The notes under the pieces were generated by a model. The model made no database searches and had not been told where the DNA came from. It saw only the letters and a list, made by a program, of their open reading frames with translations. From contig JAFXZM010000020.1 of assembly GCA_017541275.1 (NCBI GenBank), positions 49,677 to 113,676 on the forward strand: DNA of 64,000 nucleotides, written 5' to 3'. Position 1 is the stretch's first letter; each line of letters opens with the position of its first letter. A program made the translations under genes and the position numbers. Origin of the DNA: Oscillospiraceae bacterium. GTDB taxonomy: Bacteria > Bacillota > Clostridia > Oscillospirales > Ruminococcaceae. Shown piece by piece: positions 1-64,000 of the stretch.

Positions 1-732
1 GATATGCCGCCATTTCTGCACATTGCACTGCCCGTAATTATTTTCTCCGGTCGAGAGAACGACGCCGTCGCGGCACAGCGCAACGGTAAACCGGCTGCCC
101 GCAGCAATCTGCGTCACATTGCGCCAGCCGCTGACCTCGCACTGTTTTTTGTCATTTTTACCGGCAGCGCGCACGGTACCGTTTGTACAGAGGCCGACCG
201 TGTGCATATAGCCGACCGCAATCGCAGAGATATTCGACCAGTGCGAAACATTGCACTGCCCGTAGCCGTTGCCGCCGGCGGTCAGCAGCGTGCCGTCCGC
301 GCGCAGCAGAAAAACCGAGCTGATCTTTGATACCTCAAAAGCCCGAAGATTTCTCCAGTCCGCATCGGAAAAGAGTTTATTGTATTCCTTGCCCGCGAGC
401 AGAACCGTACCGGTCATGCAGACTGCAAAGGTATGCTTGAAGCCCGCGCCGATGACCGGCGAAAGCCTGCGCACATCGCGCTGCTCCGAGCCGATGAGCT
501 GCTGCTGAAGCGCGTTGTATGCCTCCCAGAGCCGCACATGGTTTTCCTTCAGAATTTTAAGCTCCTGCTTGGTTTTCAGGTAGTCCTCACAGAGCGCGTC
601 AAATTCCGATTTGAGCAGCTTGAATTCCTCCGGCATCCGTGCAAGGAGCGCCTCCCGGGCAGCCTCCTGTCTGAGCTGCCGCTTTTCCTCACGGCTCAGC
701 GGACAGCAGGTCGTGATGATTCGTTTGTTCAT
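1..732 (-). CDS. RCC1-repeat protein, C-terminus outside window
   Basis: Third of three tandem minus-strand paralogues; the reading frame is still open at the window edge, so the C-terminus is missing. The start is the ATG at 732, with AGGA nine bases upstream; an in-frame ATG at 741 sits directly on that AGGA and is unlikely. Residues 1-80 are a charged, probably coiled-coil head (REEKRQLRQEAAREALL) shared with the gene at 755-1912. RCC1-type blades follow, with HTVGL, DGTV and GQCNVS signatures about 38 residues apart. No signal peptide is visible, so it is probably cytoplasmic. RCC1 repeats build beta-propellers used for protein binding; the partner is unknown. The 22-bp gap to the upstream gene indicates one transcript. 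Confidence 0.8.
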   Translation of the reverse strand, partial: MNKRIITTCCPLSREEKRQLRQEAAREALLARMPEEFKLLKSEFDALCEDYLKTKQELKILKENHVRLWEAYNALQQQLIGSEQRDVRRLSPVIGAGFKHTFAVCMTGTVLLAGKEYNKLFSDADWRNLRAFEVSKISSVFLLRADGTLLTAGGNGYGQCNVSHWSNISAIAVGYMHTVGLCTNGTVRAAGKNDKKQCEVSGWRNVTQIAAGSRFTVALCRDGVVLSTGENNYGQCNVQKWRHI

Positions 733-754
733 ATTTTTCATTCCTGACCGAGCT

Positions 755-1912
755 TTATTTCAGCGCTTTCAGGCCGAGCGTGAAGCTGTTTCCCGCTGCA
801 ATCGCGATCACATCTTTCCAGAAAGATACGCTGCATTCTCCCGAAAGATCATGCCTCTCAGCAGCAATGACTGTCCCGTCTTTCCGCAGACCGACTGTAT
901 GGCGTGAGCCTGCCGCAATCGCTGTGATGCCCTTCCATTGCGCGATGTACTCCTTATCAATAGCATCCTGACCGGCTGCTGCGGCCGTACCGTCCTTCCG
1001 CAATTCGACGGTATGCTCTGCTCCGGCAGCAATCGCGATGATATCGCGCCATGCGCCTGTTTCGCACTGCCCCGCTTGATTGTCCCCGACAGCAATAACC
1101 GTGCCGTCGCCGCGCAGCCCGACGGCATGACGGCCGCCTGCTGCGATCGCCGTGATGCCGCTCCATTCCTGAACCCCGGACACGCCGGATTTGTCAATCC
1201 CCGCAAAACGGACTGTACCGTCCTTTCGCAGACCCAGAACGTATTGTCCGCCGGCCGAAACAGCCGTAATATCGTTCCATTGGTGAACTTCCTGTCTCAT
1301 TTTGGGCGGCAGTCCGGCAATCATGATCTTTCCGTCCCTGCGAAGGCCGATTGTCATGTCAAAACCGGCCGCGATCGAAACAATATCGCGCCATGCAGAC
1401 ACATTGCATTCACCGATGTAATTTTTTCCCGCAGCAGCGGCTGTCCCGTCCTTCCGCAGCCCGACGGCGTGATGATCGCCCGCCGCAATCGCCGTGATAT
1501 CTGTCCATGTTTGCAGCTCACGCTTCATTGCTTCGCTGTCTCCGATCATTGCGGGCTTTCCTGTCAGAATGACCTTTGTGCGGTACTGCGGTACTGCGGA
1601 CACACCGTTTTCCGCCGTTTGCAGCTTCCGCATGATTTCTTCTTCCCTGCGCTTCAGCAGTACCGCGAGTTCTTCCTGAAGCTGCCTGTACGCTTCCGCA
1701 TCATTCCGCTGATCGGGCGTTTTTCCTGTCCGTTCCCTGAGCTCCTGCTTCGTTTTCAGGTAGTCCTCACAGAGCGCGTCAAATTCCGATTTCAGCAGCC
1801 GGAATTCCTCCGGCATCCGTTCAAAAAGCGCCTCCCGGGCAGCCTCCTGCTTCAGCCGCCGCTTTTCCTCACGGCTCAGCGGAAAGCAGGTCGTGATTGT
1901 TTGTTTTTTCAT
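755..1912 (-). CDS. RCC1-repeat protein (385 aa)
   Basis: Paralogue of both neighbours. The ATG at 1912 is preceded by AAAGG and overlaps the stop of the upstream gene by 4 bp (ATGA), which argues for translational coupling. Residues 1-100 are helical and charged (MPEEFRLLKSEFDAL), then about seven RCC1 blades carry the pattern W-DI-AIAAG-HTVGLRKDGT-AAG. The blades are more divergent from one another than in the upstream gene. There is no signal peptide or membrane segment. It is probably a cytoplasmic beta-propeller scaffold; RCC1 family membership is confident, the biological role is unknown. Confidence 0.8.
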   Translation of the reverse strand: MKKQTITTCFPLSREEKRRLKQEAAREALFERMPEEFRLLKSEFDALCEDYLKTKQELRERTGKTPDQRNDAEAYRQLQEELAVLLKRREEEIMRKLQTAENGVSAVPQYRTKVILTGKPAMIGDSEAMKRELQTWTDITAIAAGDHHAVGLRKDGTAAAAGKNYIGECNVSAWRDIVSIAAGFDMTIGLRRDGKIMIAGLPPKMRQEVHQWNDITAVSAGGQYVLGLRKDGTVRFAGIDKSGVSGVQEWSGITAIAAGGRHAVGLRGDGTVIAVGDNQAGQCETGAWRDIIAIAAGAEHTVELRKDGTAAAAGQDAIDKEYIAQWKGITAIAAGSRHTVGLRKDGTVIAAERHDLSGECSVSFWKDVIAIAAGNSFTLGLKALK

Positions 1913-2946
1913 GTTGAAACCTTTATCTGTTTTGTGACCTTCAAGCCGACAGTATGCCCGCTTCCCGCTGATACTGCAACAATGTCTTTCCACTCAGAAA
2001 CATCCCAAGGAACTTTCTCATTTTCTCCGACAACTGCGACTGTACCGTCCTTTCGCAAGCCGACAGTATGATACTTTCCGGCTGAGACTGCGACGATATC
2101 TTTCCAGTCAGAAACATTGCATTTACTGACATTATTTCGTCCGGCAGCTACAACTGTACCGTCCTTTCGCAAGCCGACAGTATGAAAATCTCCCGCGGAT
2201 ACTGCAACAATGTCTTTCCAGTCAGAAACATTGCATTGACCGACATTATTTCGTCCGGCTGCTACAACTGTACCGTCTTTCCGCAAGCCGACAGTATGAA
2301 ACGCTCCCGCGGATACTGCAACAATGTCTTTCCAATCAGAAACACTGCATTGACCATCATCATTCCAACCAACTGCTACAACTGTACCGTTTCTTCGCAG
2401 ACCAACAGTATGAGAACCCCCCGCTGATATTGCAACGATATCTTTCCAATCAGAAACACTGCATGGACCATCATCATTCCAACCAACTGCTACAACTGTA
2501 CCGTCCTTTCGCAGTCCGACAGTGTGAGATAATCCCGCTGATATGGCAATGACATCTTTCCAATCAGAAACAATGCATTGACCATCATCATTCCAGCCAA
2601 CTGCTACAACTGTACCGTCTTTTCGCAAGCCGACAGTATGCATTCCTCCCGCGGATACTGCAACAATGTCTTTCCAGTCAGAAACATTGCATTGACTGTC
2701 GTAATTATTACCGACTGCTACAACTTCTCTGGTAAACGTATACGGGATGCTGTCAATAAACTGTTCTGCATCATGCAGTTTCACATGTACTGTTTCCAGC
2801 TCACGCTTCATCTGCTCATGCTCCGCATGCAATTTCCGGAACTGCTCCGGCAGTGTTTCGAGAAACAGCGCATCCGCGAATTGCTTTTGCAGCGCCGATT
2901 TTTCCGCTTCATCCAGTGCAAAAAGCGTCACAACCTTCTTTCCCAT
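1909..2946 (-). CDS. RCC1-repeat protein with near-identical blades (345 aa)
   Basis: The first 65 residues are helical (LPEQFRKLHAEHEQMKREL) and resemble the heads of the two downstream paralogues. The remainder is about eight blades of 38-39 residues, each reading WKDIVAVSAG, then HTVGLRKDGTVVAVG, then a Q-C-V-S segment. The blades are so alike that the DNA between about 1920 and 2720 is a tandem repeat of roughly 114-117 bp, which implies recent duplication or gene conversion. The start ATG at 2946 lies 3 bp after the stop of the HEPN gene, so the RCC1 genes appear to be in one operon with the HEPN/nucleotidyltransferase pair. It has no export signal. Function is unknown. Confidence 0.82.
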   Translation of the reverse strand: MGKKVVTLFALDEAEKSALQKQFADALFLETLPEQFRKLHAEHEQMKRELETVHVKLHDAEQFIDSIPYTFTREVVAVGNNYDSQCNVSDWKDIVAVSAGGMHTVGLRKDGTVVAVGWNDDGQCIVSDWKDVIAISAGLSHTVGLRKDGTVVAVGWNDDGPCSVSDWKDIVAISAGGSHTVGLRRNGTVVAVGWNDDGQCSVSDWKDIVAVSAGAFHTVGLRKDGTVVAAGRNNVGQCNVSDWKDIVAVSAGDFHTVGLRKDGTVVAAGRNNVSKCNVSDWKDIVAVSAGKYHTVGLRKDGTVAVVGENEKVPWDVSEWKDIVAVSAGSGHTVGLKVTKQIKVST

Positions 2947-2949
2947 TGT

Positions 2950-3390
2950 TCACTCAGCCTTTCTCTGCCGGTAGCTTGCGAAATCGAACTTGACAAGGGA
3001 ATTCACAAAGGTCACAAAATCATTGGTATCGACGATGAGCTTTGCGGCGCCCTCCTGATCGAGACGCAGCAGGAAGTCTGCGGGATAGCGCGCCTCAATG
3101 TAATAGCCGTTGAGCTCAGAGGCAAAGGGAATCCAGCTCCGGAAATGCTCATCGTCCTGCATGGCCTGCTTGCAGAGCCACGGGAGGTTGTGGCCGTCAT
3201 AGAGCTTATGGCGGCGCCAGAGCAGATAGCCCTTCAGCGCCTTTTCCATGCTCTGCTGACAGTGAAATGAGATCAGATTATAGCAGCGGTCATCGTCGAG
3301 CAGGAGCTTGGCCGCCCGCAGGTCGATCGCTGCATAATACAGCCAGTCGAAATATCGCTTGCTGTCGCCCTCACGGTATCCTCTAGCCAT
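2950..3390 (-). CDS. HEPN domain protein (146 aa)
   Basis: A small helical protein with the HEPN signature FHCQQSMEKALKGYLL near residue 45, followed by DGHNLPWLCKQA and, near residue 110, EARYP. These match the HEPN family that pairs with minimal nucleotidyltransferases. The canonical R-X4-6-H RNase motif is not obvious, so ribonuclease activity is doubtful. The start is taken as the ATG at 3390 (MARGYREG); it overlaps the end of the nucleotidyltransferase-like gene by 8 bp. Pairs of this kind act as toxin-antitoxin modules or nucleotide-binding complexes in other bacteria; here the partner has lost its catalytic signature. Confidence 0.75.
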   Translation of the reverse strand: MARGYREGDSKRYFDWLYYAAIDLRAAKLLLDDDRCYNLISFHCQQSMEKALKGYLLWRRHKLYDGHNLPWLCKQAMQDDEHFRSWIPFASELNGYYIEARYPADFLLRLDQEGAAKLIVDTNDFVTFVNSLVKFDFASYRQRKAE

Positions 3391-3691
3391 ACAGCACACT
3401 CCCGTCCTCTCTGATCGACCATGCGAAGGTGCGCGGGTCGTTCGAGAGCGTATTCCATTCGCTCTCCTTATAGAGCACCAGATCATACGGGCATTCGCTG
3501 TCTACCGCCGTATAGAGGTAGCATTCGAGCTCCGAGATGCTCGCGGTTTCGTCCGGCACGATCAGCGCGAGCTTAAAGCTGGCGAGCTGATTGGTCGCAT
3601 GGTTTGTTTTGTGGCTGATGAGGTAGATGCGGAGCGGCTTTCCCAGCTCTGCGATCTCATTCGCCACTGCTTGGATTTCAGGGTAGATCAT
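3383..3691 (-). CDS. Degenerate MNT-type nucleotidyltransferase-like protein (102 aa)
   Basis: It has the size and position of the minimal nucleotidyltransferase partner of a HEPN protein. The region that should read G-S followed by D-x-D is present but altered: residues 20-45 run RIYLISHKTNHATNQ then SFKLALIV, where SDIDLLVV would be expected. The two metal-binding aspartates are therefore missing and the protein is probably not catalytic. The ATG at 3691 has an excellent AAAGGAGG site. It overlaps the HEPN gene by 8 bp and follows the deaminase by 17 bp. The MNT assignment rests on fold pattern plus context and is moderately sure. Confidence 0.6.
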   Translation of the reverse strand: MIYPEIQAVANEIAELGKPLRIYLISHKTNHATNQLASFKLALIVPDETASISELECYLYTAVDSECPYDLVLYKESEWNTLSNDPRTFAWSIREDGSVLYG

Positions 3692-3708
3692 ACGGTTTCC
3701 TCCTTTTT

Positions 3709-4344
3709 TCACAGTTTTCCGATTTCTGCTGCACAGATGCACACGGCATCATACACAAGCGCTGCATCCGCATCGCTGTCAGCGAGACTGTCCAGCCGCT
3801 TTTCACGGAACAGCCTTTCCGCAGTACAGACCGCAGTCCGGTTCATCGTGCGGAAGGCCGCAAGCACCGGATTGCTGTCCGAATCGTTTCCGGTCCGGAG
3901 CTCATGATAGCTCTGCATAACGAGCTGTACCGTTTCCGGCTCATTGCCGGTAAGGGTATAATCCAGATGCTTTCTGCGGATATACGGATCGTCATGCATC
4001 CAGCGGACACAGCCGCAGTATGGGTCGCGGGCGGCATAGCGCAGATGCCGGATATTCGCCATAACGGCCGTTCCCATGCACATCGGGCACGGCTCCATTG
4101 TTGTATACAGCACAACGCTGTCCGGGTCGCAGGCAGCGGTGTCCAGTCTGCGGAGCGCATTCGCTTCGGCGTGCGCAATGCGCCGGTTGCGCTGACCGGG
4201 CTCGGCGGTTCGGTTGCGCTCGCGGATCAGGACATTGCCCTCCGCATCACAGATTACCGCGCCGATCGGGATGCTTCCCTGTCTGAACGCAGCCCATGCC
4301 TCCTCAAATGCACACTGCCATGCAGCGGATAAGTCTGACCACAT
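3709..4344 (-). CDS. Zinc-dependent nucleoside/tRNA deaminase family protein (211 aa)
   Basis: A cytidine/deoxycytidylate deaminase-fold enzyme. The zinc site is complete: HAEANAL near residue 57 (His ligand, catalytic Glu) and EPCPMC near residue 86 (two Cys ligands). The first 150 residues resemble TadA and guanine deaminase-type enzymes. A further 60 C-terminal residues exceed the usual TadA length (about 150-160), so the substrate is uncertain. The start ATG at 4344 has GGAGG upstream. It is the first gene of the operon that continues into the nucleotidyltransferase-like, HEPN and RCC1 genes. Confidence 0.8.
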   Translation of the reverse strand: MWSDLSAAWQCAFEEAWAAFRQGSIPIGAVICDAEGNVLIRERNRTAEPGQRNRRIAHAEANALRRLDTAACDPDSVVLYTTMEPCPMCMGTAVMANIRHLRYAARDPYCGCVRWMHDDPYIRRKHLDYTLTGNEPETVQLVMQSYHELRTGNDSDSNPVLAAFRTMNRTAVCTAERLFREKRLDSLADSDADAALVYDAVCICAAEIGKL

Positions 4345-4409
4345 ACCGTTTGACCTCCGGCAATTCTGATTCTGAATCTTGCTTCGTGCTCAAGCACCGT
4401 TACGGTTTT

Positions 4410-4438
4410 ATTATACACCCTGCCGCCGAAAAAGTAAA
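4410..4438 (-). promoter_or_regulatory. Promoter of the deaminase/HEPN/RCC1 operon
   Basis: On the minus strand TTTACT (4433-4438), 17 bp spacer, then TATAAT (4410-4415), about 66 bp upstream of the deaminase start. The leader contains a small GTGCTTGAGCAC palindrome. Confidence 0.6.
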
Positions 4439-4466
4439 GACTGCACGGCACAGAATACAGAAAAAT

Positions 4467-4496
4467 GGGGAGAGAAAACAAGAGTTTTCTCTCCCC
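4467..4496 (-). terminator. Hairpin terminator of the zinc-ribbon gene
   Basis: A 13-bp stem (GGGGAGAGAAAAC with its complement) and AAGA loop. On the minus strand it is followed by ATTTTT, which suits termination of the gene ending at 4574. It forms the first part of the dispersed repeat. Confidence 0.65.
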
Positions 4497-4572
4497 CCCT
4501 ATTACAAAATAATAAGTACCGCTCTTGTACAGACTGATATTTGAACAATCAATCCGCGATTTAGCTGCTCCC
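4467..4572. repeat. Interspersed intergenic repeat, copy A (about 106 bp)
   Basis: Its partner is copy B at 22578-22684, in the same orientation. Both begin with a GGGGAGAGAAAAC / GTTTTCTCTCCCC inverted repeat with loop AAGA, then share CCGCTCTTGTACA, CTGATATTT and AATCCGCGATTT. Overall identity is roughly 85% by eye. No ORF or transposase is inside. It resembles a dispersed non-coding repeat family. Confidence 0.75.
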
Positions 4573-4573
4573 C

Positions 4574-5587
4574 CTACGGGCGCATCATGCCGACCTTTGC
4601 AGTCATGCCGGTCGCGGAGGTGTAGGTACCGATCGCGTATTCATAATCACCGATGCGGTAGAATGTGTCGATATCGAGTGTACCGTCACCATCCGCATGG
4701 ATGCCCGCGCCCCACTCATAGCCGTTGAGAATGCCGTCATCCATATCCTCGTCATTGATCGGCTGCTCGCCGTTGAACCATGTCAGATACCAGTCCAGAT
4801 TGACGCGGATCGAATCGCCGCCGTCCCCGATGATGACGTTCAGGAGCATGGTCGTCGATTCATCGAAAAAGAATCTGCATTTCCAGCCGCCGAGGCATGC
4901 CTTGCTGAAATCCATGTAAACCGCACCCGCAGGAACGCCGGTCTCATCAATATGCGCGACCCACATCATCTCGTCAATGGTCGGGCGGTCAAAGGTTGAA
5001 TTTTTCGGATAGCCGCCTGTATTGATCTCGTCGGGCGGCGGCGAAGGCTCCGAGGACTGCTCCGGCGGACGGGATGTCTGCGCACGGTCTGAGTCGGTCG
5101 TGCGCTCCGGGGCGGCAGTCTCCGTGAGCGTTGTTGTCAGATTTGTCTCAGCGGTTGATGAAAGCACCGTTGTCTCCGTCTGCTCCGTACCGGTTCCGCT
5201 CAGCGTACTGATGCTGCTTTCCAGTACAGAGGAATCCTTTTTCTTTTTCGGGTCATCGCGGCTCAGAAGCAGGTACACGATCACGCCGCATGCAGCAATC
5301 AGCGCAATGACCAGCAGAATAATCGCGGTATTGGCATTGCTGCTTTTCGGACTTTCGGCAGACGGCGGCTGCGCATGCACCGGTTCGGGCGCATAATAAA
5401 CGCGGCCGGGTGTCTGCGGCTGATAGGGCTGCGGCTGCGGCTGATTCGGCTGATAAGGCGGCTGCGGCTGATTTGGCTGATTCGGCGCAGGCACGGCGGA
5501 ATGCTGCTCAATTTTCATGCCGCATTCCTCGCAGTAGGCAGTGCCCTCCCGCAGCACAGACTGACATCTCGGACATCTGTTGTTCAT
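4574..5587 (-). CDS. Zinc-ribbon, single-pass membrane protein with extracellular domain (337 aa)
   Basis: Residues 4-23 are a zinc ribbon with two CxxC pairs (CPRCQ and CEECG). A Pro/Gln/Asn-rich linker runs to residue 85, then one membrane helix (about 88-110, AIILLVIALIAACGVIVYLL). A Ser/Thr-rich stalk to about residue 190 precedes a C-terminal domain of about 145 residues that is unrecognised (WKCRFFFDES, WYLTWFNGE). The ribbon faces the cytoplasm and the C-terminal domain the outside. The same plan recurs at 55794, 56897 and 60019. It is transcribed alone from its own promoter. Function is unknown. Confidence 0.75.
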   Translation of the reverse strand: MNNRCPRCQSVLREGTAYCEECGMKIEQHSAVPAPNQPNQPQPPYQPNQPQPQPYQPQTPGRVYYAPEPVHAQPPSAESPKSSNANTAIILLVIALIAACGVIVYLLLSRDDPKKKKDSSVLESSISTLSGTGTEQTETTVLSSTAETNLTTTLTETAAPERTTDSDRAQTSRPPEQSSEPSPPPDEINTGGYPKNSTFDRPTIDEMMWVAHIDETGVPAGAVYMDFSKACLGGWKCRFFFDESTTMLLNVIIGDGGDSIRVNLDWYLTWFNGEQPINDEDMDDGILNGYEWGAGIHADGDGTLDIDTFYRIGDYEYAIGTYTSATGMTAKVGMMRP

Positions 5588-5640
5588 GATTTACACTCCC
5601 TTCCCCGGTACAATATTATAGGCAGCACCGTATTTTTTAT

Positions 5641-5669
5641 ATTATAACATAAATTATAAAATATTTCAA
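5641..5669 (-). promoter_or_regulatory. Promoter of the zinc-ribbon gene at 4574-5587
   Basis: On the minus strand TTGAAA (5664-5669), 17 bp spacer, TATAAT (5641-5646), about 54 bp before the start codon. The surrounding DNA is AT-rich. Confidence 0.7.
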
Positions 5670-5695
5670 TGGATTTTTTGTATTTTATACGATTA

Positions 5696-8116
5696 TCACA
5701 GCATTTTTGCAAGCCGTTTCATCAGAGAATGGAGATCGCCGCTGTCAACGCCCGGCTTTCCGTCAAGCTCGGCATTGCGCTTGCCCTGCTCCGAAACAAA
5801 CAGATCTGCGTCATCGCCGACCAGCCTCGCGAGCAGCACGGCATCGCGCACATCAACCGTTCCGTTGTCATCCAGATCGCCCGGCAGCAGTTTCCGCTCC
5901 GGCAGTCCTTCATACGGGTACGGATCGAGCTGCTCCGGATCGCTGATCCAGCTTATCAGATATTGATTCGTACCGGTGCCGGTACCGTAAGCGGGAATGG
6001 TGTAATTCAGCATTTCACTGTCGAAATAGAGGCAGGATTCCGCATGCAGCACACCGGGGTAATTCGGATCCCATACCGTAATCCGCCGGTCATAGGCCGT
6101 GCCGTCAAACTCCCATGCGCCGGATTCGAGCCCGCAGCCCACGACCGCGTGCATGCCTGTGCGGGTCTTAATCATCAGCAAAAACGGGCTCTGCCCGTTC
6201 GGGATGCGTGCTGCTGCCTGCTGCATGCGATAGACAGCCAGCGATTCGTTCATCGTGCTGCTGCCGAGATAACCGGACTGCATCGCCTGATAATAATTGA
6301 TGAACGAGATCACCTCCGGTGTCGGCTGCACCTCGGAGAGCGTTTCGGCGTCCCTCTGAAGCTGCTCCGGCAGAAATATGCGGTTTTTCGCGAGAATCAC
6401 CGCAGCGGAAAGCCCGGCGCAGGAGCCGCTCCAGCCCTCTGTACTGCCGGAGGGGGTGATGCCGAGCGCATCCAGCGCAGCGCGGTCGGCATCAGTCAGA
6501 TAGTAGCCGCTTTCATCAATATGAAACGCGCTGCCCTGATTGCCGAAGCTCCAGCCGTCCTTTGCAAAATCGAAGGTCATATCATCGCCGCAGGTTTTGC
6601 TGCTGCCGATGTGAAAGCGAATGCCGTTTTCAGCCGCGAACTGCTCCGCAGCACTGCCGGCAGCACCGTAAATATCGGTGATGCTGAGGTTTTCCTGCGG
6701 CGCAATCTCCGTGACGCTCGCCGGAATGTACAGACTGCTGAGCATCTTGCAGCCCGAAAGCGCATTTTCGCCGATGACCGCAAGCCCCTCATTCAGTGTA
6801 AGCGTCTGGAGCATTGCGCAGTCGGCGAAGGTTTCCGCGCCGATGATGCGCAGGCTGTCGGGGCAGGTGACCTCATACAGCGCATCATGATTCTTCAATA
6901 CCTGATTATTTTTGAGCGCACCGTCTGCGGTCAGGCGAATCCCCTCCGGCAGATGCAGCACGCACTTATCGGTGCAGTCAATGAAATACTGCCCGTTCAG
7001 AATCAGGCAGCCGCTTTCGCGCTCGCCGTTCCAAAGCCGCTCGCAGTTCAGGAACGCATCCCGCTGAAGACCGGTCAGATGCTCCGGCAGTGTAAGATCA
7101 CTGAGGCTGGTGCAGCCGTTGAACATCTGACTGTCGATTTCCTGCAAATTCGCCGGCAGCTTCAGGGTTCCAAGCCCGCTGCATCCCAGAAACATCTGAC
7201 TTCCGAGCGATTCCAGAGAATCCGGAAGGCTGAGCGATCTTAGCTGCGTGCAGTTGGCAAACGCCGCATCGCCGATGTACCGGAGCCCTTCGGGCAGCGT
7301 CACCGATCTGAGTGCGGGGCTTCCGGCGAATGCGTGTTTGCCGACAATCCGGACGCTGTCCGGCAGCACAATTCTCGTGAAGTCGCATTGGCGAAAGGCA
7401 TCCTCCGCGATTGAAGTGACGGTATCCGGAATACTGCCGGAATAATCGGGCATCACCTTCACAAAAAGCGTGTCATCGACCACACCGGGGTACTTTCCCT
7501 GCGTCAGCAGCGCATCACAGTTGGCAAATGCATTGACCTCGGCATACACGCAGTCCGGCAGCGTCACATCCGTCAGTACAAGGCAGTCGGAAAATGCACT
7601 GGAACAGATGCGCTGAAGGGAATCCGGCAGCACGGCAGTTGTCAGCTTTTCGCATCCTGCAAAGCAGGATTCCGGAATCACGGTGCAGCCCTCCGGAAGC
7701 CGGACCTCCGTGATGCCCTTTAGCTGATAAAATGCCGATTTTCCGAAGGAAGTCACCGTATCGGCAAGCACCAGCTCCTCTGCCGCATTGCAGCGGAAAA
7801 ATGCATACGCGCCGACATACGTTACCCCTTCACCGATTTCCACGCGCCGGATCTCCTCGCTCAGAGAAAACCACGGTGCCGTTGTATATCTGACAATCGC
7901 GCCTTCGATTTTTTGGATTCTGTACGTAAAATCGGGCATCGCGCCGGTACCGGAGACCGTCAGGGTGCCGTCTGAGAACGCCCAGTTCATTGTTTCGGTC
8001 AGGCTGCCGGAGGTCACTGCGGTGTCCTCTGCGGTCACAGTCTGCGCCGTACCGTTTACCGTCATCATGCCGCCGGTCATGCAGACCGCGAGCATCGCCG
8101 CCAATAACCGTTTCAA
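5696..8116 (-). CDS. Secreted BspA-type LRR protein with cysteine peptidase-like domain and C-terminal dockerin (806 aa)
   Basis: A signal peptide occupies residues 1-29 (MKRLLAAMLAVCMTGG). Residues 80-490 carry many BspA-like LRR_5 units (AFxxCxxL, VxLPxxLxxI). Residues 500-735 resemble a papain-fold peptidase: GSCAGLSAA (candidate Cys), MHAVVGCG (candidate His) and VWDPNYPG (candidate Asn/Asp). The last 65 residues are a type I-like dockerin: DLDDNGTVDVRD is a full calcium loop; the second loop (AELDGKPGVDSGD) is degenerate. Dockerins bind cohesins, so the protein is probably attached to a cellulosome-like scaffold. The start is TTG at 8116, with AAGGAG ten bases upstream. It follows rlmH by only 17 bp. 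Confidence 0.85.
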   Translation of the reverse strand: MKRLLAAMLAVCMTGGMMTVNGTAQTVTAEDTAVTSGSLTETMNWAFSDGTLTVSGTGAMPDFTYRIQKIEGAIVRYTTAPWFSLSEEIRRVEIGEGVTYVGAYAFFRCNAAEELVLADTVTSFGKSAFYQLKGITEVRLPEGCTVIPESCFAGCEKLTTAVLPDSLQRICSSAFSDCLVLTDVTLPDCVYAEVNAFANCDALLTQGKYPGVVDDTLFVKVMPDYSGSIPDTVTSIAEDAFRQCDFTRIVLPDSVRIVGKHAFAGSPALRSVTLPEGLRYIGDAAFANCTQLRSLSLPDSLESLGSQMFLGCSGLGTLKLPANLQEIDSQMFNGCTSLSDLTLPEHLTGLQRDAFLNCERLWNGERESGCLILNGQYFIDCTDKCVLHLPEGIRLTADGALKNNQVLKNHDALYEVTCPDSLRIIGAETFADCAMLQTLTLNEGLAVIGENALSGCKMLSSLYIPASVTEIAPQENLSITDIYGAAGSAAEQFAAENGIRFHIGSSKTCGDDMTFDFAKDGWSFGNQGSAFHIDESGYYLTDADRAALDALGITPSGSTEGWSGSCAGLSAAVILAKNRIFLPEQLQRDAETLSEVQPTPEVISFINYYQAMQSGYLGSSTMNESLAVYRMQQAAARIPNGQSPFLLMIKTRTGMHAVVGCGLESGAWEFDGTAYDRRITVWDPNYPGVLHAESCLYFDSEMLNYTIPAYGTGTGTNQYLISWISDPEQLDPYPYEGLPERKLLPGDLDDNGTVDVRDAVLLARLVGDDADLFVSEQGKRNAELDGKPGVDSGDLHSLMKRLAKML

Positions 8117-8133
8117 GTGCGGTCATCTCCTTG

Positions 8134-8607
8134 TTATTTGTGATATTTTCCGCCGGTGCTGATCTGAAATGCGCGGTAGAGCTGCTCGGCCAGCAGCACC
8201 CGTGCAAGCTGATGCGTAAAGGTCATCCGCGACATCGAAAAGCGCATCGCTGCGGCATCTTTCACGCTGTCATGGAGCCCGAAGCTCGACCCGATCACGA
8301 AGCTCAGGGCACTGTCTCCCGAAACCGCCGCCCGGTCGAGATACCCCGCGAATTCCTCGCTCGAAAGCTGCTTTCCCTCAATGCACATAGCAATGATTTT
8401 CCCCTTGCAGGCCTGCATGACCGCCTTGCTCTCGGTCAGCAGTGCCGCCGCGATCTCCGCCTCAGACGGCGATTCCGGCAGCCGCGATTCACTCAGCTCC
8501 GTCACGGAGAATTTACAGTACCGCCCCAGCCGCTTTTCGTACTCCGCAAACGCCTCGCGGAGCCATTTTTCCTTCAGCGTCCCGACGGTCACAAGCTGAA
8601 TCTGCAT
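8134..8607 (-). CDS. rlmH: 23S rRNA (pseudouridine-1915-N3)-methyltransferase RlmH
   Basis: A SPOUT-class methyltransferase that methylates pseudouridine 1915 in helix 69 of 23S rRNA, using S-adenosylmethionine. Recognisable elements are IQLVTVGTLKEKW at the N-terminus, FVIGSSFGL (SAM loop) near residue 105 and the C-terminal THQLARVLLAEQLYRAFQI. The family ends in YHK, as here. At 157 residues it is full length. The ATG at 8607 overlaps the stop of the upstream metallo-hydrolase by one base (TGATG), so translation is coupled. This neighbour order is common in Firmicutes. Confidence 0.95.
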   Translation of the reverse strand: MQIQLVTVGTLKEKWLREAFAEYEKRLGRYCKFSVTELSESRLPESPSEAEIAAALLTESKAVMQACKGKIIAMCIEGKQLSSEEFAGYLDRAAVSGDSALSFVIGSSFGLHDSVKDAAAMRFSMSRMTFTHQLARVLLAEQLYRAFQISTGGKYHK

Positions 8608-9386
8608 CAAAACGCAATCATCCTCCCGTCCTCCGGCATCGCAGCATCGAGCAGGTAATCCTGCCCGCAGACATAGCCGTGCAGCGCCTCGGTCACGGTT
8701 CGCAGGGCAGTTTCCGGTGTATTATTGTGCTCGCTGAGATGTCCCAGCACCAGATGCACCGTTCCGTTCTGCACAAGAAACCGCGCCAGCTCGCCGCACT
8801 GCACATTCGACAGATGCCCGGAATCCGAGCTGATACGCCGTTTCAGATAATCCGGGTACGGCCCGCAGCGCAGCATTTGCTCATCGTAATTGGCCTCCAG
8901 CAGCACCAGCCGGCACCCTCTCAGCGCATCCTTTACCGAGTCCGGCACAAAGCCCAGATCGGTACAGACGGCACAGCTCTGGCCGTCCGGCATGGTGATG
9001 CGGTAGCCGCAGCTCTGCACCGTGTCATGCGAAGTTGCAAAGGGCGTCAGCGTCATGCCGCAGAGCGTGACCGGCTCTGTCAGGGTGCGGACATCCGCAT
9101 CCGGCTCAACATAATGACAGCTGAACAGATTTTCGCGCGTTTTCGGCTCTGCATAGACCGGAATGCCCGTCTGCCGGCAGAAAACGCGCAGGCCGCTCAC
9201 ATGGTCGGAGTGGTCGTGCGTCACGAAAATGCCCTGCACTGCCGCTTCCGGAATGCCGGCGCGGCTCAGCGCATCCCGCAGACGCTTTGCGGAAACGCCC
9301 GCGTCAATCAGTACACCGCCGGACGGGGTGCCGACAAAGGCCGCATTGCCCCTGCTCGATGAAAAAAGCGGATATATTCTTGCCAT
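8607..9386 (-). CDS. Metallo-beta-lactamase fold hydrolase, YycJ/WalJ type (259 aa)
   Basis: The dinuclear metal motif THDHSDH is at residues 57-63; further ligands are probably the His in ATSHD near 120, the Asp in CTDLG and the His in VLGHLSEHN near 220. Length and motif spacing match the YycJ/WalJ family, exonuclease-like proteins linked to cell-wall or DNA metabolism in Firmicutes. The substrate is not proven in this family. It is the first gene of a transcript with rlmH and the dockerin protein and lies behind the murA terminator. Confidence 0.85.
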   Translation of the reverse strand: MARIYPLFSSSRGNAAFVGTPSGGVLIDAGVSAKRLRDALSRAGIPEAAVQGIFVTHDHSDHVSGLRVFCRQTGIPVYAEPKTRENLFSCHYVEPDADVRTLTEPVTLCGMTLTPFATSHDTVQSCGYRITMPDGQSCAVCTDLGFVPDSVKDALRGCRLVLLEANYDEQMLRCGPYPDYLKRRISSDSGHLSNVQCGELARFLVQNGTVHLVLGHLSEHNNTPETALRTVTEALHGYVCGQDYLLDAAMPEDGRMIAF

Positions 9387-9420
9387 ATTTTCAGTCCTTA
9401 CGTGTTTTTTATACGAAAAA

Positions 9421-9448
9421 AGCAGGGCGGACCCCCGTCCGCCCTGCT
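9421..9448 (-). terminator. murA terminator
   Basis: A 12-bp perfect stem (AGCAGGGCGGAC with its complement), CCCC loop, followed on the minus strand by six T residues. Confidence 0.9.
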
Positions 9449-9462
9449 GCTGTTTTCAACTG

Positions 9463-10788
9463 TTATACCGCATCCTGACGAGTGATCTGTGCATGCTCAT
9501 GGTGTACCGGATCCTGCGGAAACGTTTTTTTTTCAATGCATGCGCCGAGCGCCCGCAGCTTGCCCTCCATATCGGCATAGCCGCGTTCGATGTGGTAAAT
9601 ATCCTCGATCGTCGTGACGCCGCTTGCTGCGAGTCCCGCGATCATCAGGGCTGCGCCTGCACGCAGGTCACAGGCCTTGACCGGAGCGCCGGTCAGATGT
9701 CCGGTGCCCTCAATGACGGCGACCTTGCCGTCTACCTGAATATCGGCGCCCATTCTGCGCAGCTCATCAACATACTGGAAGCGCTGCTCGGAGACGCCCT
9801 CTTTAATCATGCTTGTCCCCTCCGCCAGACAGAGCAGCGCCGAAATCTGCGGCTGCATGTCAGTCGGGAAGCCCGGATGCGGGCGGGTCTTGATGCTGGT
9901 CTTGACCAGCGGGCCGTCCGCAGAAACACGCACGGCATCGTCAAACTGCTCAATCTTGACGCCGATCTTCTCCATAACGCTGATGATCGACTCCAGATGC
10001 TTCGGAATGACGTTTTTCACCAGCACATTGCCGCGGGTCGCTGCTGCGGCGACCATATAAGTACCCGCCTCGATCTGATCGGGAATCACGGCATAGCTGG
10101 TTCCGCGGAGATATTTTGTGCCGCGGATTTTAATGGTATCGGTACCGGCACCCATGATATCGGCACCCATAGAGTTCAGGAAGCTCGCGAGATCGACGAT
10201 ATGCGGCTCCTTGGCGGCATTTTCGATGATCGTCATGCCATCGGCCTTAACAGCCGCAAGAATCGTATTCATTGTCGCGCCGACCGTCACGCAGTCAAAG
10301 AAAATCTGCGTACCCTGAAGGCCGTTTTCGGTCGTTGTGATATCGACCATGCCCTGCTCCAGCCGGATCTTGGCACCGAGCTTTTTGAAGGCCTTTGTAT
10401 GCTGGTCGATCGGACGGTCGCCGAGCGGACATCCGCCGGGCATCGAGACACGGCAGTGGCCGAACCGGCCGAGCAGCGCGCCCATAAAATAGTAGGACGC
10501 ACGCATCCGCCGCGCACTTTCATAGGGCACGGTTGAGCTCTGAACGCTTCTGGTGTCGATACGGTAGGTATGCGGCCCCATATAGGTCACTTCTGCGCCG
10601 AGCTCCCGAAGAATGCGGAGGCTGATCTCCACATCGCTGATTTCCGGAACATTCTCAATGATACACGGCTCATCAGAAAGGAGAGTTGCGGGCAGAATCG
10701 CGACGACTGCGTTCTTGGCTCCGCTGATCTCCACCTCGCCGTGCAGGGTGCGTCCGCCCCTGATGACAAATTTTTTCGGTGTCTTCAC
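9463..10788 (-). CDS. murA: UDP-N-acetylglucosamine 1-carboxyvinyltransferase
   Basis: Transfers enolpyruvate from PEP to UDP-GlcNAc, the first committed step of peptidoglycan synthesis, in the cytoplasm. The N-terminal ISGAKNAVVAILPA motif and the catalytic-loop Cys in PGGCPLGDRPID are present, so the enzyme should be sensitive to fosfomycin-type alkylation. The start is a GTG at 10788 (then KTPKKFVIRGG), with AAGGAG at good spacing. The frame stays open to a TTG at 10884, which would add 32 residues unlike the family; I reject that. With the GTG start the protein has 441 residues, close to the usual 420. Confidence 0.93.
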   Translation of the reverse strand: MKTPKKFVIRGGRTLHGEVEISGAKNAVVAILPATLLSDEPCIIENVPEISDVEISLRILRELGAEVTYMGPHTYRIDTRSVQSSTVPYESARRMRASYYFMGALLGRFGHCRVSMPGGCPLGDRPIDQHTKAFKKLGAKIRLEQGMVDITTTENGLQGTQIFFDCVTVGATMNTILAAVKADGMTIIENAAKEPHIVDLASFLNSMGADIMGAGTDTIKIRGTKYLRGTSYAVIPDQIEAGTYMVAAAATRGNVLVKNVIPKHLESIISVMEKIGVKIEQFDDAVRVSADGPLVKTSIKTRPHPGFPTDMQPQISALLCLAEGTSMIKEGVSEQRFQYVDELRRMGADIQVDGKVAVIEGTGHLTGAPVKACDLRAGAALMIAGLAASGVTTIEDIYHIERGYADMEGKLRALGACIEKKTFPQDPVHHEHAQITRQDAV

Positions 10789-10963
10789 GGTCTGTTCTCC
10801 TTGTTCTTCACATGTTTTCTCTATAGGTTTAATCAGCGCCTTTCTTTCTGTGTGCGGCGCTGCGGTTTCCTTACCTGTTTCCAAACGGCTCCATCATCCT
10901 TCTATATGATTATATGGTCTGTTTGCTGTTTCTGTATTTTCGGGCTGCGGACAGCCGGTGCAG

Positions 10964-11776
10964 TCAGTTTGCTGCGGGAGTAAACGGCTTGCCCTCTGCG
11001 TTCAGCCATGCGGGCGGTGTCCCGTCATATTCGGTCACGACTGCTTTTTCGATCACGATCTGCTTTTTCGGCTTGCTGTTCGCATCGACTGCTGCTTTCT
11101 GAATTTCAAGGACATATTCCATACCGTCAAAGACCTGTCCGAACACTTCGTATCCGCCGTCGAGGTACGGCACGCCGCCGACCTGCTTATAGAGCGCCTC
11201 CGCCTCCGGAGAGAACGAATAGCCTTTTTCACGGTACAACGCGAATTCTTCCGCAGTCGGAATCGTTCCGGTGACGATATAGAACTGGCTCTTGTTCAGC
11301 TTATCCGATCCGATCGCATATGCGACTGCGCCGGTCACATGGCACAGATCCGGCGAAATCGTCTGGGCAAAGCCCTGCTCGCTGCCCCATGCATCCACAC
11401 CGCCGGTGCCGTTGCCCTTGGGGTCGCCGCCCTGAATCACAAATCCGTCCACGACGCGGTGGAAGATCAGGTCATCATAAAAGCCGCTTTCGGCCAGCTT
11501 CCGGAAGTTCTCAGCGCCCTTTTCGGTTTTGTCCGGAAAGAGGCGGATCTTTACATCGCCGTAATTCCGGATTGTCAGCACGACGATCGGCTCACCCTTC
11601 TCCGGAAGCGAGAAATTTGCGATTTCGCTTGCATTCACGACAGTCTGCTCTGCGATCTCATTCGCAGCGGCGCCGCTGTCGAGTGTGACTTCCTTTTTTC
11701 CGCAGGCAGACATGCCGCAGAGAAGTGTCCCGCACAGCAGAATCGCTGTTGTTTTTCGCATCAGATGCTTTCGCAT
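10964..11776 (-). CDS. Cyclophilin-type peptidyl-prolyl isomerase lipoprotein (270 aa)
   Basis: A signal sequence ends in the lipobox MSAC near residue 25, so the protein should be lipid-anchored outside the membrane. The cyclophilin domain starts near residue 60: NFRKLAESGFYDDLIFHRVVDGFVIQ and GGDPKGNGTGG carry the usual active-site arginine (FHR). FYIVTG and VFGQVFDGM follow. Such lipoproteins help fold exported proteins. I use the ATG at 11776; a TTG nine bases earlier and an ATG at 11761 are alternatives. A second cyclophilin gene lies upstream on the same strand. Confidence 0.88.
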   Translation of the reverse strand: MRKHLMRKTTAILLCGTLLCGMSACGKKEVTLDSGAAANEIAEQTVVNASEIANFSLPEKGEPIVVLTIRNYGDVKIRLFPDKTEKGAENFRKLAESGFYDDLIFHRVVDGFVIQGGDPKGNGTGGVDAWGSEQGFAQTISPDLCHVTGAVAYAIGSDKLNKSQFYIVTGTIPTAEEFALYREKGYSFSPEAEALYKQVGGVPYLDGGYEVFGQVFDGMEYVLEIQKAAVDANSKPKKQIVIEKAVVTEYDGTPPAWLNAEGKPFTPAAN

Positions 11777-11855
11777 AAGAAACAATCATCCTTTCCGCAC
11801 GTTTTTTGCACCGCAAAAGGGTACAATACCGGCGTGCAGTTATTGTTCCGATTCT

Positions 11856-11884
11856 ATTATATCACGTTTTTTTTGATTTGTAAA
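11856..11884 (-). promoter_or_regulatory. Promoter of the cyclophilin lipoprotein gene
   Basis: On the minus strand TTTACA (11879-11884), 17 bp, TATAAT (11856-11861), about 80 bp upstream of the ATG. Confidence 0.7.
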
Positions 11885-11978
11885 GCAAAAATTCATAATT
11901 CCGTCATATTTTTCTAAGAAAAATTTGACCCGCTGCCGGATTTCTTGCATATTACGCCAAAGGAAGCGCAGGCACGGT

Positions 11979-12800
11979 TTATTCGGCGGTTTCAAATGTG
12001 CCGATCTCGACTGCGGTAATGATGATATCCTCCTTCGGGCGCTGGTCATCCACCTCGCCGACCAGCTCCGCGCCGGTAATCGCTTCGAGAATCTCCCAGC
12101 CCTCGATGAGCTGGCCGAACACCGTGATCTGCTGCGAATAATTCGGGATGCCGCCGTGCTCTATGAACGCTTCGGCTATAATCTGTGCACCCTCGCTATC
12201 GTCCTCGCGCAGTCCGTCCTGAATTTCCTCTGTCATTTCGATCGAATCCGCGACCAGAAACCGGCTGCCGCAGTAGACATCCTGCCGCCCGACCAGCGCC
12301 TTGAAAAAGCTCCGCTCCGTTCCGGTCGTCAATGAGCAGAGTGCGCCGCGGAACGGCCAGAGCTTCGGGGAAAGCTCCTGCGGGACACGCTCCTGTGCCG
12401 TGCCGGCCTTGCCCTGCGGCAGATTGCCCTCCGCATCTGCGCTGCCGCCTGCAAAAAACACATCCTGCTCGACGCGGAAAATATATGTACCGTCATAATA
12501 TCCGCTCTCTGCGAGCTCACAGAAATTTGCCACGGACTTCGGGGCGATTTCCGGGTACAGCTTGAACGTCATATCCCCGGCGGTCGTGTGCATCACGGCA
12601 ATTTTGTCGCCCTTCTGCGGCTCCTCAAACTGAACCAGCTCGATGTCCTCATAGTTGATGACACCCTTGTAGCGCCGCATCATCATGAACCAGAACGAAA
12701 AGGCCAGCGACGACAGCAGCGTGAATACCATGCAGAGCGTCAGGGTTCGGATCAGACGCTTTTTGCCGGGCGTTTTCGGCTTGGGGCCTGTTAATCTCAT
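11979..12800 (-). CDS. Membrane-anchored divergent cyclophilin (273 aa)
   Basis: After a basic N-terminus (KPKTPGKKRLIR), a hydrophobic segment at residues 18-41 anchors the protein. The exterior domain is cyclophilin-like: FCELAESGYYDGTYIFRVEQDVFFAGG and a C-terminal TVFGQLIEGWEILEAI. The canonical FHR is replaced by FRV, and an insertion of about 60 acidic residues (EEIQDGLREDDSEGAQ) separates the last strands. Isomerase activity may be reduced. It has its own promoter and is followed by the lipoprotein cyclophilin. Confidence 0.78.
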   Translation of the reverse strand: MRLTGPKPKTPGKKRLIRTLTLCMVFTLLSSLAFSFWFMMMRRYKGVINYEDIELVQFEEPQKGDKIAVMHTTAGDMTFKLYPEIAPKSVANFCELAESGYYDGTYIFRVEQDVFFAGGSADAEGNLPQGKAGTAQERVPQELSPKLWPFRGALCSLTTGTERSFFKALVGRQDVYCGSRFLVADSIEMTEEIQDGLREDDSEGAQIIAEAFIEHGGIPNYSQQITVFGQLIEGWEILEAITGAELVGEVDDQRPKEDIIITAVEIGTFETAE

Positions 12801-12839
12801 ATCGGTGATTCTTCCTTTTATTTCAGATTATACTTCTTC

Positions 12840-12867
12840 ATTATACCACAAATCGCCGGAAAGTCAA
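12840..12867 (-). promoter_or_regulatory. Promoter of the membrane cyclophilin gene
   Basis: On the minus strand TTGACT (12862-12867), 16 bp, TATAAT (12840-12845), 40 bp before the start codon. Confidence 0.7.
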
Positions 12868-12894
12868 GATGCAGAGCTGAAATAATTACAGGCT

Positions 12895-12956
12895 GCACCG
12901 CACAAAGCCCGCCGGCTGCTCCGGCGCTGCCTGTGCATCACGGCTTTGTGCGGTGC
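12895..12956. repeat. Long inverted repeat, possible bidirectional terminator
   Basis: Perfect 15-bp arms GCACCGCACAAAGCC and its complement are separated by 32 bp that contain a smaller GCCGG/CCGGC hairpin. It lies just beyond the stop of mazF (12990). There is no T-run, so termination is uncertain. Confidence 0.6.
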
Positions 12957-12989
12957 TCTGCCGGAGAAAACCCGGACTGCATGATGCGC

Positions 12990-13400
12990 TCAGGCAGTCC
13001 CGTACATCACCGGCCGCTCAGGACGGTGCGTGCGGTGCGGGCGCGGGATCAGCCCGAAGCTCACCTCCAGCGCATGATCGACCTCCCGCAGCACCTCGCG
13101 CGGGATCTCCCCCATGCACTCCTTCAGGCGCTGCTTGTCGATCGTCCGGATCTGCTCCAGCAGAATCACGCTGTCCTTCCGCAGCCCGCACCCCGCCGAC
13201 GGCAGCGAAATATGTGTCGGCAGCTTCGCCTTGTCAAGCCGGCTCGTGATTGCCGCCGCGATGACCGTCGGGCTGTACCGGTTGCCCACGTCATTCTGGA
13301 TAATCAGCACAGGCCGGATGCCGCCCTGCTCTGAACCGACGACCGGACTGAGGTCTGCATAATATATTTCTCCGCGCTTCACTGTTATCATCTCAATCAT
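12990..13400 (-). CDS. MazF/PemK-type endoribonuclease toxin without adjacent antitoxin (136 aa)
   Basis: MazF-fold mRNA interferase of the EndoA type. Family landmarks are [19 protein letters not shown] at the N-terminus (catalytic Arg loop G[11 protein letters not shown]) and [16 protein letters not shown]. The start is taken at the ATG at 13400; the ATG at 13391 is possible. A C-terminal tail of about 20 residues ([12 protein letters not shown]) is longer than usual. No MazE-like antitoxin ORF is visible in the 370 bp upstream, so it is an orphan here, as some clostridial EndoA genes are. It abuts the phage head cluster but points away from it. Confidence 0.85.
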
Positions 13401-13770
13401 GCTTCCTTTCGTTTTGCCGGTGCTCCGGCCTCTGCGGATAGTCTGCCCGGTTTCCGGCCGTTTAATCATTCCGCAGGGATTCCTGCTCTATCGTATGTCG
13501 GATGCTGTCAATCCGTGACTGATTCAGGGGATTTCTGCGCCGGCAGGCATGCCGTGATAATACACAAAAAGTCACGCTTCAAATCTGCCAGATTGTGCAA
13601 TGCGCAGAAAATAATTTGTTAAATCATAAATTTTGCACGCAAACGTGCAAAATTTTGCCGATTTGTACCCCGTTATTGAACGGCACCTGTGATACGCTCT
13701 CTCCCGCATCTGCCGTTCGGAATTCAGCCATATGGCAATCAAATTTCTGCGAAAGGCGGTCGATCTTCAC
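13401..13770. other. Gene-free gap before the phage head cluster
   Basis: No supported ORF on either strand. It is AT-richer than its surroundings between 13555 and 13660 and holds the strong inverted repeat at 13628-13655. No convincing sigma-A promoter for the plus-strand phage genes was recognised. Confidence 0.6.
13628..13655. promoter_or_regulatory. Inverted repeat upstream of the phage head genes (operator candidate)
   Basis: AAATTTTGCACG, four-base centre CAAA, then CGTGCAAAATTT: a perfect 12-bp dyad about 115 bp before the terminase small subunit. It could be a repressor-binding site or an RNA hairpin. Location and symmetry are observed; function is inferred. Confidence 0.5.
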
Positions 13771-14322
13771 ATGGACAATTTGCAGGGAAAGCGCAGAGCC
13801 TTCTGCCGCTGGTATCTCGAACGCGGCAATGTCCGGGAGGCTGCGCTCCGCGCGGGCTGTGACCCCGCAAATGCGGAGGAGGAGGGCCTCGCGATGCTCC
13901 GGATGCCCTCCTGCCGCTCGTATCTCTCCCGGCTCGCTGCACAGCCGCCCCTCCCCTTGCAGAGCCTCGTCATCGCCGGGCTCTCGCGTCTCGCGTTCGG
14001 CGCAGCAAATGATGCCGCTAAGCTCGTTTTCGCCGAAAAGTCCCTCACTGATGCGCAGATCGAACAGCTCGACCTGTTCCATGTCACCAGCATCAAGCAG
14101 GACAAGGCCGGCGGCATTGAGATCAGGCTCGCAGACCGGCAGCAGGCAATGGAAAAGCTGCTCGAATGCGCCTGTGCCTCCGATTCTGCCGCCGCTGCCT
14201 CGGCACTGCTCTCCGCGCTCGGTGCAGACAGAGAGGAGGTGACACAATCCTGTGAACCCGATCTCCCTGCAGCCCTTCTCGGACAAGCAGAAGACTGTTC
14301 TGACATGGTGGTGCAGACCTGA
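13771..14322 (+). CDS. Phage terminase small subunit-like protein (183 aa)
   Basis: The N-terminus DNLQGKRRAFCRWYLERGN followed by VREAALRAGC matches the helix-turn-helix DNA-recognition domain of phage small terminases. I chose the ATG at 13771 because it gives the family N-terminus and has AAAGGCGG upstream; an in-frame ATG at 13732 would add 13 residues and lacks a ribosome site. The middle (DLFHVTSIKQDKAGGIEIRLADRQQAMEKLL, split across residues 100-135) resembles the family oligomerisation region. It overlaps the large-subunit gene by 71 bp. It would select DNA for packaging. Confidence 0.8.
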   Translation: MDNLQGKRRAFCRWYLERGNVREAALRAGCDPANAEEEGLAMLRMPSCRSYLSRLAAQPPLPLQSLVIAGLSRLAFGAANDAAKLVFAEKSLTDAQIEQLDLFHVTSIKQDKAGGIEIRLADRQQAMEKLLECACASDSAAAASALLSALGADREEVTQSCEPDLPAALLGQAEDCSDMVVQT

Positions 14323-15511
14323 AACAAAAGGCTATGACGCAATTATCTGCGACGGCGCTGTTCGCTCCGGCAAAACAACCGCGCTCTCCCTCGGCTTCGT
14401 TTTCTGGGCATGTACCTGCTTCTCCGGACAGAGCTTCGCACTCTGCGGCAAAACCGTGACCGGCATCCGGCGCAACCTCGTGCTGCCGCTCTGTCAGCAG
14501 CTCCGCACTCTCGGATTCCATATCGAGGAGCGCGTCAGCCGCTCTTATCTCGATATCTCCTTCGCCGGGCATACAAACCGCTTCTACTGCTTCGGCGGAA
14601 AGGATGAGGGCGCTGCGGCGTTCATTCAGGGCATTACCCTCGCCGGCGTGCTCCTCGATGAAGCTGCCCTGATGCCGCGCTCCTTCGTCGAGCAGGCCGC
14701 CGCCAGATGCTCTGTCCCCGGCGCAAGACTCTGGTTCTCCTGTAACCCCGAACAGCCCTCGCACTGGTTCTACCGCGAGTGGATCTGCAATGCAAAGCAA
14801 AAGCATGCGCTCTATCTCCACTTCACCATGGATGACAACAATGCGCTGACACCTGCCGTGAAGCGCCGCTATGAACGGCTCTATCAGGGCGCGTTCTATG
14901 ACCGCTATGTCAAAGGTATCTGGACAACTGCACAGGGGCTCGTCTATCCGATGTTCCGCCCCGCGCTCCATGTCGGTTCGCCGGACTGCGAACCGGAGCG
15001 GTTCGTGATCTCATGCGATTACGGTACGATGAATCCCGCCTCCTTTGGGTTATGGGGTCTTTGCCGCGGGTGCTGGTTCCGGATCGCTGAATCCTACTAC
15101 GACGCCGGTAAAACCGGTCTGCCGCGCACCGATGAGGAGCACTATGAGGCGCTCTGCGCCCTCGCGGGAAACCGGAAGATCGAACAGGTCGTCGTCGATC
15201 CCTCTGCCGCCAGCTTCATCACCTGCATCCGCAGACACGGAACATTCCGTGCCGTGCCCGCGAAAAATGATGTGCTCGGCGGAATCCGCAGAACCGCCGA
15301 CGCGATCCGGAACGGGGAAATCAAAATCGGGCCGGACTGCGCGGATTCCCTCCGCGAATTCTCCCTCTATGTCTGGGATGCGCATGCCGGACGCGATGCG
15401 CCCAAAAAGGAAAACGATCACGCAATGGACGATATCCGGTACTTCGTTGCGACCGTCATCGACGCGCCCTGCGATGATGCCTTCTTTGCTGCATCCGTTG
15501 CAAGAGGCTGA
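14252..15511 (+). CDS. Phage terminase large subunit (419 aa)
   Basis: DNA-packaging ATPase/nuclease. Walker A GAVRSGKT is near residue 35, Walker B AGVLLDEAAL near residue 133. The RNase H-like nuclease half has candidate metal-binding acids in SCDYGTMNP (about 256), VVVDPSAAS (about 315) and HAMDDIRYF (about 393). All functional motifs appear intact and the length is normal for the family. The start is a GTG at 14252 with GAGGAGG 12 bases upstream. The intact enzyme argues against simple decay of this cluster. Confidence 0.92.
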   Translation: MNPISLQPFSDKQKTVLTWWCRPETKGYDAIICDGAVRSGKTTALSLGFVFWACTCFSGQSFALCGKTVTGIRRNLVLPLCQQLRTLGFHIEERVSRSYLDISFAGHTNRFYCFGGKDEGAAAFIQGITLAGVLLDEAALMPRSFVEQAAARCSVPGARLWFSCNPEQPSHWFYREWICNAKQKHALYLHFTMDDNNALTPAVKRRYERLYQGAFYDRYVKGIWTTAQGLVYPMFRPALHVGSPDCEPERFVISCDYGTMNPASFGLWGLCRGCWFRIAESYYDAGKTGLPRTDEEHYEALCALAGNRKIEQVVVDPSAASFITCIRRHGTFRAVPAKNDVLGGIRRTADAIRNGEIKIGPDCADSLREFSLYVWDAHAGRDAPKKENDHAMDDIRYFVATVIDAPCDDAFFAASVARG

Positions 15512-15572
15512 CCGCCGCCCTCCCTCATCCCTCCGCCCCCCCAAAAACAACAATTCAAAAGGTGGTGTTTGA

Positions 15573-16748
15573 TTGGCTTTCCGTTTTTTGCACAAGAAGC
15601 CTGTGCTGCGCACCGAAGCGCCGCTGCTGCTTACTGCTCCCCGTGCCGCGCCGGTGCAGTCGCTCTCTCTTGTGCCCCCGCCGCAGCCCTCTCCTGCCGA
15701 ATACCGGCTCTATGATGCCCTGCGCTTTCATGTGCCCGTCATTGATGCGGCCATTCTGAAAATCGTTCGGCTCACAGGCGGCTTCCGCCTCGTTTCCGAT
15801 GACCCGGACGCGCAGATGCGGCTCGACCGCTTCTCTGAGAATGTTCCCGTCAATGCCTGCGGCCTGTCGCTTCAGCTTTTCGCCGACCAGATGCTCGACA
15901 GCCTCCTGACCTACGGAAATGCTGCCGGTGAGCTGCTCACCGACGATGACGGCGCTCCCGCGGGCCTCCTGACCGTCCGCCCCGAATGCCTCAGCATCCG
16001 CGCTGATTCCCCCGGCAAATGCGCTTTCTTTGCCGTCGATCAGAAGGATGGCTCTGAGCATCCCCTCCGGCATCCGGAACACCTGCTCTTTGCTGCGCTC
16101 AATCCCCCCGCAGGCAGCACCTTCGGTGTCTCTCTCCTGCGCGGTCTGCCCGCCGTTTCACAGATCCTGCTGCGCATCTTCAACTGCATCGGGCTCAATT
16201 ACGACAGAGCCGGCAATATCCGCTATGCCGTGACCTACCGCCCCGACAGCGGCAGCGCCGCCTATACCAAAGAGCATGTGCAGAAAATCGCTGAGGCATG
16301 GCAGGAGGGCATCAATGCCTCAAAATTCGGCGAGCCGCAGGACTTCATTACCGTCGGCGACGTCGATATCAAGGTCATCGGCGCGGACAATCAGCTCTTT
16401 GATACCAATGTCCCCGTCCGGCAGCTCCTTGAACAGATCGTCGCAAAGCTCTCCATCCCGCCCTTCCTGCTCGGCCTCTCATGGTCCTCGACTGAGCGGA
16501 TGTCCAAGCAGCAGGCCGATATCCTGACCTCCGAGCTCGAATACTTCCGCCGCGTGCTCTCTCCCCTCCTGCGGAAAATCGGCTGCGCGGTGCTCCGCGC
16601 CGAGGGCCTCGATGCCTGTGTCCGCGTCGAGTGGAGCAATATCAATCTTCAGGATGAGACCGAGCTCGCCGACGCCCGCCTCAAAAATGCGCAGGCAGAG
16701 GAAATCGAACTGCGTAATAAAGCAGTTTCGCTGCGCGATGATTTGTAA
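15573..16748 (+). CDS. Phage portal protein (391 aa)
   Basis: Portal of the HK97/SPP1-like group: the dodecameric ring through which DNA enters the capsid. Recognisable parts are LLTYGNAAGELL near residue 112, a glycine-rich stretch STFGVSLLRGLP near 180, and KLSIPPFLLGLSW followed by MSKQQADILTSELEYF near 300. The start is a TTG at 15573 preceded by AAAGGTGG. The C-terminus ends early at AVSLRDDL, where related portals often continue; the last codons coincide with a degenerate copy of the repeat described at 21040. Confidence 0.88.
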   Translation: MAFRFLHKKPVLRTEAPLLLTAPRAAPVQSLSLVPPPQPSPAEYRLYDALRFHVPVIDAAILKIVRLTGGFRLVSDDPDAQMRLDRFSENVPVNACGLSLQLFADQMLDSLLTYGNAAGELLTDDDGAPAGLLTVRPECLSIRADSPGKCAFFAVDQKDGSEHPLRHPEHLLFAALNPPAGSTFGVSLLRGLPAVSQILLRIFNCIGLNYDRAGNIRYAVTYRPDSGSAAYTKEHVQKIAEAWQEGINASKFGEPQDFITVGDVDIKVIGADNQLFDTNVPVRQLLEQIVAKLSIPPFLLGLSWSSTERMSKQQADILTSELEYFRRVLSPLLRKIGCAVLRAEGLDACVRVEWSNINLQDETELADARLKNAQAEEIELRNKAVSLRDDL

Positions 16749-16760
16749 TTGGTAACGGGC
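16725..16760 (+). repeat. Degenerate copy of the TCGCTGCGCGATGATT repeat
   Basis: TCGCTGCGCGATGATT at 16728-16743 is identical to the core of the 53-bp repeats at 21040 and 22518; GGTAACGGG follows. It spans the portal stop codon. A weaker copy (CCGCTGCGCAATGATC then GTAACGGG) lies at 17901-17928, right after the capsid gene. Confidence 0.55.
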
Positions 16761-16928
16761 ACTGCCCCAATCCGCTGATAAGCAGTATATTTGCACGTAT
16801 CTTCTGTCATTCTGCAATAACGGCATCCCAAACAGCCATGCGTGCCGGAGCAGATGGCGGTCTGCACTGCGAATTCTGCTTCAATATGCGCTGATGCGCC
16901 AAAATTCATACCGAAAAGGAGATTTGTT

Positions 16929-17897
16929 ATGTACGATTCCGTGAAACTCGAAAAAGGCATGTATCACCTCGCAAACCGCACCTTCGCTCAGGCTCTGGAG
17001 GAGGCTGACCCCTCTGCACAGTATGCCGGTACGCCGCTTCAGTCGCTCGATGCCTTTGAACGTCAGCTCAAGCGCTTCGATATCCGCGTTTCCGGCGAAA
17101 ACTGCGACCGCGTCGAAAAGTTCTTTACGACAACGGAAAGCGCCGTGCTGTTCCCCGAATTCGTCCGCAGGGCAATCAAAAGCGGCATGGAGGATTCCCT
17201 GCTCCCGGAGCTGACCGCAGCCTCCGCTGCCGTCAATGCGACCGCCTGCAAGGGCTTCTCCGTCGATGAGACCGACGGCGCCTACAGCACCGTCACCGCG
17301 GAGGGCGCTGTCCTCAAAAAGACTGCGATCACAGAGGGCGACAGCTTCGCGCTCGACAAGTTCGGCCGCATCATCACTGCCTCCTATGAGACCGTCAGAC
17401 AGCAGCGCATTGATGTGTTCGCCGTCATGCTCCGTGCCGTCGGCAAAAAGCTCGCCGGCGCAATCGCAGCCAAGGCTCTGACTGTCATCAAAAATGCTGC
17501 TGATTCCTTCAATTCCGCCGGCTCTGCAATCGCTTATGCCGACCTCGCTGCCCTCTACGGCAGATTTACCGACTACGACCTCACCGCCGTCATCGCCTCC
17601 CCGGCCAATGCTGCGGCAATCCTCGCGATGACCGAAATGCGTGACCGCTCCCTCGGTTCGGACGGCGAGATCCGGCTGCCCTTCGGCGCTAAGCTGCTGA
17701 AGGATGCTTCGATCGGCGACAGCACCGTCATCGGCATCTCCAGAGACTTCGCACTCGCTGCCTATACCGGCTCCGATGTGCTGCTCGAATCCGACCGGCT
17801 CATTGACTGCCAGCTCGACCGCATTGCCGTGTCTGTCCGCATCGGCTTCCAGCCGCTGATGTCCGGCGCTGCCGCCGTACTCAATATCGTGAGCTGA
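16929..17897 (+). CDS. Major capsid protein, HK97-fold type (322 aa)
   Basis: Size, position after the portal, and the pattern KLEKGMYHLANRTFAQAL ... VRRAIKSGMEDSLLP ... LIDCQLDRIAVSVRIGFQ suggest a capsid protein of the HK97 fold; the closing beta strand ending in GAAAVLNIVS is typical. The start ATG at 16929 has AAAAGGAG upstream. There is no obvious N-terminal delta domain, so scaffolding would be separate or dispensable. Assignment is by pattern and context. Confidence 0.75.
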   Translation: MYDSVKLEKGMYHLANRTFAQALEEADPSAQYAGTPLQSLDAFERQLKRFDIRVSGENCDRVEKFFTTTESAVLFPEFVRRAIKSGMEDSLLPELTAASAAVNATACKGFSVDETDGAYSTVTAEGAVLKKTAITEGDSFALDKFGRIITASYETVRQQRIDVFAVMLRAVGKKLAGAIAAKALTVIKNAADSFNSAGSAIAYADLAALYGRFTDYDLTAVIASPANAAAILAMTEMRDRSLGSDGEIRLPFGAKLLKDASIGDSTVIGISRDFALAAYTGSDVLLESDRLIDCQLDRIAVSVRIGFQPLMSGAAAVLNIVS

Positions 17898-18017
17898 ACG
17901 GTACCGCTGCGCAATGATCCGTAACGGGACGATATCCTGTTTCCTGTGAAATCAGACAAACGGATGCAGGGGGACTGCCATTGCCGCCCTGCATCCGCAC
18001 AAAAAAGGAGGTTTTCT

Positions 18018-18920
18018 ATGCCCGATCAGAATGAACTGCTGACGCTCCTCAACCGCTTTACCAAGCGTGAGCATTCGCTTGATGAGGTCTATCTCTTTGA
18101 TCTCATCCTCTGCGACAATGAGATCGACCGCGACGGCGACTGCTTCTCGGCTGCTGCACTCGAACAGCTCCGCGACCGCTTCGTCGGCGTGACCGGTATC
18201 TTCGACCATAACCCGCGCTGCGGCAACCAGACCGCACGCATCTTCCGCACCGAGCTCTGCTCTGACCCCGGACGCAAAACCAAAACCGGTCAGGTCTACC
18301 GCTTTCTCCGCGCAAATGCCTATATGGTGCGCACCGAAAGCAATGCCGACCTCATCAGGGAAATCGACGCCGGCATCAAAAAGGAGGTCAGCATCTCCTG
18401 CGCGGTCGGCAAGCAGATCTGCTCGGTCTGCGGTGCCAATAAGCTCCGGAAGCCCTGCTCCCATATCAAGGGCAGAATCTACAGCGGTACCAGATGCTAT
18501 CATACGCTCGATGATATCACCGATGTGTATGAGTGGAGCTTCGTCGCCGTGCCCGCTCAGAAGGCTGCGGGCGTCACAAAAACCTGCGGCGGCGCCTGCG
18601 ATCCCGAAAAGGAAGCCATGCAGTCGGCACTCGATGCCGCCGGTCAGCTCCTCGACCGCCTGACCGAGGAGCTCCGCAGGGACGTTGTTCGGCTCTGCTA
18701 CCGCGGCGGCGAAAATGCCTGCGCTAAGGCACTCGCCGACTCAACCGTGCATATGGATGCCGATGCCCTGCTCGCGCTCCGGGATTCCCTCCGCGTCGGG
18801 CTCGCGGCTGCAAATGCGCCGGCTCAGCTCATGCCCGGACAGGCCGGCCAAAAGCCGCCCGTGCAGGCCTTCCGCCTCGCTCCTGCGCACCGATCGGAGG
18901 TGCCGTATGCAAAAAGCTAA
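18018..18920 (+). CDS. Prohead protease-like protein (300 aa)
   Basis: The first 200 residues have the layout of phage prohead serine proteases: NEIDRDGDCFS, a candidate catalytic His in GIFDHNPRCG near residue 60, and a candidate Ser in KKEVSISCAVG near residue 130. Unusually, a Cys-rich insertion (CSVCGANKLRKPC and a later His/Cys pair) could bind zinc. About 90 helical residues follow. It lies after the capsid gene, whereas most phages place the protease before it. Start ATG 18018 has AAAGGAGG. It could mature the capsid. Confidence 0.65.
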   Translation: MPDQNELLTLLNRFTKREHSLDEVYLFDLILCDNEIDRDGDCFSAAALEQLRDRFVGVTGIFDHNPRCGNQTARIFRTELCSDPGRKTKTGQVYRFLRANAYMVRTESNADLIREIDAGIKKEVSISCAVGKQICSVCGANKLRKPCSHIKGRIYSGTRCYHTLDDITDVYEWSFVAVPAQKAAGVTKTCGGACDPEKEAMQSALDAAGQLLDRLTEELRRDVVRLCYRGGENACAKALADSTVHMDADALLALRDSLRVGLAAANAPAQLMPGQAGQKPPVQAFRLAPAHRSEVPYAKS

Positions 18921-19284
18921 GGTCTCTCAGCTCTTTCTCCTGTTTACCGGCTTGCAGCATGCCTGCGCCTTTGACGATCTCATCGACAGCGCGATGATGC
19001 AGGTCAGGTCCATGCTGCGGGAGGATGCTGATGACAGCGATGTCCGGCTCTGCTACCTCGCCGCCGCTGCCGCAAATTTGCAGTACAGGCAGATGATCGC
19101 CGCAAGAACCGTCTGCTCGCCGACCTATGCGGGCGACAGCGCCGTGCAGCACAGCGATACCGCCGCATGTGCGCTCGCCGAACGGCTCGCTGCCGAATAC
19201 CGTGCTGCCGCTGCACCGCTGCTCCGGGATGATGCATTCGTATTCGGTACGGCCGCTTCGCTCTGCGCGGGAGAATGCCCGTGA
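18907..19284 (+). CDS. Small helical phage protein, probable head-tail connector (125 aa)
   Basis: An all-helical Ala-rich protein with DDLIDSAMMQVRSML near residue 22 and CYLAAAAANLQYRQMIAA near 50, resembling small gp6-like connector proteins that sit after capsid genes. It overlaps the protease-like gene by 14 bp and its ATG follows GGAGG by six bases. No catalytic motif. Call by size, helical pattern and position. Confidence 0.55.
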   Translation: MQKAKVSQLFLLFTGLQHACAFDDLIDSAMMQVRSMLREDADDSDVRLCYLAAAAANLQYRQMIAARTVCSPTYAGDSAVQHSDTAACALAERLAAEYRAAAAPLLRDDAFVFGTAASLCAGECP

Positions 19285-19706
19285 ACGGCGCCGCGACGCT
19301 TGTGCAGCGTACCGTGACGCTGCTCCGGAATGCCGGGCTCACTGCCTTCGCGGAATTTGACCGCGGCGGTCTGCCGCTGCCCGATGCGCGCTGCTATACT
19401 ACGGTCGGTGCCGTGAAAACTGAGCTCGCTGCGGTCATCCCGCTGACGGAGCGCGATGCCGTTCCGCTCATCGCAGAGCTGCGTGTCCGGCTCCATGCAC
19501 CCGCCGGTCAGGACACCGGTGCGCTCAATGCGCTCCGCGAAAAGGCGCTGGCGGCTCTCGCTGCATCCGGTGATCCGCCCGTCACGCTGCTGTACGAAAC
19601 CGGATGCTCCTATCAGAAGCAGACTGACCGCCTGTCAGCCGACCTGCATGTGCAGATCGCTGCACTGCTGATGCTCGACAGAGAGGAGGAACCGGATGAC
19701 ACTTGA
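19281..19706 (+). CDS. Phage protein, possible tail-completion protein (141 aa)
   Basis: I start at the GTG at 19281: it overlaps the previous stop by 4 bp (GTGA) and has GGGAG seven bases upstream, while the ATG at 19275 sits directly on that site. The C-terminal YQKQTDRLSADLHVQIAALL resembles the conserved end of small tail terminator or joining proteins. No confident family match by eye. It overlaps the next gene by 11 bp. Confidence 0.55.
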   Translation: MNGAATLVQRTVTLLRNAGLTAFAEFDRGGLPLPDARCYTTVGAVKTELAAVIPLTERDAVPLIAELRVRLHAPAGQDTGALNALREKALAALAASGDPPVTLLYETGCSYQKQTDRLSADLHVQIAALLMLDREEEPDDT

Positions 19707-20076
19707 TACCAATCTTCCGGAGCAGACAATCCCGTTCGGAAACCTCAGCATTCCGGTATCGGCTCACACGCTCAGAGCCGAATGCCCGATGCGCGCAAGA
19801 GTGCTCTGCGACGGCACTGTGCAGCACTATCTGCTCACCGATGCAGACTGCACCCTGACCCTCTCCGGCTCCATGCCCTTTTCCGACGGCATGGCGCTCT
19901 GCCGGGCGCTCCGGACTGCCATGCTGAACCACACTGCGGAGCGTTTTGTCTTTGCCGGGACGCTGTTCACCGGAATGCAGGTCATCGGGCTTGCCTACAG
20001 CTCCGCAAAGCATAAAATGCTCACCGAATATACCGTGACCCTGCACGGCACCATGACGGAGGCGTTCAATCCATGA
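19696..20076 (+). CDS. Small phage structural protein, function unclear (126 aa)
   Basis: Mostly beta-strand pattern (TIPFGNLSIPVSAHTLRAE, FVFAGTLFTGMQVIGLAY) with a short central helix. The ATG follows GAGGAGG by seven bases. It overlaps both neighbours (11 bp and an ATGA overlap). Its place between joining proteins and the hub suggests a baseplate-proximal or tube-capping role; this is inference from order only. Confidence 0.55.
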   Translation: MTLDTNLPEQTIPFGNLSIPVSAHTLRAECPMRARVLCDGTVQHYLLTDADCTLTLSGSMPFSDGMALCRALRTAMLNHTAERFVFAGTLFTGMQVIGLAYSSAKHKMLTEYTVTLHGTMTEAFNP

Positions 20077-20996
20077 ATCCTGTTCTCAGATGCTTCTACC
20101 GCAGCGGCCCCGAACGTACCTTCACCGAATGTATCCGGTTTACACTCGTCCGCGACCGCTATCAGCCCTTTGCCGTGCTGCATGTGCAGATGCACACCGA
20201 CAGCCATGCGGATGTGCCGGTCAGAGTGCAGTTTTCGCTCGGCGGCAGGCTCCTCCATGACGGCGTGGTCGTCAAATGCGACTGCGCCCTCGAACAGGGA
20301 CAGCATATCCTGCGGCTCACCGCCAGAAGCTATACCTCCCTGCTCGTGCAGAACCAGCTTGTCCCCGGCATCCATACCGATGTGACACTCGCCTCCCTTT
20401 TAGAAACCTATGCGCTGCCGCATATCACCTATCAGCCGGATGTCGAGATGATCCGCTATATCTATGTCAAGGACAATGCCTCCATGTGGGACACCGTCAC
20501 GGCCTATAATTTCAAGCTCAACTCCGGATTTCCTTATATCCGCGTGCCGAATCTGCTCTGCGTGCTGCCGCAGACCGGCACTGTTCCTGCGGCCATTCCG
20601 GAGCAGTCAATCCTGAAGCTCTCTGACGGCGGCGAGCTCTCCGGTATGCTCAGCCGCATCGACATGGCAAATATGGTCGGAGAATACGGCACCTATACCC
20701 GTTCCAATCCCCTTGCTCCGCTCTACGGCATCGTCCGCGTCAAGCAGATTCTCCTCGACCGGCAGTATGTCTATGAGCCGGACGATGCCCTGCGCTTCCG
20801 CATCGCGCTCGGAAACCGCAGGCTCCGGAGCAAAACGGTCTCCTATGCCGGCTACTGCGGTGAGGATGCCGAAGACCTTGTGTCCGTCGGCTCCCGCTTC
20901 ACGGCCCGTGTCTCACGCATCGTCCTCACCGGCGATCAGGGCGGCCTGACCACTTCCGATACCTTCTACTTCGATGACTTCTGTAATGTGCAGTAA
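20073..20996 (+). CDS. Tail hub/baseplate protein, XkdQ-like (307 aa)
   Basis: Resembles gp27/XkdQ-type tail hub proteins: an N-terminal beta barrel, then SLLETYALPHITYQPD, then NASMWDTVTAYNFKLNSGFPYI near residue 135, which is the family hallmark (a W-x-x-V-x-x-Y segment), and late beta strands ending DTFYFDDF. Last gene of the head cluster. No LysM peptidoglycan module is present. A hub without any tail-tube, sheath or tape-measure gene nearby is unusual. Confidence 0.65.
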   Translation: MNPVLRCFYRSGPERTFTECIRFTLVRDRYQPFAVLHVQMHTDSHADVPVRVQFSLGGRLLHDGVVVKCDCALEQGQHILRLTARSYTSLLVQNQLVPGIHTDVTLASLLETYALPHITYQPDVEMIRYIYVKDNASMWDTVTAYNFKLNSGFPYIRVPNLLCVLPQTGTVPAAIPEQSILKLSDGGELSGMLSRIDMANMVGEYGTYTRSNPLAPLYGIVRVKQILLDRQYVYEPDDALRFRIALGNRRLRSKTVSYAGYCGEDAEDLVSVGSRFTARVSRIVLTGDQGGLTTSDTFYFDDFCNVQ

Positions 20997-21002
20997 CAAC
21001 AG

Positions 21003-21029
21003 GGGGCGCCGCTTGCTGTGCGGCGCCCC
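21003..21029 (+). terminator. GC-rich hairpin after the phage cluster
   Basis: A 10-bp stem (GGGGCGCCGC with its complement) and a 7-base loop, 7 bp after the hub stop codon. There is no T-run, so it may stabilise the RNA 3' end rather than terminate. Confidence 0.55.
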
Positions 21030-21039
21030 ACAGTCTGTC

Positions 21040-21092
21040 GAAAAAGGTATCGCTGCGCGATGATTGATAATGGGCTCTCGCTCGCTTCGCTA
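21040..21092 (+). repeat. 53-bp inverted repeat, left copy
   Basis: A perfect 53-bp match in inverted orientation to 22518-22570. The pair encloses 1.4 kb with two minus-strand membrane-protein genes. Inside is the small dyad ATCGC-TGC-GCGAT. Degenerate relatives lie at 16725 and 17901. Confidence 0.85.
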
Positions 21093-21113
21093 ACCCACCA
21101 AATTGACAAGCTG

Positions 21114-21158
21114 ACGCCCCCGCAGACCTTCACAGTCTGCGGGGGCGTATTGTTTTAT
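21114..21158 (+). terminator. Bidirectional-type hairpin terminator
   Basis: A 14-bp perfect stem (ACGCCCCCGCAGAC with its complement), 7-base loop, then ATTGTTTTATT on the plus strand. It separates the phage genes from the convergent membrane-protein genes. Confidence 0.85.
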
Positions 21159-21177
21159 TCGGATACATCAGCAGAGT

Positions 21178-21795
21178 TTACTGCTGCGGCGGCTGACTGC
21201 CGTTATTCTGCGGGGGCTGCGGAGGCTGCGCGGGCTGCTGTGCATTCTGCGCACCGCCGCCGAAGCGGTCTGCGAGGCTGGTGGTAAGCCCAAGCTGCTG
21301 CTGTTTGGCATCGAGCTTTGCCTGCCTTCTGTCGTGGATTTTCTGACCGGCGGATTGTCCGGCTTTCGATTCCGCAATCTTTTTTGCCGCGACAGCCGCG
21401 CCCTTGCCGAGCGTCAGTGCAATGAAGGTTGTCGCAGTCTGAACGGCCACAAACAGCACCAGCGTCAGGCCGAAGGTTATCATGAATATTCCGAAGCCGC
21501 TCTCGAACCATGTCGGATGCGCTTTCCAGAGCTTGAAATAGCCAACGAGCAGATAAATCACCCACAGGCTGGCTGCGATATAAAATCCGACGCTGCCGTA
21601 TGTGAACTTTTCAAACGCCTCCCAGCCGTGATACTCGCCGAATACATCCTCCAGCTTATATGCACGCACCAGCGCATTGCGGATGACATTATTCAGAAAG
21701 ACCGCCAGCAGCAGGCCTCCGATGCCGCCGATCCAGAGTGCCGAGCTGAAATCCGGTGAGCCGTTTGCGGTCTGTAAAGCTGCCGTTAATAACAT
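21178..21795 (-). CDS. Membrane protein with Gln/Pro-rich tail (205 aa)
   Basis: Three hydrophobic segments: about residues 20-42 (GGIGGLLLAVFLNNVI), 75-95 (VGFYIAASLWVIYLLV) and 108-135 (FGIFMITFGLTLVLFVAV). A basic helix (KIAESKAGQSAGQKIHDRRQAK) and a Gln/Pro/Asn-rich tail follow. I use the ATG at 21795 (GGAAGG upstream); an ATG at 21813 would overlap the previous stop (ATGA) but lacks a ribosome site. It forms a pair with 21810-22379. Not recognised. Confidence 0.7.
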   Translation of the reverse strand: MLLTAALQTANGSPDFSSALWIGGIGGLLLAVFLNNVIRNALVRAYKLEDVFGEYHGWEAFEKFTYGSVGFYIAASLWVIYLLVGYFKLWKAHPTWFESGFGIFMITFGLTLVLFVAVQTATTFIALTLGKGAAVAAKKIAESKAGQSAGQKIHDRRQAKLDAKQQQLGLTTSLADRFGGGAQNAQQPAQPPQPPQNNGSQPPQQ

Positions 21796-21809
21796 ATGAT
21801 CCCTTCCTT

Positions 21810-22379
21810 TCATCCGGCTTCGACATTGACCTGTGCGGTGTTGTCGAATTCAAAGAACATTTTTTCGAGCATCGTCAGCAGAATATTCATGGAAAGAACA
21901 TCAATCGGATCATTGGAATTCACGTTTTCATTGACTTCATTGATCGACTTGTAGCTGGTGATGCGAAAACGGTAGGTGGTTTTCTCCGGGTCTTTGTCAT
22001 AAGCCTCCTGCATTTCGGCAAGCTCAGCCTCAAAGACCGGATTCAGCGACGAATCTCCGGTTCGCAGGCAGAAGTAGTAGCCGGCAGAGGTCGTTTTTGC
22101 TGAGAGCTGCGACGGAATTGCGCCGCGGTTGTACAGATGACACTGCACAAGATTGAAATCCAGCTTTTTTATCAGCTCCGTGACCTCCTCGCGCGTGACC
22201 TTGCGGCAGGTCAGGTATTCCGAATTCCGGTAGAATTTCTTGTCGCGCTCGATGATCTGTCCGCTTTCCAACAGTGCTTTCTTGGCCTTCCTTCTGGCAA
22301 TCTCCGTCAAGACCGCGACGACGACGATCAGGCCGACAACGCCGATGACGATTAACCAGATAATCGTGCTGTCACTCAT
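21810..22379 (-). CDS. Single-pass membrane protein, unknown function (189 aa)
   Basis: One N-terminal membrane helix (residues 6-28, IIWLIVIGVVGLIVVVAVL), then a basic stretch (ARRKAKKALLESG) and a cytoplasmic mixed alpha/beta domain of about 150 residues. The ATG at 22379 follows AGGAGGAAG. The promoter at 22440 drives it and the next gene. Both genes and the promoter lie inside the 53-bp inverted repeats. No family recognised. Confidence 0.72.
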   Translation of the reverse strand: MSDSTIIWLIVIGVVGLIVVVAVLTEIARRKAKKALLESGQIIERDKKFYRNSEYLTCRKVTREEVTELIKKLDFNLVQCHLYNRGAIPSQLSAKTTSAGYYFCLRTGDSSLNPVFEAELAEMQEAYDKDPEKTTYRFRITSYKSINEVNENVNSNDPIDVLSMNILLTMLEKMFFEFDNTAQVNVEAG

Positions 22380-22439
22380 AATACTTCCTCCTCTTTTTTC
22401 GTTGATGCAGAAGCCGTCAATCCTGCGGTTTCTGTCAAT

Positions 22440-22468
22440 ATTGTAGCACATTTCCTGCTGTTTGTCAC
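22440..22468 (-). promoter_or_regulatory. Promoter of the inverted-repeat-flanked pair
   Basis: On the minus strand GTGACA (22463-22468), 17 bp, TACAAT (22440-22445), about 60 bp before the ATG at 22379. Confidence 0.6.
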
Positions 22469-22517
22469 CACACAAAAGGGTAGTTTTGATGCTGCCGCCG
22501 TGCTGTGTGCAAACTCA

Positions 22518-22570
22518 TAGCGAAGCGAGCGAGAGCCCATTATCAATCATCGCGCAGCGATACCTTTTTC
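22518..22570 (-). repeat. 53-bp inverted repeat, right copy
   Basis: Perfect reverse complement of 21040-21092. It is followed within 8 bp by copy B of the dispersed repeat. No target-site duplication could be seen outside the pair. Confidence 0.85.
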
Positions 22571-22577
22571 TACAAGC

Positions 22578-22684
22578 TGGGGGAGAGAAAACAAGAGTTT
22601 TCTCTCCCCCCCAATTCAAAATAATCAGTTCCGCTCTTGTACAAACTGATATTTTAACAACAAATCCGCGATTTCGCCGCTCCC
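22578..22684. repeat. Interspersed intergenic repeat, copy B
   Basis: Same element as 4467-4572: 14-bp GGGGGAGAGAAAAC hairpin with AAGA loop (22579-22610), then the shared CCGCTCTTGTACA and AATCCGCGATTT blocks. With the 53-bp repeat it fills most of the 22380-22815 intergenic stretch. Confidence 0.75.
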
Positions 22685-22700
22685 AAAGCCCTTCCGGCTC

Positions 22701-22729
22701 TTGCATTCTTCTCGAAAATCTGCTATAAT
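22701..22729 (+). promoter_or_regulatory. glnN promoter
   Basis: TTGCAT (22701-22706), 17 bp, TATAAT (22724-22729). The leader is about 80 nt and shows no terminator. A perfect AAAGGAGG lies about 34 nt before the ATG, too far for that start. Confidence 0.75.
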
Positions 22730-22815
22730 GTAGTATATAATGAAATGCGCTGCTGTATCTGCGGCGCCGGAAAGGAGGCGTGCATTCCCCCAAAAACGGA
22801 ATGTGCGGTTAAGTT

Positions 22816-24927
22816 ATGCAGACAATCGAAAATATCAGCGCACCGGATACTTATTTCGGCTGCAATGTATTCAATGAGCAGGTGATGCGCAGCACCCTCC
22901 CCAAAAAGGTTTATGAAGCGGTCATGAGCACCAGAAGAATGGGTACGCCGCTCCCGCGCGAGGCTGCGGATGTCGTGGCAGCAGCCATGAAGGACTGGGC
23001 CGTTTCGCACGGCTGCACGCACTTTACACACTGGTTCCAGCCGATGACCGGTGTCACCGCAGAAAAGCATGATGCATTTCTGACGCCCGCCGGCAGCGGT
23101 GTGATTCTCGATTTCTCCGGAAAGGAGCTTATCAAGGGCGAGCCGGATGCTTCCTCATTCCCCTCCGGCGGTCTGCGCGCGACCTTTGAGGCGCGCGGCT
23201 ATACCGCATGGGACCCGACCTCTGATGCCTTTATCAAGGACAGAACCCTCTGCATCCCGACCGGCTTTGTTTCCTACACCGGCGAGGTGCTGGACAAGAA
23301 AACGCCGCTGCTGCGCTCGATGGAAGCGGTCAGCCGCGCCTGCGTGCGGATGCTGCGGCTGTTCGGCAATACAACGGTTCACCGTGTGATGACCGCTGTG
23401 GGCCCGGAGCAGGAGTATTTCCTGATCGACAAGGAAAGCTATGATGCGCGTGAGGACCTCATCCTGACCGGCAGAACCCTGTTCGGCGCAATGCCCCCAA
23501 GGGGCGAGGAAATGGATGACCACTACTTCGGCAACCTGACTCAGCGCGTTTCCGATTTCATGCGCGAGCTGGATGCGGAGCTCTGGAAGCTCGGCATTTA
23601 TGCGAAAACCGAGCACAATGAGGTCGCGCCCGCGCAGCATGAGCTTGCACCCGTCTATACGACCTCCAACATCGCGGCAGACCACAACCAGCTCACCATG
23701 GAACTGATGAAAAAGACGGCCCTCAAGCACGGGTTGGTCTGCCTGCTGCACGAAAAGCCCTTTGCCGGCATCAGCGGCTCAGGCAAGCACAACAACTGGT
23801 CTGTTTCGACCGATGACGGCCAGAATCTTCTCGATCCGGGCGACACGCCGCAGGATAATATGATCTTCCTGCTGACGCTCTGCGCAATCCTCAAGGGCGT
23901 CAAGGAATATGCGCCGCTGCTGCGCCTGTCCTCCGCCTCCGCCGGCAACGACTGCCGTCTCGGCGGAAACGAAGCCCCGCCGACCGTCATTTCCGTGTTC
24001 ATCGGCGATGATCTGCAAAAAGTGCTCGACGCGATCGAGCAGGGCAAGCCGCTCGACGGCACCGGCAAGGAGCGCTTCAATCTCGGCGTCGATGCGATTC
24101 CCCAGTTCCGCAAGGATTCAACCGACCGGAACCGCACGTCGCCTATGGCTTTCACCGGAAACAAATTTGAATTCCGCATGCTCGGCTCGGCCGATTCGAT
24201 CTCCTGCTTCAATTTCGTGATGAACACGATCTTTGCAACGGAAATCACGCAGTTCTGCGAGGAGCTCGAACAGGCTGCGGACTTCAAAACGGCACTGCAT
24301 GAGCTGCTCGTGCGCTCAATCCGCGAAAACAAGGACATCATCTTCAACGGCAACGGCTACGGCGATGAGTGGTTTGCAGAGTGCAGACGCCGCAATCTGC
24401 CCGATTATCCCTCGACCGTCGAGGCGCTGATGCAGTATGACCGCGACGAGTTCGTGAAAATTTTTGAGGCACAGAATGTTCTGAGCCGCGCTGAGATCAC
24501 CTCCCGCAAGGAGATCCTGCTGGACAACTACAGCAAGACCGTCGGCATCGAGGCACGCACCATGCTGGATATGGCGCGCAAGAAGATTATGCCTGTCTGC
24601 ATTTCCTATACCAAGCATCTCTGTGAGGCGATCGACCTGAAGCACAGAATGCCGGCCATGCTCAGCATCAGCCCGGCCGTCGAGGATGCGCTGGCTTCTC
24701 AGATCAGCGATCTGACCTCCGGCCTCTATGAAGCAATCGAGGATTTGCGCGATGCGCTCTATGTCGCCTCCCATATCGCAGAAGTCACGGAGCGCGCCGC
24801 TGCATTCCGCAGGGATGTCGTTCCGGCAATGGAGCGTCTGCGCGCGACCGCAGATGCGCTGGAGGTGCTGATTCCGCAGGATCAGTGGCCGTTCCCGGCA
24901 TACTCCGAGATTCTCTACAATATCTGA
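22816..24927 (+). CDS. glnN: Glutamine synthetase type III
   Basis: Makes glutamine from glutamate, ammonium and ATP; the cytoplasmic high-affinity ammonium assimilation enzyme. At 703 residues it has the large GSIII length. Landmarks are GPEQEYFLIDKESYDA near residue 196, EVAPAQHELAPVY near 270, the ATP-binding GSGKHNNWSVST near 321, and FRMLGSADS near 455. The ATG at 22816 is the first possible start, since an in-frame TAA lies six bases upstream, but it has only a weak ribosome site. Own promoter; mutY follows by 6 bp. Confidence 0.96.
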   Translation: MQTIENISAPDTYFGCNVFNEQVMRSTLPKKVYEAVMSTRRMGTPLPREAADVVAAAMKDWAVSHGCTHFTHWFQPMTGVTAEKHDAFLTPAGSGVILDFSGKELIKGEPDASSFPSGGLRATFEARGYTAWDPTSDAFIKDRTLCIPTGFVSYTGEVLDKKTPLLRSMEAVSRACVRMLRLFGNTTVHRVMTAVGPEQEYFLIDKESYDAREDLILTGRTLFGAMPPRGEEMDDHYFGNLTQRVSDFMRELDAELWKLGIYAKTEHNEVAPAQHELAPVYTTSNIAADHNQLTMELMKKTALKHGLVCLLHEKPFAGISGSGKHNNWSVSTDDGQNLLDPGDTPQDNMIFLLTLCAILKGVKEYAPLLRLSSASAGNDCRLGGNEAPPTVISVFIGDDLQKVLDAIEQGKPLDGTGKERFNLGVDAIPQFRKDSTDRNRTSPMAFTGNKFEFRMLGSADSISCFNFVMNTIFATEITQFCEELEQAADFKTALHELLVRSIRENKDIIFNGNGYGDEWFAECRRRNLPDYPSTVEALMQYDRDEFVKIFEAQNVLSRAEITSRKEILLDNYSKTVGIEARTMLDMARKKIMPVCISYTKHLCEAIDLKHRMPAMLSISPAVEDALASQISDLTSGLYEAIEDLRDALYVASHIAEVTERAAAFRRDVVPAMERLRATADALEVLIPQDQWPFPAYSEILYNI

Positions 24928-24933
24928 CCGTTC

Positions 24934-25989
24934 ATGTACATTACCGGACTGAAGCAGGCCGTGCCGCTGCTGCTTGCGTGGTTTGCAGAGCATGCCCGCG
25001 ACCTCCCGTGGCGGCGCGGCCGCGAACCCTACCATGTCTGGCTTTCGGAGATCATGCTCCAGCAGACAAGGGTTGAGGCAGTGAAGCCTTATTATGCGCG
25101 GTTTCTGGCGGCGCTGCCCGATATCAGAGCACTCAGCGAATGCCCACCCGACAGGCTGATGAAGCTCTGGGAGGGACTCGGCTATTACAGCCGTGCGCGG
25201 AATCTGCAAAAGGCCGCACAGCAGGTCATGACAGAACACGGCGGCGTGTTTCCGCACACATACGATGCGATCAGAGCGCTTGCCGGCATCGGCGACTATA
25301 CCGCCGGCGCTGTCTCCTCAATCTGCTTTGACCTGCCGGAGCCTGCCGTAGACGGCAATGTGCTGCGTGTCTGGACGCGGCTGCTGGGCGATGCCCGCTG
25401 TACGGATGACCAGAAGGTAAAGCGGGAGATCCGGGATGCTCTGCGGACAGTCTATGCGCAGACACCGCAGGGACAGCGCGGACAGCTCACGCAGGCACTT
25501 ATGGAGCTCGGCGCGACGGTCTGCGTCCCGAACGGCGCACCGCACTGTGCGGAATGTCCGCTCGCAGCGCAATGCACAGCACACCGCACGGACACCGCCC
25601 CGGAATATCCGGTGCGGAAAGCGAAGAAAGCACGCAGAATTGAGAATTATACCGTTTATATTTTACAGTGCGGCGATGAGATCGCCGTGCAGAAGCGGCC
25701 GGATTCCGGACTGCTGGCCGGACTCTGGGAGCTACCGCATCTCGACGGCACCCGCGGTGCACAGGCTGCTGTGCGCGATATCGCAGACTGGCAGACCGGC
25801 GCCGCGGAGCTGCTGTCCGTCCGGCACCGCACCCACATTTTTACGCATATTGAATGGCATATGACAGCAGTGCATCTGCTGGTCACGAAAAAGCCGCCCT
25901 GCTTCACATGGGTGAATGCAGCGCAGCTCGAAACGGATACTGCCCTGCCGACGGCGTTCCGCGTCTGTCTGCCGGAGGAGGAAATATAA
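24934..25989 (+). CDS. mutY: A/G-specific adenine glycosylase
   Basis: Removes adenine mispaired with 8-oxoguanine. The helix-hairpin-helix is ALAGIGDYTAGAVSSI near residue 115; the catalytic Asp is in PAVDGNVLRVW near 140; the iron-sulfur cysteines are in CVPNGAPHCAECPLAAQC (196-213). The C-terminal third is the MutT-like 8-oxoG recognition domain (LLAGLWELPHL, HIFTHIEWHM). Full length at 351 residues. It starts 6 bp after glnN and ends overlapping the next start by one base. Confidence 0.95.
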   Translation: MYITGLKQAVPLLLAWFAEHARDLPWRRGREPYHVWLSEIMLQQTRVEAVKPYYARFLAALPDIRALSECPPDRLMKLWEGLGYYSRARNLQKAAQQVMTEHGGVFPHTYDAIRALAGIGDYTAGAVSSICFDLPEPAVDGNVLRVWTRLLGDARCTDDQKVKREIRDALRTVYAQTPQGQRGQLTQALMELGATVCVPNGAPHCAECPLAAQCTAHRTDTAPEYPVRKAKKARRIENYTVYILQCGDEIAVQKRPDSGLLAGLWELPHLDGTRGAQAAVRDIADWQTGAAELLSVRHRTHIFTHIEWHMTAVHLLVTKKPPCFTWVNAAQLETDTALPTAFRVCLPEEEI

Positions 25990-26384
25990 TGCATTCTTTG
26001 CTGACAGCATTTCCGGCGATCGTTGTTCTGCTGGTTTTTCTGCTTGCCGAAAGCCGGAAGCCTGATTTGCCGGAGACAGCGACCGGCAGGCTGCATGTCA
26101 TGCTTCTGCTGCTGATTCCGCTGACGGTATGCGGCACATTTCTCTATTATTCAGTCTGCCTTTGGGTCAGCCGTATCGCCGTGCCGTTCGGAAAAGCGCT
26201 CGGAACGGTTCTGATCCTGTCCGCAATGGCGGTCGCGGCATATGCCGTGCTGCTGGCAGCGCGCGTGCTTGCACGGCTGCTCCGGCTTGCGAAAAGGGAG
26301 CGGCTGACCGCACTGTGCGTCATGCCGGTGCTCTTTGCCGCGGAGATCATTGCGTATTATGTTTACCGGTACGGCCGGTTCTGA
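25989..26384 (+). CDS. Small membrane protein (131 aa)
   Basis: Four hydrophobic segments (about residues 5-22, 37-60, 68-95, 105-127), with a basic loop RLLRLAKRERLT between the last two. The start overlaps the mutY stop by one base (TAATG), so it is translationally coupled. No family recognised. It may be a passenger on the glnN-mutY transcript. Confidence 0.65.
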   Translation: MHSLLTAFPAIVVLLVFLLAESRKPDLPETATGRLHVMLLLLIPLTVCGTFLYYSVCLWVSRIAVPFGKALGTVLILSAMAVAAYAVLLAARVLARLLRLAKRERLTALCVMPVLFAAEIIAYYVYRYGRF

Positions 26385-26438
26385 CCGGTGCTTCCGGCAG
26401 GCACTGAGCCGAACGATACTTTGCTCACACTCATATTT

Positions 26439-26458
26439 CCGGTCAGATATCTGACCGG
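26439..26458. promoter_or_regulatory. Perfect 20-bp palindrome upstream of pyrE
   Basis: CCGGTCAGATATCTGACCGG at 19 bp before the pyrE start; a related CCGGTTCTGACCGG lies at 26375-26388, across the stop of the preceding gene. With no loop it is better as a dimer-binding DNA site than as an RNA hairpin. Function is inferred. Confidence 0.5.
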
Positions 26459-26476
26459 CCAGAAAGGATGGTTTCT

Positions 26477-27133
26477 ATGACCTACAAAGAGGAATTTATC
26501 AGATTCATGACCGAATGCGGCGTGCTGACCTTCGGCGATTTTACGCTGAAATCCGGCCGCAAGGCACCGTATTTCATCAACACCGGCAACTATAAAACCG
26601 GAAAGCAGCTCTGCCGCCTCGGTGAATATTACGCGGCATGCATGCAGGAGCACGGCCTGAAGGCGGATGTTCTGTTCGGGCCGGCCTATAAGGGCATCCC
26701 GCTAGCTGCATCGGCTGCGATCGCGCTCTGGAAGGAGCACGGCGTCGAGGTCGGCTATGCCTATGACCGCAAGGAGGTCAAGGACCACGGCGAGGGCGGC
26801 ATGATCGTCGGCTCAAAGCTGGAGGACGGTACGAAAGTCGTGCTGATCGAGGACGTCATGACCTCCGGCAAGGCGCTCCGCGAGGTCTACCCCAAGCTGA
26901 AATCCGTTGCGGATGTCGATATCACCGGCATGATCATCACCGTTGACCGGCAGGAAAAGGGCCTCAACAGCAGCAAATCTGCGGTACAGGAGGTCAAGGA
27001 GGAGTTCGGCATCGACGTTTATTCCATTGTGACTGTGAATGATATCATCGCCGCGATTGAAAACGGTGTTGTGGACGGAAAGGCTTATCTCCCGCAGATG
27101 CTCGCCTACCGGGAGCAGTACGGCGTCGGCTGA
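26477..27133 (+). CDS. pyrE: Orotate phosphoribosyltransferase
   Basis: Converts orotate and PRPP to OMP in pyrimidine synthesis. The PRPP-binding motif is VVLIEDVMTSGKALRE near residue 120; DVLFGPAYKGIPLA near 68 and YDRKEVKDHGEGG near 95 are the active-site loops. 218 residues, normal length. I start at the ATG at 26477, seven bases after GAAAGGATGG; the ATG at 26468 lies on that site. No other pyrimidine gene is nearby. Confidence 0.95.
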   Translation: MTYKEEFIRFMTECGVLTFGDFTLKSGRKAPYFINTGNYKTGKQLCRLGEYYAACMQEHGLKADVLFGPAYKGIPLAASAAIALWKEHGVEVGYAYDRKEVKDHGEGGMIVGSKLEDGTKVVLIEDVMTSGKALREVYPKLKSVADVDITGMIITVDRQEKGLNSSKSAVQEVKEEFGIDVYSIVTVNDIIAAIENGVVDGKAYLPQMLAYREQYGVG

Positions 27134-27154
27134 GCCGCTCCGATTCCGGAAGCC

Positions 27155-27793
27155 ATGAAAAATAAACGGAATGAACCGGCAGCGCACGCCAAAAGACCGC
27201 ACAGTGCGCTCCGCACGGCAGGACTGATCGTTCTGATCGTCACGCTGCTGTTCTGTGTCTGGCTGACAGGCGGTGCAGTGGCATACGGCTGGATCAGCCA
27301 TGCAGACCATTACGGCAGCGAGTTTGCCGCATACGGCAGGTTTTACTATATCCTCGGCGGGCTGATGTCGCTCGGCGCGGCACTGTATCTGTTCCGGCTC
27401 GATCTGCCGGCGCTGATTCTCGATGTCTGCGCTTATGTGCCGATGCTCGTGATCCTGCTGCGCGCTATGAACACCGCAGAGGAAAACGGCTGGAGCGGGC
27501 AGACTGAGGCCAGCTTCGGACGGCAGGCCGCCGCGCAATGGCGAAACGGCATGATGTGGAATGCTGTGCCGTTTCTGCTGCTGGCGGTGCTGTCTCTGAC
27601 ACGCTTTTTGTCGCAGGATGAACGTGTACGGCGTGCGGAGAAGCGGCGCGCCAGAGAGCGTGAGCTGAACCGTCCGGCCCCCTCCCTGCTCGGCGGCGAA
27701 ACCCCTGCTGCCGACAGCCGCCGACAGAATCCGGCACCGGACGGCAGAAGCAGCCATAAATCCGCAGGAAAACAGCAGACAAAGAAAAAATAG
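27155..27793 (+). CDS. Membrane protein with basic C-terminal tail (212 aa)
   Basis: Four hydrophobic segments (about residues 22-45, 62-82, 85-105, 130-150), a basic Arg/Glu helix (RVRRAEKRRARERELNR) and a disordered Lys-rich tail. It starts 21 bp after pyrE and is probably co-transcribed. Not recognised. Confidence 0.65.
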   Translation: MKNKRNEPAAHAKRPHSALRTAGLIVLIVTLLFCVWLTGGAVAYGWISHADHYGSEFAAYGRFYYILGGLMSLGAALYLFRLDLPALILDVCAYVPMLVILLRAMNTAEENGWSGQTEASFGRQAAAQWRNGMMWNAVPFLLLAVLSLTRFLSQDERVRRAEKRRARERELNRPAPSLLGGETPAADSRRQNPAPDGRSSHKSAGKQQTKKK

Positions 27794-27886
27794 CCGCCCG
27801 AAACGGCGTCTATCTGTGAAAATCGCAGAATCTTGATGAATTACAGATTCTCGACAGTATTTGCAACGGTTCGCGTTTCTTCGCTC

Positions 27887-27915
27887 TTGCTTTTCGATTT
27901 CCGTCGTGATAAAAT
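27887..27915 (+). promoter_or_regulatory. spo0A promoter
   Basis: TTGCTT (27887-27892), 17 bp, TAAAAT (27910-27915), about 30 bp before the ATG. No sigma-H-type site was recognised. Confidence 0.55.
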
Positions 27916-27944
27916 GGAAACATAAAGCAAAAGGAGGTAGAACC

Positions 27945-28706
27945 ATGCAAAAGCAAGTCAAGGTTCTGATCGGCGATGACACGGCGGAGTACGGTGTATC
28001 CTGCGCCAGTGTTCTTCGCGCACAGGGCATGTATGCCTATACAAGACCGAAGAACGGAAACACCGTTCTCGAATCCATAAAGAATGATACACCGGATGTT
28101 GTGGTCGTTGATGCAATTCTGCCGCATATGGATGCGATCGAGCTCATGAAGCAGGCAGGCGCAAACGGCGGCAAAAAGCCTGCGTTTATTGTAACCTCAT
28201 CCTATGACAACAGCTTTGTGGAGCAGCAGGTCATGCAGAACGGCGCGGCATATTTCATGCTCAAGCCGTTTGACCTCAATGTTCTCGGCGAGCGCATTTC
28301 GCTGCTGACAAACAAGCAGCCGCTCGGCGCCTTTACCAGCCGCGCAGGGCAGGATCTTGCAATTACCATTACGGATATCATTCATCAGCTCGGCGTGCCG
28401 GCGCACATCAAGGGCTATCATTACCTGCGCAGCGCGATCGTCAGCGCCTATCACGATCCTGCGCTCCTCGACAGCGTGACCAAGCAGCTTTATCCGCAGG
28501 TCGCGGCGCAGTTCAGCACAACGCCTTCGAGAGTCGAGCGTGCAATCCGGCATGCGATTGAAATTGCATGGGACAGAGGCAATCTCGATACGCTGAATGC
28601 GTTTTTCGGCTACACCGTCAATACCTGTAAGGGCAAGCCCACAAATTCTGAATTCATTGCACTGATTACGGATAAACTGCGGCTGCAAAATCAGAATCAG
28701 CACTGA
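27945..28706 (+). CDS. spo0A: Sporulation master regulator Spo0A
   Basis: Response regulator that starts sporulation when phosphorylated. Receiver residues 1-125: acidic pair GDD at 10-12, phospho-acceptor Asp near 56 in [12 protein letters not shown], Thr/Ser in IVTSS, Lys in MLKPFD near 108. The C-terminal DNA-binding domain (about 140-250) has the diagnostic Spo0A block [18 protein letters not shown] and [18 protein letters not shown]. Start ATG 27945 has AAAGGAGG. It is not next to spoIVB as in many Bacillota. Its presence implies a sporulation-capable lineage, not that this strain sporulates. Confidence 0.95.
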
Positions 28707-28739
28707 AGCACCGGCCGCAGCAGAAAAAGGAGGATTCTT

Positions 28740-29240
28740 ATGGAAAAAATCAAAATCAATCCGGAGGCGCTCGCGGAAAACCCGTTTGAGCTGATTGGTA
28801 AGGACTGGTTTCTGCTGACGGCAGGCACACAGGAGCAGGGCTTCAATTTCATGACCTGCTCATGGGGACAGATGGGCGTGCTCTGGAACAAGCCCAGTGT
28901 CACCTGCTATGTCAGACACTCGCGCCATACGCTCGGCTTCATGGAGCAGCAGGATATCTTTACGCTGAGCTTTTTCGGTCAGGAGCAGCGTAAGGCACTC
29001 GGCTTTGCAGGCTCCCATTCCGGCCGCGACTGCGATAAGGTCGCGGAGACCGGCCTGCATCCCGTCGCGCTGGAGGGCGGCATCGGCTTTGCGGAGGCCA
29101 AGCTCACGCTGGTCTGCAAAAAACGCTTCGCTGCCGATCTGCGCATTGCGGATATGCCGGAGGATGTCGCCGCACAGTTTTATGCCGATCACGATGCGCA
29201 CAGAATGTTCATCGGCGAGATCATTGCTGCATACCTGTAA
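28740..29240 (+). CDS. Flavin reductase-like, FMN-binding split-barrel protein (166 aa)
   Basis: The N-terminal two thirds matches the flavin-reductase-like split barrel: WFLLTAGTQEQGFNFMTCSWGQMGVLW near residue 18, CYVRHSRHTLGF near 58 and DIFTLSFFG near 75. These proteins bind FMN or transfer flavin electrons; the substrate is unknown. The ATG follows AAAAAGGAGG. It lies 33 bp after spo0A and ends before a convergent terminator. Confidence 0.85.
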   Translation: MEKIKINPEALAENPFELIGKDWFLLTAGTQEQGFNFMTCSWGQMGVLWNKPSVTCYVRHSRHTLGFMEQQDIFTLSFFGQEQRKALGFAGSHSGRDCDKVAETGLHPVALEGGIGFAEAKLTLVCKKRFAADLRIADMPEDVAAQFYADHDAHRMFIGEIIAAYL

Positions 29241-29258
29241 AGCAACGGATACCAAACA

Positions 29259-29295
29259 AAGAGCCGTACACGTTTATTCAGCGTGTACGGCTCTT
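29259..29295. terminator. Bidirectional terminator between convergent genes
   Basis: A 14-bp perfect stem (AAGAGCCGTACACG with its complement) and 9-base loop, shared by the flavin reductase-like gene and the DHHW lipoprotein gene. It ends 3 bp before the stop of the latter. Confidence 0.85.
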
Positions 29296-29298
29296 GGC

Positions 29299-30573
29299 TT
29301 ATTTCTTCATGTTCTGCTCAATGTAATTGAGATTATGCGTTGCCATCGCGTTGGTCGTGCAGACCGCGAACAGCAGGTCAGTTGCACCGGCATTCTTGAT
29401 AAAGCTGATCGCATTGATATCAAAATACCGGATATCACACAGATATATTTTTGAGAACGACTGTGTCAGGAACGGCACGAGTGCATTGCCGAAGCTGTCC
29501 TTGAAAATAACAAGCACCCGGTCATTCTGCGTATCGGTATCAACCTCCAGAATGCAGTTGTCCCTTCCGACAAAGACACAGTATGTGATCGCGCCGCCCT
29601 CGAAAAACAGCCTGCTTTTCTGTCCGTTCTGGAACCGCGTGTCATAGTATGTGCAGACAAGCGAATCGTTGTTCGCGGGCTTGTAATATGTAAACGGCTC
29701 CGGATACTTTGCAAGCTCCGAGATTTTGTTGACATTGTAAAACGCACCGAGGTAGCCCTCTGCCGTGACCTTCTGATAGGTGCTGAGCTGCGGGAACGGC
29801 ACGCCGGCCAGCGATGCAAACTGCTCTGCTGCATAATAAGCACCGAGCGGCTGCCAGTGATAGTCGGTTCTGGAATAGATCGGCTCGTTTTTGTGCGGTG
29901 CAATCGCATCAATGACCGGAACGGGCGTCACACCGGACAAAAACTCGGTCATCTTCTCGAAATGCGTCTGCTGGCTGCCGTTGATGAGTGCGACATCATC
30001 CGGCTGATAAAATGCCTGCGAGGTCGGCGGTACCATCAGCCATGTATGCACATTCGGGCCGACTGCGGCGGCATAGCTGCTGACCAGCTTGGCATAGCGC
30101 TCATCGCTGTTGTAATTGCCGCAGAACTGCTCGACCGCGCGCGGATGATCTGTTCCGGAATTCGCAACAATGATATTATTCTCAATCCGGGTTACGCCGC
30201 CGGTGGTAGAGATCACCGGGATATCGGCTGAAGAAGCAGGCTGCGATGCAGGAGCCTGTGTCTGCTGCTGTGTCTGCTGCTGCTGCGTCTGCTGCTGTAC
30301 GGTCTGTGCCGCCGTCTGCGTCATCACCTGCACGGCGGAGGTCTGTGTCTGTGATGCGGTCACGGAATCCGCAGTCGATTCTGTTGTTTCGGCGGCAGAT
30401 GTCGTGGTCTGCGGAATCGTTGTTTCTGTTGCTGCGGCAGATGTTGCTTCTGTCACGGTTTCCAGCTCTGCGGTCATGGATTCGGCAGTGCTTTCCTCAC
30501 CGCCGCAGCCGGTCAGGCAGGCAAGCGGGCTGAGCGTAAGCATTGCGGCTAATATTACCGGTATTTTTCTCAT
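29299..30573 (-). CDS. DHHW-family lipoprotein (AlgX/AlgJ-like SGNH fold) (424 aa)
   Basis: A signal peptide ends in the lipobox LTGC (Cys 22). A Thr/Ser/Gln-rich linker follows (residues 25-125, including QQQTQQQQTQQQTQ). The C-terminal domain is DHHW/AlgX-like: YSRTDYHWQPLGAYYAA near residue 255 has the DxHW signature, and FKDSFGNALVPFL near 365 holds a candidate nucleophile Ser. Such proteins handle O-acylation of surface polysaccharides. Transcribed alone. Confidence 0.82.
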   Translation of the reverse strand: MRKIPVILAAMLTLSPLACLTGCGGEESTAESMTAELETVTEATSAAATETTIPQTTTSAAETTESTADSVTASQTQTSAVQVMTQTAAQTVQQQTQQQQTQQQTQAPASQPASSADIPVISTTGGVTRIENNIIVANSGTDHPRAVEQFCGNYNSDERYAKLVSSYAAAVGPNVHTWLMVPPTSQAFYQPDDVALINGSQQTHFEKMTEFLSGVTPVPVIDAIAPHKNEPIYSRTDYHWQPLGAYYAAEQFASLAGVPFPQLSTYQKVTAEGYLGAFYNVNKISELAKYPEPFTYYKPANNDSLVCTYYDTRFQNGQKSRLFFEGGAITYCVFVGRDNCILEVDTDTQNDRVLVIFKDSFGNALVPFLTQSFSKIYLCDIRYFDINAISFIKNAGATDLLFAVCTTNAMATHNLNYIEQNMKK

Positions 30574-30618
30574 GTTGATCTCCTGTCTTTCTGAAAAGGG
30601 GTTTCTCTTACTGCTTGT

Positions 30619-30647
30619 ATTATACGCCGTTTTCCGCGAAAAGTCAA
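30619..30647 (-). promoter_or_regulatory. Promoter of the DHHW lipoprotein gene
   Basis: On the minus strand TTGACT (30642-30647), 17 bp, TATAAT (30619-30624), about 46 bp before the ATG at 30573. Confidence 0.75.
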
Positions 30648-30739
30648 GCAGTCTGCACTTGATTTTGCGAAATTGCGCAGTATTCACTCAGGAACCCGCA
30701 ATAATCCGTTGTATTTATTCTGTCCGGTCGGGTTGCCTG

Positions 30740-31195
30740 TCAGTCCCACATTGTATCGCGCTCATCGTCGGCGCCGTGCTCAAGGTCGAAGTAGAGCTTC
30801 ATCAGCTCATCATTCATTTTATTGACCCGGCTTCTTGTCTCTCTGACCAATGCATTCATATCGCCGTACAGCGAATCCATATCGCCGGTCAGCACCTGCA
30901 CTGATTTTTCGAGCCGGGCGTTTTCGTCTGCCAGTTCAGCGGTTCGCTCCTCCAGGGCAGAAGCCTGCGCGGAAAGCGCTTCCAGATGCTTGCGGAGCGA
31001 ATGCAGCCGGCGTTTTTGCCCGGCCTGCTCGGCATTGAGCTGAAGCTGCACCTCTCCGATTGACTGAAGCCGCTCCGTTACGCGCTTCAGAGCATCGGTC
31101 TGAAGCTGATTCTGTGAGGTCAGCCAGCCGACCTGTTTTTCCAGTTCCTCATTCTGCGTTTCCAGCTCCGACAGCCGCAGCATCATTTCATCCAT
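30740..31195 (-). CDS. Coiled-coil protein (151 aa)
   Basis: Almost entirely heptad-repeat coiled coil (LETQNEELEKQVGWL, LEERTAELADENARLEKSVQVL), with an acidic tail ending in GADDERDTMWD. Not membrane-associated. The ATG at 31195 has GGAGG eight bases upstream; an upstream in-frame ATG at 31213 lies inside the predicted leader. Function unknown. Confidence 0.7.
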   Translation of the reverse strand: MDEMMLRLSELETQNEELEKQVGWLTSQNQLQTDALKRVTERLQSIGEVQLQLNAEQAGQKRRLHSLRKHLEALSAQASALEERTAELADENARLEKSVQVLTGDMDSLYGDMNALVRETRSRVNKMNDELMKLYFDLEHGADDERDTMWD

Positions 31196-31221
31196 TGCAT
31201 CCGCCTCCCTCATGCACTTGT

Positions 31222-31250
31222 ATTATACCATATAATGCGGGAAAGTGCAA
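31222..31250 (-). promoter_or_regulatory. Promoter of the coiled-coil gene
   Basis: On the minus strand TTGCAC (31245-31250), 17 bp, TATAAT (31222-31227), leaving a leader of about 20 nt. Confidence 0.75.
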
Positions 31251-31374
31251 TGGGAGCAGTAAAATAAAATTAACCGTTTTGCATCATGGGCGCAGAACCG
31301 GAGCCGGGCTCTGCCCGGTGCCTATAAAATGCAGTGTTTTTCGGTCAGATTACCGACATCTTCCGGCTCCCGCC

Positions 31375-31495
31375 TTGTGCAGCAACAGGAATTATGCTAT
31401 GATGAACAGGATGCAGAGTTCTCCATAATCTCTGCCATCATCCTTACAAAGCAATGCTGCGCGGTATGCTCTCTGCTGCCGCGCAGCATTGTTTG
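31375..31495 (+). ncRNA. Candidate small RNA or terminated leader
   Basis: TTGTGC (31375-31380), 17 bp and TATGAT (31398-31403) form a promoter. About 10 nt later comes a hairpin built from GGATG/CATCC and CAGAG/CTCTG arms (31409-31442), then a 13-bp stem CAATGCTGCGCGG with its complement (31452-31491) and TTTGTT. That predicts a transcript of about 85 nt with no ORF. It lies in the 413-bp gap between the coiled-coil gene and the AraC-type gene, whose other contents are listed separately. Confidence 0.45.
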
Positions 31496-31551
31496 TTATG
31501 ATAAAAACAAGACTTAACCCATTAAAAAGCCGACAACTCTTTACCAAGTGA

Positions 31552-31580
31552 TTGACATTGACGGGTGTTTATGCTAGAAT
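31552..31580 (+). promoter_or_regulatory. Promoter of the AraC-type gene
   Basis: TTGACA (31552-31557), 17 bp, TAGAAT (31575-31580). The start codon is about 78 nt beyond the predicted transcription start. Confidence 0.75.
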
Positions 31581-31597
31581 AATGCCAAGAAAGCAAT

Positions 31598-31640
31598 GGG
31601 GCTGTTCCGCTGAAAAAAAGCGGAACAGCCCTGCTTTTTT
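31598..31640 (+). terminator. Intrinsic terminator inside the leader of the AraC-type gene (attenuator candidate)
   Basis: A 13-bp perfect stem GGGCTGTTCCGCT (31599-31611) with its complement (31619-31631), 7-base loop, then GCTTTTTTG. It lies between a strong promoter and the AAAGGAGG of the gene, so expression needs read-through. Just before it AGC-AATGGG-GCT (31592-31603) can form a small alternative hairpin with an A1/G4 hexaloop. Confidence 0.7.
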
Positions 31641-31663
31641 GATTTGGGAAAGGAGGATTTCAG

Positions 31664-32425
31664 ATGAAGCTGCAAATATTGGTCGCTGATTCCGGCGAAC
31701 ACGCCGCAAAGAATCTGAACGGCCTCTTTTCTGTTCTGGAGGATACTGATTTTGTCATCAGCAGGCACACGACGAACCTCAATGAAGCAGTCAGTCTGGT
31801 GCTGAGCAAAAAGTTTGATATTCTCCTGTGCATCAACCGTGCGCCGGAATATATTGCAGCCAAGCTGCTGCGGCTGACCGGCGGCAGCGGACGAAAAATC
31901 CCTGCGATTATTTTCAGCGAGCAGGATGATTCCCAGCGGATGCGCGAGTGCTTTCTGCTCGGTGCGATCGACTTTCTCTCGGATCCGGTTCCGCCGGAGG
32001 ATCTGCTCGCAGCGCTTACCAGAGCCGCGTCCATGATTCATGAGCAGTTAATCGAATCGGAATACCGTGAAGCTGTCGGGCTGGCACTCGCAGCGCTGCC
32101 GCAGTCAGAGGAATTGCAGCCGATTCTTGACAAGCTGCGTGCCTTTCTGCAAAAAATGGAGCATCAGACTGCAACAGTCGAGCTGGCGGCCGATTATTTC
32201 GGCTTCAACCGCGATTATTTCGGCAAATACTTCAAAAGCAAATTCAGCATGACCTTCGGCGATTTTTACAAGAGCCTCCAGATCAGCTATGCAAAGCGCC
32301 TGCTGGAAACAGGACAGTTCAAGGTGCTGGAGGTGAGCCGGCTGCTCGGCTTTTCTACGCCGGATTATTTCACGCGCGTTTTCAAAAAGCATACCGGCTC
32401 CGTGCCCTCCGCCGTCAGGAAATAG
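31664..32425 (+). CDS. AraC-type regulator with degenerate receiver domain (253 aa)
   Basis: Residues 1-125 fold like a response-regulator receiver, but the phospho-acceptor Asp is absent (FDILLCINRAPE) and the Lys before Pro is Asp (DFLSDPVPPEDLLAAL). The domain should not be phosphorylated. Residues 150-253 are an AraC double helix-turn-helix (VELAADYFGFNRDYFGKYFK; VLEVSRLLGFSTPDYFTRVFKK). The ATG follows AAAGGAGG. No partner kinase is present. Targets unknown; nitrogen genes lie just downstream. It overlaps the convergent gene by 11 bp. Confidence 0.82.
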   Translation: MKLQILVADSGEHAAKNLNGLFSVLEDTDFVISRHTTNLNEAVSLVLSKKFDILLCINRAPEYIAAKLLRLTGGSGRKIPAIIFSEQDDSQRMRECFLLGAIDFLSDPVPPEDLLAALTRAASMIHEQLIESEYREAVGLALAALPQSEELQPILDKLRAFLQKMEHQTATVELAADYFGFNRDYFGKYFKSKFSMTFGDFYKSLQISYAKRLLETGQFKVLEVSRLLGFSTPDYFTRVFKKHTGSVPSAVRK

Positions 32426-32747
32426 CGCTCCGGACGGCATCCAGCAGCATAAAGGGTGCAACCGGCATCAGCAGAAGCGTGAATCCGCAGTGCCGCGCAC
32501 GGTCCAGATACATCGCATAACAGTCCGGATTCAGCAGCAGAATGACCCTGCAGCCGCATCCGGAAAGATTCTGCATCAATCCGGCAATATTCGATTTTGC
32601 ATAGATAATCAGAATATGATCCCGCGGATGCTCCGGCATGGCCGAAACAGCGGATACTGTTATATCCGCAAATCCGTCCTCATACAGAATGTCCCGCATC
32701 CGCATTCCCACTGCGCCGGAATCTGAAAAAATCTGAATCATTTTCAT
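32415..32747 (-). CDS. Stand-alone degenerate receiver domain (110 aa)
   Basis: A single receiver-like domain: IQIFSDSGAVGMRMRDIL at the start, HILIIYAKSN where the phospho-Asp strand should be (no Asp), and FTLLLMPVAPFMLLDAV where Lys-Pro should be (Met-Pro). The closing pattern resembles receivers of NasT/ANTAR-type regulators, but no output domain follows. Probably a phosphorylation-independent binding module. Convergent with the AraC-type gene, 11-bp overlap. Confidence 0.65.
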   Translation of the reverse strand: MKMIQIFSDSGAVGMRMRDILYEDGFADITVSAVSAMPEHPRDHILIIYAKSNIAGLMQNLSGCGCRVILLLNPDCYAMYLDRARHCGFTLLLMPVAPFMLLDAVRSAIS

Positions 32748-32876
32748 ATGAATTTCCCCTTGCTTATCAGAAATAACATCTCAATTATAAAGAAATTTCT
32801 GCAGCATCACAAGGGCAAATCCCCTGCTGCGCGGATAAATGCCGGCGAATGTCGGATAATTGCGGGGGACAGTGCA

Positions 32877-34442
<1,566 letters not shown>

Positions 34443-34456
34443 CTGAATACAATAAG

Positions 34457-34494
34457 GATACGCCCCTTTCAAGGATGCAGGGGGCGTATCTCTT
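34457..34494 (+). terminator. gdhA terminator
   Basis: GATACGCCCC (34457-34466) pairs with GGGGCGTATC (34481-34490) around a 14-base loop; TCTTGCTGTTTT follows. Confidence 0.75.
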
Positions 34495-34531
34495 GCTGTT
34501 TTCTGAAATTGTAATCTGAGAGGAGAATGAG

Positions 34532-35656
34532 ATGAAAACTGTACTCGTCTGTCGGGAGACCGATCCGCGTGAAACCAGAGTCGCGCTGATCCCCGACGAT
34601 ATCAAAAAGCTCATCGCTATGGGCTTTTCATTCAAGGTCGTGCGCGGAGCGGGCGTCAAAAGCGGCTTTTCCGATGCCGCCTACGAAAAAGCCGGCGCCG
34701 TCATGATCGCCGACGAATCGCAGGGCTATGACAGCGAAATCGTCCTGCGGATCCTGAAGCCCGCCGGTGCGGACGGCCTGAAGCCCGATACGCTTCACAT
34801 TAGCTATCTTGACCCGTTCAATGAAAAGGCGCTTCTGCATGAAATGGCAGAGAAAAGAATTCAGGCGGTCTCGCTGGAGATGATTCCGCGCACCACGCTC
34901 GCGCAGAAAATGGATGTGCAGTCCTCGCAGACCTCGCTGGCGGGTTATGTTGCTGTTGTCAATGCGGCGGCACGGCTCCCGAAAATCCTGCCGATGATGG
35001 TCACACCGTCGGGCACGATCAATCCGGCCAGAGTGTTTATCATCGGTGTCGGCGTGGCGGGTTTGCAGGCAATCGCTACGGCAAAGCGTCTGGGTGCAAG
35101 AGTGGATGCGTTTGATACGCGCCCTGTCGTGGAGGAACAAGTCAAATCGCTCGGCGCGAGCTTTGTAAAGATCGACCTCGGCGAAATGGGGCAGACCGCT
35201 CAGGGCTATGCGAAGGAGCTGACGCCGGAGCAGATCAAAAAACAGCAGGAGGCACAGGCAAAGGTCTGCGAGCGCTCCAATATCGTCATCACAACCGCTA
35301 AGGTATTCGGCAGAAAGGCCCCCCGTCTGATCGGCAAGGACGTCATCGACCGGATGCAGCCGGGCTCGGTCATCGTTGATATGGCGGTTTCGACCGGCGG
35401 CAATGTCGAGGGCTCAAAGCTGTTTGAGGAGGTCGTCACGGACAACGGCGTTATCATCATGTCCGGCGATTTTCTGGAGCGGCAGGTGCCGTTTGATGCA
35501 TCGAAGATGCTCTCGGGCAACTTTACGGCATTTCTCACGCATTTCTACGATAAGGAAGCAAAGGAATTCAAGGTCAATTTGCAGGATGAAATCATGCGCG
35601 GCTGTCTGCTGACGCAGGGCGGAAAGATCATCCACGAACGGTTCAAGGAGGCATAA
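34532..35656 (+). CDS. pntAA: NAD(P) transhydrogenase alpha subunit, domain I
   Basis: NAD(H)-binding dI subunit of proton-translocating transhydrogenase. Opens KTVLVCRETDPRETRVALIP; the RQD-type region appears as KMDVQSSQTSLAGYVAVV near residue 130; Rossmann GVGVAGLQAIATAKRLGA near 170; AKVFGRKAPRLI near 257. 374 residues, normal for split alpha-1 subunits. Followed by the membrane subunits, which separates it from alanine dehydrogenase, its nearest relative. Confidence 0.93.
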   Translation: MKTVLVCRETDPRETRVALIPDDIKKLIAMGFSFKVVRGAGVKSGFSDAAYEKAGAVMIADESQGYDSEIVLRILKPAGADGLKPDTLHISYLDPFNEKALLHEMAEKRIQAVSLEMIPRTTLAQKMDVQSSQTSLAGYVAVVNAAARLPKILPMMVTPSGTINPARVFIIGVGVAGLQAIATAKRLGARVDAFDTRPVVEEQVKSLGASFVKIDLGEMGQTAQGYAKELTPEQIKKQQEAQAKVCERSNIVITTAKVFGRKAPRLIGKDVIDRMQPGSVIVDMAVSTGGNVEGSKLFEEVVTDNGVIIMSGDFLERQVPFDASKMLSGNFTAFLTHFYDKEAKEFKVNLQDEIMRGCLLTQGGKIIHERFKEA

Positions 35657-35657
35657 T

Positions 35658-35963
35658 ATGGGCGAAATCATGCTGTTGATTTTTGTATTTGTGATCGCGG
35701 GATTCCTAGGTGTCGAGCTGATCTCCAAGGTTCCCTCGCAGCTTCATACGCCGCTGATGTCCGGTACGAACGCGATCTCCGGCATCACAATCGTCGGCGC
35801 GATGTCCGCAACTGCGGTCGCTGTCCTGAGCGGTGATAACATTGTCGGTCAGGTGTTCGGCATCATTGCCATTGTGCTGGCCGCGATCAATGTGGTCGGC
35901 GGCTATCTGGTCACAGACCGCATGCTCGGCATGTTCAAGAAGAAGGGGGATAAAAACAAGTGA
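35658..35963 (+). CDS. pntAB: NAD(P) transhydrogenase alpha-2 membrane subunit
   Basis: 101 residues with three membrane helices (about 3-20, 38-58, 62-85). LHTPLMSGTNAISGITIVGA near residue 30 is the conserved family segment. It starts 1 bp after pntAA and overlaps pntB by 4 bp. With pntB it forms the proton channel. Confidence 0.92.
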   Translation: MGEIMLLIFVFVIAGFLGVELISKVPSQLHTPLMSGTNAISGITIVGAMSATAVAVLSGDNIVGQVFGIIAIVLAAINVVGGYLVTDRMLGMFKKKGDKNK

Positions 35964-37369
35964 GAGACATTATCATCACCGTTCTTTATATGATCTCGGC
36001 GGTGCTGTTTATCCGCGGCATCAAGCTGCTCGGCAAGGCCGATACGGCACGGAAGGGCAACGGTCTTTCCGCGGTCGGCATGCTGATTGCGGTGATTACG
36101 GTTCTGTTTGAAAAGCAGGTCGTATCGGCCGGAATGAACAGCTATCTGATGATCGCAGCAGCAGTCATTGTCGGCAGCATCATCGGCGCAGTCTGGGCAA
36201 AAAAGGTCGAGATGACCGGTATGCCGCAGCTCGTCGCGCTGTTCAACGGCTTCGGCGGTCTGTCCTCACTGCTGGTCGCGCTCGCACAGTATGCAAATTA
36301 CCGCACGGTCGGCGCGGATGCAGTCCCGTTTGAGGGCGTCACAATGGGCCTGACCATCGCGATCGGTGCAATCGCGTTTACAGGCTCCGTGGTCGCCTGG
36401 GGCAAGCTCTCCGGCAAAATGTTCAAAAAATCCGTGACGATCCCGGCGAAAAACGCGCTGAACGCCTTGCTTGCAATCGCCGGCCTTGCGGGCATCTGTC
36501 TGTATGCCTTCAGCGGCAGCGATGCGCAGCTTGGCTTCATCGGCATCATTGCCGTAACGGCAGCATTCCTGATTCTCGGCTTTACAATGGTCGTTACAAT
36601 CGGCGGCGGCGATATGCCGGTCATCATCTCGCTGCTGAATGCGTTTTCGGGTCTGGCGGCTGCATTTGCGGGCCTTGCGCTCAATAACTCTGTGCTGGTC
36701 GTGTCGGGATGTCTGGTCGGTACCTCCGGTCTCATTCTCACACTCATCATGTGCAAGGCGATGAACCGCACGCTGTATGCGCTCCTGTTCGGCAGCTTCG
36801 GTGCATCGAAGTCGAAGGGCGCGGCAGGCAGCGGCAAGGAGCCGAAGTCAATGTCCGTCGAGGATGCTTACCTGATTCTCGAAGCGGCCTCCTCGGTCGT
36901 GTTCATTCCCGGCTACGGCATGGCTGTTGCGCAGGCGCAGCATGCAGTCAAGGAGCTGTGCGATAAACTGGAGGAGAACGGCGCAGAGGTCAGCTTTGCG
37001 ATTCACCCGGTCGCCGGCCGTATGCCCGGTCATATGAACGTGCTGCTCGCAGAAGCAAACGTGCCCTATGAGCAGCTCAAAACTGCGGATGAAATGAACC
37101 CGCAGATGCCGAATACTGACGTCGCAATCGTCATTGGTGCAAACGACGTTGTCAACCCCTCCGCACAGACGGACGAATCCTCGCCGCTCTATGGCATGCC
37201 GATCATCAATGCCTATGAAGCGCGGACGGTCTTTGTGCTGAAGCGCGGCAAGGGCGCGGGCTTCTCCGGCGTCGAAAATCCGCTGTTCACGAACGATAAT
37301 ACCGTCATGATCTACGGCGACGCCAAGCAGACCGTTTCCTCGCTTGTCAGTGAATTTGACGACAAATGA
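35960..37369 (+). CDS. pntB: NAD(P) transhydrogenase beta subunit
   Basis: 469 residues. The first 270 are membrane helices of domain II, including MPQLVALFNGFGGLSS and GGGDMPVIISLLNAFSG. Domain III (about 290-469) binds NADP(H): VFIPGYGMAVAQAQHAVKEL, FAIHPVAGRMPGHMNVLLAE, VAIVIGANDVVNP and the final KRGKGAGFSG. The complex uses proton motive force to make NADPH from NADH, which would feed NADPH-linked GdhA. Confidence 0.95.
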   Translation: MRDIIITVLYMISAVLFIRGIKLLGKADTARKGNGLSAVGMLIAVITVLFEKQVVSAGMNSYLMIAAAVIVGSIIGAVWAKKVEMTGMPQLVALFNGFGGLSSLLVALAQYANYRTVGADAVPFEGVTMGLTIAIGAIAFTGSVVAWGKLSGKMFKKSVTIPAKNALNALLAIAGLAGICLYAFSGSDAQLGFIGIIAVTAAFLILGFTMVVTIGGGDMPVIISLLNAFSGLAAAFAGLALNNSVLVVSGCLVGTSGLILTLIMCKAMNRTLYALLFGSFGASKSKGAAGSGKEPKSMSVEDAYLILEAASSVVFIPGYGMAVAQAQHAVKELCDKLEENGAEVSFAIHPVAGRMPGHMNVLLAEANVPYEQLKTADEMNPQMPNTDVAIVIGANDVVNPSAQTDESSPLYGMPIINAYEARTVFVLKRGKGAGFSGVENPLFTNDNTVMIYGDAKQTVSSLVSEFDDK

Positions 37370-37438
37370 TCCTTTTGACGAAATCTGTGTGACATTCGCA
37401 TAATAAACTGGTCTGATTAACAAAATGCAGAAAAACGC

Positions 37439-37467
37439 TTGACAAATCTTTCACAATATGCTATACT
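37439..37467 (+). promoter_or_regulatory. amtB promoter
   Basis: TTGACA (37439-37444), 17 bp, TATACT (37462-37467). It starts a leader of about 190 nt. Confidence 0.85.
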
Positions 37468-37486
37468 GTCATCAGAACAGCAAAGG

Positions 37487-37520
37487 GGCTGCGGAGAACG
37501 CCGAATCTCCGCAGCCTTTT
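37487..37520 (+). terminator. First hairpin in the amtB leader
   Basis: An 11-bp perfect stem (GGCTGCGGAGA with its complement), 8-base loop ACGCCGAA, followed by TTTT. It may be a weak terminator or a structural element of the leader. Confidence 0.6.
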
Positions 37521-37526
37521 GATGTT

Positions 37527-37620
37527 TTCACATCAGCGCGAAATGTGAAGCGCTGCAGGCGGAAAACTATGCACAATGGGGTGCGTGATGCCGGAAAACC
37601 GGTGTCGCGCACCTTTTTTA
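37527..37620 (+). promoter_or_regulatory. ANTAR-type antitermination leader of amtB
   Basis: P2 is ATGCAC (37569-37574), loop AATGGG, GTGCGT (37581-37586): 6 bp with a hexaloop that has A at 1 and G at 4. Its 3' arm is also the 5' arm of a 15-bp terminator (37580-37594 with 37599-37613, AAAA loop, six T). P1 can be drawn in two ways: CAGCGC/GCGCTG (37534-37555) with hexaloop AATGTG inside two mismatches, or TTCACAT/ATGTGAA (37527-37549) with loop AGCGCG. The two P1 helices together could make a pseudoknot. Known ANTAR proteins bind paired hexaloop hairpins and block such terminators. No ANTAR protein is in this window. Confidence 0.7.
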
Positions 37621-37664
37621 TGTTCCGCAGGCAGTTGATTATCAAGGAAATGGAGGAATGATTT

Positions 37665-39416
37665 ATGAACGATATCATTCAAACGGTAGACAGTGAAGTG
37701 TTTGCGATCTGGTTCCTGATCGGCGCTGCACTTGTATTCTTTATGCAGGCGGGCTTTGCGATGGTGGAAACGGGCTTTACCCGTGCAAAGAATGCCGCCA
37801 ATATCATTATGAAAAACCTCATGGACTTCTGTATCGGCACCCCGATGTTCGTACTGATCGGCTTCGGACTGTTCATGGGCGAGGATGCCTGCGGACTGAT
37901 CGGCAAGCCCGGTTTTGACGTATTCACTGCATACGAAAACTTCGACTGGTCGAATTTCGTGTTCAATCTTGTGTTCTGCGCAACCGCCGCAACGATCGTT
38001 TCCGGCGCAATGGCAGAGCGCTGTAAGTTCCTCTCGTACTGCATTTATTCCGGCATCATCAGTGCGCTGGTCTATCCGATCGAGGCACACTGGATCTGGG
38101 GCGGCGGCTGGCTCGCACAGCTCGGCTTCCACGATTTCGCCGGTTCCTGCGCCATTCATATGGTCGGCGGTATCGCCGCACTGGTCGGCGCAAAGATTCT
38201 TGGGCCGCGTATCGGCAAATTCTCGAAGAAGTCTGACGGCAAGATTCAGCCGAATGCAATCCCCGGCCATAACCTGACGCTCGGCGCACTCGGATGTTTC
38301 ATTCTCTGGTTCGGCTGGTACGGCTTCAACGGCGCTGCATGTACAAGCACAGGTCAGCTTGCATCTGTCTTTGTGACAACAACGATCGCACCGGCAGTTG
38401 CAACTGTTACATGTATGATCTTCACATGGGTGAAATACGGCAAGCCGGATGTTTCGATGTGTCTGAATGCATCGCTTGCCGGACTGGTCGGCATCACCGC
38501 CGGCTGCGATGTCATGGATGCTGCGGGTGCAAGCATTGTCGGTATCGTGTCCGGATTGCTGGTCTGCTTCGGTGTCTGGCTGCTCGACTACGTACTGCAT
38601 ATCGACGATCCGGTCGGTGCGGTTGCTGTCCACATGATGAACGGCATCTGGGGTACGATTGCGGTCGGTCTGTTCGCAACCACGAGTGCTCCGGGCAATG
38701 ATACAATGAACGGTCTGTTCTACGGCGGCGGATTCGATCTCCTCGGCACGCAGCTGATCGGCTTCGGTGCAGTTGCAGCATGGGCAGCAGTGACAATGAC
38801 AGTTGTATTCCTTGTGATTAAGCACACGATTGGCCTGCGCGCTTCTGAGCAGGAGGAAATCCTCGGTATGGACGCAACAGAGCACGGTCTGGTCAGCTCG
38901 TATGCAGACTTCATGCCCGCGATGAATGAGGCGGCAATCGCCGGCTATGTCAAGGGCGATGCCAAGAGCGTCAAGAAGGTACCGGAGAAGGTTCCGGCTG
39001 AATCGGCTGTTCCGGTCGAGAACAACGTCCCGAATGACGTTAAGGCGCCGAAGATGACAAAAATCGCAGTTGTGTTCAATCAGGAGAAGCTGCACCACTT
39101 CATTCACGCGATGGAGCGCATCGGCATTACCGGTGTGACCGTCACGAATGTCATGGGCTGCGGCATCCAGAAATCCAACAGTTATTACCGCGGCGCGAAG
39201 ATGAGCGCAACGCTGCATCCGAAGATCAAGGCAGAGATTGTTGTCTGCAAGGTGCCGGTCGATACCGTTGTCAAGACGGCGCGCGATGTGCTGTATACGG
39301 GTCAGGTCGGCGACGGCAAGATCTTTATCTACCCGGTGGAGCGTGTAATTAAGGTACGCACCGGCTCTGTAAACTATGATGCACTTCAGAGCGAGGAGCT
39401 GCCGGAAACGAATTAA
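37665..39416 (+). CDS. amtB: Ammonium transporter fused to a PII signalling domain
   Basis: Residues 1-430 are an Amt channel with about 11 membrane helices. The twin pore histidines are in CAIHMVGG (near 165) and VAVHMMNGIWG (near 324). A Pro/Val-rich linker (about 435-462) leads to a full PII/GlnK domain (463-583): the T-loop GCGIQKSNSYYRGAK and the signature VGDGKIFIYPVERVIKVRTG. PII proteins usually plug Amt channels according to 2-oxoglutarate and ATP/ADP; here the regulator is covalently attached. Start ATG 37665 after GGAGG. The uridylylation Tyr position in the T-loop holds Tyr (SYYRG), so modification is possible. Confidence 0.95.
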   Translation: MNDIIQTVDSEVFAIWFLIGAALVFFMQAGFAMVETGFTRAKNAANIIMKNLMDFCIGTPMFVLIGFGLFMGEDACGLIGKPGFDVFTAYENFDWSNFVFNLVFCATAATIVSGAMAERCKFLSYCIYSGIISALVYPIEAHWIWGGGWLAQLGFHDFAGSCAIHMVGGIAALVGAKILGPRIGKFSKKSDGKIQPNAIPGHNLTLGALGCFILWFGWYGFNGAACTSTGQLASVFVTTTIAPAVATVTCMIFTWVKYGKPDVSMCLNASLAGLVGITAGCDVMDAAGASIVGIVSGLLVCFGVWLLDYVLHIDDPVGAVAVHMMNGIWGTIAVGLFATTSAPGNDTMNGLFYGGGFDLLGTQLIGFGAVAAWAAVTMTVVFLVIKHTIGLRASEQEEILGMDATEHGLVSSYADFMPAMNEAAIAGYVKGDAKSVKKVPEKVPAESAVPVENNVPNDVKAPKMTKIAVVFNQEKLHHFIHAMERIGITGVTVTNVMGCGIQKSNSYYRGAKMSATLHPKIKAEIVVCKVPVDTVVKTARDVLYTGQVGDGKIFIYPVERVIKVRTGSVNYDALQSEELPETN

Positions 39417-39446
39417 GCCATCACCTAACATCTCATTTCCTTACAA

Positions 39447-39486
39447 AGCAGCAGAGGCACGGTGTAACAGCCGTGCCTTTGCTGCT
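39447..39486 (+). terminator. amtB terminator
   Basis: AGCAGCAGAGGCACGG (39447-39462) pairs with CCGTGCCTTTGCTGCT (39471-39486) with few mismatches and an 8-base loop. No long T-run follows. Confidence 0.7.
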
Positions 39487-39603
39487 GAAAATGCCGCTGC
39501 AAAAAAATGCCCCCGCAGATTAAGACGGGTACCCATATAGAAGTTTTGCCCCTGAGCCTTTCAAAGTGCTCAGGGGCATTGTACTTATTGTTACTAAGCT
39601 AAA

Positions 39604-39849
39604 TCAGAATTTGCATACTAAAAATGCGCATAGAAAGGATAAAATAAAGAAGAAAAAACATATTTTATTTTTCTTTTTTAGAAGATACAATGCAAATGAA
39701 CCAAAAGATACTGCAAAGCATAAAGCCGAATATTTCGACGAAATATTTGATTTTCCAAATGTTCCCATCAACAATAATATACAACCAACTATTGAAATAA
39801 TGGCAAAGAATATGCTGAATATCAATTCACCAATATTATGATTTTTCAC
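39604..39849 (-). CDS. Small AT-rich membrane protein in the cassette (81 aa)
   Basis: Two to three hydrophobic segments: GELIFSIFFAIISIVGCILLL, SALCFAVSFGSFALYLL and ICFFFFILSFLCAFLV. The start is GTG at 39849 with AGGTGA upstream. Base composition is unlike all neighbours, suggesting transfer. Unknown function; cargo such as a small toxin or immunity protein is conceivable but unsupported. Confidence 0.6.
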   Translation of the reverse strand: MKNHNIGELIFSIFFAIISIVGCILLLMGTFGKSNISSKYSALCFAVSFGSFALYLLKKKNKICFFFFILSFLCAFLVCKF

Positions 39850-39890
39850 TTGATTTCACCTATATATTTAAATTCCTATTTATGCTAGTA

Positions 39891-39919
39891 ATTATAGCAC
39901 AGTATGGAAGGTCTGTCAA
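39891..39919 (-). promoter_or_regulatory. Perfect consensus promoter inside the cassette
   Basis: On the minus strand TTGACA (39914-39919), 17 bp, TATAAT (39891-39896), about 40 bp before the GTG start of the cassette gene. Confidence 0.85.
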
Positions 39920-40013
39920 TAGAAACGCCATAGTACTTCTGACTTTGCATCAGAAATACCATGGCTTAAAACTTCTATATCAGTGCCGACCTTACTCTGC
40001 GGGGGCATGCCTG

Positions 40014-40859
40014 TTATCGGTATGAAGCAATGATGTCTTCCTTCTGGAGTCCTGTCCGGCCCGTGCAGTCATATTCCTCATGGAAAAGCTGTGTCGGCTG
40101 ATTGACCGGTACAACGTGACGGCCGCCGGCATGCTTGTAGGCGGTAATCCGGAAGCAGACGCGCTCGGGCTCGACTGCATCAAGCATGATCGTCATATCG
40201 CCCTCGGTCTGCTCAGTGCCGATGAGTCTGGTTGCTGCCGAGAACTGATAGATGATCGGCAGACCGTAGGAAAATGTGTGCATGATAGTCAGAACCGGCT
40301 TGCGCTTCTCGGCAATCCACTGTTCATGCGGGGTATTGCGGAAAGAATCCTGCGCAATGAGCTCCGGTGTGACAGGCATATTCAGATTTTTCAGGCGGGC
40401 ACAGCCAGAGAATGCCCCGCTGCGGATTGCATGCAGCGAACGCGGCAGGGTGACTGTTTCCAGTGCAGCGCAGTTATGGAATGCGTTTGCGCCGATCACA
40501 GCAACACCGTCCGGAATCACGATCTCCCGCAGGAGGCCGCAGCCCTCAAAGCAGCCGATCCCGATGACGCCGTTTGAGCCGTCCGGGTAACGCATTTCGC
40601 CGGGCATGACGATGTTTTCAAGCTGATCGCAGTCGCGGAAGGCATATGCGCCGATCTCGCAGACCGAATTAGACAGCTTGATGCGCTTCAGATTTCTGCA
40701 CTCGCGAAAGCCGCTCTCGCCGATGACGAGCACCGAATCCGGCATTTCGACCTCAGCAAAGCCCTGCTTGCGGAATTCGCCGCGCTCCACGCGGTCCTTA
40801 TTGCGGTAACGGATCTTATCCGTTTTTTCAGCAGCTTGTTTTTTTCCGAATAAGCCCAT
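40014..40859 (-). CDS. Intracellular BspA-type LRR protein (281 aa)
   Basis: Residues 45-165 hold five LRR_5 units (SGFRECRNLKRIKL, AYAFRDCDQLENIVMP, NAFHNCAALETVTLP). A separate C-terminal region of about 110 residues (VLTIMHTFSYGLPIIYQF; VCFRITAYKH) is not recognised. There is no signal peptide, unlike most BspA proteins. I start at the ATG at 40859 (GAGGG upstream); an ATG at 40877 is possible. The stop lies 6 bp outside the cassette. Confidence 0.78.
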   Translation of the reverse strand: MGLFGKKQAAEKTDKIRYRNKDRVERGEFRKQGFAEVEMPDSVLVIGESGFRECRNLKRIKLSNSVCEIGAYAFRDCDQLENIVMPGEMRYPDGSNGVIGIGCFEGCGLLREIVIPDGVAVIGANAFHNCAALETVTLPRSLHAIRSGAFSGCARLKNLNMPVTPELIAQDSFRNTPHEQWIAEKRKPVLTIMHTFSYGLPIIYQFSAATRLIGTEQTEGDMTIMLDAVEPERVCFRITAYKHAGGRHVVPVNQPTQLFHEEYDCTGRTGLQKEDIIASYR

Positions 40860-40910
40860 AATCCAACCCTCTTTCATGTTATTGTCCCGGTTGTATGTCT
40901 GTTTCCGGGC

Positions 40911-40938
40911 ATTATACCGCAGATTTGCTGCGGTTCAA
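40911..40938 (-). promoter_or_regulatory. Promoter with a dyad in its spacer
   Basis: On the minus strand TTGAAC (40933-40938), 16 bp, TATAAT (40911-40916). CCGCAG-CAAAT-CTGCGG (40917-40933) fills the spacer, a likely operator for a repressor controlling the LRR gene. Confidence 0.6.
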
Positions 40939-40959
40939 ACCAGATCCGGCTGTTTCGGA

Positions 40960-41592
40960 TCAGACAATGATGATCGTATAGACGATCTCGCTGATGATAT
41001 CCGGATTGTTCTTATCGAAGAAGAATTCGACTGCCTTGCCGTCAGCCTTGTACATGGCAAAAACAGTTGTTTCCTGTGTCGGTGTGCCGTATTTTGCGAC
41101 CATGTCATCATAGGTATCGCCGACCTTGATGCCCTCGTTTGTCGCGACAGTGCCGTCGAGCAGATCGACCTCATAGATTCTGTTGAGGCTCTGGTCATGC
41201 TCATCCGGATAGGTGACGACCTGAAGGCCGCCGTAGGTGTAGTACATGCTGGTGCCGGTGTATGCGCAGGACGGTGCCTCGAACATCTTGTCATAGGTGC
41301 CGAGATTTGCGATGATATCGTCAGCCGGCTCACCGACCACGATCTTCATGCCGTTTGCGACATAATCGTAGGTGATGGCGCCTGCCGGTGCTGCCTCAGA
41401 GGAATCTGCCGGCGCATCGGATGCAGCGGGAGCGGTGTCCGCAGCCGGTGCGGAGGTGCTTTCAGCGGCGGAGGACTCTGCGCCCGAAGCTGCGCCGGAA
41501 GAACCCGCTGCCGAAGAGCTGTCGCCGCCGCAGGCGGTCAGGCCGCAGAGCATCATAGCTGCCAGTGCTGCACATACAATCTTCTTGTTCAT
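40960..41592 (-). CDS. Lipoprotein with low-complexity stalk (210 aa)
   Basis: Signal peptide with lipobox LTAC (Cys 20), then a Ser/Ala/Glu-rich linker to about residue 75. The C-terminal domain has GMKIVVGEPADDIIANLGTY and GIKVGDTYDDMVAKYGTPTQE, a duplicated SmpA/BamE-like beta-alpha pattern. I start at the ATG at 41592, 12 bases after AAAGG. It is 58 bp downstream of the SGNH gene and probably the last gene of the dlt-like operon. Confidence 0.75.
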   Translation of the reverse strand: MNKKIVCAALAAMMLCGLTACGGDSSSAAGSSGAASGAESSAAESTSAPAADTAPAASDAPADSSEAAPAGAITYDYVANGMKIVVGEPADDIIANLGTYDKMFEAPSCAYTGTSMYYTYGGLQVVTYPDEHDQSLNRIYEVDLLDGTVATNEGIKVGDTYDDMVAKYGTPTQETTVFAMYKADGKAVEFFFDKNNPDIISEIVYTIIIV

Positions 41593-41650
41593 TTCAAAAA
41601 ACATCCTTTCATTCTCTTGCATTGCATATTTCTGAAAAGGGCGGCGGCAC

Positions 41651-42721
41651 TCACTGTGCTTCGCCCTTGACATTGCCGTATTCTTCGAGGTTTTTGAGCT
41701 GCCTGTCGATCTCGGCATCATAGCGCGACTTGATCTCAGCCCATTCCGCGGCGAGCTTTTCCTCTCCGCTGCGGTCCTTCAGTTCATAGCGATCGACGAG
41801 ATACTGACCGAACCAGTCCGAGAGCTTTTCCGCGCCGTAGACATTGAGATGCAGTCCGGCGTCATAGGTATCGGTGGTGTAATCTATGCCGGTCTGCGCC
41901 TGAATATCCTCATCGAGAAAATTGATATACGGAAGATGATATTTTTCAGCATAATCCCTGATCTGCTGATCCCATTCCTCATACCAGAAGGGATAGAGTG
42001 AGGGTGCCTTGATAAGCACGAGCTGAATGCCGTTTTCCGCGCAGAGCGACATCATTTTATCGAGATAGTTCCAGCAGTTGTCGCTGAATGTATAGTCGGT
42101 CAGCGGCGTACCGGGCGGCACATTCTCCGCGGGCTTTGCGTCCGCGCGGAGGTAGTAGCCGGAAAAGAAATTCGGCTCTGCCCCGAAGAAATACTTGAAA
42201 TCGTCGGAATTGATCTCACTCCAGCGGCTGTGGTAGCGCAGGATCGGGAAAACATAGGAGAGGAAGCTCTCCTCCTCGGTCATCGAAGCCTTGATGCAGT
42301 CCACCTTGGATTTCGACCAGCGCATTCCCTCGATCGACATGCGGTTATAGGCCTCGCTCTGCGGCTCGCCGTACTTCATCGAGAGCACATTGAACACGAC
42401 CACATCGGGCTTTTCATAGCGCAGGGTATCCTCCAGCAGATAATAGCTCTGCCAGATGAGCTGCTGTGCGGAGCCGCGGATCGTGCTGGAGATGCCGTAT
42501 TTTTCCCAGAGCTCGACCGGCGAGAAATTCTCATAGCATTCGCAGTCGCCGATGAACAGGACATCGTGATCCATGCCGGTATTATAATAGTCGGCGATCA
42601 GGTTGCCTTCAACCACATCGGACATATATTTCGGCTGAAGCAGGCGCTGTGCAGCCGCGAGCAGAACACCCGCGCTGACCAGCATCGCCGCTCCCGCGAA
42701 AATCACTTTTTTCTTACCCAT
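41651..42721 (-). CDS. DltD/AlgJ-like SGNH-fold protein (356 aa)
   Basis: An N-terminal membrane anchor (residues 5-25) and an exterior SGNH-like domain. The block I motif reads VLFIGDCECYENFSP near residue 53, with Cys where the usual Ser nucleophile would be. The closing D-x-x-H motif is YDAGLHLNVYGAEKL near 308. DltD-type partners complete transfer of the acyl group from the MBOAT protein to the acceptor. A charged helical tail follows. It lies 19 bp after the MBOAT gene. Confidence 0.78.
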   Translation of the reverse strand: MGKKKVIFAGAAMLVSAGVLLAAAQRLLQPKYMSDVVEGNLIADYYNTGMDHDVLFIGDCECYENFSPVELWEKYGISSTIRGSAQQLIWQSYYLLEDTLRYEKPDVVVFNVLSMKYGEPQSEAYNRMSIEGMRWSKSKVDCIKASMTEEESFLSYVFPILRYHSRWSEINSDDFKYFFGAEPNFFSGYYLRADAKPAENVPPGTPLTDYTFSDNCWNYLDKMMSLCAENGIQLVLIKAPSLYPFWYEEWDQQIRDYAEKYHLPYINFLDEDIQAQTGIDYTTDTYDAGLHLNVYGAEKLSDWFGQYLVDRYELKDRSGEEKLAAEWAEIKSRYDAEIDRQLKNLEEYGNVKGEAQ

Positions 42722-42740
42722 TGTTGCTCCTCATTCGCGA

Positions 42741-44333
42741 TCAGAACTGATTGTAGATGAACTGGCTCGAATCGTAGCCGATGCCGTATGCGCCGAAGAT
42801 CACGACGATCAGCAGCAGCGAAACGGTCAGGCAGCAGCTCAGGAATTTCGACTTGTCGTAGAGCCGTGCGCGGACACTGCCGCGCCGTCCGAGCATACTG
42901 GCCGTAAACAGCAGCAGCACGCCTGCGCCGAGCACGATATAATCGGCTTTGCTCAGTCCCAGCTTCATCAGGCTGCCGTTCCAGAGCACCTGCGGGTTCC
43001 ATTTATAGAACATCGTGCCGAACATCTTAAAGGTCAGCGGCACATCGAGATAGCAGTCGAACATACGCAGCAGACCCATGAGGAAGGTCGTGCGCAGCGC
43101 CATGAACCCGTCGTAGGCACGGGTATTGCTCCAGCCGAATTTCTTGTGGAATTTCGTATAGAGCGGGGTGAGGCGCTCGGAGATCAGGATGACCACTGCA
43201 TTCATCAGGCCCCATACGATGAAGTTCCATGCCGCACCGTGCCAGAGGCCGGTGACGAACCAGACTGCGATCGTTGAGATATAGACCGGCAGATACTTGC
43301 CGACATTTTTGCCCAGCTTTTCTCTGCTCCATTTGGAGAGCTTCAGCATCGGCTGACATACGCTGACAGGATAAAACAGGTAGTCCTTGAACCATGTACC
43401 GAGCGTGATATGCCAGCGGCGCCAGTATTCGGTGATATTTTTCGAGAAGAACGGGCGCTCAAAGTTTTCAGCGATCGGAATGCCGAGCACCTGCCCGATA
43501 CCGATGGTAATGTCGATACCGCCGGTGAAGTCCGCATAGATGCGCAGCGTGTAATAGAGGATGCCGAGCAGGACATACATGCCCTGATGCTCGTCGGTAT
43601 TGGAAATCAGCGCACTCACGGCGGGCATAACGCGGTCAGCAAGCGCGACCTTTTTGAAATAGCCCCAGAGAATGCGCTGAATGCCGAGCATCACGCGCTT
43701 GGACTCAAATCCGTTTCCGGCATAGAGCCCCTTGGAGAGATCATCGTAACGGCTGATCGGGCCCTGAATGAGCTGCGGGAAGAACGATACGAACAGCGAC
43801 AGCCTTGCAAAATTCTTCTCTGCGTCATACTTTTCGCGGTAGACGTCGATTGCGTAGCCCATTGTCTGGAACAGATAGAAGGACATGCCCATGGGCAGCA
43901 GGAATCTGTGAACCGGAAGCGTTTTGGAGCTGCCGAACCAGCCGATCACGGTATTGACATTATGCATCGTGAATGCACCGTACTTGATGACGGCGAGCAT
44001 ACCGAAATTCAGCAGCAGGCAGAGCACCAGCCAGCGGAACCGCTTTTTCTTTGCCTTTTCCTTGAATTCCTTTTTCTCGTCCCTGCTCCATTCGGACTTA
44101 TGCGCCGAGACCTCGTCCTTCGCCTTCTGCGCCATATGCGCGATCCGGTTTGTGATGAGAAAGGTACTCAGCGCTGTCACAAAGATATAGATGAGATTGA
44201 AAGGCCCCGAATACGCATAGAAGCCGATGCTCCCGATCAGCAGGAGCATCCAGCGGAAGCGCTGCGGGACAAGGAAATAGACGATAAACAGAACCGTCAG
44301 CCCGATAATGAATATCGAATCGGTAAACAGCAT
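42741..44333 (-). CDS. MBOAT acyltransferase, DltB/AlgI type (530 aa)
   Basis: A polytopic membrane protein with about 11 helices. The MBOAT hallmarks are YWRRWHITLGTWFKDYLFYP near residue 310 and the catalytic His in LWHGAAWNFIVWGLMNA near 363. PISRYDDL near 200 is typical of AlgI/DltB. It passes acyl groups from the carrier protein across the membrane. The start overlaps the carrier stop by one base (TAATG). Confidence 0.92.
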   Translation of the reverse strand: MLFTDSIFIIGLTVLFIVYFLVPQRFRWMLLLIGSIGFYAYSGPFNLIYIFVTALSTFLITNRIAHMAQKAKDEVSAHKSEWSRDEKKEFKEKAKKKRFRWLVLCLLLNFGMLAVIKYGAFTMHNVNTVIGWFGSSKTLPVHRFLLPMGMSFYLFQTMGYAIDVYREKYDAEKNFARLSLFVSFFPQLIQGPISRYDDLSKGLYAGNGFESKRVMLGIQRILWGYFKKVALADRVMPAVSALISNTDEHQGMYVLLGILYYTLRIYADFTGGIDITIGIGQVLGIPIAENFERPFFSKNITEYWRRWHITLGTWFKDYLFYPVSVCQPMLKLSKWSREKLGKNVGKYLPVYISTIAVWFVTGLWHGAAWNFIVWGLMNAVVILISERLTPLYTKFHKKFGWSNTRAYDGFMALRTTFLMGLLRMFDCYLDVPLTFKMFGTMFYKWNPQVLWNGSLMKLGLSKADYIVLGAGVLLLFTASMLGRRGSVRARLYDKSKFLSCCLTVSLLLIVVIFGAYGIGYDSSQFIYNQF

Positions 44334-44572
44334 TACTCGTCCTCAAGCTCCTCGACCATTGCTGCGAGCGCCTGTGCGGAATTGAAGTTTTCCGGGATGA
44401 TCTTGTCTGCGGGAATGGTGATATCGAACTCGTTGCTCAGCTCAGAGATCAGCGTGACGATATCGAACGAATCGAGAATCTTTTTGTCGATCAGCTTGTC
44501 CTCGGACTCAAAGTCCACATCCTCGTGGAGATCCTGAAGGATCTCGATGATCGTGCTCAGTGTTTCGCTCAT
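44333..44572 (-). CDS. Acyl/aminoacyl carrier protein, DltC type (79 aa)
   Basis: A four-helix carrier with the phosphopantetheine Ser in KILDSFDIVTLI at about residue 35. Size and acidity fit DltC-like carriers. It holds the activated amino acid as a thioester between the adenylation enzyme (upstream gene) and the MBOAT protein (downstream, 1-base overlap). Confidence 0.9.
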   Translation of the reverse strand: MSETLSTIIEILQDLHEDVDFESEDKLIDKKILDSFDIVTLISELSNEFDITIPADKIIPENFNSAQALAAMVEELEDE

Positions 44573-44627
44573 GATTGGTTACCCTTCCTTTTCAGTTTTT
44601 GGAGATTTGGCCTTATTTTTGCGTATT

Positions 44628-46139
44628 TTATTCGTTTTCGTAGATTGCTGTCAGTGCCTTGCGGTCGAGCTTGCCGTTCGGGGTATGCGGCATTTCGCCG
44701 AGCTGCCGGATCTTGTTGGGCTGCATATAGCGCGGCAGGCGCTCCTTGAGGTAAGCAGCGAGCGCAGCCTTTTCGGCGGTGCCGGTATAGAACAGGACAA
44801 TCTTGCCCTTGACCTTGTCGTAGATGCAGCCGACTGCCTCCACGCCGTCATACAGGCCGCAGTTGATCTCGATCTCGCCGAGCTCGATGCGGTGTCCCAT
44901 ATGCTTGATCTGATAATCCTTGCGCGAGACAAAGACCAGATCGCCGTCCTCGTTGTAGTGCGCGATATCGCCGGTGCGGTAGATCAGCTCCGGGAAACGT
45001 GTTTGCAGCGGGTTCTGCGTAAAGACCTCGGCGGTCTTGTCGGGCTGCCCGAAATAGCCCATGGTGAGGCAGGTGCCGCGGATGCAGATCTCGCCGGGTT
45101 CGCCGTAGGCCGCCTCTTTGTTGTTTTCGTCAAGGAGGATGATGCCGGTATTGCGGAACGGCTTTCCGATCGGAATGGCATCGGTGTCCTCGAATTCGCG
45201 GTCAACGTGGTAATAGCAGCTCATGCCGGTCGCCTCAGTCGGGCCGTAGAGGTTCGTGAATTTCGCCTCCGGGAGCACCTCGCGCCAGCGCTTGAACTGC
45301 TTGACGGGGAAGACCTCGCTGCCGAACGCGATCGTATGCAGCGTTTCCGGCTTCACGGTCTTGAACGTGCCGGTTGCGGAGATCATCGTCAGCGCGGACA
45401 CAACCCAGCAGATCGTATTGATCTGATGCGCATTGAGGTATTCGACGAGCTGGATCGGGAATGAGAAGCAGCTTTTCGGCACGAGCCATGTTGTGCCGCC
45501 GAATTTCAGCGTCGGGTACAGCTCCTTCAGGCACGCATCGAAATAGAGCGGCGTCTGGTTGCCGAAAACGGTATTTTCATTGAATCCGAGTGTTGCGGAG
45601 AGATTTTCGATATAGTCGATGACTGACCGGTGGCAGGCAAGGATGCCCTTGGGAACGCCGGTCGAGCCGGAGGTGAACACAATATAGATCGGGTCGATGT
45701 CGAGCTGCTTGGCGCGGATTGCGCTGAGCGCGGCATCGTCCGCCGGTGTCTGGATGACTGCATCGAACAGATAGGTTTTGCCGGTATAGCCGAACGACGG
45801 AAGCTGCGGCTGTGTTACGGCATCGCAGATCACGGCGCGGGGCTTGAGCTGCTCCAGAATCATCTCAATACGGAAGGCCGGCATTTCGACGTCGAGCGGA
45901 ACATAGTAGCAGCCCGCATAAATCACGCCGAAAAAGGCATTGATCGCCGCCGGAGACTTCTCCATGAACACGACGACCGGCTCGCCGTACAGCCCGTCCG
46001 CATGGAGCGCCGAGCCGATTGCACGGGCATTCTGCGACACCTGTGCAAAGCTGAGCTGCATATTGTCATCCGCGAATGCAATCTTATCCGGCACACGCGG
46101 GAGTGTCTGCTCAAGATATTCCAGTACATTTGTCTGCAT
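44628..46139 (-). CDS. Amino acid adenylation enzyme, DltA-like (503 aa)
   Basis: Stand-alone NRPS-type A domain. Core motifs: IVFTSGSTGVPKG (A3, about 150), NLYGPTEATGMS (A5, about 293), YRTGDIAHYNEDGDLVF (A7, about 388), KDYQIKHMGHRIELGEIE (A8) and PNGKLDRKAL (A10). It charges the neighbouring carrier. DltA enzymes use D-Ala; substrate cannot be read reliably by eye here, and the racemase upstream suggests D-Asp or D-Glu. The ATG at 46139 has AGAAGG; a TTG at 46148 is rejected. Confidence 0.88.
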   Translation of the reverse strand: MQTNVLEYLEQTLPRVPDKIAFADDNMQLSFAQVSQNARAIGSALHADGLYGEPVVVFMEKSPAAINAFFGVIYAGCYYVPLDVEMPAFRIEMILEQLKPRAVICDAVTQPQLPSFGYTGKTYLFDAVIQTPADDAALSAIRAKQLDIDPIYIVFTSGSTGVPKGILACHRSVIDYIENLSATLGFNENTVFGNQTPLYFDACLKELYPTLKFGGTTWLVPKSCFSFPIQLVEYLNAHQINTICWVVSALTMISATGTFKTVKPETLHTIAFGSEVFPVKQFKRWREVLPEAKFTNLYGPTEATGMSCYYHVDREFEDTDAIPIGKPFRNTGIILLDENNKEAAYGEPGEICIRGTCLTMGYFGQPDKTAEVFTQNPLQTRFPELIYRTGDIAHYNEDGDLVFVSRKDYQIKHMGHRIELGEIEINCGLYDGVEAVGCIYDKVKGKIVLFYTGTAEKAALAAYLKERLPRYMQPNKIRQLGEMPHTPNGKLDRKALTAIYENE

Positions 46140-46159
46140 TGTATGCAACCTTCTTTATT

Positions 46160-46864
46160 TTATTTCCGTTCTTTCACGCGGTATCCGCAGGCCGTAATCG
46201 CGCAGTCTGCGAGCACCTCCATAGCATCGAGGAAGCCGTGGCCGATCACATGCCGGTAATTGATGACAGAAAGCTCCGTACAGCCGAGGATGACGCATTC
46301 CGCGCCCTGTGCGCGCATCGAATGCGCAACGGAGTGGAACCGCTCCATATCCGCATCGCGGCCGGATTTCACATCCTCATAGATGAGGCTCATGACCTCC
46401 TGCTGATTGGTGCTGTCGGGAATGACGGGACGGATGCCCTGTGCGGTGAGCGCCTTCTGGAAGGTTCCGACCTGAAGCGTGCCGTCCGTTGCCATGATGC
46501 CGACGGCCTTGCAGCCGCGCGCCTTCAGCACCTTTGCGCTCTCCTCAATCGGATTGATGAGCATGGCCTGAAAGGCGTCCTTGAGCTGTCCGTAAAAGCC
46601 GTAGGCTGTCATGCACGGGATGACCAGCACCTCACAGCCCATCTGTTCGAGCTGTCTGCCGGAATCGACCATGACCGGATACGGATTATCCTGCGATTTT
46701 CCGAGCAGGAAAGCAGTTCTGTCCGGTGTCTGGGGTCTGCTGTAGAGCAGCGCCTCCAGATGCTCCTGATCGCGCTCTGCATCGGTTGCTGCCGTCAGAA
46801 TCTGAAGGAACAGTGCCGATGCCATCGGCCCGAGACCGCCGATGATGCCCAGTTTCTTTTTCAT
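46160..46864 (-). CDS. Aspartate/glutamate racemase family enzyme (234 aa)
   Basis: Opens KKKLGIIGGLGPMASALF, the family start. The two catalytic cysteines are both present: VIPCMTAYGFY near residue 85 and VILGCTEL near 198. CMT replaces the usual CNT. It converts L- and D-Asp or Glu without cofactor. It sits 20 bp after the transglutaminase-like gene and 20 bp before the adenylation enzyme, so it is inside the operon. Aspartate versus glutamate cannot be decided from sequence. Confidence 0.88.
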   Translation of the reverse strand: MKKKLGIIGGLGPMASALFLQILTAATDAERDQEHLEALLYSRPQTPDRTAFLLGKSQDNPYPVMVDSGRQLEQMGCEVLVIPCMTAYGFYGQLKDAFQAMLINPIEESAKVLKARGCKAVGIMATDGTLQVGTFQKALTAQGIRPVIPDSTNQQEVMSLIYEDVKSGRDADMERFHSVAHSMRAQGAECVILGCTELSVINYRHVIGHGFLDAMEVLADCAITACGYRVKERK

Positions 46865-46884
46865 GCTGCTGTCACCCGTGCCGA

Positions 46885-48372
46885 TTATTCCGGTGTTGCC
46901 GGATACAGGCTTCTGTCGCGCTCGAAGCAGCCGTTGTTCTTTGCAGAGAATGCGTCCATCTGTGCATCCGTCCAGAGGAAGAAGTCGGAGCGGTTGAAGC
47001 GCGGCGTGGTGTCGAAGTGATACCATGCGCCGTCCACCTTGACAAGATTCCAGAAGTGGGCGTTTGTATGCTCATTGGGCTTCGGCTTCTCGACCATCAT
47101 ATTCTCGAAGCCGGCGCTGGTCAGCAGCAGACGGGAGAGTCCGTAGTAGTTGCGGCAGTCGCCGTAGCCCTGGAAGATTGCCTCCACAGCGGAGTATGCC
47201 CAGTCGTACTTATGCTTGCTGTCGTGATAGACCATATGTCCCTGTACATAGTTGTAGAGCATTCTGAGGTATTCGCGGTCGGTTCTGCCCTCGCGGTCGA
47301 TCGTGCTGATGATATAGTCGCCCATGCGGAGGACATCCTCCTCAGAGAGGCGCTCCACATCGTCGATCGAAGCCAGCACATGCAGGGTTGCGGTTTCGGT
47401 CGCGGTATTGCCCGCCTCATCGGTTGAGGTATATGTGATTGTATAGTCGCCGGCCTTGCGCAGGCTGAAGCCCTCAGGCTCAGAGGCGATGACCTCGGTC
47501 TCGCCGTCATGTGCATCGACGGCCTTTACATCGCGCATATAGCCGATCGGAATGCCGACGATTGTTTTCATATCGGTGACGCCGCTGAGAATCGGCGGCT
47601 CGCCGTCGCCGCTGACGGTAAAGTCCGCATCGGCGGTTGTGCTGTTGCCGCTGGAATCGGTCACGATGAGCTGGACATGGAAGGTGCCCTGAATCATAGT
47701 AGAGGGCTCCTCGGAGAAGTGATATTCAACCGGACAGAGATCCTCGCAGCTTTCGACGAAGTCCGCAGCGGTCAGCTTCTGGTTGACATAGAAGCTCAGC
47801 TTGTCATAGAGCTTGACGACCGGCGGAACGGTATCCTGTGCGACGAGCGTAAAGGGAAGCTCGCTGCCGTGAATCTTCACGGTTGTATCATAGGAGCCGA
47901 CCTTTGTGATATCCTTGAGGCTGATTGACATTTCGGAATCTGCATATTCCTCGCCGAGCAGCGTTTTGATATCAGCCTCCGTGCCGAGCTCCCATGTGAT
48001 GACGGGCTCACGGATCGTCAGAACCGCATTTTCGGTTCTGGTCGTGCCGTCGTCGAGCTGCATGAGGATGGCGATATCCTGATTGCCCTGCTTGTCCTCC
48101 GGAACGACAAGGAACCGTGCAGCCTTGATATACTGCCGGGTATTGTCATAGAGAAACGCATCCGCAGTCGGGAGCGGCTCGCCGCTGTAGATTGCGATTT
48201 CGCTCTTGGCGTAGTCGATCGTGGAGGTCTGTGCGGTGATCTGATTGCCGCCCTTGAGCACAAGCAAAAGCAGAACGCCGCAGAGCACGATCAGCAGGAG
48301 TCCGCCGATCAGTGCAAACGCCGTGCGCTTCGCGCCGCCTGAAGATGATTTTGCATAATTTGACCGTTTCAT
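46885..48372 (-). CDS. Membrane-anchored transglutaminase-like protein with Ig-type domains (495 aa)
   Basis: One N-terminal membrane helix (residues 18-40), two or three bacterial Ig-like domains (VTDSSGNSTTADADFTV; YTSTDEAGNTATETATLHV), then a transglutaminase-like core with the triad Cys in QGYGDCRNYYGLS near 405, His in TNAHFWNLVKVDG near 445 and Asp in WYHFDTTPRF near 460. It acts outside the membrane, perhaps as a wall-linked protease or crosslinker. First gene of the dlt-like operon, behind a consensus promoter. Confidence 0.88.
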   Translation of the reverse strand: MKRSNYAKSSSGGAKRTAFALIGGLLLIVLCGVLLLLVLKGGNQITAQTSTIDYAKSEIAIYSGEPLPTADAFLYDNTRQYIKAARFLVVPEDKQGNQDIAILMQLDDGTTRTENAVLTIREPVITWELGTEADIKTLLGEEYADSEMSISLKDITKVGSYDTTVKIHGSELPFTLVAQDTVPPVVKLYDKLSFYVNQKLTAADFVESCEDLCPVEYHFSEEPSTMIQGTFHVQLIVTDSSGNSTTADADFTVSGDGEPPILSGVTDMKTIVGIPIGYMRDVKAVDAHDGETEVIASEPEGFSLRKAGDYTITYTSTDEAGNTATETATLHVLASIDDVERLSEEDVLRMGDYIISTIDREGRTDREYLRMLYNYVQGHMVYHDSKHKYDWAYSAVEAIFQGYGDCRNYYGLSRLLLTSAGFENMMVEKPKPNEHTNAHFWNLVKVDGAWYHFDTTPRFNRSDFFLWTDAQMDAFSAKNNGCFERDRSLYPATPE

Positions 48373-48433
48373 AGCAAAAGCCTACCCTTTCGAGATCAGA
48401 ATGTCCGCTGGATTTGATACAGTCGTACATTTT

Positions 48434-48462
48434 ATTATAGCGCGTTTGATTCGTTATGTCAA
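48434..48462 (-). promoter_or_regulatory. Perfect consensus promoter of the dlt-like operon
   Basis: On the minus strand TTGACA (48457-48462), 17 bp, TATAAT (48434-48439), leader about 55 nt. Confidence 0.92.
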
Positions 48463-48523
48463 GATTTTTTGGGCTTTTACGGTAAAAATCGGAGACTGAG
48501 AGGCGAATTCCGCAAAAAAAAAG

Positions 48524-48573
48524 TGCATTTTGCCGGAAATCCTGCGGTGAGCCGGAAAACGCGGCAAAATGCA
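48524..48573 (-). terminator. Terminator of the membrane protein gene at 48637
   Basis: TGCATTTTGCCG and its complement (12 bp) enclose a 26-base loop; on the minus strand C and nine T residues follow. Confidence 0.85.
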
Positions 48574-48636
48574 TTCGTGATTTTACACAAAATAGATTCA
48601 CACACCGTCGGAAAACCGTCCGGCTCCGGCGCCGGT

Positions 48637-49155
48637 TCAGTCGGTGTACGCGAAGAACTGCTCTCTGAATTCCAGTCCGGAAGCCTGCCAGTCGATGTTC
48701 GGCACTTCCCTGTCCCAGTCAAAGAGATAGGTGTACATCACGGCGTTGTCCTGCTGATAGAATTCATAGCAGGTGTTCCCGAACCAGTCGGTGCGTTCCG
48801 TCCGCCAGATTGCATGCAGCCCTTCGGGACTCTGAAGCTCCTCGAAGCGGTACGCCTCGATGTGATTGATGCAGTAGACGGTGTGATAGCCGAAGAAAAC
48901 GGCGCCGAGTGCAAACAGCACCGCGATGATTGCCGGAAAAATGCCTTTCTTGCCGCCTTTTTTTGCGGCGGTGCGCATGGTCAGGAACAGCGCCATTGCA
49001 GAAAGCGTCATCACCAGCAGAATGACCGGAATCCAGAAATCCTGCGTCAGTCTGAGAACTGCATATTTGATGCCGTAGGAGCTGCTGACGATGATTGCGA
49101 GAATCACGCCGCCGATGACCAGAAATGTACCGGAGATTGCCCGAATTCCTTTCAT
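48637..49155 (-). CDS. Membrane protein (172 aa)
   Basis: Three hydrophobic segments (about 7-30, 40-62, 72-93), then an exterior or cytoplasmic domain of 80 residues (YRFEELQSPEGLHAIWRTE). The ATG at 49155 has GAGGTG upstream and is 10 bp after the esterase stop. Not recognised. Confidence 0.7.
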   Translation of the reverse strand: MKGIRAISGTFLVIGGVILAIIVSSSYGIKYAVLRLTQDFWIPVILLVMTLSAMALFLTMRTAAKKGGKKGIFPAIIAVLFALGAVFFGYHTVYCINHIEAYRFEELQSPEGLHAIWRTERTDWFGNTCYEFYQQDNAVMYTYLFDWDREVPNIDWQASGLEFREQFFAYTD

Positions 49156-49165
49156 GTTTGACACC

Positions 49166-50725
49166 TCACATGGATGCGGAGGGCAGGTTTTTCTTTTCGG
49201 AATCAGCCGTATGTTCATACGTCAGGCTGTCCGTCCGGAACGGTGCCAGCGGCAGACCGTTCATGCCGAAGACCGTGACCTCTGCATAATTTGTCCAAGC
49301 ATATCTGACGTAATGCGGAGCAGGAACATCCGCTGAAGTCAGAGTGATGCGGTTTCCGGAGAAAGCCGCCTGCGCGGGGTAATATACACCGTCCGGGCCG
49401 GCAAGCTCAAAGCCGCACGGCATGCCGGTCAGCCGGAGTCCGCCGTCCGCATGCTTCAGCAGCACAGTCGCCGTATTTCCGGTGATATAGCTGCTGTCAT
49501 ACATCGGTGCGCAGGCTTCTGCCGCATCCATGCAGCCGTAGACCTCGTAAAGCGCCTGAAGGCAGAGGCGGTGTCCGACCTGTGACTTATCCTTCGGGTG
49601 GATATTGTCAAGCTCGCCGCAGTCCGGAATGACCGCAAGGCCGGTGTGCCGCAGCTTGCGGTAAACCCTGTCCTGTGCTTCGCGGATTCTGCACCAGTGC
49701 TTATAGTCCGGGGCATCTGCATACCGGAACATCGGGAGCTGCACATTCAGGAAGGGCAGCTCTGCATCGCCCCAATCGCGCCGCCAGCAGCCGATCAGGG
49801 CAGTCAGCAGCGTTTCGTAGGCATCGGGGCGGAAATCGTCCGATTCGCCCTGATAATACAGGAACCCGCGCAGCGTATACGGGCAGACCCGCATCAGCAT
49901 CGTTTCATATGCACCGCACGGCCTGCACTCGTTTTTCGGCCCCATTGGGCCGGGGTAGCGCGATTCGCCGATGATCTTCTGTGCCTCGTCCCATGTTGTC
50001 TCCGGATGCGCCTGCATCAGCTCGGAATACTTCACCCACCACACATCCTGATAGGCGGCATACTCGTCAAATTCCGCGATCAGCTCTGCGTCAGTCTTTC
50101 CGGCCGTTGCATTGTCGTAGTCGTCGATATACGGTCTGAGGAGCGCATTCTGTTCGAGCACATCCCGCGACACCCACACAGAGGCGGAGGTGCCGCCCCA
50201 GTTGCAGCCGATGAGACCAACGGTGACGCCGAGCTTCTTTTGCAGCTCCAGCGCGAAATACAGCCCGACCGCCGACCATGAACGCGCGCCCTCCGGCGTG
50301 GCATAGCCCCATGCGGTATTGCGTTCGACCGCATCAAAGCTATCGTCGATGATGCGCTGCTTCGGGGTATAGTAAAACCGCACGCCGCATTCGGGCGTCA
50401 GGGTATTCAGCAGTGCCTCACCGTTTTTCTCGTCCTTGATTTCAAATTCCATATTGCTCTGCCCGCCGCAGAGCCAGACCTCGCCGACCGCAATCTCACG
50501 GTATACAACAGTGACCGCACCGCTCTGCACAGTCATGGTCAGGCCGTCCGCAGCCGGCATCGGCGGCAGCGTCACGCGCCATTTGCCGTCACGGATGACA
50601 GCGGAGGCGCTGTTTCCGCCGAGCGTGACGGTCACGCGCCGGCCGTCCTTTCCGTCGCCCCAGACGGCGATCGGCTTTTCTCTTTGCAGCACCATGCGGT
50701 CGCTGAAAATCGCAGCAGTTCTCAT
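49166..50725 (-). CDS. Sialate O-acetylesterase-like SGNH hydrolase (519 aa)
   Basis: Removes acetyl esters from sialic acid or related sugars. Nucleophile Ser in WLCGGQSNMEFEI near residue 90; GCNWGGTSASVW near 175 (oxyanion region); LRGFLYYQGESDD near 290; catalytic His in ELDNIHPKDKSQVG near 400. There is no signal peptide, so it appears cytoplasmic. I start at the ATG at 50725 (GGAGG upstream); upstream in-frame residues are not family-like. Confidence 0.9.
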   Translation of the reverse strand: MRTAAIFSDRMVLQREKPIAVWGDGKDGRRVTVTLGGNSASAVIRDGKWRVTLPPMPAADGLTMTVQSGAVTVVYREIAVGEVWLCGGQSNMEFEIKDEKNGEALLNTLTPECGVRFYYTPKQRIIDDSFDAVERNTAWGYATPEGARSWSAVGLYFALELQKKLGVTVGLIGCNWGGTSASVWVSRDVLEQNALLRPYIDDYDNATAGKTDAELIAEFDEYAAYQDVWWVKYSELMQAHPETTWDEAQKIIGESRYPGPMGPKNECRPCGAYETMLMRVCPYTLRGFLYYQGESDDFRPDAYETLLTALIGCWRRDWGDAELPFLNVQLPMFRYADAPDYKHWCRIREAQDRVYRKLRHTGLAVIPDCGELDNIHPKDKSQVGHRLCLQALYEVYGCMDAAEACAPMYDSSYITGNTATVLLKHADGGLRLTGMPCGFELAGPDGVYYPAQAAFSGNRITLTSADVPAPHYVRYAWTNYAEVTVFGMNGLPLAPFRTDSLTYEHTADSEKKNLPSASM

Positions 50726-50753
50726 ATGCAAGCCTCCCTTCGGCATCGTCCGG

Positions 50754-51035
50754 CTACACGCCGAGCCGCTCCAGCGCGCCGGTGATCGCACAGACATAGT
50801 ATCCCACAAAGATCACATCCGCCGCCAGACACAGCAGCAGATTGAAAACAAACAATTTCCGCCGATTTCCCTTTTCTTTCAAACACGCGATCGACGCGAT
50901 CGTCACAAGAATAAATAAGAACACGACCCAAAGATTGATAAATATGATCCGGCAGAGCACATAGAACAGAATCAGCAGCAGATCAATGAACAGCAGCACC
51001 AGCGACAGCGCCGATTCCTTGAGATATTCTTTCAT
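50754..51035 (-). CDS. Small membrane protein (93 aa)
   Basis: Three hydrophobic segments (ALSLVLLFIDLLLILFYVL, INLWVVFLFILVTIASIA, KLFVFNLLLCLAADVIFVG). ATG at 51035 with GGAGG, 1 bp after the nitroreductase stop. Not recognised. Confidence 0.65.
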   Translation of the reverse strand: MKEYLKESALSLVLLFIDLLLILFYVLCRIIFINLWVVFLFILVTIASIACLKEKGNRRKLFVFNLLLCLAADVIFVGYYVCAITGALERLGV

Positions 51036-51036
51036 G

Positions 51037-51585
51037 TTATCCCTCCGTCTGAAATCCGTTGAACCATGCGCGCTTTTCAAATTCGCGTTTCCAGACGCGC
51101 TTCTGTTCATCGAGCGGCACACCGACCGGCAGCACGCAGATCAGATCGTATTCCTCCGGCACGCCGAGCATCTGCGCCATTTGTTTGCCCTGCCCGTCCG
51201 CGTCGGTGATATGTCCCTCGATCCAGCAGCTCGCATAGCCCAGCGCCGTGACCGTCAGCAGCATATTTTCGATCGCCGCAGCATAATCCTGCACGGCAAA
51301 GCAGCGCTCGACGCCGTTTCCGTCGGTGTAGGCGATGCGGCGCTTTGTCAGCACGCAGATCATTGCGGTCACGGTCGGGCAGGTCGCGGGCTTCATGACC
51401 GAAAGCAGCTTTTGCAGCAGCTCCGCGTCATCAACGCCGATCAGCGAAACGGTCTGCTTATTGCAGCCGGACGGTGCCGCCAGTCCGGCCTCCATGATCT
51501 CCCGCAGATGCGCCCGCGGAACAGGCGTCTGCGCATAGCGTCCGCGGTAGCTGAACCGCGCATCGATTGCCTCCCGCAGCTCCAT
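51037..51585 (-). CDS. Nitroreductase family flavoprotein (182 aa)
   Basis: FMN-dependent reductase fold. MELREAIDARFSYRGRYAQ at the start (RxSxR-type FMN site), APSGCNKQTVSLIGV near residue 37, and ALGYASCWIEGHI near 113 are family landmarks. The substrate is unknown. The start lies 1 bp after the malQ stop. Confidence 0.88.
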   Translation of the reverse strand: MELREAIDARFSYRGRYAQTPVPRAHLREIMEAGLAAPSGCNKQTVSLIGVDDAELLQKLLSVMKPATCPTVTAMICVLTKRRIAYTDGNGVERCFAVQDYAAAIENMLLTVTALGYASCWIEGHITDADGQGKQMAQMLGVPEEYDLICVLPVGVPLDEQKRVWKREFEKRAWFNGFQTEG

Positions 51586-51586
51586 A

Positions 51587-53134
51587 TCATTCGTTCTCCT
51601 GTGCCGGTTCTGCCGGCTCTTCGGCGGCTGCCCTGTCAGGCGCTTTCTCCGGCGCCTGTGCATTCAGCCGGCCGTAATCCGTATTGAGATCGCGGATCTT
51701 TCCGGCGAGCTTTGCGGTATAATCGGCCTGCTTTGTCCGCCAGACCCAGTTTCCGCCGAGGGTCGAGGGCGTATTGATGCGGGCAGAGGGCGGCGCATCA
51801 AGGAAATCCTGCATCTGCGCGACGGCGATGCCGGCGATGCTGCCCCATGCCGCCCGCAGCATGGCACCGGGCAGCTTCTTCGGCTTTTTGACGCCGAGAT
51901 AGCGCATCGCATAGGCGTTTGTCTCCTTGCTGTTCAGCTTGACCCAGCCGCGCAGCGTCGGATTGTCGTGCGTGCCGGTATAGCAGACGCAGTTTGCGGT
52001 GTCATAATTATGCGGCAGATACGGATTATCCGCATCGCTGTCGAAGGCAAACTGCACGACCTTCATGCCGGGGAATCCGGTGCGCTTCAGCAGCCGGACG
52101 ACTGCCGGCGTAATATTTCCGAGGTCCTCTGCGATGACGTTCATTTGACCGAATTTTGATTTTGCGGCTTTCCAGAGCGCATAGTCCGGCCCCTTGCGCC
52201 ACTTGCCGTGCTCAGCGGTCTCTGCGCCGTAGGGGATCGCATAGTACCGCTCGAAGCCGCGGAAGTGGTCGATGCGCACGACGTCGTAGAGCTTCAGCGT
52301 GAAGTCCAGACGGTTCAGCCACCATGCATAGCCGTCCTTCGCCATGTTCTCCCAGTCCCAGAGCGGATTGCCCCAGAGCTGACCGGTCACGGCAAACGCA
52401 TCGGGCGGGCAGCCCGCAACGGCAACCGGCTTTTTTTCCTTGTCGAGCTGGAACAGCTCCGGCTGCGCCCAGACCTCGGCGCTGTCATAGGCCGCATAGA
52501 TCGGGATATCGCCGATGATGCGGATGCCCTTTCCGTTTGCGTATTTTTTCAGCGCATTCCACTGCGTAAAGAAGCAGAACTGCACAAAGCGGTAGAATTC
52601 GATCTCCTCAGCATACAGCTTTTTCGCGGCGGCAACTGCTCTGCGCTCATGCTGCGCGAGATCGGGCTCCCAGTCGCTCCACGGTCTGCCGTCGTGCGCG
52701 TCCTTCAGTGCCATGAACAGCGCATAGCTGTCGAGCCATGCCTTCTGTTCGGCGCAGAAGGTTTTATAGCCGGCCGGCTTCCGGCGCGAAAACCGCGCAT
52801 ATGCCTGCTTCAGTACGGGCATGACCTGCCGGTACAGCAGTGCATAGTCGATCGTGTCTCCCTGCGTATCCCACTGCATTCCTTCGATCGAATCGAGCCA
52901 GCCGCGGGCTGCGAGCCGGTCAAAGTCGATCAGATACGGATTGCCCGCAAAGCATGACGGCGACTGATAGGGCGAATCGCCGTAGCTGGTCGGGGTCAGC
53001 GGGAGCACCTGCCAGTAATGACAGCCCGCATCGCTCAGAAAATCAACAAATTTGTATGCTGCCTGTCCGAGCTTGCCGATGCCGTATTCCGACGGCAGTG
53101 CCGAGACCGGCAGCAGAATTCCGCTTTCCCGCAT
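51587..53134 (-). CDS. malQ: 4-alpha-glucanotransferase
   Basis: GH77 amylomaltase that disproportionates maltodextrins and feeds glycogen or maltose use in the cytoplasm. Substrate loop DSPYQSPSCFAGNPYLI near residue 55; catalytic Asp in VVRIDHFRGFERYY near 295; acid/base Glu in VIAEDLGNITP near 342; TGTHDNPTLRGW near 395. About 515 residues, normal. The ATG at 53134 has AGGAGG. An acidic Ala/Pro-rich tail of 25 residues is extra. Confidence 0.95.
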   Translation of the reverse strand: MRESGILLPVSALPSEYGIGKLGQAAYKFVDFLSDAGCHYWQVLPLTPTSYGDSPYQSPSCFAGNPYLIDFDRLAARGWLDSIEGMQWDTQGDTIDYALLYRQVMPVLKQAYARFSRRKPAGYKTFCAEQKAWLDSYALFMALKDAHDGRPWSDWEPDLAQHERRAVAAAKKLYAEEIEFYRFVQFCFFTQWNALKKYANGKGIRIIGDIPIYAAYDSAEVWAQPELFQLDKEKKPVAVAGCPPDAFAVTGQLWGNPLWDWENMAKDGYAWWLNRLDFTLKLYDVVRIDHFRGFERYYAIPYGAETAEHGKWRKGPDYALWKAAKSKFGQMNVIAEDLGNITPAVVRLLKRTGFPGMKVVQFAFDSDADNPYLPHNYDTANCVCYTGTHDNPTLRGWVKLNSKETNAYAMRYLGVKKPKKLPGAMLRAAWGSIAGIAVAQMQDFLDAPPSARINTPSTLGGNWVWRTKQADYTAKLAGKIRDLNTDYGRLNAQAPEKAPDRAAAEEPAEPAQENE

Positions 53135-53239
53135 AATTGCCTCCTGAAATGAAAAAATGTACACGGATAATCCCGCAAAAAGGACATATATTATGATTTG
53201 AAATGAAGTATGAAATGACGCTGTTTCGGAGTGATGCAC

Positions 53240-53635
53240 ATGACAAAGCATACAGGCGAATACATCGCCGCATTTTTATTCGGATTTTTTGCATACTGTC
53301 TGTTTGAAATTGCGCTGCGCGGACGCACGCACTGGACAATGGGTCTGCTCGGCGGCATCAGCCTTGCTTTGCTGTACAGCATGGAGCACCGGCTCGATGC
53401 GCCGCGCACAGTCAGGGCATTGCTCGGCGCACTGTTTGTCACCGCGGCGGAATTCACCGTCGGGGTATTTGATAATCTCATCATGGGCTGGCAGGTCTGG
53501 GATTATTCCGACCGCCCGTTCAATCTGCTGGGGCAGATCTGCCCGCTGTTCACGGTTGTATGGTTCGTGCTGTGCCTGTTCGGGCTGCATTTCTGCAAGC
53601 TCCTGCGCAGGCAGTATCAGCCGCGGAGCGACTGA
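53240..53635 (+). CDS. Four-helix membrane protein, CmpB-like family (131 aa)
   Basis: Four membrane helices. ALRGRTHWTMGLLGGISL near residue 30, EFTVGVFDNLIMGWQVWDYSD near 75 and FNLLGQICPLFTVVWFVL near 95 match the putative permease family often labelled ABC_trans_CmpB; transport has not been shown. I use the ATG at 53240, eight bases after GGAG. It overlaps the convergent esterase gene by 19 bp. Confidence 0.8.
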   Translation: MTKHTGEYIAAFLFGFFAYCLFEIALRGRTHWTMGLLGGISLALLYSMEHRLDAPRTVRALLGALFVTAAEFTVGVFDNLIMGWQVWDYSDRPFNLLGQICPLFTVVWFVLCLFGLHFCKLLRRQYQPRSD

Positions 53636-54648
53636 ATGAACTCAGTCAGCTCGCAGGCCATTTCGCACTGCTCCGGAATGCGCGGATGACCGGGCGTAGC
53701 CATTCCGGTGCGCGAAAAGCGGAACCGCAGCACGCGCGGGCTGTTCATGCGCTCACAGGCATCATCGAGAAGCTGCTCCCAGAAATCGTCGTGCATCAGC
53801 ACAGTCAGCAGCAGAATGAATGTCGCGTCCGGATATTTCCGCATCAGCTCGCCGAGAATGCCGCAGTAGGTCTCAAGCCAGCGCTCCCGCTGTTCGGGGG
53901 AGAGAAGCTGATCGCGCCCGTCGAAATGCTGATCGTTCTGCCCGATCGCGACGGTAACAAAATCGGGGATATACCGCGAAAAATCCCATTGCGTCATTGC
54001 ATCGCCGGGGAAATATGCGAGCTTGTCATAGGCAGTTTCCATGCCGTACCGGCCGTTGTCGAAATAGCCGGTGTTGTCAAAGAGGGCGATGCCGCCCTGC
54101 GCGACAAGGTGTACCTGTGCATTCAGCAGCCTTGCGGTCTGCATTGCATAGCTGTGCCATGCGTTGTCGTATTTCGAGTCATAGACCGGCGGGTCCAGGG
54201 CAGCGACCTTGTCCACCGCCTCGACAACAGAGCCGGCGGTCACGCTGTCGCCGTAGCATTCGAGCTTCAGTGCGGGAAGCGGCGGCAGCTCCGCAAGATC
54301 GGCGCCGTCTGCGAGTGAAATGCCGCAGAGCGTGAACGAATGGGTCGAATCCTGCCGCTTGAACAGCGTAAAGTGATGCAGTCCGTCCCCGCTGACCGGA
54401 ATCTCATAGCTCTGCGGGACACCGTTTTCCTCATTCAGCGCAAGCTGATGCTGCTTTCCGTCGATGAAGAACCCGAGCTGCAAGCCGTTATAGATGCGGT
54501 GATTGGCGATGCTGAGCACCAGCGTATCGCCGGTAAATGCGAACTGCACAAGCGAACCCGCCCAGTAAAACACCGGCGCATCCGGGTCGCTGAAATCAAT
54601 GCGCCCCATATATTGCAGGCGGGGGTCGGAGGGTCTGACGGTTTTCAT
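53617..54648 (-). CDS. CE2-like SGNH esterase (343 aa)
   Basis: An N-terminal beta-sandwich (residues 10-120, FYWAGSLVQFAFTGDTLVL) precedes an SGNH domain: nucleophile Ser in LECYGDSVTAGS near 135, Asn in AIGQNDQHF near 215, and catalytic His in GHPRIPEQ near 320. This two-domain plan matches CE2 acetyl-xylan esterases. No signal peptide is seen, so it may deacetylate imported oligosaccharides. The start is 1 bp after the TPR gene stop. Confidence 0.83.
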   Translation of the reverse strand: MKTVRPSDPRLQYMGRIDFSDPDAPVFYWAGSLVQFAFTGDTLVLSIANHRIYNGLQLGFFIDGKQHQLALNEENGVPQSYEIPVSGDGLHHFTLFKRQDSTHSFTLCGISLADGADLAELPPLPALKLECYGDSVTAGSVVEAVDKVAALDPPVYDSKYDNAWHSYAMQTARLLNAQVHLVAQGGIALFDNTGYFDNGRYGMETAYDKLAYFPGDAMTQWDFSRYIPDFVTVAIGQNDQHFDGRDQLLSPEQRERWLETYCGILGELMRKYPDATFILLLTVLMHDDFWEQLLDDACERMNSPRVLRFRFSRTGMATPGHPRIPEQCEMACELTEFIQSLRG

Positions 54649-54649
54649 C

Positions 54650-55696
54650 TCAGCTCTCACCCTTTTCCTTTGCTTCCTGCACCTTCCGGTCAACGGCGGC
54701 AAGCCGCTCCCTGAATTCCGGATTGTTTGTGAGGTCGAAGGCGACACGGGTGAACAGTCCCTCCAGCTCCGGCTTTCCGTATTCCTGTGCGGAATCCGCG
54801 AGCGTGACGGCCAGATTCACGAGATCGCTGTTCGGCGGCGGCTGAAGGCCGTATTTCCGGTAGACATCGAGGGTCTGGCCCTCAGTCGGCGGCGCGAACT
54901 TCTGCCCGTATGTTTTCATATGACGCATGACGTCCTGAAGCTCGATCTCCACGGGCTTGGAGCCGTAGAAGCGCAGGCTCTCGAAATAGAACACGGCGGC
55001 CTCATAGAAATCGCCGACATAATAGCAGTAGAAGCCCATATTCGCCAGCACACGCGCAATACGCTCTGCGGATGTGCAGAAGCGAAGCGTATCCTGATTG
55101 ACCGCGAGCAGCTTTTTGCCGTCGCGGCGCAGCTTGCAGAGCTCTGCCATTTCAAAGCGGACATCCGCGCTCACCGGATTGAACCGGATTGCCCGCTCCA
55201 GAGCTTGTTCCGCCTCATCGAGCTTTTTATTATCAAGCAGCACATAACCGTAGAGCTGCAAATAATGTGCAAAATCAAACGGAGCCCGGTCAAAATCCGT
55301 ATCATTCGGATAATAGAACCGGTACATATGGTATTCAAACGGATTGCGGAAGCTGAAGAGCCGCGGCTTTGCATCCTCATAATGTGCGGCAATCTTATCG
55401 GAAAGACCCGCAAGCAGCGTTTCTGCCTCCTGCATTTTGCCGTCGTTTACGAGCTTCAGCGCCTGTGCGAACACCTGATCCAGCCGTTTGCCGTTGAGGA
55501 AGGTCATCTCGGTGAATTCCGCGCGCTGCTCCTCCGGCATGATCGAATATGCCTTTTCCGCGATGGCCTCAAGCAGCTCCTCTGCATTTTCCTCGCGCCT
55601 GAGCTCCTGGGAAAGGCTGCTGAGATAGTTCATATCCTGCGGCAGATCGCCGGTCAGTCTTTCCTCGATCTGTTTCATCAGTTCCGTGACTGTCAT
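54650..55696 (-). CDS. TPR-repeat protein (348 aa)
   Basis: Mostly helical hairpins. Clear TPR units are YLQLYGYVLLDNKKLDEAEQ near residue 145 and LANMGFYCYYVGDFYEAAVFYFESL near 218. Protein-binding role likely, partner unknown. Cytoplasmic. Coupled to the CE2-like gene by a 1-bp gap. Confidence 0.8.
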   Translation of the reverse strand: MTVTELMKQIEERLTGDLPQDMNYLSSLSQELRREENAEELLEAIAEKAYSIMPEEQRAEFTEMTFLNGKRLDQVFAQALKLVNDGKMQEAETLLAGLSDKIAAHYEDAKPRLFSFRNPFEYHMYRFYYPNDTDFDRAPFDFAHYLQLYGYVLLDNKKLDEAEQALERAIRFNPVSADVRFEMAELCKLRRDGKKLLAVNQDTLRFCTSAERIARVLANMGFYCYYVGDFYEAAVFYFESLRFYGSKPVEIELQDVMRHMKTYGQKFAPPTEGQTLDVYRKYGLQPPPNSDLVNLAVTLADSAQEYGKPELEGLFTRVAFDLTNNPEFRERLAAVDRKVQEAKEKGES

Positions 55697-55793
55697 ATGT
55701 ATACCCTCACTTTTTTCATGTTTTTATGAGAAGATCGGCAGAGAGCTTCCGCCCTCTGCCGGTCATATCGGTTTGCCGGAGGCCGTACAGCGT

Positions 55794-56846
55794 TCACTGC
55801 ATCGGCGGACCGGACTGATTGTAATTCCCGAACTGATTGACGGGATTCTGCGCGGGCGGATACCCGCCGCCCGGCATTTGCGGATAGCCGCCGCCCGTAA
55901 ACGAAGCGGGACTGCTGCGCTTATGTGACAGGAAATCCATCACGCACGCGCCTGCGCCGGCTAAGAAGAACAGCAGACACAGGAAAAATCCCCATTTGGT
56001 ATGCGATTTCAGGTAGTCGCCGTAGGAGGCGAACATATTGAGCTTGGTGCATGAGATAAATGCAATCCTTCCGATCAGCAGGAAGGCCGCACCGCCTGCA
56101 CCGAGTCCGGCACAGACATGGCTCATTTTGTTTGGCTTTTTCTCAAAGACAAAGAGCATCGCGACCGCAGCGCCGCCGCAGAGGAACGAGAGCAGCATCC
56201 AGATATTGATTCCGTTTCCGAAATCGGCTTGGTCCATGGAAACATCGGAGGTATCGCTGCCGGTGCTTTCTGCGAGGCCCTTCTTGAAGCCTTCCTCGAA
56301 TCCCTCATCGAACTCATCCTTCATGGAGTCCGGAATGCCGTAGATCTTGCGGGCATCGAGCTTGCCGAACATGATGCTGAAGCCGTTGTAGGGACCCCAG
56401 CCGAAGCCGTCGCTGTTGAGAAACTTTGCGGCCTCCTCCATCTCATCCGCATCCTCAGCGCTCATACCGCCCATCAGGCCGCCGAGCGCTGCGAGCTTAT
56501 TCAGGTCGCAGGATACGGTGACGAACGGGAAGCAGAATGCGACCAGTGCGAGCAGGAGCGCGATTTTGGCGATCAGACGAAACGGCAGACGGCCGCCCGC
56601 AGCGCCCGAAAGGTCTCCGCTGAGGCCGGAGGAAACAGAGGCGGGAGCAGGCTGTACATAGGCCTGCTGCTGCCCGTAGGATGTTTGCTGCTGTCCGTAA
56701 GATGTTTGCTGCTGTCCGTAGGATGTTTGCTGCCCGAAGGTCTGCTGCGGTGCGGCGGGAGCCGGCGCAGCAGCCAGAGGCGCTCCGCAGACCGGACAGA
56801 CCGCAGAGCCGTCCGGAACCTGCTGACCGCAGAATTTACAGAACAT
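55794..56846 (-). CDS. Zinc-ribbon membrane protein with SYGQQ-rich linker (350 aa)
   Basis: A zinc ribbon (CKFCG, CPVCG) at residues 3-21. The linker to about 60 has three near-identical YGQQQTS units, then Ala/Pro-rich sequence. Four membrane helices follow (about 87-108, 210-230, 242-265, 280-305), with an acidic exterior loop of about 90 residues in between. The tail is Gly/Pro/Tyr-rich and repetitive (GGGYPQMPGGGYPP). The linker resembles low-complexity regions of FUS-type proteins. Paralogue of 56897-58069. Function unknown. Confidence 0.75.
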   Translation of the reverse strand: MFCKFCGQQVPDGSAVCPVCGAPLAAAPAPAAPQQTFGQQTSYGQQQTSYGQQQTSYGQQQAYVQPAPASVSSGLSGDLSGAAGGRLPFRLIAKIALLLALVAFCFPFVTVSCDLNKLAALGGLMGGMSAEDADEMEEAAKFLNSDGFGWGPYNGFSIMFGKLDARKIYGIPDSMKDEFDEGFEEGFKKGLAESTGSDTSDVSMDQADFGNGINIWMLLSFLCGGAAVAMLFVFEKKPNKMSHVCAGLGAGGAAFLLIGRIAFISCTKLNMFASYGDYLKSHTKWGFFLCLLFFLAGAGACVMDFLSHKRSSPASFTGGGYPQMPGGGYPPAQNPVNQFGNYNQSGPPMQ

Positions 56847-56896
56847 AAGGCGAACACCTCCTGTTTTTCAAATGTGAATCAGTGTCAGTGCGCAGC

Positions 56897-58069
56897 TCAG
56901 TACGGATTTTGCGTCTGCTTTTTGGAATTCGCGAATTCCAGGAAGCACGCAGCCGCACCGGCGGCAAACAGGATGATACACAGGATCATGCCGATCTTGG
57001 TATTGATCTTCAGCATATCTGACATGCTGCCCATGCCGTAGCTGCTGAGCTCTCCCGTATCCATACTGTCCAGTTCATCAAATCCGTAGAAGGATTTGAA
57101 CGTGAGGCGGCTGACTGCGACCAGAACTGCCGCTGCAACACTCAGCACTGCACCGCCGATTTCCAGCTTCTTGCCCTTGATGAACATAATGCCGAAAGCG
57201 AGAACGCCGCAGCCGAAGGCACCCCAGAGCCAGTAGTTCTTTTTCTCGGAGGCAGCCTTCTCCTCTTCTTCCGCTTCGGAAACAGACGAGGAGCTGTCGT
57301 CTTCATCATCATCATACCAGTCCCAGTCGTCATCATCCTCATCGTCATCGCCGAACATGCTGCTCATGCCGCCGCTCAGATCAGAGGTCGGATCATTGTA
57401 GTCCATATTGCCGAGCATCATGTCGAAGCCGGAGAACTTGCCGATCTCCTGCTCGCCGCCCATGCTGCCCATGGAGCAGGAAACGGAAACGAACGGAAGG
57501 AAGAAGCAGAGCAGTGCCAGAACGATCACGACCTTGGCGATCATCCGGAACGGCAGTGTCTTCACGCCGGGGGCACTCAGCTTGCCGGCCGCCGATGAAG
57601 TGCCGTAGGCAGGCTGCTGACCGAATGCACTTTGCTGATAGCCGTCCTGCTGGGGCTGAGCCGGAGCAGGCTGACCGTATGACGGCTGCTGACCGAAAGT
57701 CGGCTGCTGGCCGTAAGACGGCTGCTGACCGAATGCATTTTGCTGATAGCCGCCCTGCTGGGGCTGAGCCGGAGCGGACTGACCGAAAGTCGGCTGCTGA
57801 CCGAAAGTCGGCTGCTGACCGTATGACGGCTGCTGACCGAATGCATTTTGCTGATAGCCGCCCTGCTGGGGCTGAGCCGGAGCGGGCTGACCGTATGACG
57901 GCTGCTGACCGTATGACGGCTGCTGGGCGGGAGCAGGGCTCTGCATCGGATCGGGGAGCGGAGCCATCTCCGGAGCGGCCGGAGCCTGCGGCTGTGCAGC
58001 GGCAGCGCCGCACATCGGACAGTTCATGGCGCCGTCCGGCACCTGTGAACCGCAATTTTTGCAAAACAT
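56897..58069 (-). CDS. Zinc-ribbon membrane protein with long Q/Y/G/P repeat linker (390 aa)
   Basis: Zinc ribbon (CKNCG, CPMCG) at residues 3-21. A linker of about 130 residues consists of AFGQQPSYGQQPTFGQ and APAQPQQGGYQQN units, encoded by 108-bp tandem repeats. Four membrane helices follow, with an acidic loop (GDDDEDDDDWDWYDDDED) of unusual charge. The ATG at 58069 has GGAGG. It lies 50 bp upstream of its paralogue. Not recognised as a known family. Confidence 0.75.
   Translation of the reverse strand: MFCKNCGSQVPDGAMNCPMCGAAAAQPQAPAAPEMAPLPDPMQSPAPAQQPSYGQQPSYGQPAPAQPQQGGYQQNAFGQQPSYGQQPTFGQQPTFGQSAPAQPQQGGYQQNAFGQQPSYGQQPTFGQQPSYGQPAPAQPQQDGYQQSAFGQQPAYGTSSAAGKLSAPGVKTLPFRMIAKVVIVLALLCFFLPFVSVSCSMGSMGGEQEIGKFSGFDMMLGNMDYNDPTSDLSGGMSSMFGDDDEDDDDWDWYDDDEDDSSSSVSEAEEEEKAASEKKNYWLWGAFGCGVLAFGIMFIKGKKLEIGGAVLSVAAAVLVAVSRLTFKSFYGFDELDSMDTGELSSYGMGSMSDMLKINTKIGMILCIILFAAGAAACFLEFANSKKQTQNPY
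57600..57925. repeat. 108-bp in-frame tandem repeat
   Basis: Three units start near 57641, 57749 and 57857, each 36 codons. They encode the QQPSYGQ / AQPQQGG linker of the zinc-ribbon membrane protein. Unit number is likely to vary between strains. Confidence 0.85.
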
Positions 58070-58168
58070 AAAAATGCGCCTCCTTTTTTGATTAAAATGC
58101 AGTAGATTGAAGATTGATGTATGAATCAGCCGGTACACACAAAGCCGGCGGGATTCCGGGAAAAGTGA

Positions 58169-59953
58169 TTATTCAGCGTCAGATTCCGGTTCTGCGGTCT
58201 GAATGCCGAGAATTTCGAGGCTGGCCTTGTCAACGGGCGACGGGCAGCCGCTCATGAGCTCGCGGGCATTCTGCACCTTCGGGAATGCGACCACATCTCT
58301 GAGCGATTCGGCCTCTGCGAGCGTCATGGTCAGTCTGTCGAGGCCGATGCCGAGGCCGCCGTGAGGCGGTGCGCCGTACTGATACGCCTGCACGAGGAAG
58401 CCGAATTTTGCTTCGATCTCCTCATCCGTCAGGCCGAGCGACTCAAACATTTTCTGCTGAAGCTCATAGTCGGTGATGCGCATGGAGCCGGAGCAGAGCT
58501 CGGTGCCGTTCAGCACAAGGTCATAGGCCTTTGCAAAGACCTTTTCAGGCGCGGTATCGAGATATTGCAGGCATTCGTCCATCGGCATTGTGAACGGATG
58601 ATGCATCGCGAGCCATTCGCCTGTTTCCTCGTCCTTTTCAAAGAACGGGAACTGCGTGATCCACAGGAAATTGAACTCGCCCTGCGGGATGAGATCGAGC
58701 TTTCTCGCGAGCTGGTTTCTCAGTGCGCCGAGCACCGGCAGCGTGACGGCTGTTCTGTCCGCGATGATGAGCACGACATCGCCCTGCTCCGCACCTGCGG
58801 CATCGAGAATTGCCTTCAGCTCGCCTTCCTTCAGGAATTTGCCGAAGGAGCATGCCGGCTCCGCATCGACCCAGCGGATGAATGCGAGACCCTTTGCACC
58901 GATGCCTCTGACGGTCTCGGTCAGCTTGTCGATCTCCTTGCGGGTGAGAATCTTCGCGGCATCCTTTGCGGTGATGCAGCGGACGGTGCCGCCCGCTTCG
59001 AGCGCATTCGCAAAGACCGGAAACTCAACATGCTTCACGGTCTCGGAGAGGTCGGTCAGCTCCATGCCGAAGCGCAGGTCGGGCTTATCCGAGCCAAAGC
59101 GGTTCATCGCCTCGGTATAGGTCAGTCTGGGCAGCGGCGTTTTGAGCTCTCTGTGCATGACGTCTTTGAACAGCCGGATGAGGAAGCCCTCGGTCAGATC
59201 AAGGATATCGTCCACATCGACGAAGCTCATTTCGAGGTCGATCTGTGTGAATTCCGGCTGACGGTCCGCTCTGAGGTCCTCGTCGCGGAAGCAGCGTGCG
59301 AGCTGAATATAGCGGTCATAGCCGGCGACCATGAGAAGCTGCTTGTAAATCTGCGGGGACTGCGGCAGCGCATAGAATTCGCCGTGATGCACGCGGGACG
59401 GAACGAGATAGTCTCTTGCGCCCTCCGGCGTGGATTTCATCATCATCGGGGTCTCAATTTCAAGGAAGCCGTTTTCATAGAAATACTGTCTTGCACACTG
59501 TGCGATCCTGTGCCGCAGAATGAGATTCTGCTGCAAGGGTGCTCTGCGCAGGTCGAGATAGCGGTATTTCAGGCGCAGCTCCTCATTGACCTTGGTCTGC
59601 GCGGTGATCTCAAACGGCGGTGTTTTCGCCTTGGAGAGAATGCGCAGCTCTGTGACATAGATTTCGACATGACCCGTTGCGATTTTGTCGGTCTTGCTCT
59701 CGCGCTCTCTGACCTCGCCCTTTGCGAGCAGCACATATTCGCTCTTGCAGGACGCTGCCTTTTCAAAGAGTGCGCGGTCGGTCGTGTCGTCAAAGGTAAG
59801 CTGCACGACGCCCGTGCGGTCGCGGAGCACGATGAAGATGATGCCGCCCTTATCGCGGATCGTATCGACAAAGCCGCCGACGGTCACGGTCTTTCCGGCT
59901 TCGAGCACCTCGCCGCAGTAGCAGGTGCGCTTCATGCCTTGCATATTGTCCAT
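58169..59953 (-). CDS. aspS: Aspartyl-tRNA synthetase
   Basis: Class IIb enzyme that charges tRNA-Asp. N-terminal OB fold (TVGGFVDTIRDKGGIIFIVL); motif 2 ARCFRDEDLRADRQPEFTQ near residue 215; the bacterial GAD insertion (about 300-410); motif 3 GLGIGLDRLTM near 545. 594 residues is standard for the bacterial type. The GHAGHP-type motifs of AsnRS are absent. Single gene, convergent with nothing. Confidence 0.96.
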   Translation of the reverse strand: MDNMQGMKRTCYCGEVLEAGKTVTVGGFVDTIRDKGGIIFIVLRDRTGVVQLTFDDTTDRALFEKAASCKSEYVLLAKGEVRERESKTDKIATGHVEIYVTELRILSKAKTPPFEITAQTKVNEELRLKYRYLDLRRAPLQQNLILRHRIAQCARQYFYENGFLEIETPMMMKSTPEGARDYLVPSRVHHGEFYALPQSPQIYKQLLMVAGYDRYIQLARCFRDEDLRADRQPEFTQIDLEMSFVDVDDILDLTEGFLIRLFKDVMHRELKTPLPRLTYTEAMNRFGSDKPDLRFGMELTDLSETVKHVEFPVFANALEAGGTVRCITAKDAAKILTRKEIDKLTETVRGIGAKGLAFIRWVDAEPACSFGKFLKEGELKAILDAAGAEQGDVVLIIADRTAVTLPVLGALRNQLARKLDLIPQGEFNFLWITQFPFFEKDEETGEWLAMHHPFTMPMDECLQYLDTAPEKVFAKAYDLVLNGTELCSGSMRITDYELQQKMFESLGLTDEEIEAKFGFLVQAYQYGAPPHGGLGIGLDRLTMTLAEAESLRDVVAFPKVQNARELMSGCPSPVDKASLEILGIQTAEPESDAE

Positions 59954-60018
59954 TGGTTTCCAGACTCCTTCAAATAAAGTATAATATGTATCTCACCGTT
60001 TGGTGATGCATGCGGTTT

Positions 60019-60774
60019 TTACGGCAGGACCGTGACCTCTCCGGACGGTACTGTCACGGTCTCCTCCGCGGGTATCAGCTCTGTCTGCACGGAGGTCGCT
60101 GCGGTTTCATCGGCCGGCGCAGTCAGCTCGGTAAGCGTATCGGTCAGGGAGGATTCCGGTGCTTCGGGGCGGGTATTATTACTGTCCTCGGATTCGACCA
60201 AGAGAGACAGCATTGCCACAAGCCCGCCGATGCCGCAAATGACCAGACCCATATCCCAGGGCTTCTGATTCTTTTTATCATCATGCGGAAACAGGCTTTC
60301 CGGCGCAGAGGCTGTGAGAAACACGGCTCCCATCAGGGTCATGACACATCCGAAGGCAATGCCGCTCCCGATACCGGCGAAATACGTGAATCCCATTGTC
60401 AGCAGAAATTCGCCGAAAATCAGCCATATTTCCAGCGCGCCGATCCAGTTTTCACGCTTATTTTCCTGTTCCTTCAGGTACTTCTTTTCTGTCTCCTCCT
60501 GCTGCCTCTGCTTCTCGGCACGCTGCTTTTCGCGGCGTTTTCTCCGCCGTTCCAGAATTTCCTCATCATCCGGCAGATCATCATATTCGTCATAATCGTA
60601 AGATGTCAGCGATCTGCGCCGCGGCCGTTCGCCGCGGTGAATGATCTCCACGCGCCTCACATCGTCCTGCAAGGCAAGCTGTGAATTGCAGTGCGGACAA
60701 AGGGCGGTATTCCTGCCGGGCAGAAACCTGACATTCGCACCGCATTTCGGACACTCCATACATGTGATCTTCAT
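60019..60774 (-). CDS. Zinc-ribbon protein with coiled coil and membrane helices (251 aa)
   Basis: N-terminal ribbon CPKCGANVRF and CPHCNSQL. A charged helix (about 65-100, EEILERRRKRREKQRAEKQ) leads to three membrane segments (about 115-135, 138-158, 178-198) and a Thr/Glu-rich exterior tail. The ATG at 60774 has AAGGAGG. Same general plan as 4574 and 55794. Function unknown. Confidence 0.72.
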   Translation of the reverse strand: MKITCMECPKCGANVRFLPGRNTALCPHCNSQLALQDDVRRVEIIHRGERPRRRSLTSYDYDEYDDLPDDEEILERRRKRREKQRAEKQRQQEETEKKYLKEQENKRENWIGALEIWLIFGEFLLTMGFTYFAGIGSGIAFGCVMTLMGAVFLTASAPESLFPHDDKKNQKPWDMGLVICGIGGLVAMLSLLVESEDSNNTRPEAPESSLTDTLTELTAPADETAATSVQTELIPAEETVTVPSGEVTVLP

Positions 60775-60844
60775 ATCTGCCCCTCCTTTTTCCGTCATGT
60801 TTCTGTTTTTCGCTGCCGCTTGGGGTATGATGCATTCCGCGTGC

Positions 60845-61384
60845 TCATCTTCTCCTGCCGAGAATTTTCCGGACGAACACACGTTCATAGAACCAGTGCA
60901 TCCTTGAAAGCAGCCTGTCATACAGGATGAACAGCAGATTGCCCGACACAATCAAAATGACATACATCGCCGGAGCGGTATCCTCAAAGGTCGGCAGACC
61001 GAGAATATAGACCGTCAGCCAGTAATCCAGCACAATAAAAATATTGAACAAAGCCTGCTTGACGGCAAACCGCAGGAGCTTCAGGGGGACTTTTTCGAGA
61101 TACATCCGCAGAATGGGGTAATAGCCGAAGAACAGCACGAACATCAGTGCTGCCTCCTTGTCGAAGGTCACGATGAGAGAGAGTAGGCTTACGGCAACAT
61201 AAGTCAGCCACGCCCAGCTCACGGAAACCTCCTCGACCAGAATCAGCATCAGCATTCCCGCACCCATGGGAGCGGCGATATACAGCGCCGGAAGTACGCC
61301 GGTCAGGAACATGACCGTCACACAGAGCGCAGCGACAATGCCGCCGAGCGCCACGCGGCTGCTTTTGGACTGCATGCGCGTCAT
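60845..61384 (-). CDS. Conserved-type membrane protein (179 aa)
   Basis: Five to six helices: VALGGIVAALCVTVMFLTG, YIAAPMGAGMLMLILVEEV, LTYVAVSLLSLIVTF, KEAALMFVLFFGYYPILRM, and two more. The DKEAALMFVLFFGYYPI segment recalls a clostridial family of unknown function with ECF-component-like topology. It has a consensus promoter and a leader of about 125 nt. Confidence 0.7.
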   Translation of the reverse strand: MTRMQSKSSRVALGGIVAALCVTVMFLTGVLPALYIAAPMGAGMLMLILVEEVSVSWAWLTYVAVSLLSLIVTFDKEAALMFVLFFGYYPILRMYLEKVPLKLLRFAVKQALFNIFIVLDYWLTVYILGLPTFEDTAPAMYVILIVSGNLLFILYDRLLSRMHWFYERVFVRKILGRRR

Positions 61385-61514
61385 AGCCGGAGCCTGCGGC
61401 TGATGCCGCCCGCAGCGGCACGGAACGTGTCGGGATGCGATTGTTTCAAGGCCTCTGCGCTCCTTTCATGCAGGGGAGGGCATCCGCCCTTCCGAGCTCG
61501 TCCATATTTCTTAT

Positions 61515-61543
61515 ATCATACCACAAACCGTCAGAAATGTCAA
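61515..61543 (-). promoter_or_regulatory. Promoter of the membrane protein at 60845
   Basis: On the minus strand TTGACA (61538-61543), 17 bp, TATGAT (61515-61520). The GC-rich leader contains GCCGCTGCGGGCGGC and no recognised riboswitch. Confidence 0.75.
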
Positions 61544-61560
61544 TAAAAAAACATATATCC

Positions 61561-62031
61561 TTATGCAAATTTCTCACGCCGGGCGACGGCCAGTGCATCG
61601 CAGCGTTCGTTTTCAGGATGTCCGGCATGCCCCTTGACCCAGCAGAACGTGACCTTATGGCGCTCCAGCAGCGGCAGCAGCCGCTCCCAGAGATCGGCGT
61701 TCAGTGCGGGCTTTTTGTCGGATTTGACCCAGCCGTTCCGCTGCCAGCCGTAAACCCAGCGCTTTGTAATGCTGTCCACGACGTATTTGCTGTCGGTCGT
61801 GACCGTCACCGCACAGGGCTTCACCAGCGCCTCCAGCCCGGAAATCACGCCCATGAGCTCCATGCGGTTATTGGTCGTATGCGCCTCGCCGCCGGAAAGC
61901 TCCTTCTCGTGCATTTTCCCCGCCGCATCGGTAAATTGCAGGATCGTCCCCCAGCCGCCCGGGCCGGGATTTCCGCTGCATGCACCGTCGGAAAACATAT
62001 TCACCTGCGGCAGTCCGCCGTTCAGTATCAT
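61561..62031 (-). CDS. rnhA: Ribonuclease HI
   Basis: Cleaves the RNA strand of RNA-DNA hybrids. Metal-binding acids: Asp in [16 protein letters not shown] near residue 15, Glu in [11 protein letters not shown] near 57, Asp in [11 protein letters not shown] near 79; the His in [17 protein letters not shown] near 135, with its final Asp. 156 residues. The ATG at 62031 follows GGAGG. Confidence 0.95.
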
Positions 62032-62065
62032 AGTGTTTCTCCTCCTTATATGGTATCGCTCTCCC

Positions 62066-62094
62066 ATTATCGCCGATTTCAGCGGAAAATGCAA
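62066..62094 (-). promoter_or_regulatory. rnhA promoter
   Basis: On the minus strand TTGCAT (62089-62094), 17 bp, GATAAT (62066-62071). Divergent from the ppdK promoter about 70 bp away. Confidence 0.65.
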
Positions 62095-62160
62095 GTCCTG
62101 CAAATAGATTTGTGAAAAATGCCAAAAATGCCGCGATTCAAAAAAACTTGGAAAAAAGAC

Positions 62161-62189
62161 TGGATTTTTATTGATTTTTGTGCTATAAT
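62161..62189 (+). promoter_or_regulatory. ppdK promoter
   Basis: TGGATT (62161-62166), 17 bp, TATAAT (62184-62189). The 80-nt leader holds a TTTCTGC-GCCC-GCAGAAA hairpin (62216-62233) without a T-run. Confidence 0.65.
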
Positions 62190-62275
62190 GTGGGTATATC
62201 CGGACGCTAAGGGGATTTCTGCGCCCGCAGAAACCGTCAAACAGGCGCCGGTAACAAAGAATGGAGGTTTTTCCA

Positions 62276-64000
62276 ATGGGCAAAAAGTATTGTTACCTCT
62301 TCTCTGAGGGTAACGCAACCATGCGCGAGCTCCTCGGCGGCAAGGGCGCGAATCTGGCTGAGATGACCAATATCGGTCTGCCGGTTCCGCAGGGCTTCAC
62401 CATCACCACTGAGGCCTGCACACAGTACTATGAGGACGGCCGTCAGATCAATCCTGAGATCATGGCTGAAATCGAGGAGTACATCGTCAAGATGGAAGGC
62501 ATCACCGGAAAGAAATTCGGTGACAAGGAGAACCCGCTGCTCGTTTCCGTCCGTTCGGGCGCAAGAGCTTCTATGCCGGGTATGATGGATACCATCCTCA
62601 ACCTCGGTCTGAATGAAGAGGTTGTCAAGACAATGGCTGAGAAGTCCGGCAATGAGCGCTGGGCATATGACTGCTACAGAAGATTTATCCAGATGTATTC
62701 CGACGTCGTTATGGAAGTCGGCAAGAAGTACTTTGAAGAGCTGATCGACAAGATGAAGGCAGACCGCGGCGTGAAGCAGGACGTTGAGCTGACCGCAGCA
62801 GATCTGAAGGAGCTTGCAGAGCAGTTCAAGGCTGAGTACAAGTCCAAGATCGGCGAGGATTTCCCGACCGACCCGAAGGCTCAGCTCATGGGCGCAATCA
62901 AGGCTGTTTTCCGTTCGTGGGACAACCCGCGTGCAAACGTCTACCGCCGCGACAATGATATCCCGTATTCGTGGGGTACCGCTGTCAATGTCCAGATGAT
63001 GGCATTCGGCAACATGGGCGACGACTGCGGCACCGGCGTTGCATTTACCCGTGACCCGGCTACCGGCGAGAAGAAGCTGATGGGCGAATTCCTGAAGAAC
63101 GCACAGGGCGAGGACGTCGTTGCCGGTGTCCGTACCCCGATGCCGATTGCACAGATGGAAGAGGAGTTCCCGGATGCTTATGCAGAGTTCATCAAGGTCT
63201 GCGGCATCCTTGAGGAGCACTATCACGATATGCAGGATATGGAGTTCACTGTCGAGAACAAGAAGCTCTATATGCTCCAGTGCCGCAACGGTAAGAGAAC
63301 CGCTCCGGCTGCTCTGAAGATCGCATGCGACCTCGTCGATGAGGGCATGAAGACCGAGCAGGAAGCTGTCCTGATGATCGACCCGCGCAACCTCGACACC
63401 CTGCTGCACCCGCAGTTCGATGCAAAGGCTCTGAAGGCGGCAACTCCGCTGGGCAAGGGTCTGGGCGCATCCCCCGGTGCTGCATGCGGTAAGGTCGTCT
63501 TTACTGCTGACGACGCAGAGGCATGGAACGCACGCGGCGAAAAGGTCGTTCTGGTTCGTCTGGAGACCTCTCCGGAGGACATCACCGGCATGAAGGCATC
63601 TCAGGGTATCCTGACTGTCCGCGGCGGTATGACCTCTCACGCAGCCGTTGTTGCCCGCGGTATGGGTACCTGCTGCGTTTCCGGCTGCTCCGAGATCAAC
63701 ATGGACGAGGCGAACAAGGTGTTCACCCTCGCCGGCGAGACCTTCAAGGAAGGCGACCCGATCTCCATCGACGGCACAACCGGCAATATCTACAAGGGCA
63801 TTATCCCGACTGTTGACGCTCAGATCGCAGGCGAATTCGGCCGCGTTATGGGCTGGGCGGACAAGTTCCGCAAGCTGAAGGTCCGCACCAATGCGGATAC
63901 TCCCACAGATGCCAGGAAAGCCCGGGAGCTCGGTGCTGAAGGTATCGGCCTTTGCAGAACGGAACATATGTTCTTTGAACCGGAAAGAATTGCAGCTTTC
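62276..64000 (+). CDS. ppdK: Pyruvate, phosphate dikinase, C-terminus outside window
   Basis: Interconverts pyruvate, ATP and phosphate with PEP, AMP and pyrophosphate; in gut clostridia it works largely in the glycolytic direction. The frame is open to the window end (575 residues of about 880). The ATP-grasp domain starts [25 protein letters not shown] (over residues 2-27); [19 protein letters not shown] is near 92; the phospho-carrier His is residue 455 in [15 protein letters not shown]; the PEP-binding barrel begins near 535. The ATG at 62276 follows GGAGG. Confidence 0.95.

What the first reader, a model, noticed from the sequence alone, without database searches (positions are those of the whole stretch)
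13771..20996. Compact, intact phage head and packaging cluster without any other phage functions
Nine plus-strand genes with mostly overlapping ends encode TerS, TerL, portal, capsid, a protease-like protein, three small joining proteins and a tail hub. TerL keeps all ATPase and nuclease motifs and no frame is broken. No integrase, repressor, replication, lysis, tail-tube, sheath or tape-measure gene is visible within 15 kb. An ordinary decayed prophage would be expected to show broken genes. A domesticated DNA-packaging particle similar in principle to a gene transfer agent would explain intact heads; recent deletion from a prophage is the alternative.
Basis: partly seen in the sequence, partly recalled or inferred. 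Interest (0 to 1): 0.85.

Follow-up and report, generated by a model that had tools for sequence, protein, structure and literature searches.

The report
Inherited phage-derived DNA-packaging gene cluster
A bacterium related to gut Ruminococcus carries, as an inherited part of its chromosome, a compact set of virus-derived genes that looks like a working machine for packing DNA into particles, perhaps to pass pieces of the bacterium's own DNA to its relatives.

Summary
Nine plus-strand genes (13,771-20,996) encode TerS, TerL, portal, capsid, a protease-like protein, three small joining proteins and a Mu gp44-type hub, among chromosomal genes. This is not a decaying prophage: TerL is found in 27 of 30 genus genomes, uninterrupted in 26; the cluster tree shares 11 of 17 splits with a host gene; selection is purifying. 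The capsid family occurs in 116 of 125 genomes of the R. flavefaciens genus and matches no named phage.

A palindromic element before TerS recurs in relatives. In each of 11 genomes where further copies were fetched, one copy precedes a second, distant operon of fibre-like genes; holin and/or endolysin was seen in 6 of these. That is the split layout of a gene transfer agent (GTA).

The cluster is not homologous to FpGTA I of Faecalibacterium, the only GTA operon my searches found for this family. It is a candidate for the unexplained 4.6-kb packaging of R. callidus (PMC12946183), but its presence there was not shown. Packaging and transfer are inferred. The second operon was not found in the 31% of the own genome that I read.

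The parts
13628..13655 (+). Palindromic upstream element AAATTTTGCACG[CAAA]CGTGCAAAATTT, 115 bp before TerS (operator, activator site or hairpin)
   Evidence: a relaxed form was found upstream in 20 of 21 genus loci, three of them poorly symmetric (L051, L060, L065); no shuffled control was run for the relaxed form
13672..13684 (+). Block at similar spacing after the palindrome, also seen before the second operon of relatives; -10-like by inference
   Evidence: Listing; function inferred
13771..14322 (+). Terminase small subunit (TerS)
   Evidence: PF03592 E 2.7e-13; start chosen by a ribosome-binding-site-like stretch shared with relatives
14252..15511 (+). Terminase large subunit (TerL), key ATPase and nuclease residues intact
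   Evidence: profile matches TerL structures 5oe8 and 5oea
15573..16748 (+). Portal protein
   Evidence: phrog_30703 E 2.3e-123
16929..17897 (+). Major capsid protein (322 aa)
   Evidence: phrog_3922 E 5.3e-60, PF25209; alignment A5
18018..18920 (+). Prohead-protease-like protein (300 aa)
   Evidence: phrog_16951 E 1.1e-90, family of unknown function; protease role recalled, not tested
18907..19284 (+). Small protein, probable head-tail connector
   Evidence: Position; conserved family; role inferred
19275..19706 (+). Small protein, possible tail terminator or neck protein
   Evidence: Position; conserved family; role inferred
19696..20076 (+). Tail-tube / tube-initiator-fold protein
   Evidence: AlphaFold model pLDDT 92.2; Foldseek to diffocin baseplate and RcGTA neck
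20073..20996 (+). Baseplate/tail hub of the Mu gp44 / T4 gp27 type
   Evidence: AlphaFold model pLDDT 95.7; Foldseek E 2.7e-17 to 1.5e-16 for the best four

Best explanation
The cluster is the head-and-packaging operon of a domesticated, vertically inherited, GTA-like element shared by the window's genus, by Ruminococcus proper and by other genera of the order. Shown here: intact genes, conserved order, largely host-like inheritance, purifying selection, host-like codon use, no integration or replication gene among those scanned, and in 11 relatives a second distant operon of fibre-like genes, with holin and/or endolysin in 6, behind the same palindromic element. Inferred mechanism: one regulator acting at the palindrome switches on both operons in a fraction of cells. 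TerS, TerL and portal fill a small capsid with fragments of the host chromosome. The connector proteins, the tube-initiator-like protein and the hub form a short tail. Fibre proteins from the second operon give host recognition, and holin plus endolysin lyse the producer and release particles that pass host DNA to siblings.
For: TerL in 27 of 30 genus genomes, uninterrupted in 26; 12 of 13 of the good ones. All nine ORFs at least 70% of median length in 19 of 21 genus loci and 44 of 70 other fetched loci. Capsid in 116 of 125 genomes of the R. flavefaciens genus and 71 of 394 genomes of the order, 43 of 169 genera, two of these hits weak. Cluster tree shares 11 of 17 splits with aspS; Mantel r 0.78, 0 of 5000 permutations reach it. 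dN/dS window against nearest relative: TerL 0.12, portal 0.17, murA 0.06; capsid 0.01 in the closest pair. Capsid matches no named phage, only five unannotated faecal contigs. Strict palindrome pattern in 15 of 30 genus genomes, reversed control 0, 0 in 10 Mb of simulated sequence. In 12 genomes one site lies 564-626 bp before the TerL match (my reckoning). In 11 of the 11 genomes whose further sites were fetched, one heads the fibre-like operon. Holin PF05105 in 2 of 2 proteins scanned; CHAP plus PG_binding_1 in 4 of 4 endolysins scanned. GTA-like packaging is reported in this family, including R. callidus (PMC12946183, sections read).
Against: No particle, packaged DNA or transfer was observed. 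The second operon was not found in 0.63 of 2.04 Mb of the own genome, and two places where relatives carry it lack it there; that genome is about 76% complete. The 15 genus genomes without the strict pattern were not examined for the second operon. Endolysin was recognised in only 5 of 11 second operons. Of three fibre-like proteins scanned, one matches a minor-tail PHROG (5.9e-05) and two match nothing below 0.04; two VCGN-type proteins match nothing convincing. Four supported conflicts between cluster and host trees. In several genus loci with 5 kb or more read upstream (for example L053, L054) the MazF/MurA neighbours are missing, so the place is not fixed. In three genomes most palindrome copies head dispersed repeats instead. 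Sheath, tube and tape-measure genes elsewhere in these genomes were not searched for. A PBSX-like particle that never delivers its DNA would leave much the same genomic signature.
Confidence: 0.75

Rival explanations
1. A PBSX-like element: a domesticated particle that packs host DNA in the head but acts as a killing agent or lysis device and does not deliver DNA to recipients.
For: Anaerotruncus massiliensis (L125) has the same head module with genes that read as sheath, tube and baseplate, and its genome has two Baseplate_J matches. Lysis genes are co-organised in some relatives.
Against: Baseplate_J absent in 9 of 9 genus genomes and in FD-1 and G145. No sheath-like ORF was seen on reading the window's translations, but no sheath profile was run on whole genomes. 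TerL and portal are under strong selection, which a pure killing device would need less.
Confidence: 0.15
2. A capsid used for something other than DNA transfer, such as a storage or protection shell or a satellite's packaging module helped by phages.
For: No tape measure is seen in the cluster, and 10 of 70 other loci show the order portal-protease-capsid-g6 with no recognised hub.
Against: Terminase, portal, hub and a co-organised fibre-like/holin/endolysin operon fit release and delivery of DNA. No integrase or replication gene of a satellite was seen among the genes scanned.
Confidence: 0.06
3. A recent deletion remnant of an ordinary prophage.
For: Phage-type gene order; terminase relatives in named phages at about 48% identity.
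Against: Near-universal in two genera, mostly host-like tree, purifying selection, host-like codon use, no att-like repeats in the 10 kb searched.
Confidence: 0.02
4. The palindrome is a terminator-like or mobile repeat, and its place before the two operons says nothing about common control.
For: It folds as a hairpin followed by T-runs. In four genomes copies head a dispersed 150-180-nt unit.
Against: One copy precedes TerL in 12 genomes and another precedes the same second operon in 11 of 11 examined; half-sites differ between species but stay symmetric, and a downstream block keeps its spacing.
Confidence: 0.2

Closest known systems
FpGTA (FpGTA I and II) of Faecalibacterium, PMC12946183
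   Same: GTA-like element of the same bacterial family; a head/packaging operon and a separate operon with fibre, receptor-binding, holin and endolysin genes; no tail visible by microscopy; no replication genes (outline, passages and sections 9, 10 and 26 read).
   Different: Not homologous: profiles of the nine window-cluster families against eight fetched loci of six genomes gave only distant TerL matches (E 8e-8 to 5e-5, seven loci) and none for capsid, portal, protease-like or hub. FpGTA I has ten ORFs in 10.5 kb; here nine in 7.2 kb. The six genomes are assigned to Faecalibacterium by a recalled 16S signature of one of them.
PBSX of Bacillus subtilis and PBSX-like elements
   Same: Domesticated, chromosomal, head module plus hub (recalled); the A. 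massiliensis relative has genes that read as contractile-tail genes.
   Different: Baseplate_J is absent from the genus genomes tested; no sheath- or tape-measure-like ORF was seen in the cluster.
RcGTA-type GTAs of Alphaproteobacteria
   Same: Vertically inherited, selected, genes in separate loci (recalled). The gene 8 model resembles an RcGTA neck protein by fold.
   Different: Different bacterial class; long-tail genes of RcGTA (recalled) are absent from this cluster. Sequence homology of the capsid to RcGTA was not tested.
Deep-sea thermophilic phage D6E and other named phages (TerL only)
   Same: D6E TerL is 48% identical; the TerL profile matches solved large terminases 5oe8/5oea (that these are D6E's is recalled).
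   Different: The capsid has no match in any named phage genome at E 1e-5.

Membership tests
Gene transfer agent (general) | Intact tailed-phage-derived capsid, portal and terminase genes | tested here: met
Gene transfer agent (general) | Inherited vertically with the host rather than mobile | tested here: met
   four supported tree conflicts and changes of chromosomal place noted
Gene transfer agent (general) | Maintained by purifying selection | tested here: met
Gene transfer agent (general) | No integration or replication genes; structural and lysis genes spread over separate loci | tested here: inconclusive
   Second operon in 11 of 11 relatives examined, lysis genes in 6 of them; not found in the 31% of the own genome read
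Gene transfer agent (general) | Packages mostly random host DNA, in pieces too small for its own genes | not testable with these tools
   Needs particles; packaging reported for R. callidus (4.6 kb) without a named operon in PMC12946183
Gene transfer agent (general) | Delivers the DNA to recipient cells | not testable with these tools
   Needs a transfer assay
FpGTA | Homologous capsid and portal | tested here: not met
   loci assigned to Faecalibacterium by recalled 16S signature
PBSX-like elements | J-type baseplate | tested here: not met
   Baseplate_J absent in 9 of 9 genus genomes, own one included
PBSX-like elements | Contractile sheath and tape measure | tested here: inconclusive
   Not seen on reading the window; no profile search of whole genomes
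Ordinary or decaying prophage | Sporadic presence, own integrase/replication genes or broken genes | tested here: not met

The most novel reading that the evidence does not exclude
This is an ancient GTA family of the order, unrelated to FpGTA. It is nearly universal in Ruminococcus and in the window's genus, has its own palindrome-controlled regulon (head operon, fibre/holin/endolysin operon, and perhaps the dispersed ~160-nt units and an AAA_25 ATPase), and is the machine behind the unexplained 4.6-kb chromosomal packaging of Ruminococcus callidus. It would have arisen from a contractile-tailed ancestor by loss of sheath, tube and tape measure.
Probability: 0.45. Interest if true: 0.92.

Novelty: new variant of a known kind. 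Interest (0 to 1): 0.82.

Why it matters
GTAs are well described only in Alphaproteobacteria and a few other groups. My searches found one published operon for gut Ruminococcaceae, and packaging was reported there in species for which no operon was named. A second, unrelated system that is close to core in Ruminococcus would give a built-in route for gene exchange among common gut and rumen bacteria. It also provides genes to delete and an upstream element to test, so that the open question of who makes the host-DNA particles in the gut becomes directly testable.

Tried and rejected
Considered and rejected: decaying prophage or recent deletion; membership in FpGTA; J-type contractile particle in the genus. 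A LexA-type box before TerS: no CGAACN4GTTCG in 95 upstream regions, relaxed forms in 7. Genes conserved directly after the hub in the genus: none formed a shared phage set. Rfam gave nothing for the window and only a SAM riboswitch in five other loci. PADLOC gave no hit for seven proteins. PDB sequence profiles gave nothing for the hub, one weak hit for the capsid (0.02), weak ones for gene 8 (0.42-0.56) and unrelated ones for gene 7. The first 16S probe matched 3 of 247 genomes, from three genera, none of them Faecalibacterium by my reading of the 16S; one of these genera carries a PBSX-looking element unrelated to the cluster. My notes call the gene at 11,979 'alr'; it is a cyclophilin-type isomerase.
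Full report
WHAT IS THERE. The window lies in an unnamed draft genome (G000, 2.04 Mb, 66 contigs, 75.6% complete). Nine plus-strand genes run from 13,771 to 20,996 with mostly overlapping ends. Profile searches identify TerS, TerL, portal and capsid well above chance and place the fifth gene in a PHROG of unknown function that I read as a protease by its look; the last four have no informative sequence match. Two of those were modelled. The last gene is a confident baseplate-hub fold (pLDDT 95.7; Foldseek E 2.7e-17 to a tail protein, 1.5e-16 to Mu gp44). The eighth is a tail-tube or tube-initiator fold (pLDDT 92.2; best hits diffocin baseplate, RcGTA neck and phage baseplate proteins, E 4e-5 to 3e-4). 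Key ATPase and nuclease residues of TerL are invariant in the 14 sequences aligned, and its profile matches solved large terminases 5oe8/5oea. Both flanks are chromosomal (ten proteins scanned). No tRNA and no Rfam family in the window, and no flanking att-like repeat within 12,900-23,000. GC3 is like that of four neighbouring genes, overall GC slightly higher than the window.

HOW WIDESPREAD. Window TerL finds a relative in 27 of 30 genomes of the genus, own one included, and in 12 of the 13 best; in 26 the frame is uninterrupted, in G017 it holds a stop; apart from the own genome the best matches are 61-87% identical. At family level 95 of 148 genomes have a TerL match, but the weakest of these look like ordinary phage terminases. 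The capsid is the better marker: in the phage collection it matches only five unannotated 'Bacteriophage sp.' contigs from human faeces. One of these, MT835508, reads as a bacterial chromosome fragment with ribosomal-protein, rnf and ribonucleotide-reductase-like genes beside the cluster (by reading translations). A capsid profile finds 116 of 125 genomes of the genus of R. flavefaciens FD-1, nearly always one copy, and 71 of 394 genomes of the order, 43 of 169 genera, two of these hits weak.

CONSERVATION. Twenty genus loci were fetched. By tblastn and profiles the order TerS-TerL-portal-capsid-protease-like-g6-g7-g8-hub is regular in all that reach far enough; one search lists L053 with two genes swapped because over-long ORFs were used. 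With the window, 19 of 21 loci hold all nine ORFs at 70% of median length or more; L051 ends at its contig edge and L053 has a shortened hub frame. MazF lies upstream in 7 of the 20 and MurA in 7; others, some with 5 kb or more read upstream, lack them, so the chromosomal place has changed in part of the genus. Of 70 other loci, 44 hold all nine; ten have the order portal-protease-capsid-g6 and no recognised hub; eight or so are cut by contig ends. A. massiliensis (L125) has extra genes before its hub that read as sheath, tube and baseplate; Baseplate_J is found in that genome but in none of nine genus genomes, FD-1 or G145. Sheath, tube and tape measure were not searched by profile in whole genomes.

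INHERITANCE AND SELECTION. For 20 genomes the cluster tree shares 11 of 17 splits with an aspS tree, and pairwise distances correlate (r 0.78; 0 of 5000 permutations as high). Four pairs of splits supported above 0.95 conflict, around G004, G008 and the G018/G023 pair, so some exchange is possible. Nei-Gojobori dN/dS of window against L051 is 0.12 for TerL, 0.17 for portal and 0.34 for TerS (murA 0.06); in the closest pair (L057/L059) capsid is 0.01 and TerL 0.05. Genes 7 and 8 evolve fast (median 0.72 and 0.75 over less diverged pairs, where saturation may inflate the ratio; 0.30 in the closest pair).

THE SHARED UPSTREAM ELEMENT AND THE SECOND OPERON. A perfect 12-bp-arm palindrome ends 115 bp before TerS (13,628-13,655). 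A relaxed form is present upstream in 20 of 21 genus loci, three of them poorly symmetric, without a shuffled control for that relaxed count. The strict pattern GTTGYACN6GTRCAAC occurs in 15 of 30 genus genomes, 1 to 13 sites each and 76 in all, with none for the reversed control; 10 Mb of simulated sequence gave none. In 12 genomes a site lies 564-626 bp before the TerL match. Of the other 64 sites 40, from 11 genomes, were fetched; 24 were not, among them all of G019, G025 and G026 and the further ones of G023. In each of the 11 genomes one site lies just before the same set of genes: two related proteins with a VCGNSDYTVRF-like stretch, in most a fibre-like protein between them, and a fourth protein (the printed output was cut in the middle, one search covers all 11). 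Downstream, an endolysin was recognised in 5 of 11, four of them confirmed as CHAP plus PG_binding_1 by Pfam, and a PF05105 holin in the two scanned (L292, L295), so 6 of 11 show at least one lysis gene. One of three fibre-like proteins scanned matches a minor-tail PHROG (L292); the receptor-binding reading of the rest is recalled resemblance. In G009 the two operons are about 218 kb apart on one contig. Other sites precede an AAA_25 ATPase (three genomes, two scanned), a DUF6291 gene (one) and, in four genomes, a dispersed 150-180-nt unit; three loci with that unit gave no Rfam match for it. The own genome's TTTGCAC variant does not fit the strict pattern, so it gave no site.

NEGATIVE RESULT FOR THE OWN GENOME. 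I read 40 stretches (0.63 Mb, 31%) of G000. The second operon was not among them. The M16 peptidase and the CBS-domain gene that neighbour it in relatives were found, without the operon beside them. A relative of the AAA_25 ATPase is present (50% identity) but without the palindrome. The genome is incomplete, so this is open.

AGAINST WHAT IS KNOWN. The closest published system is FpGTA of Faecalibacterium (PMC12946183; outline, passages and sections 9, 10 and 26 read). Six genomes of one genus, assigned to Faecalibacterium by the recalled 16S signature of one of them, carry a conserved operon of about the described size and order. Profiles of the nine window-cluster families find in it only distant TerL similarity. 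The same paper reports GTA-like packaging in R. callidus (4.6 kb), Gemmiger, CAG-115 and others for which it names no operon. Whether R. callidus carries this cluster could not be checked by name. In the held paper library 'gene transfer agent' with Ruminococcaceae occurs in three papers and with Oscillospirales in none (other searches); of the three, two mention the term once each by the listing and were not read. Most subscription papers and preprints are outside this library.

MECHANISM. Shown: a selected, inherited packaging gene set, and in relatives a second operon of fibre-like and lysis genes behind the same element. Inferred: common regulation, packaging of host DNA, a short tail, lysis of the producer and delivery to kin. 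The PBSX-like alternative, particles without delivery, cannot be separated from sequence alone.

Noticed in passing
L290, L291, L302, L306-L310, L312, L314, L315, L318, L320 (alignment A6): In four genomes of the genus many extra palindrome copies head a dispersed 150-180-nt unit with conserved 5' and 3' ends; no Rfam match for it in the three such loci searched (L291, L309, L318). Possibly a small-RNA or mobile repeat family.
   Followed up: partly
L285, L293, L316; relative at L358:872-1789 in the window's own genome: AAA_25-type ATPase genes directly behind palindrome copies in three genomes; the copy in the own genome lacks the palindrome.
   Followed up: partly
L286:4347-5006: A DUF6291 gene (phrog_15768) directly behind a palindrome copy in G007.
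   Followed up: no
window 21,027-21,092 and 22,518-22,583: A 66-nt inverted repeat (94% complementary) flanks two minus-strand genes just after the cluster; a related 28-nt stretch also occurs at 16,725 and 17,901 inside the cluster.
   Followed up: partly
L173, L174, L175: Another genus of the family (g94) carries an element that looks PBSX-like by gene sizes and order (no profile search), with most proteins above 90% identical between two of three genomes; unrelated to the window cluster.
   Followed up: partly
L177 (MT835508) and L178-L180, L182: Contigs deposited as 'Bacteriophage sp.' from human faeces, Mexico, carry this cluster; MT835508 reads as a chromosome fragment with ribosomal genes. 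They may come from the particle-enriched virome study PMC8361208 (passages read; accession link not confirmed).
   Followed up: partly
L125 15,089-20,836: A. massiliensis carries the same head module with what read as sheath, tube, hub and baseplate genes but no evident tape-measure gene, a possible ancestral or alternative tail.
   Followed up: partly
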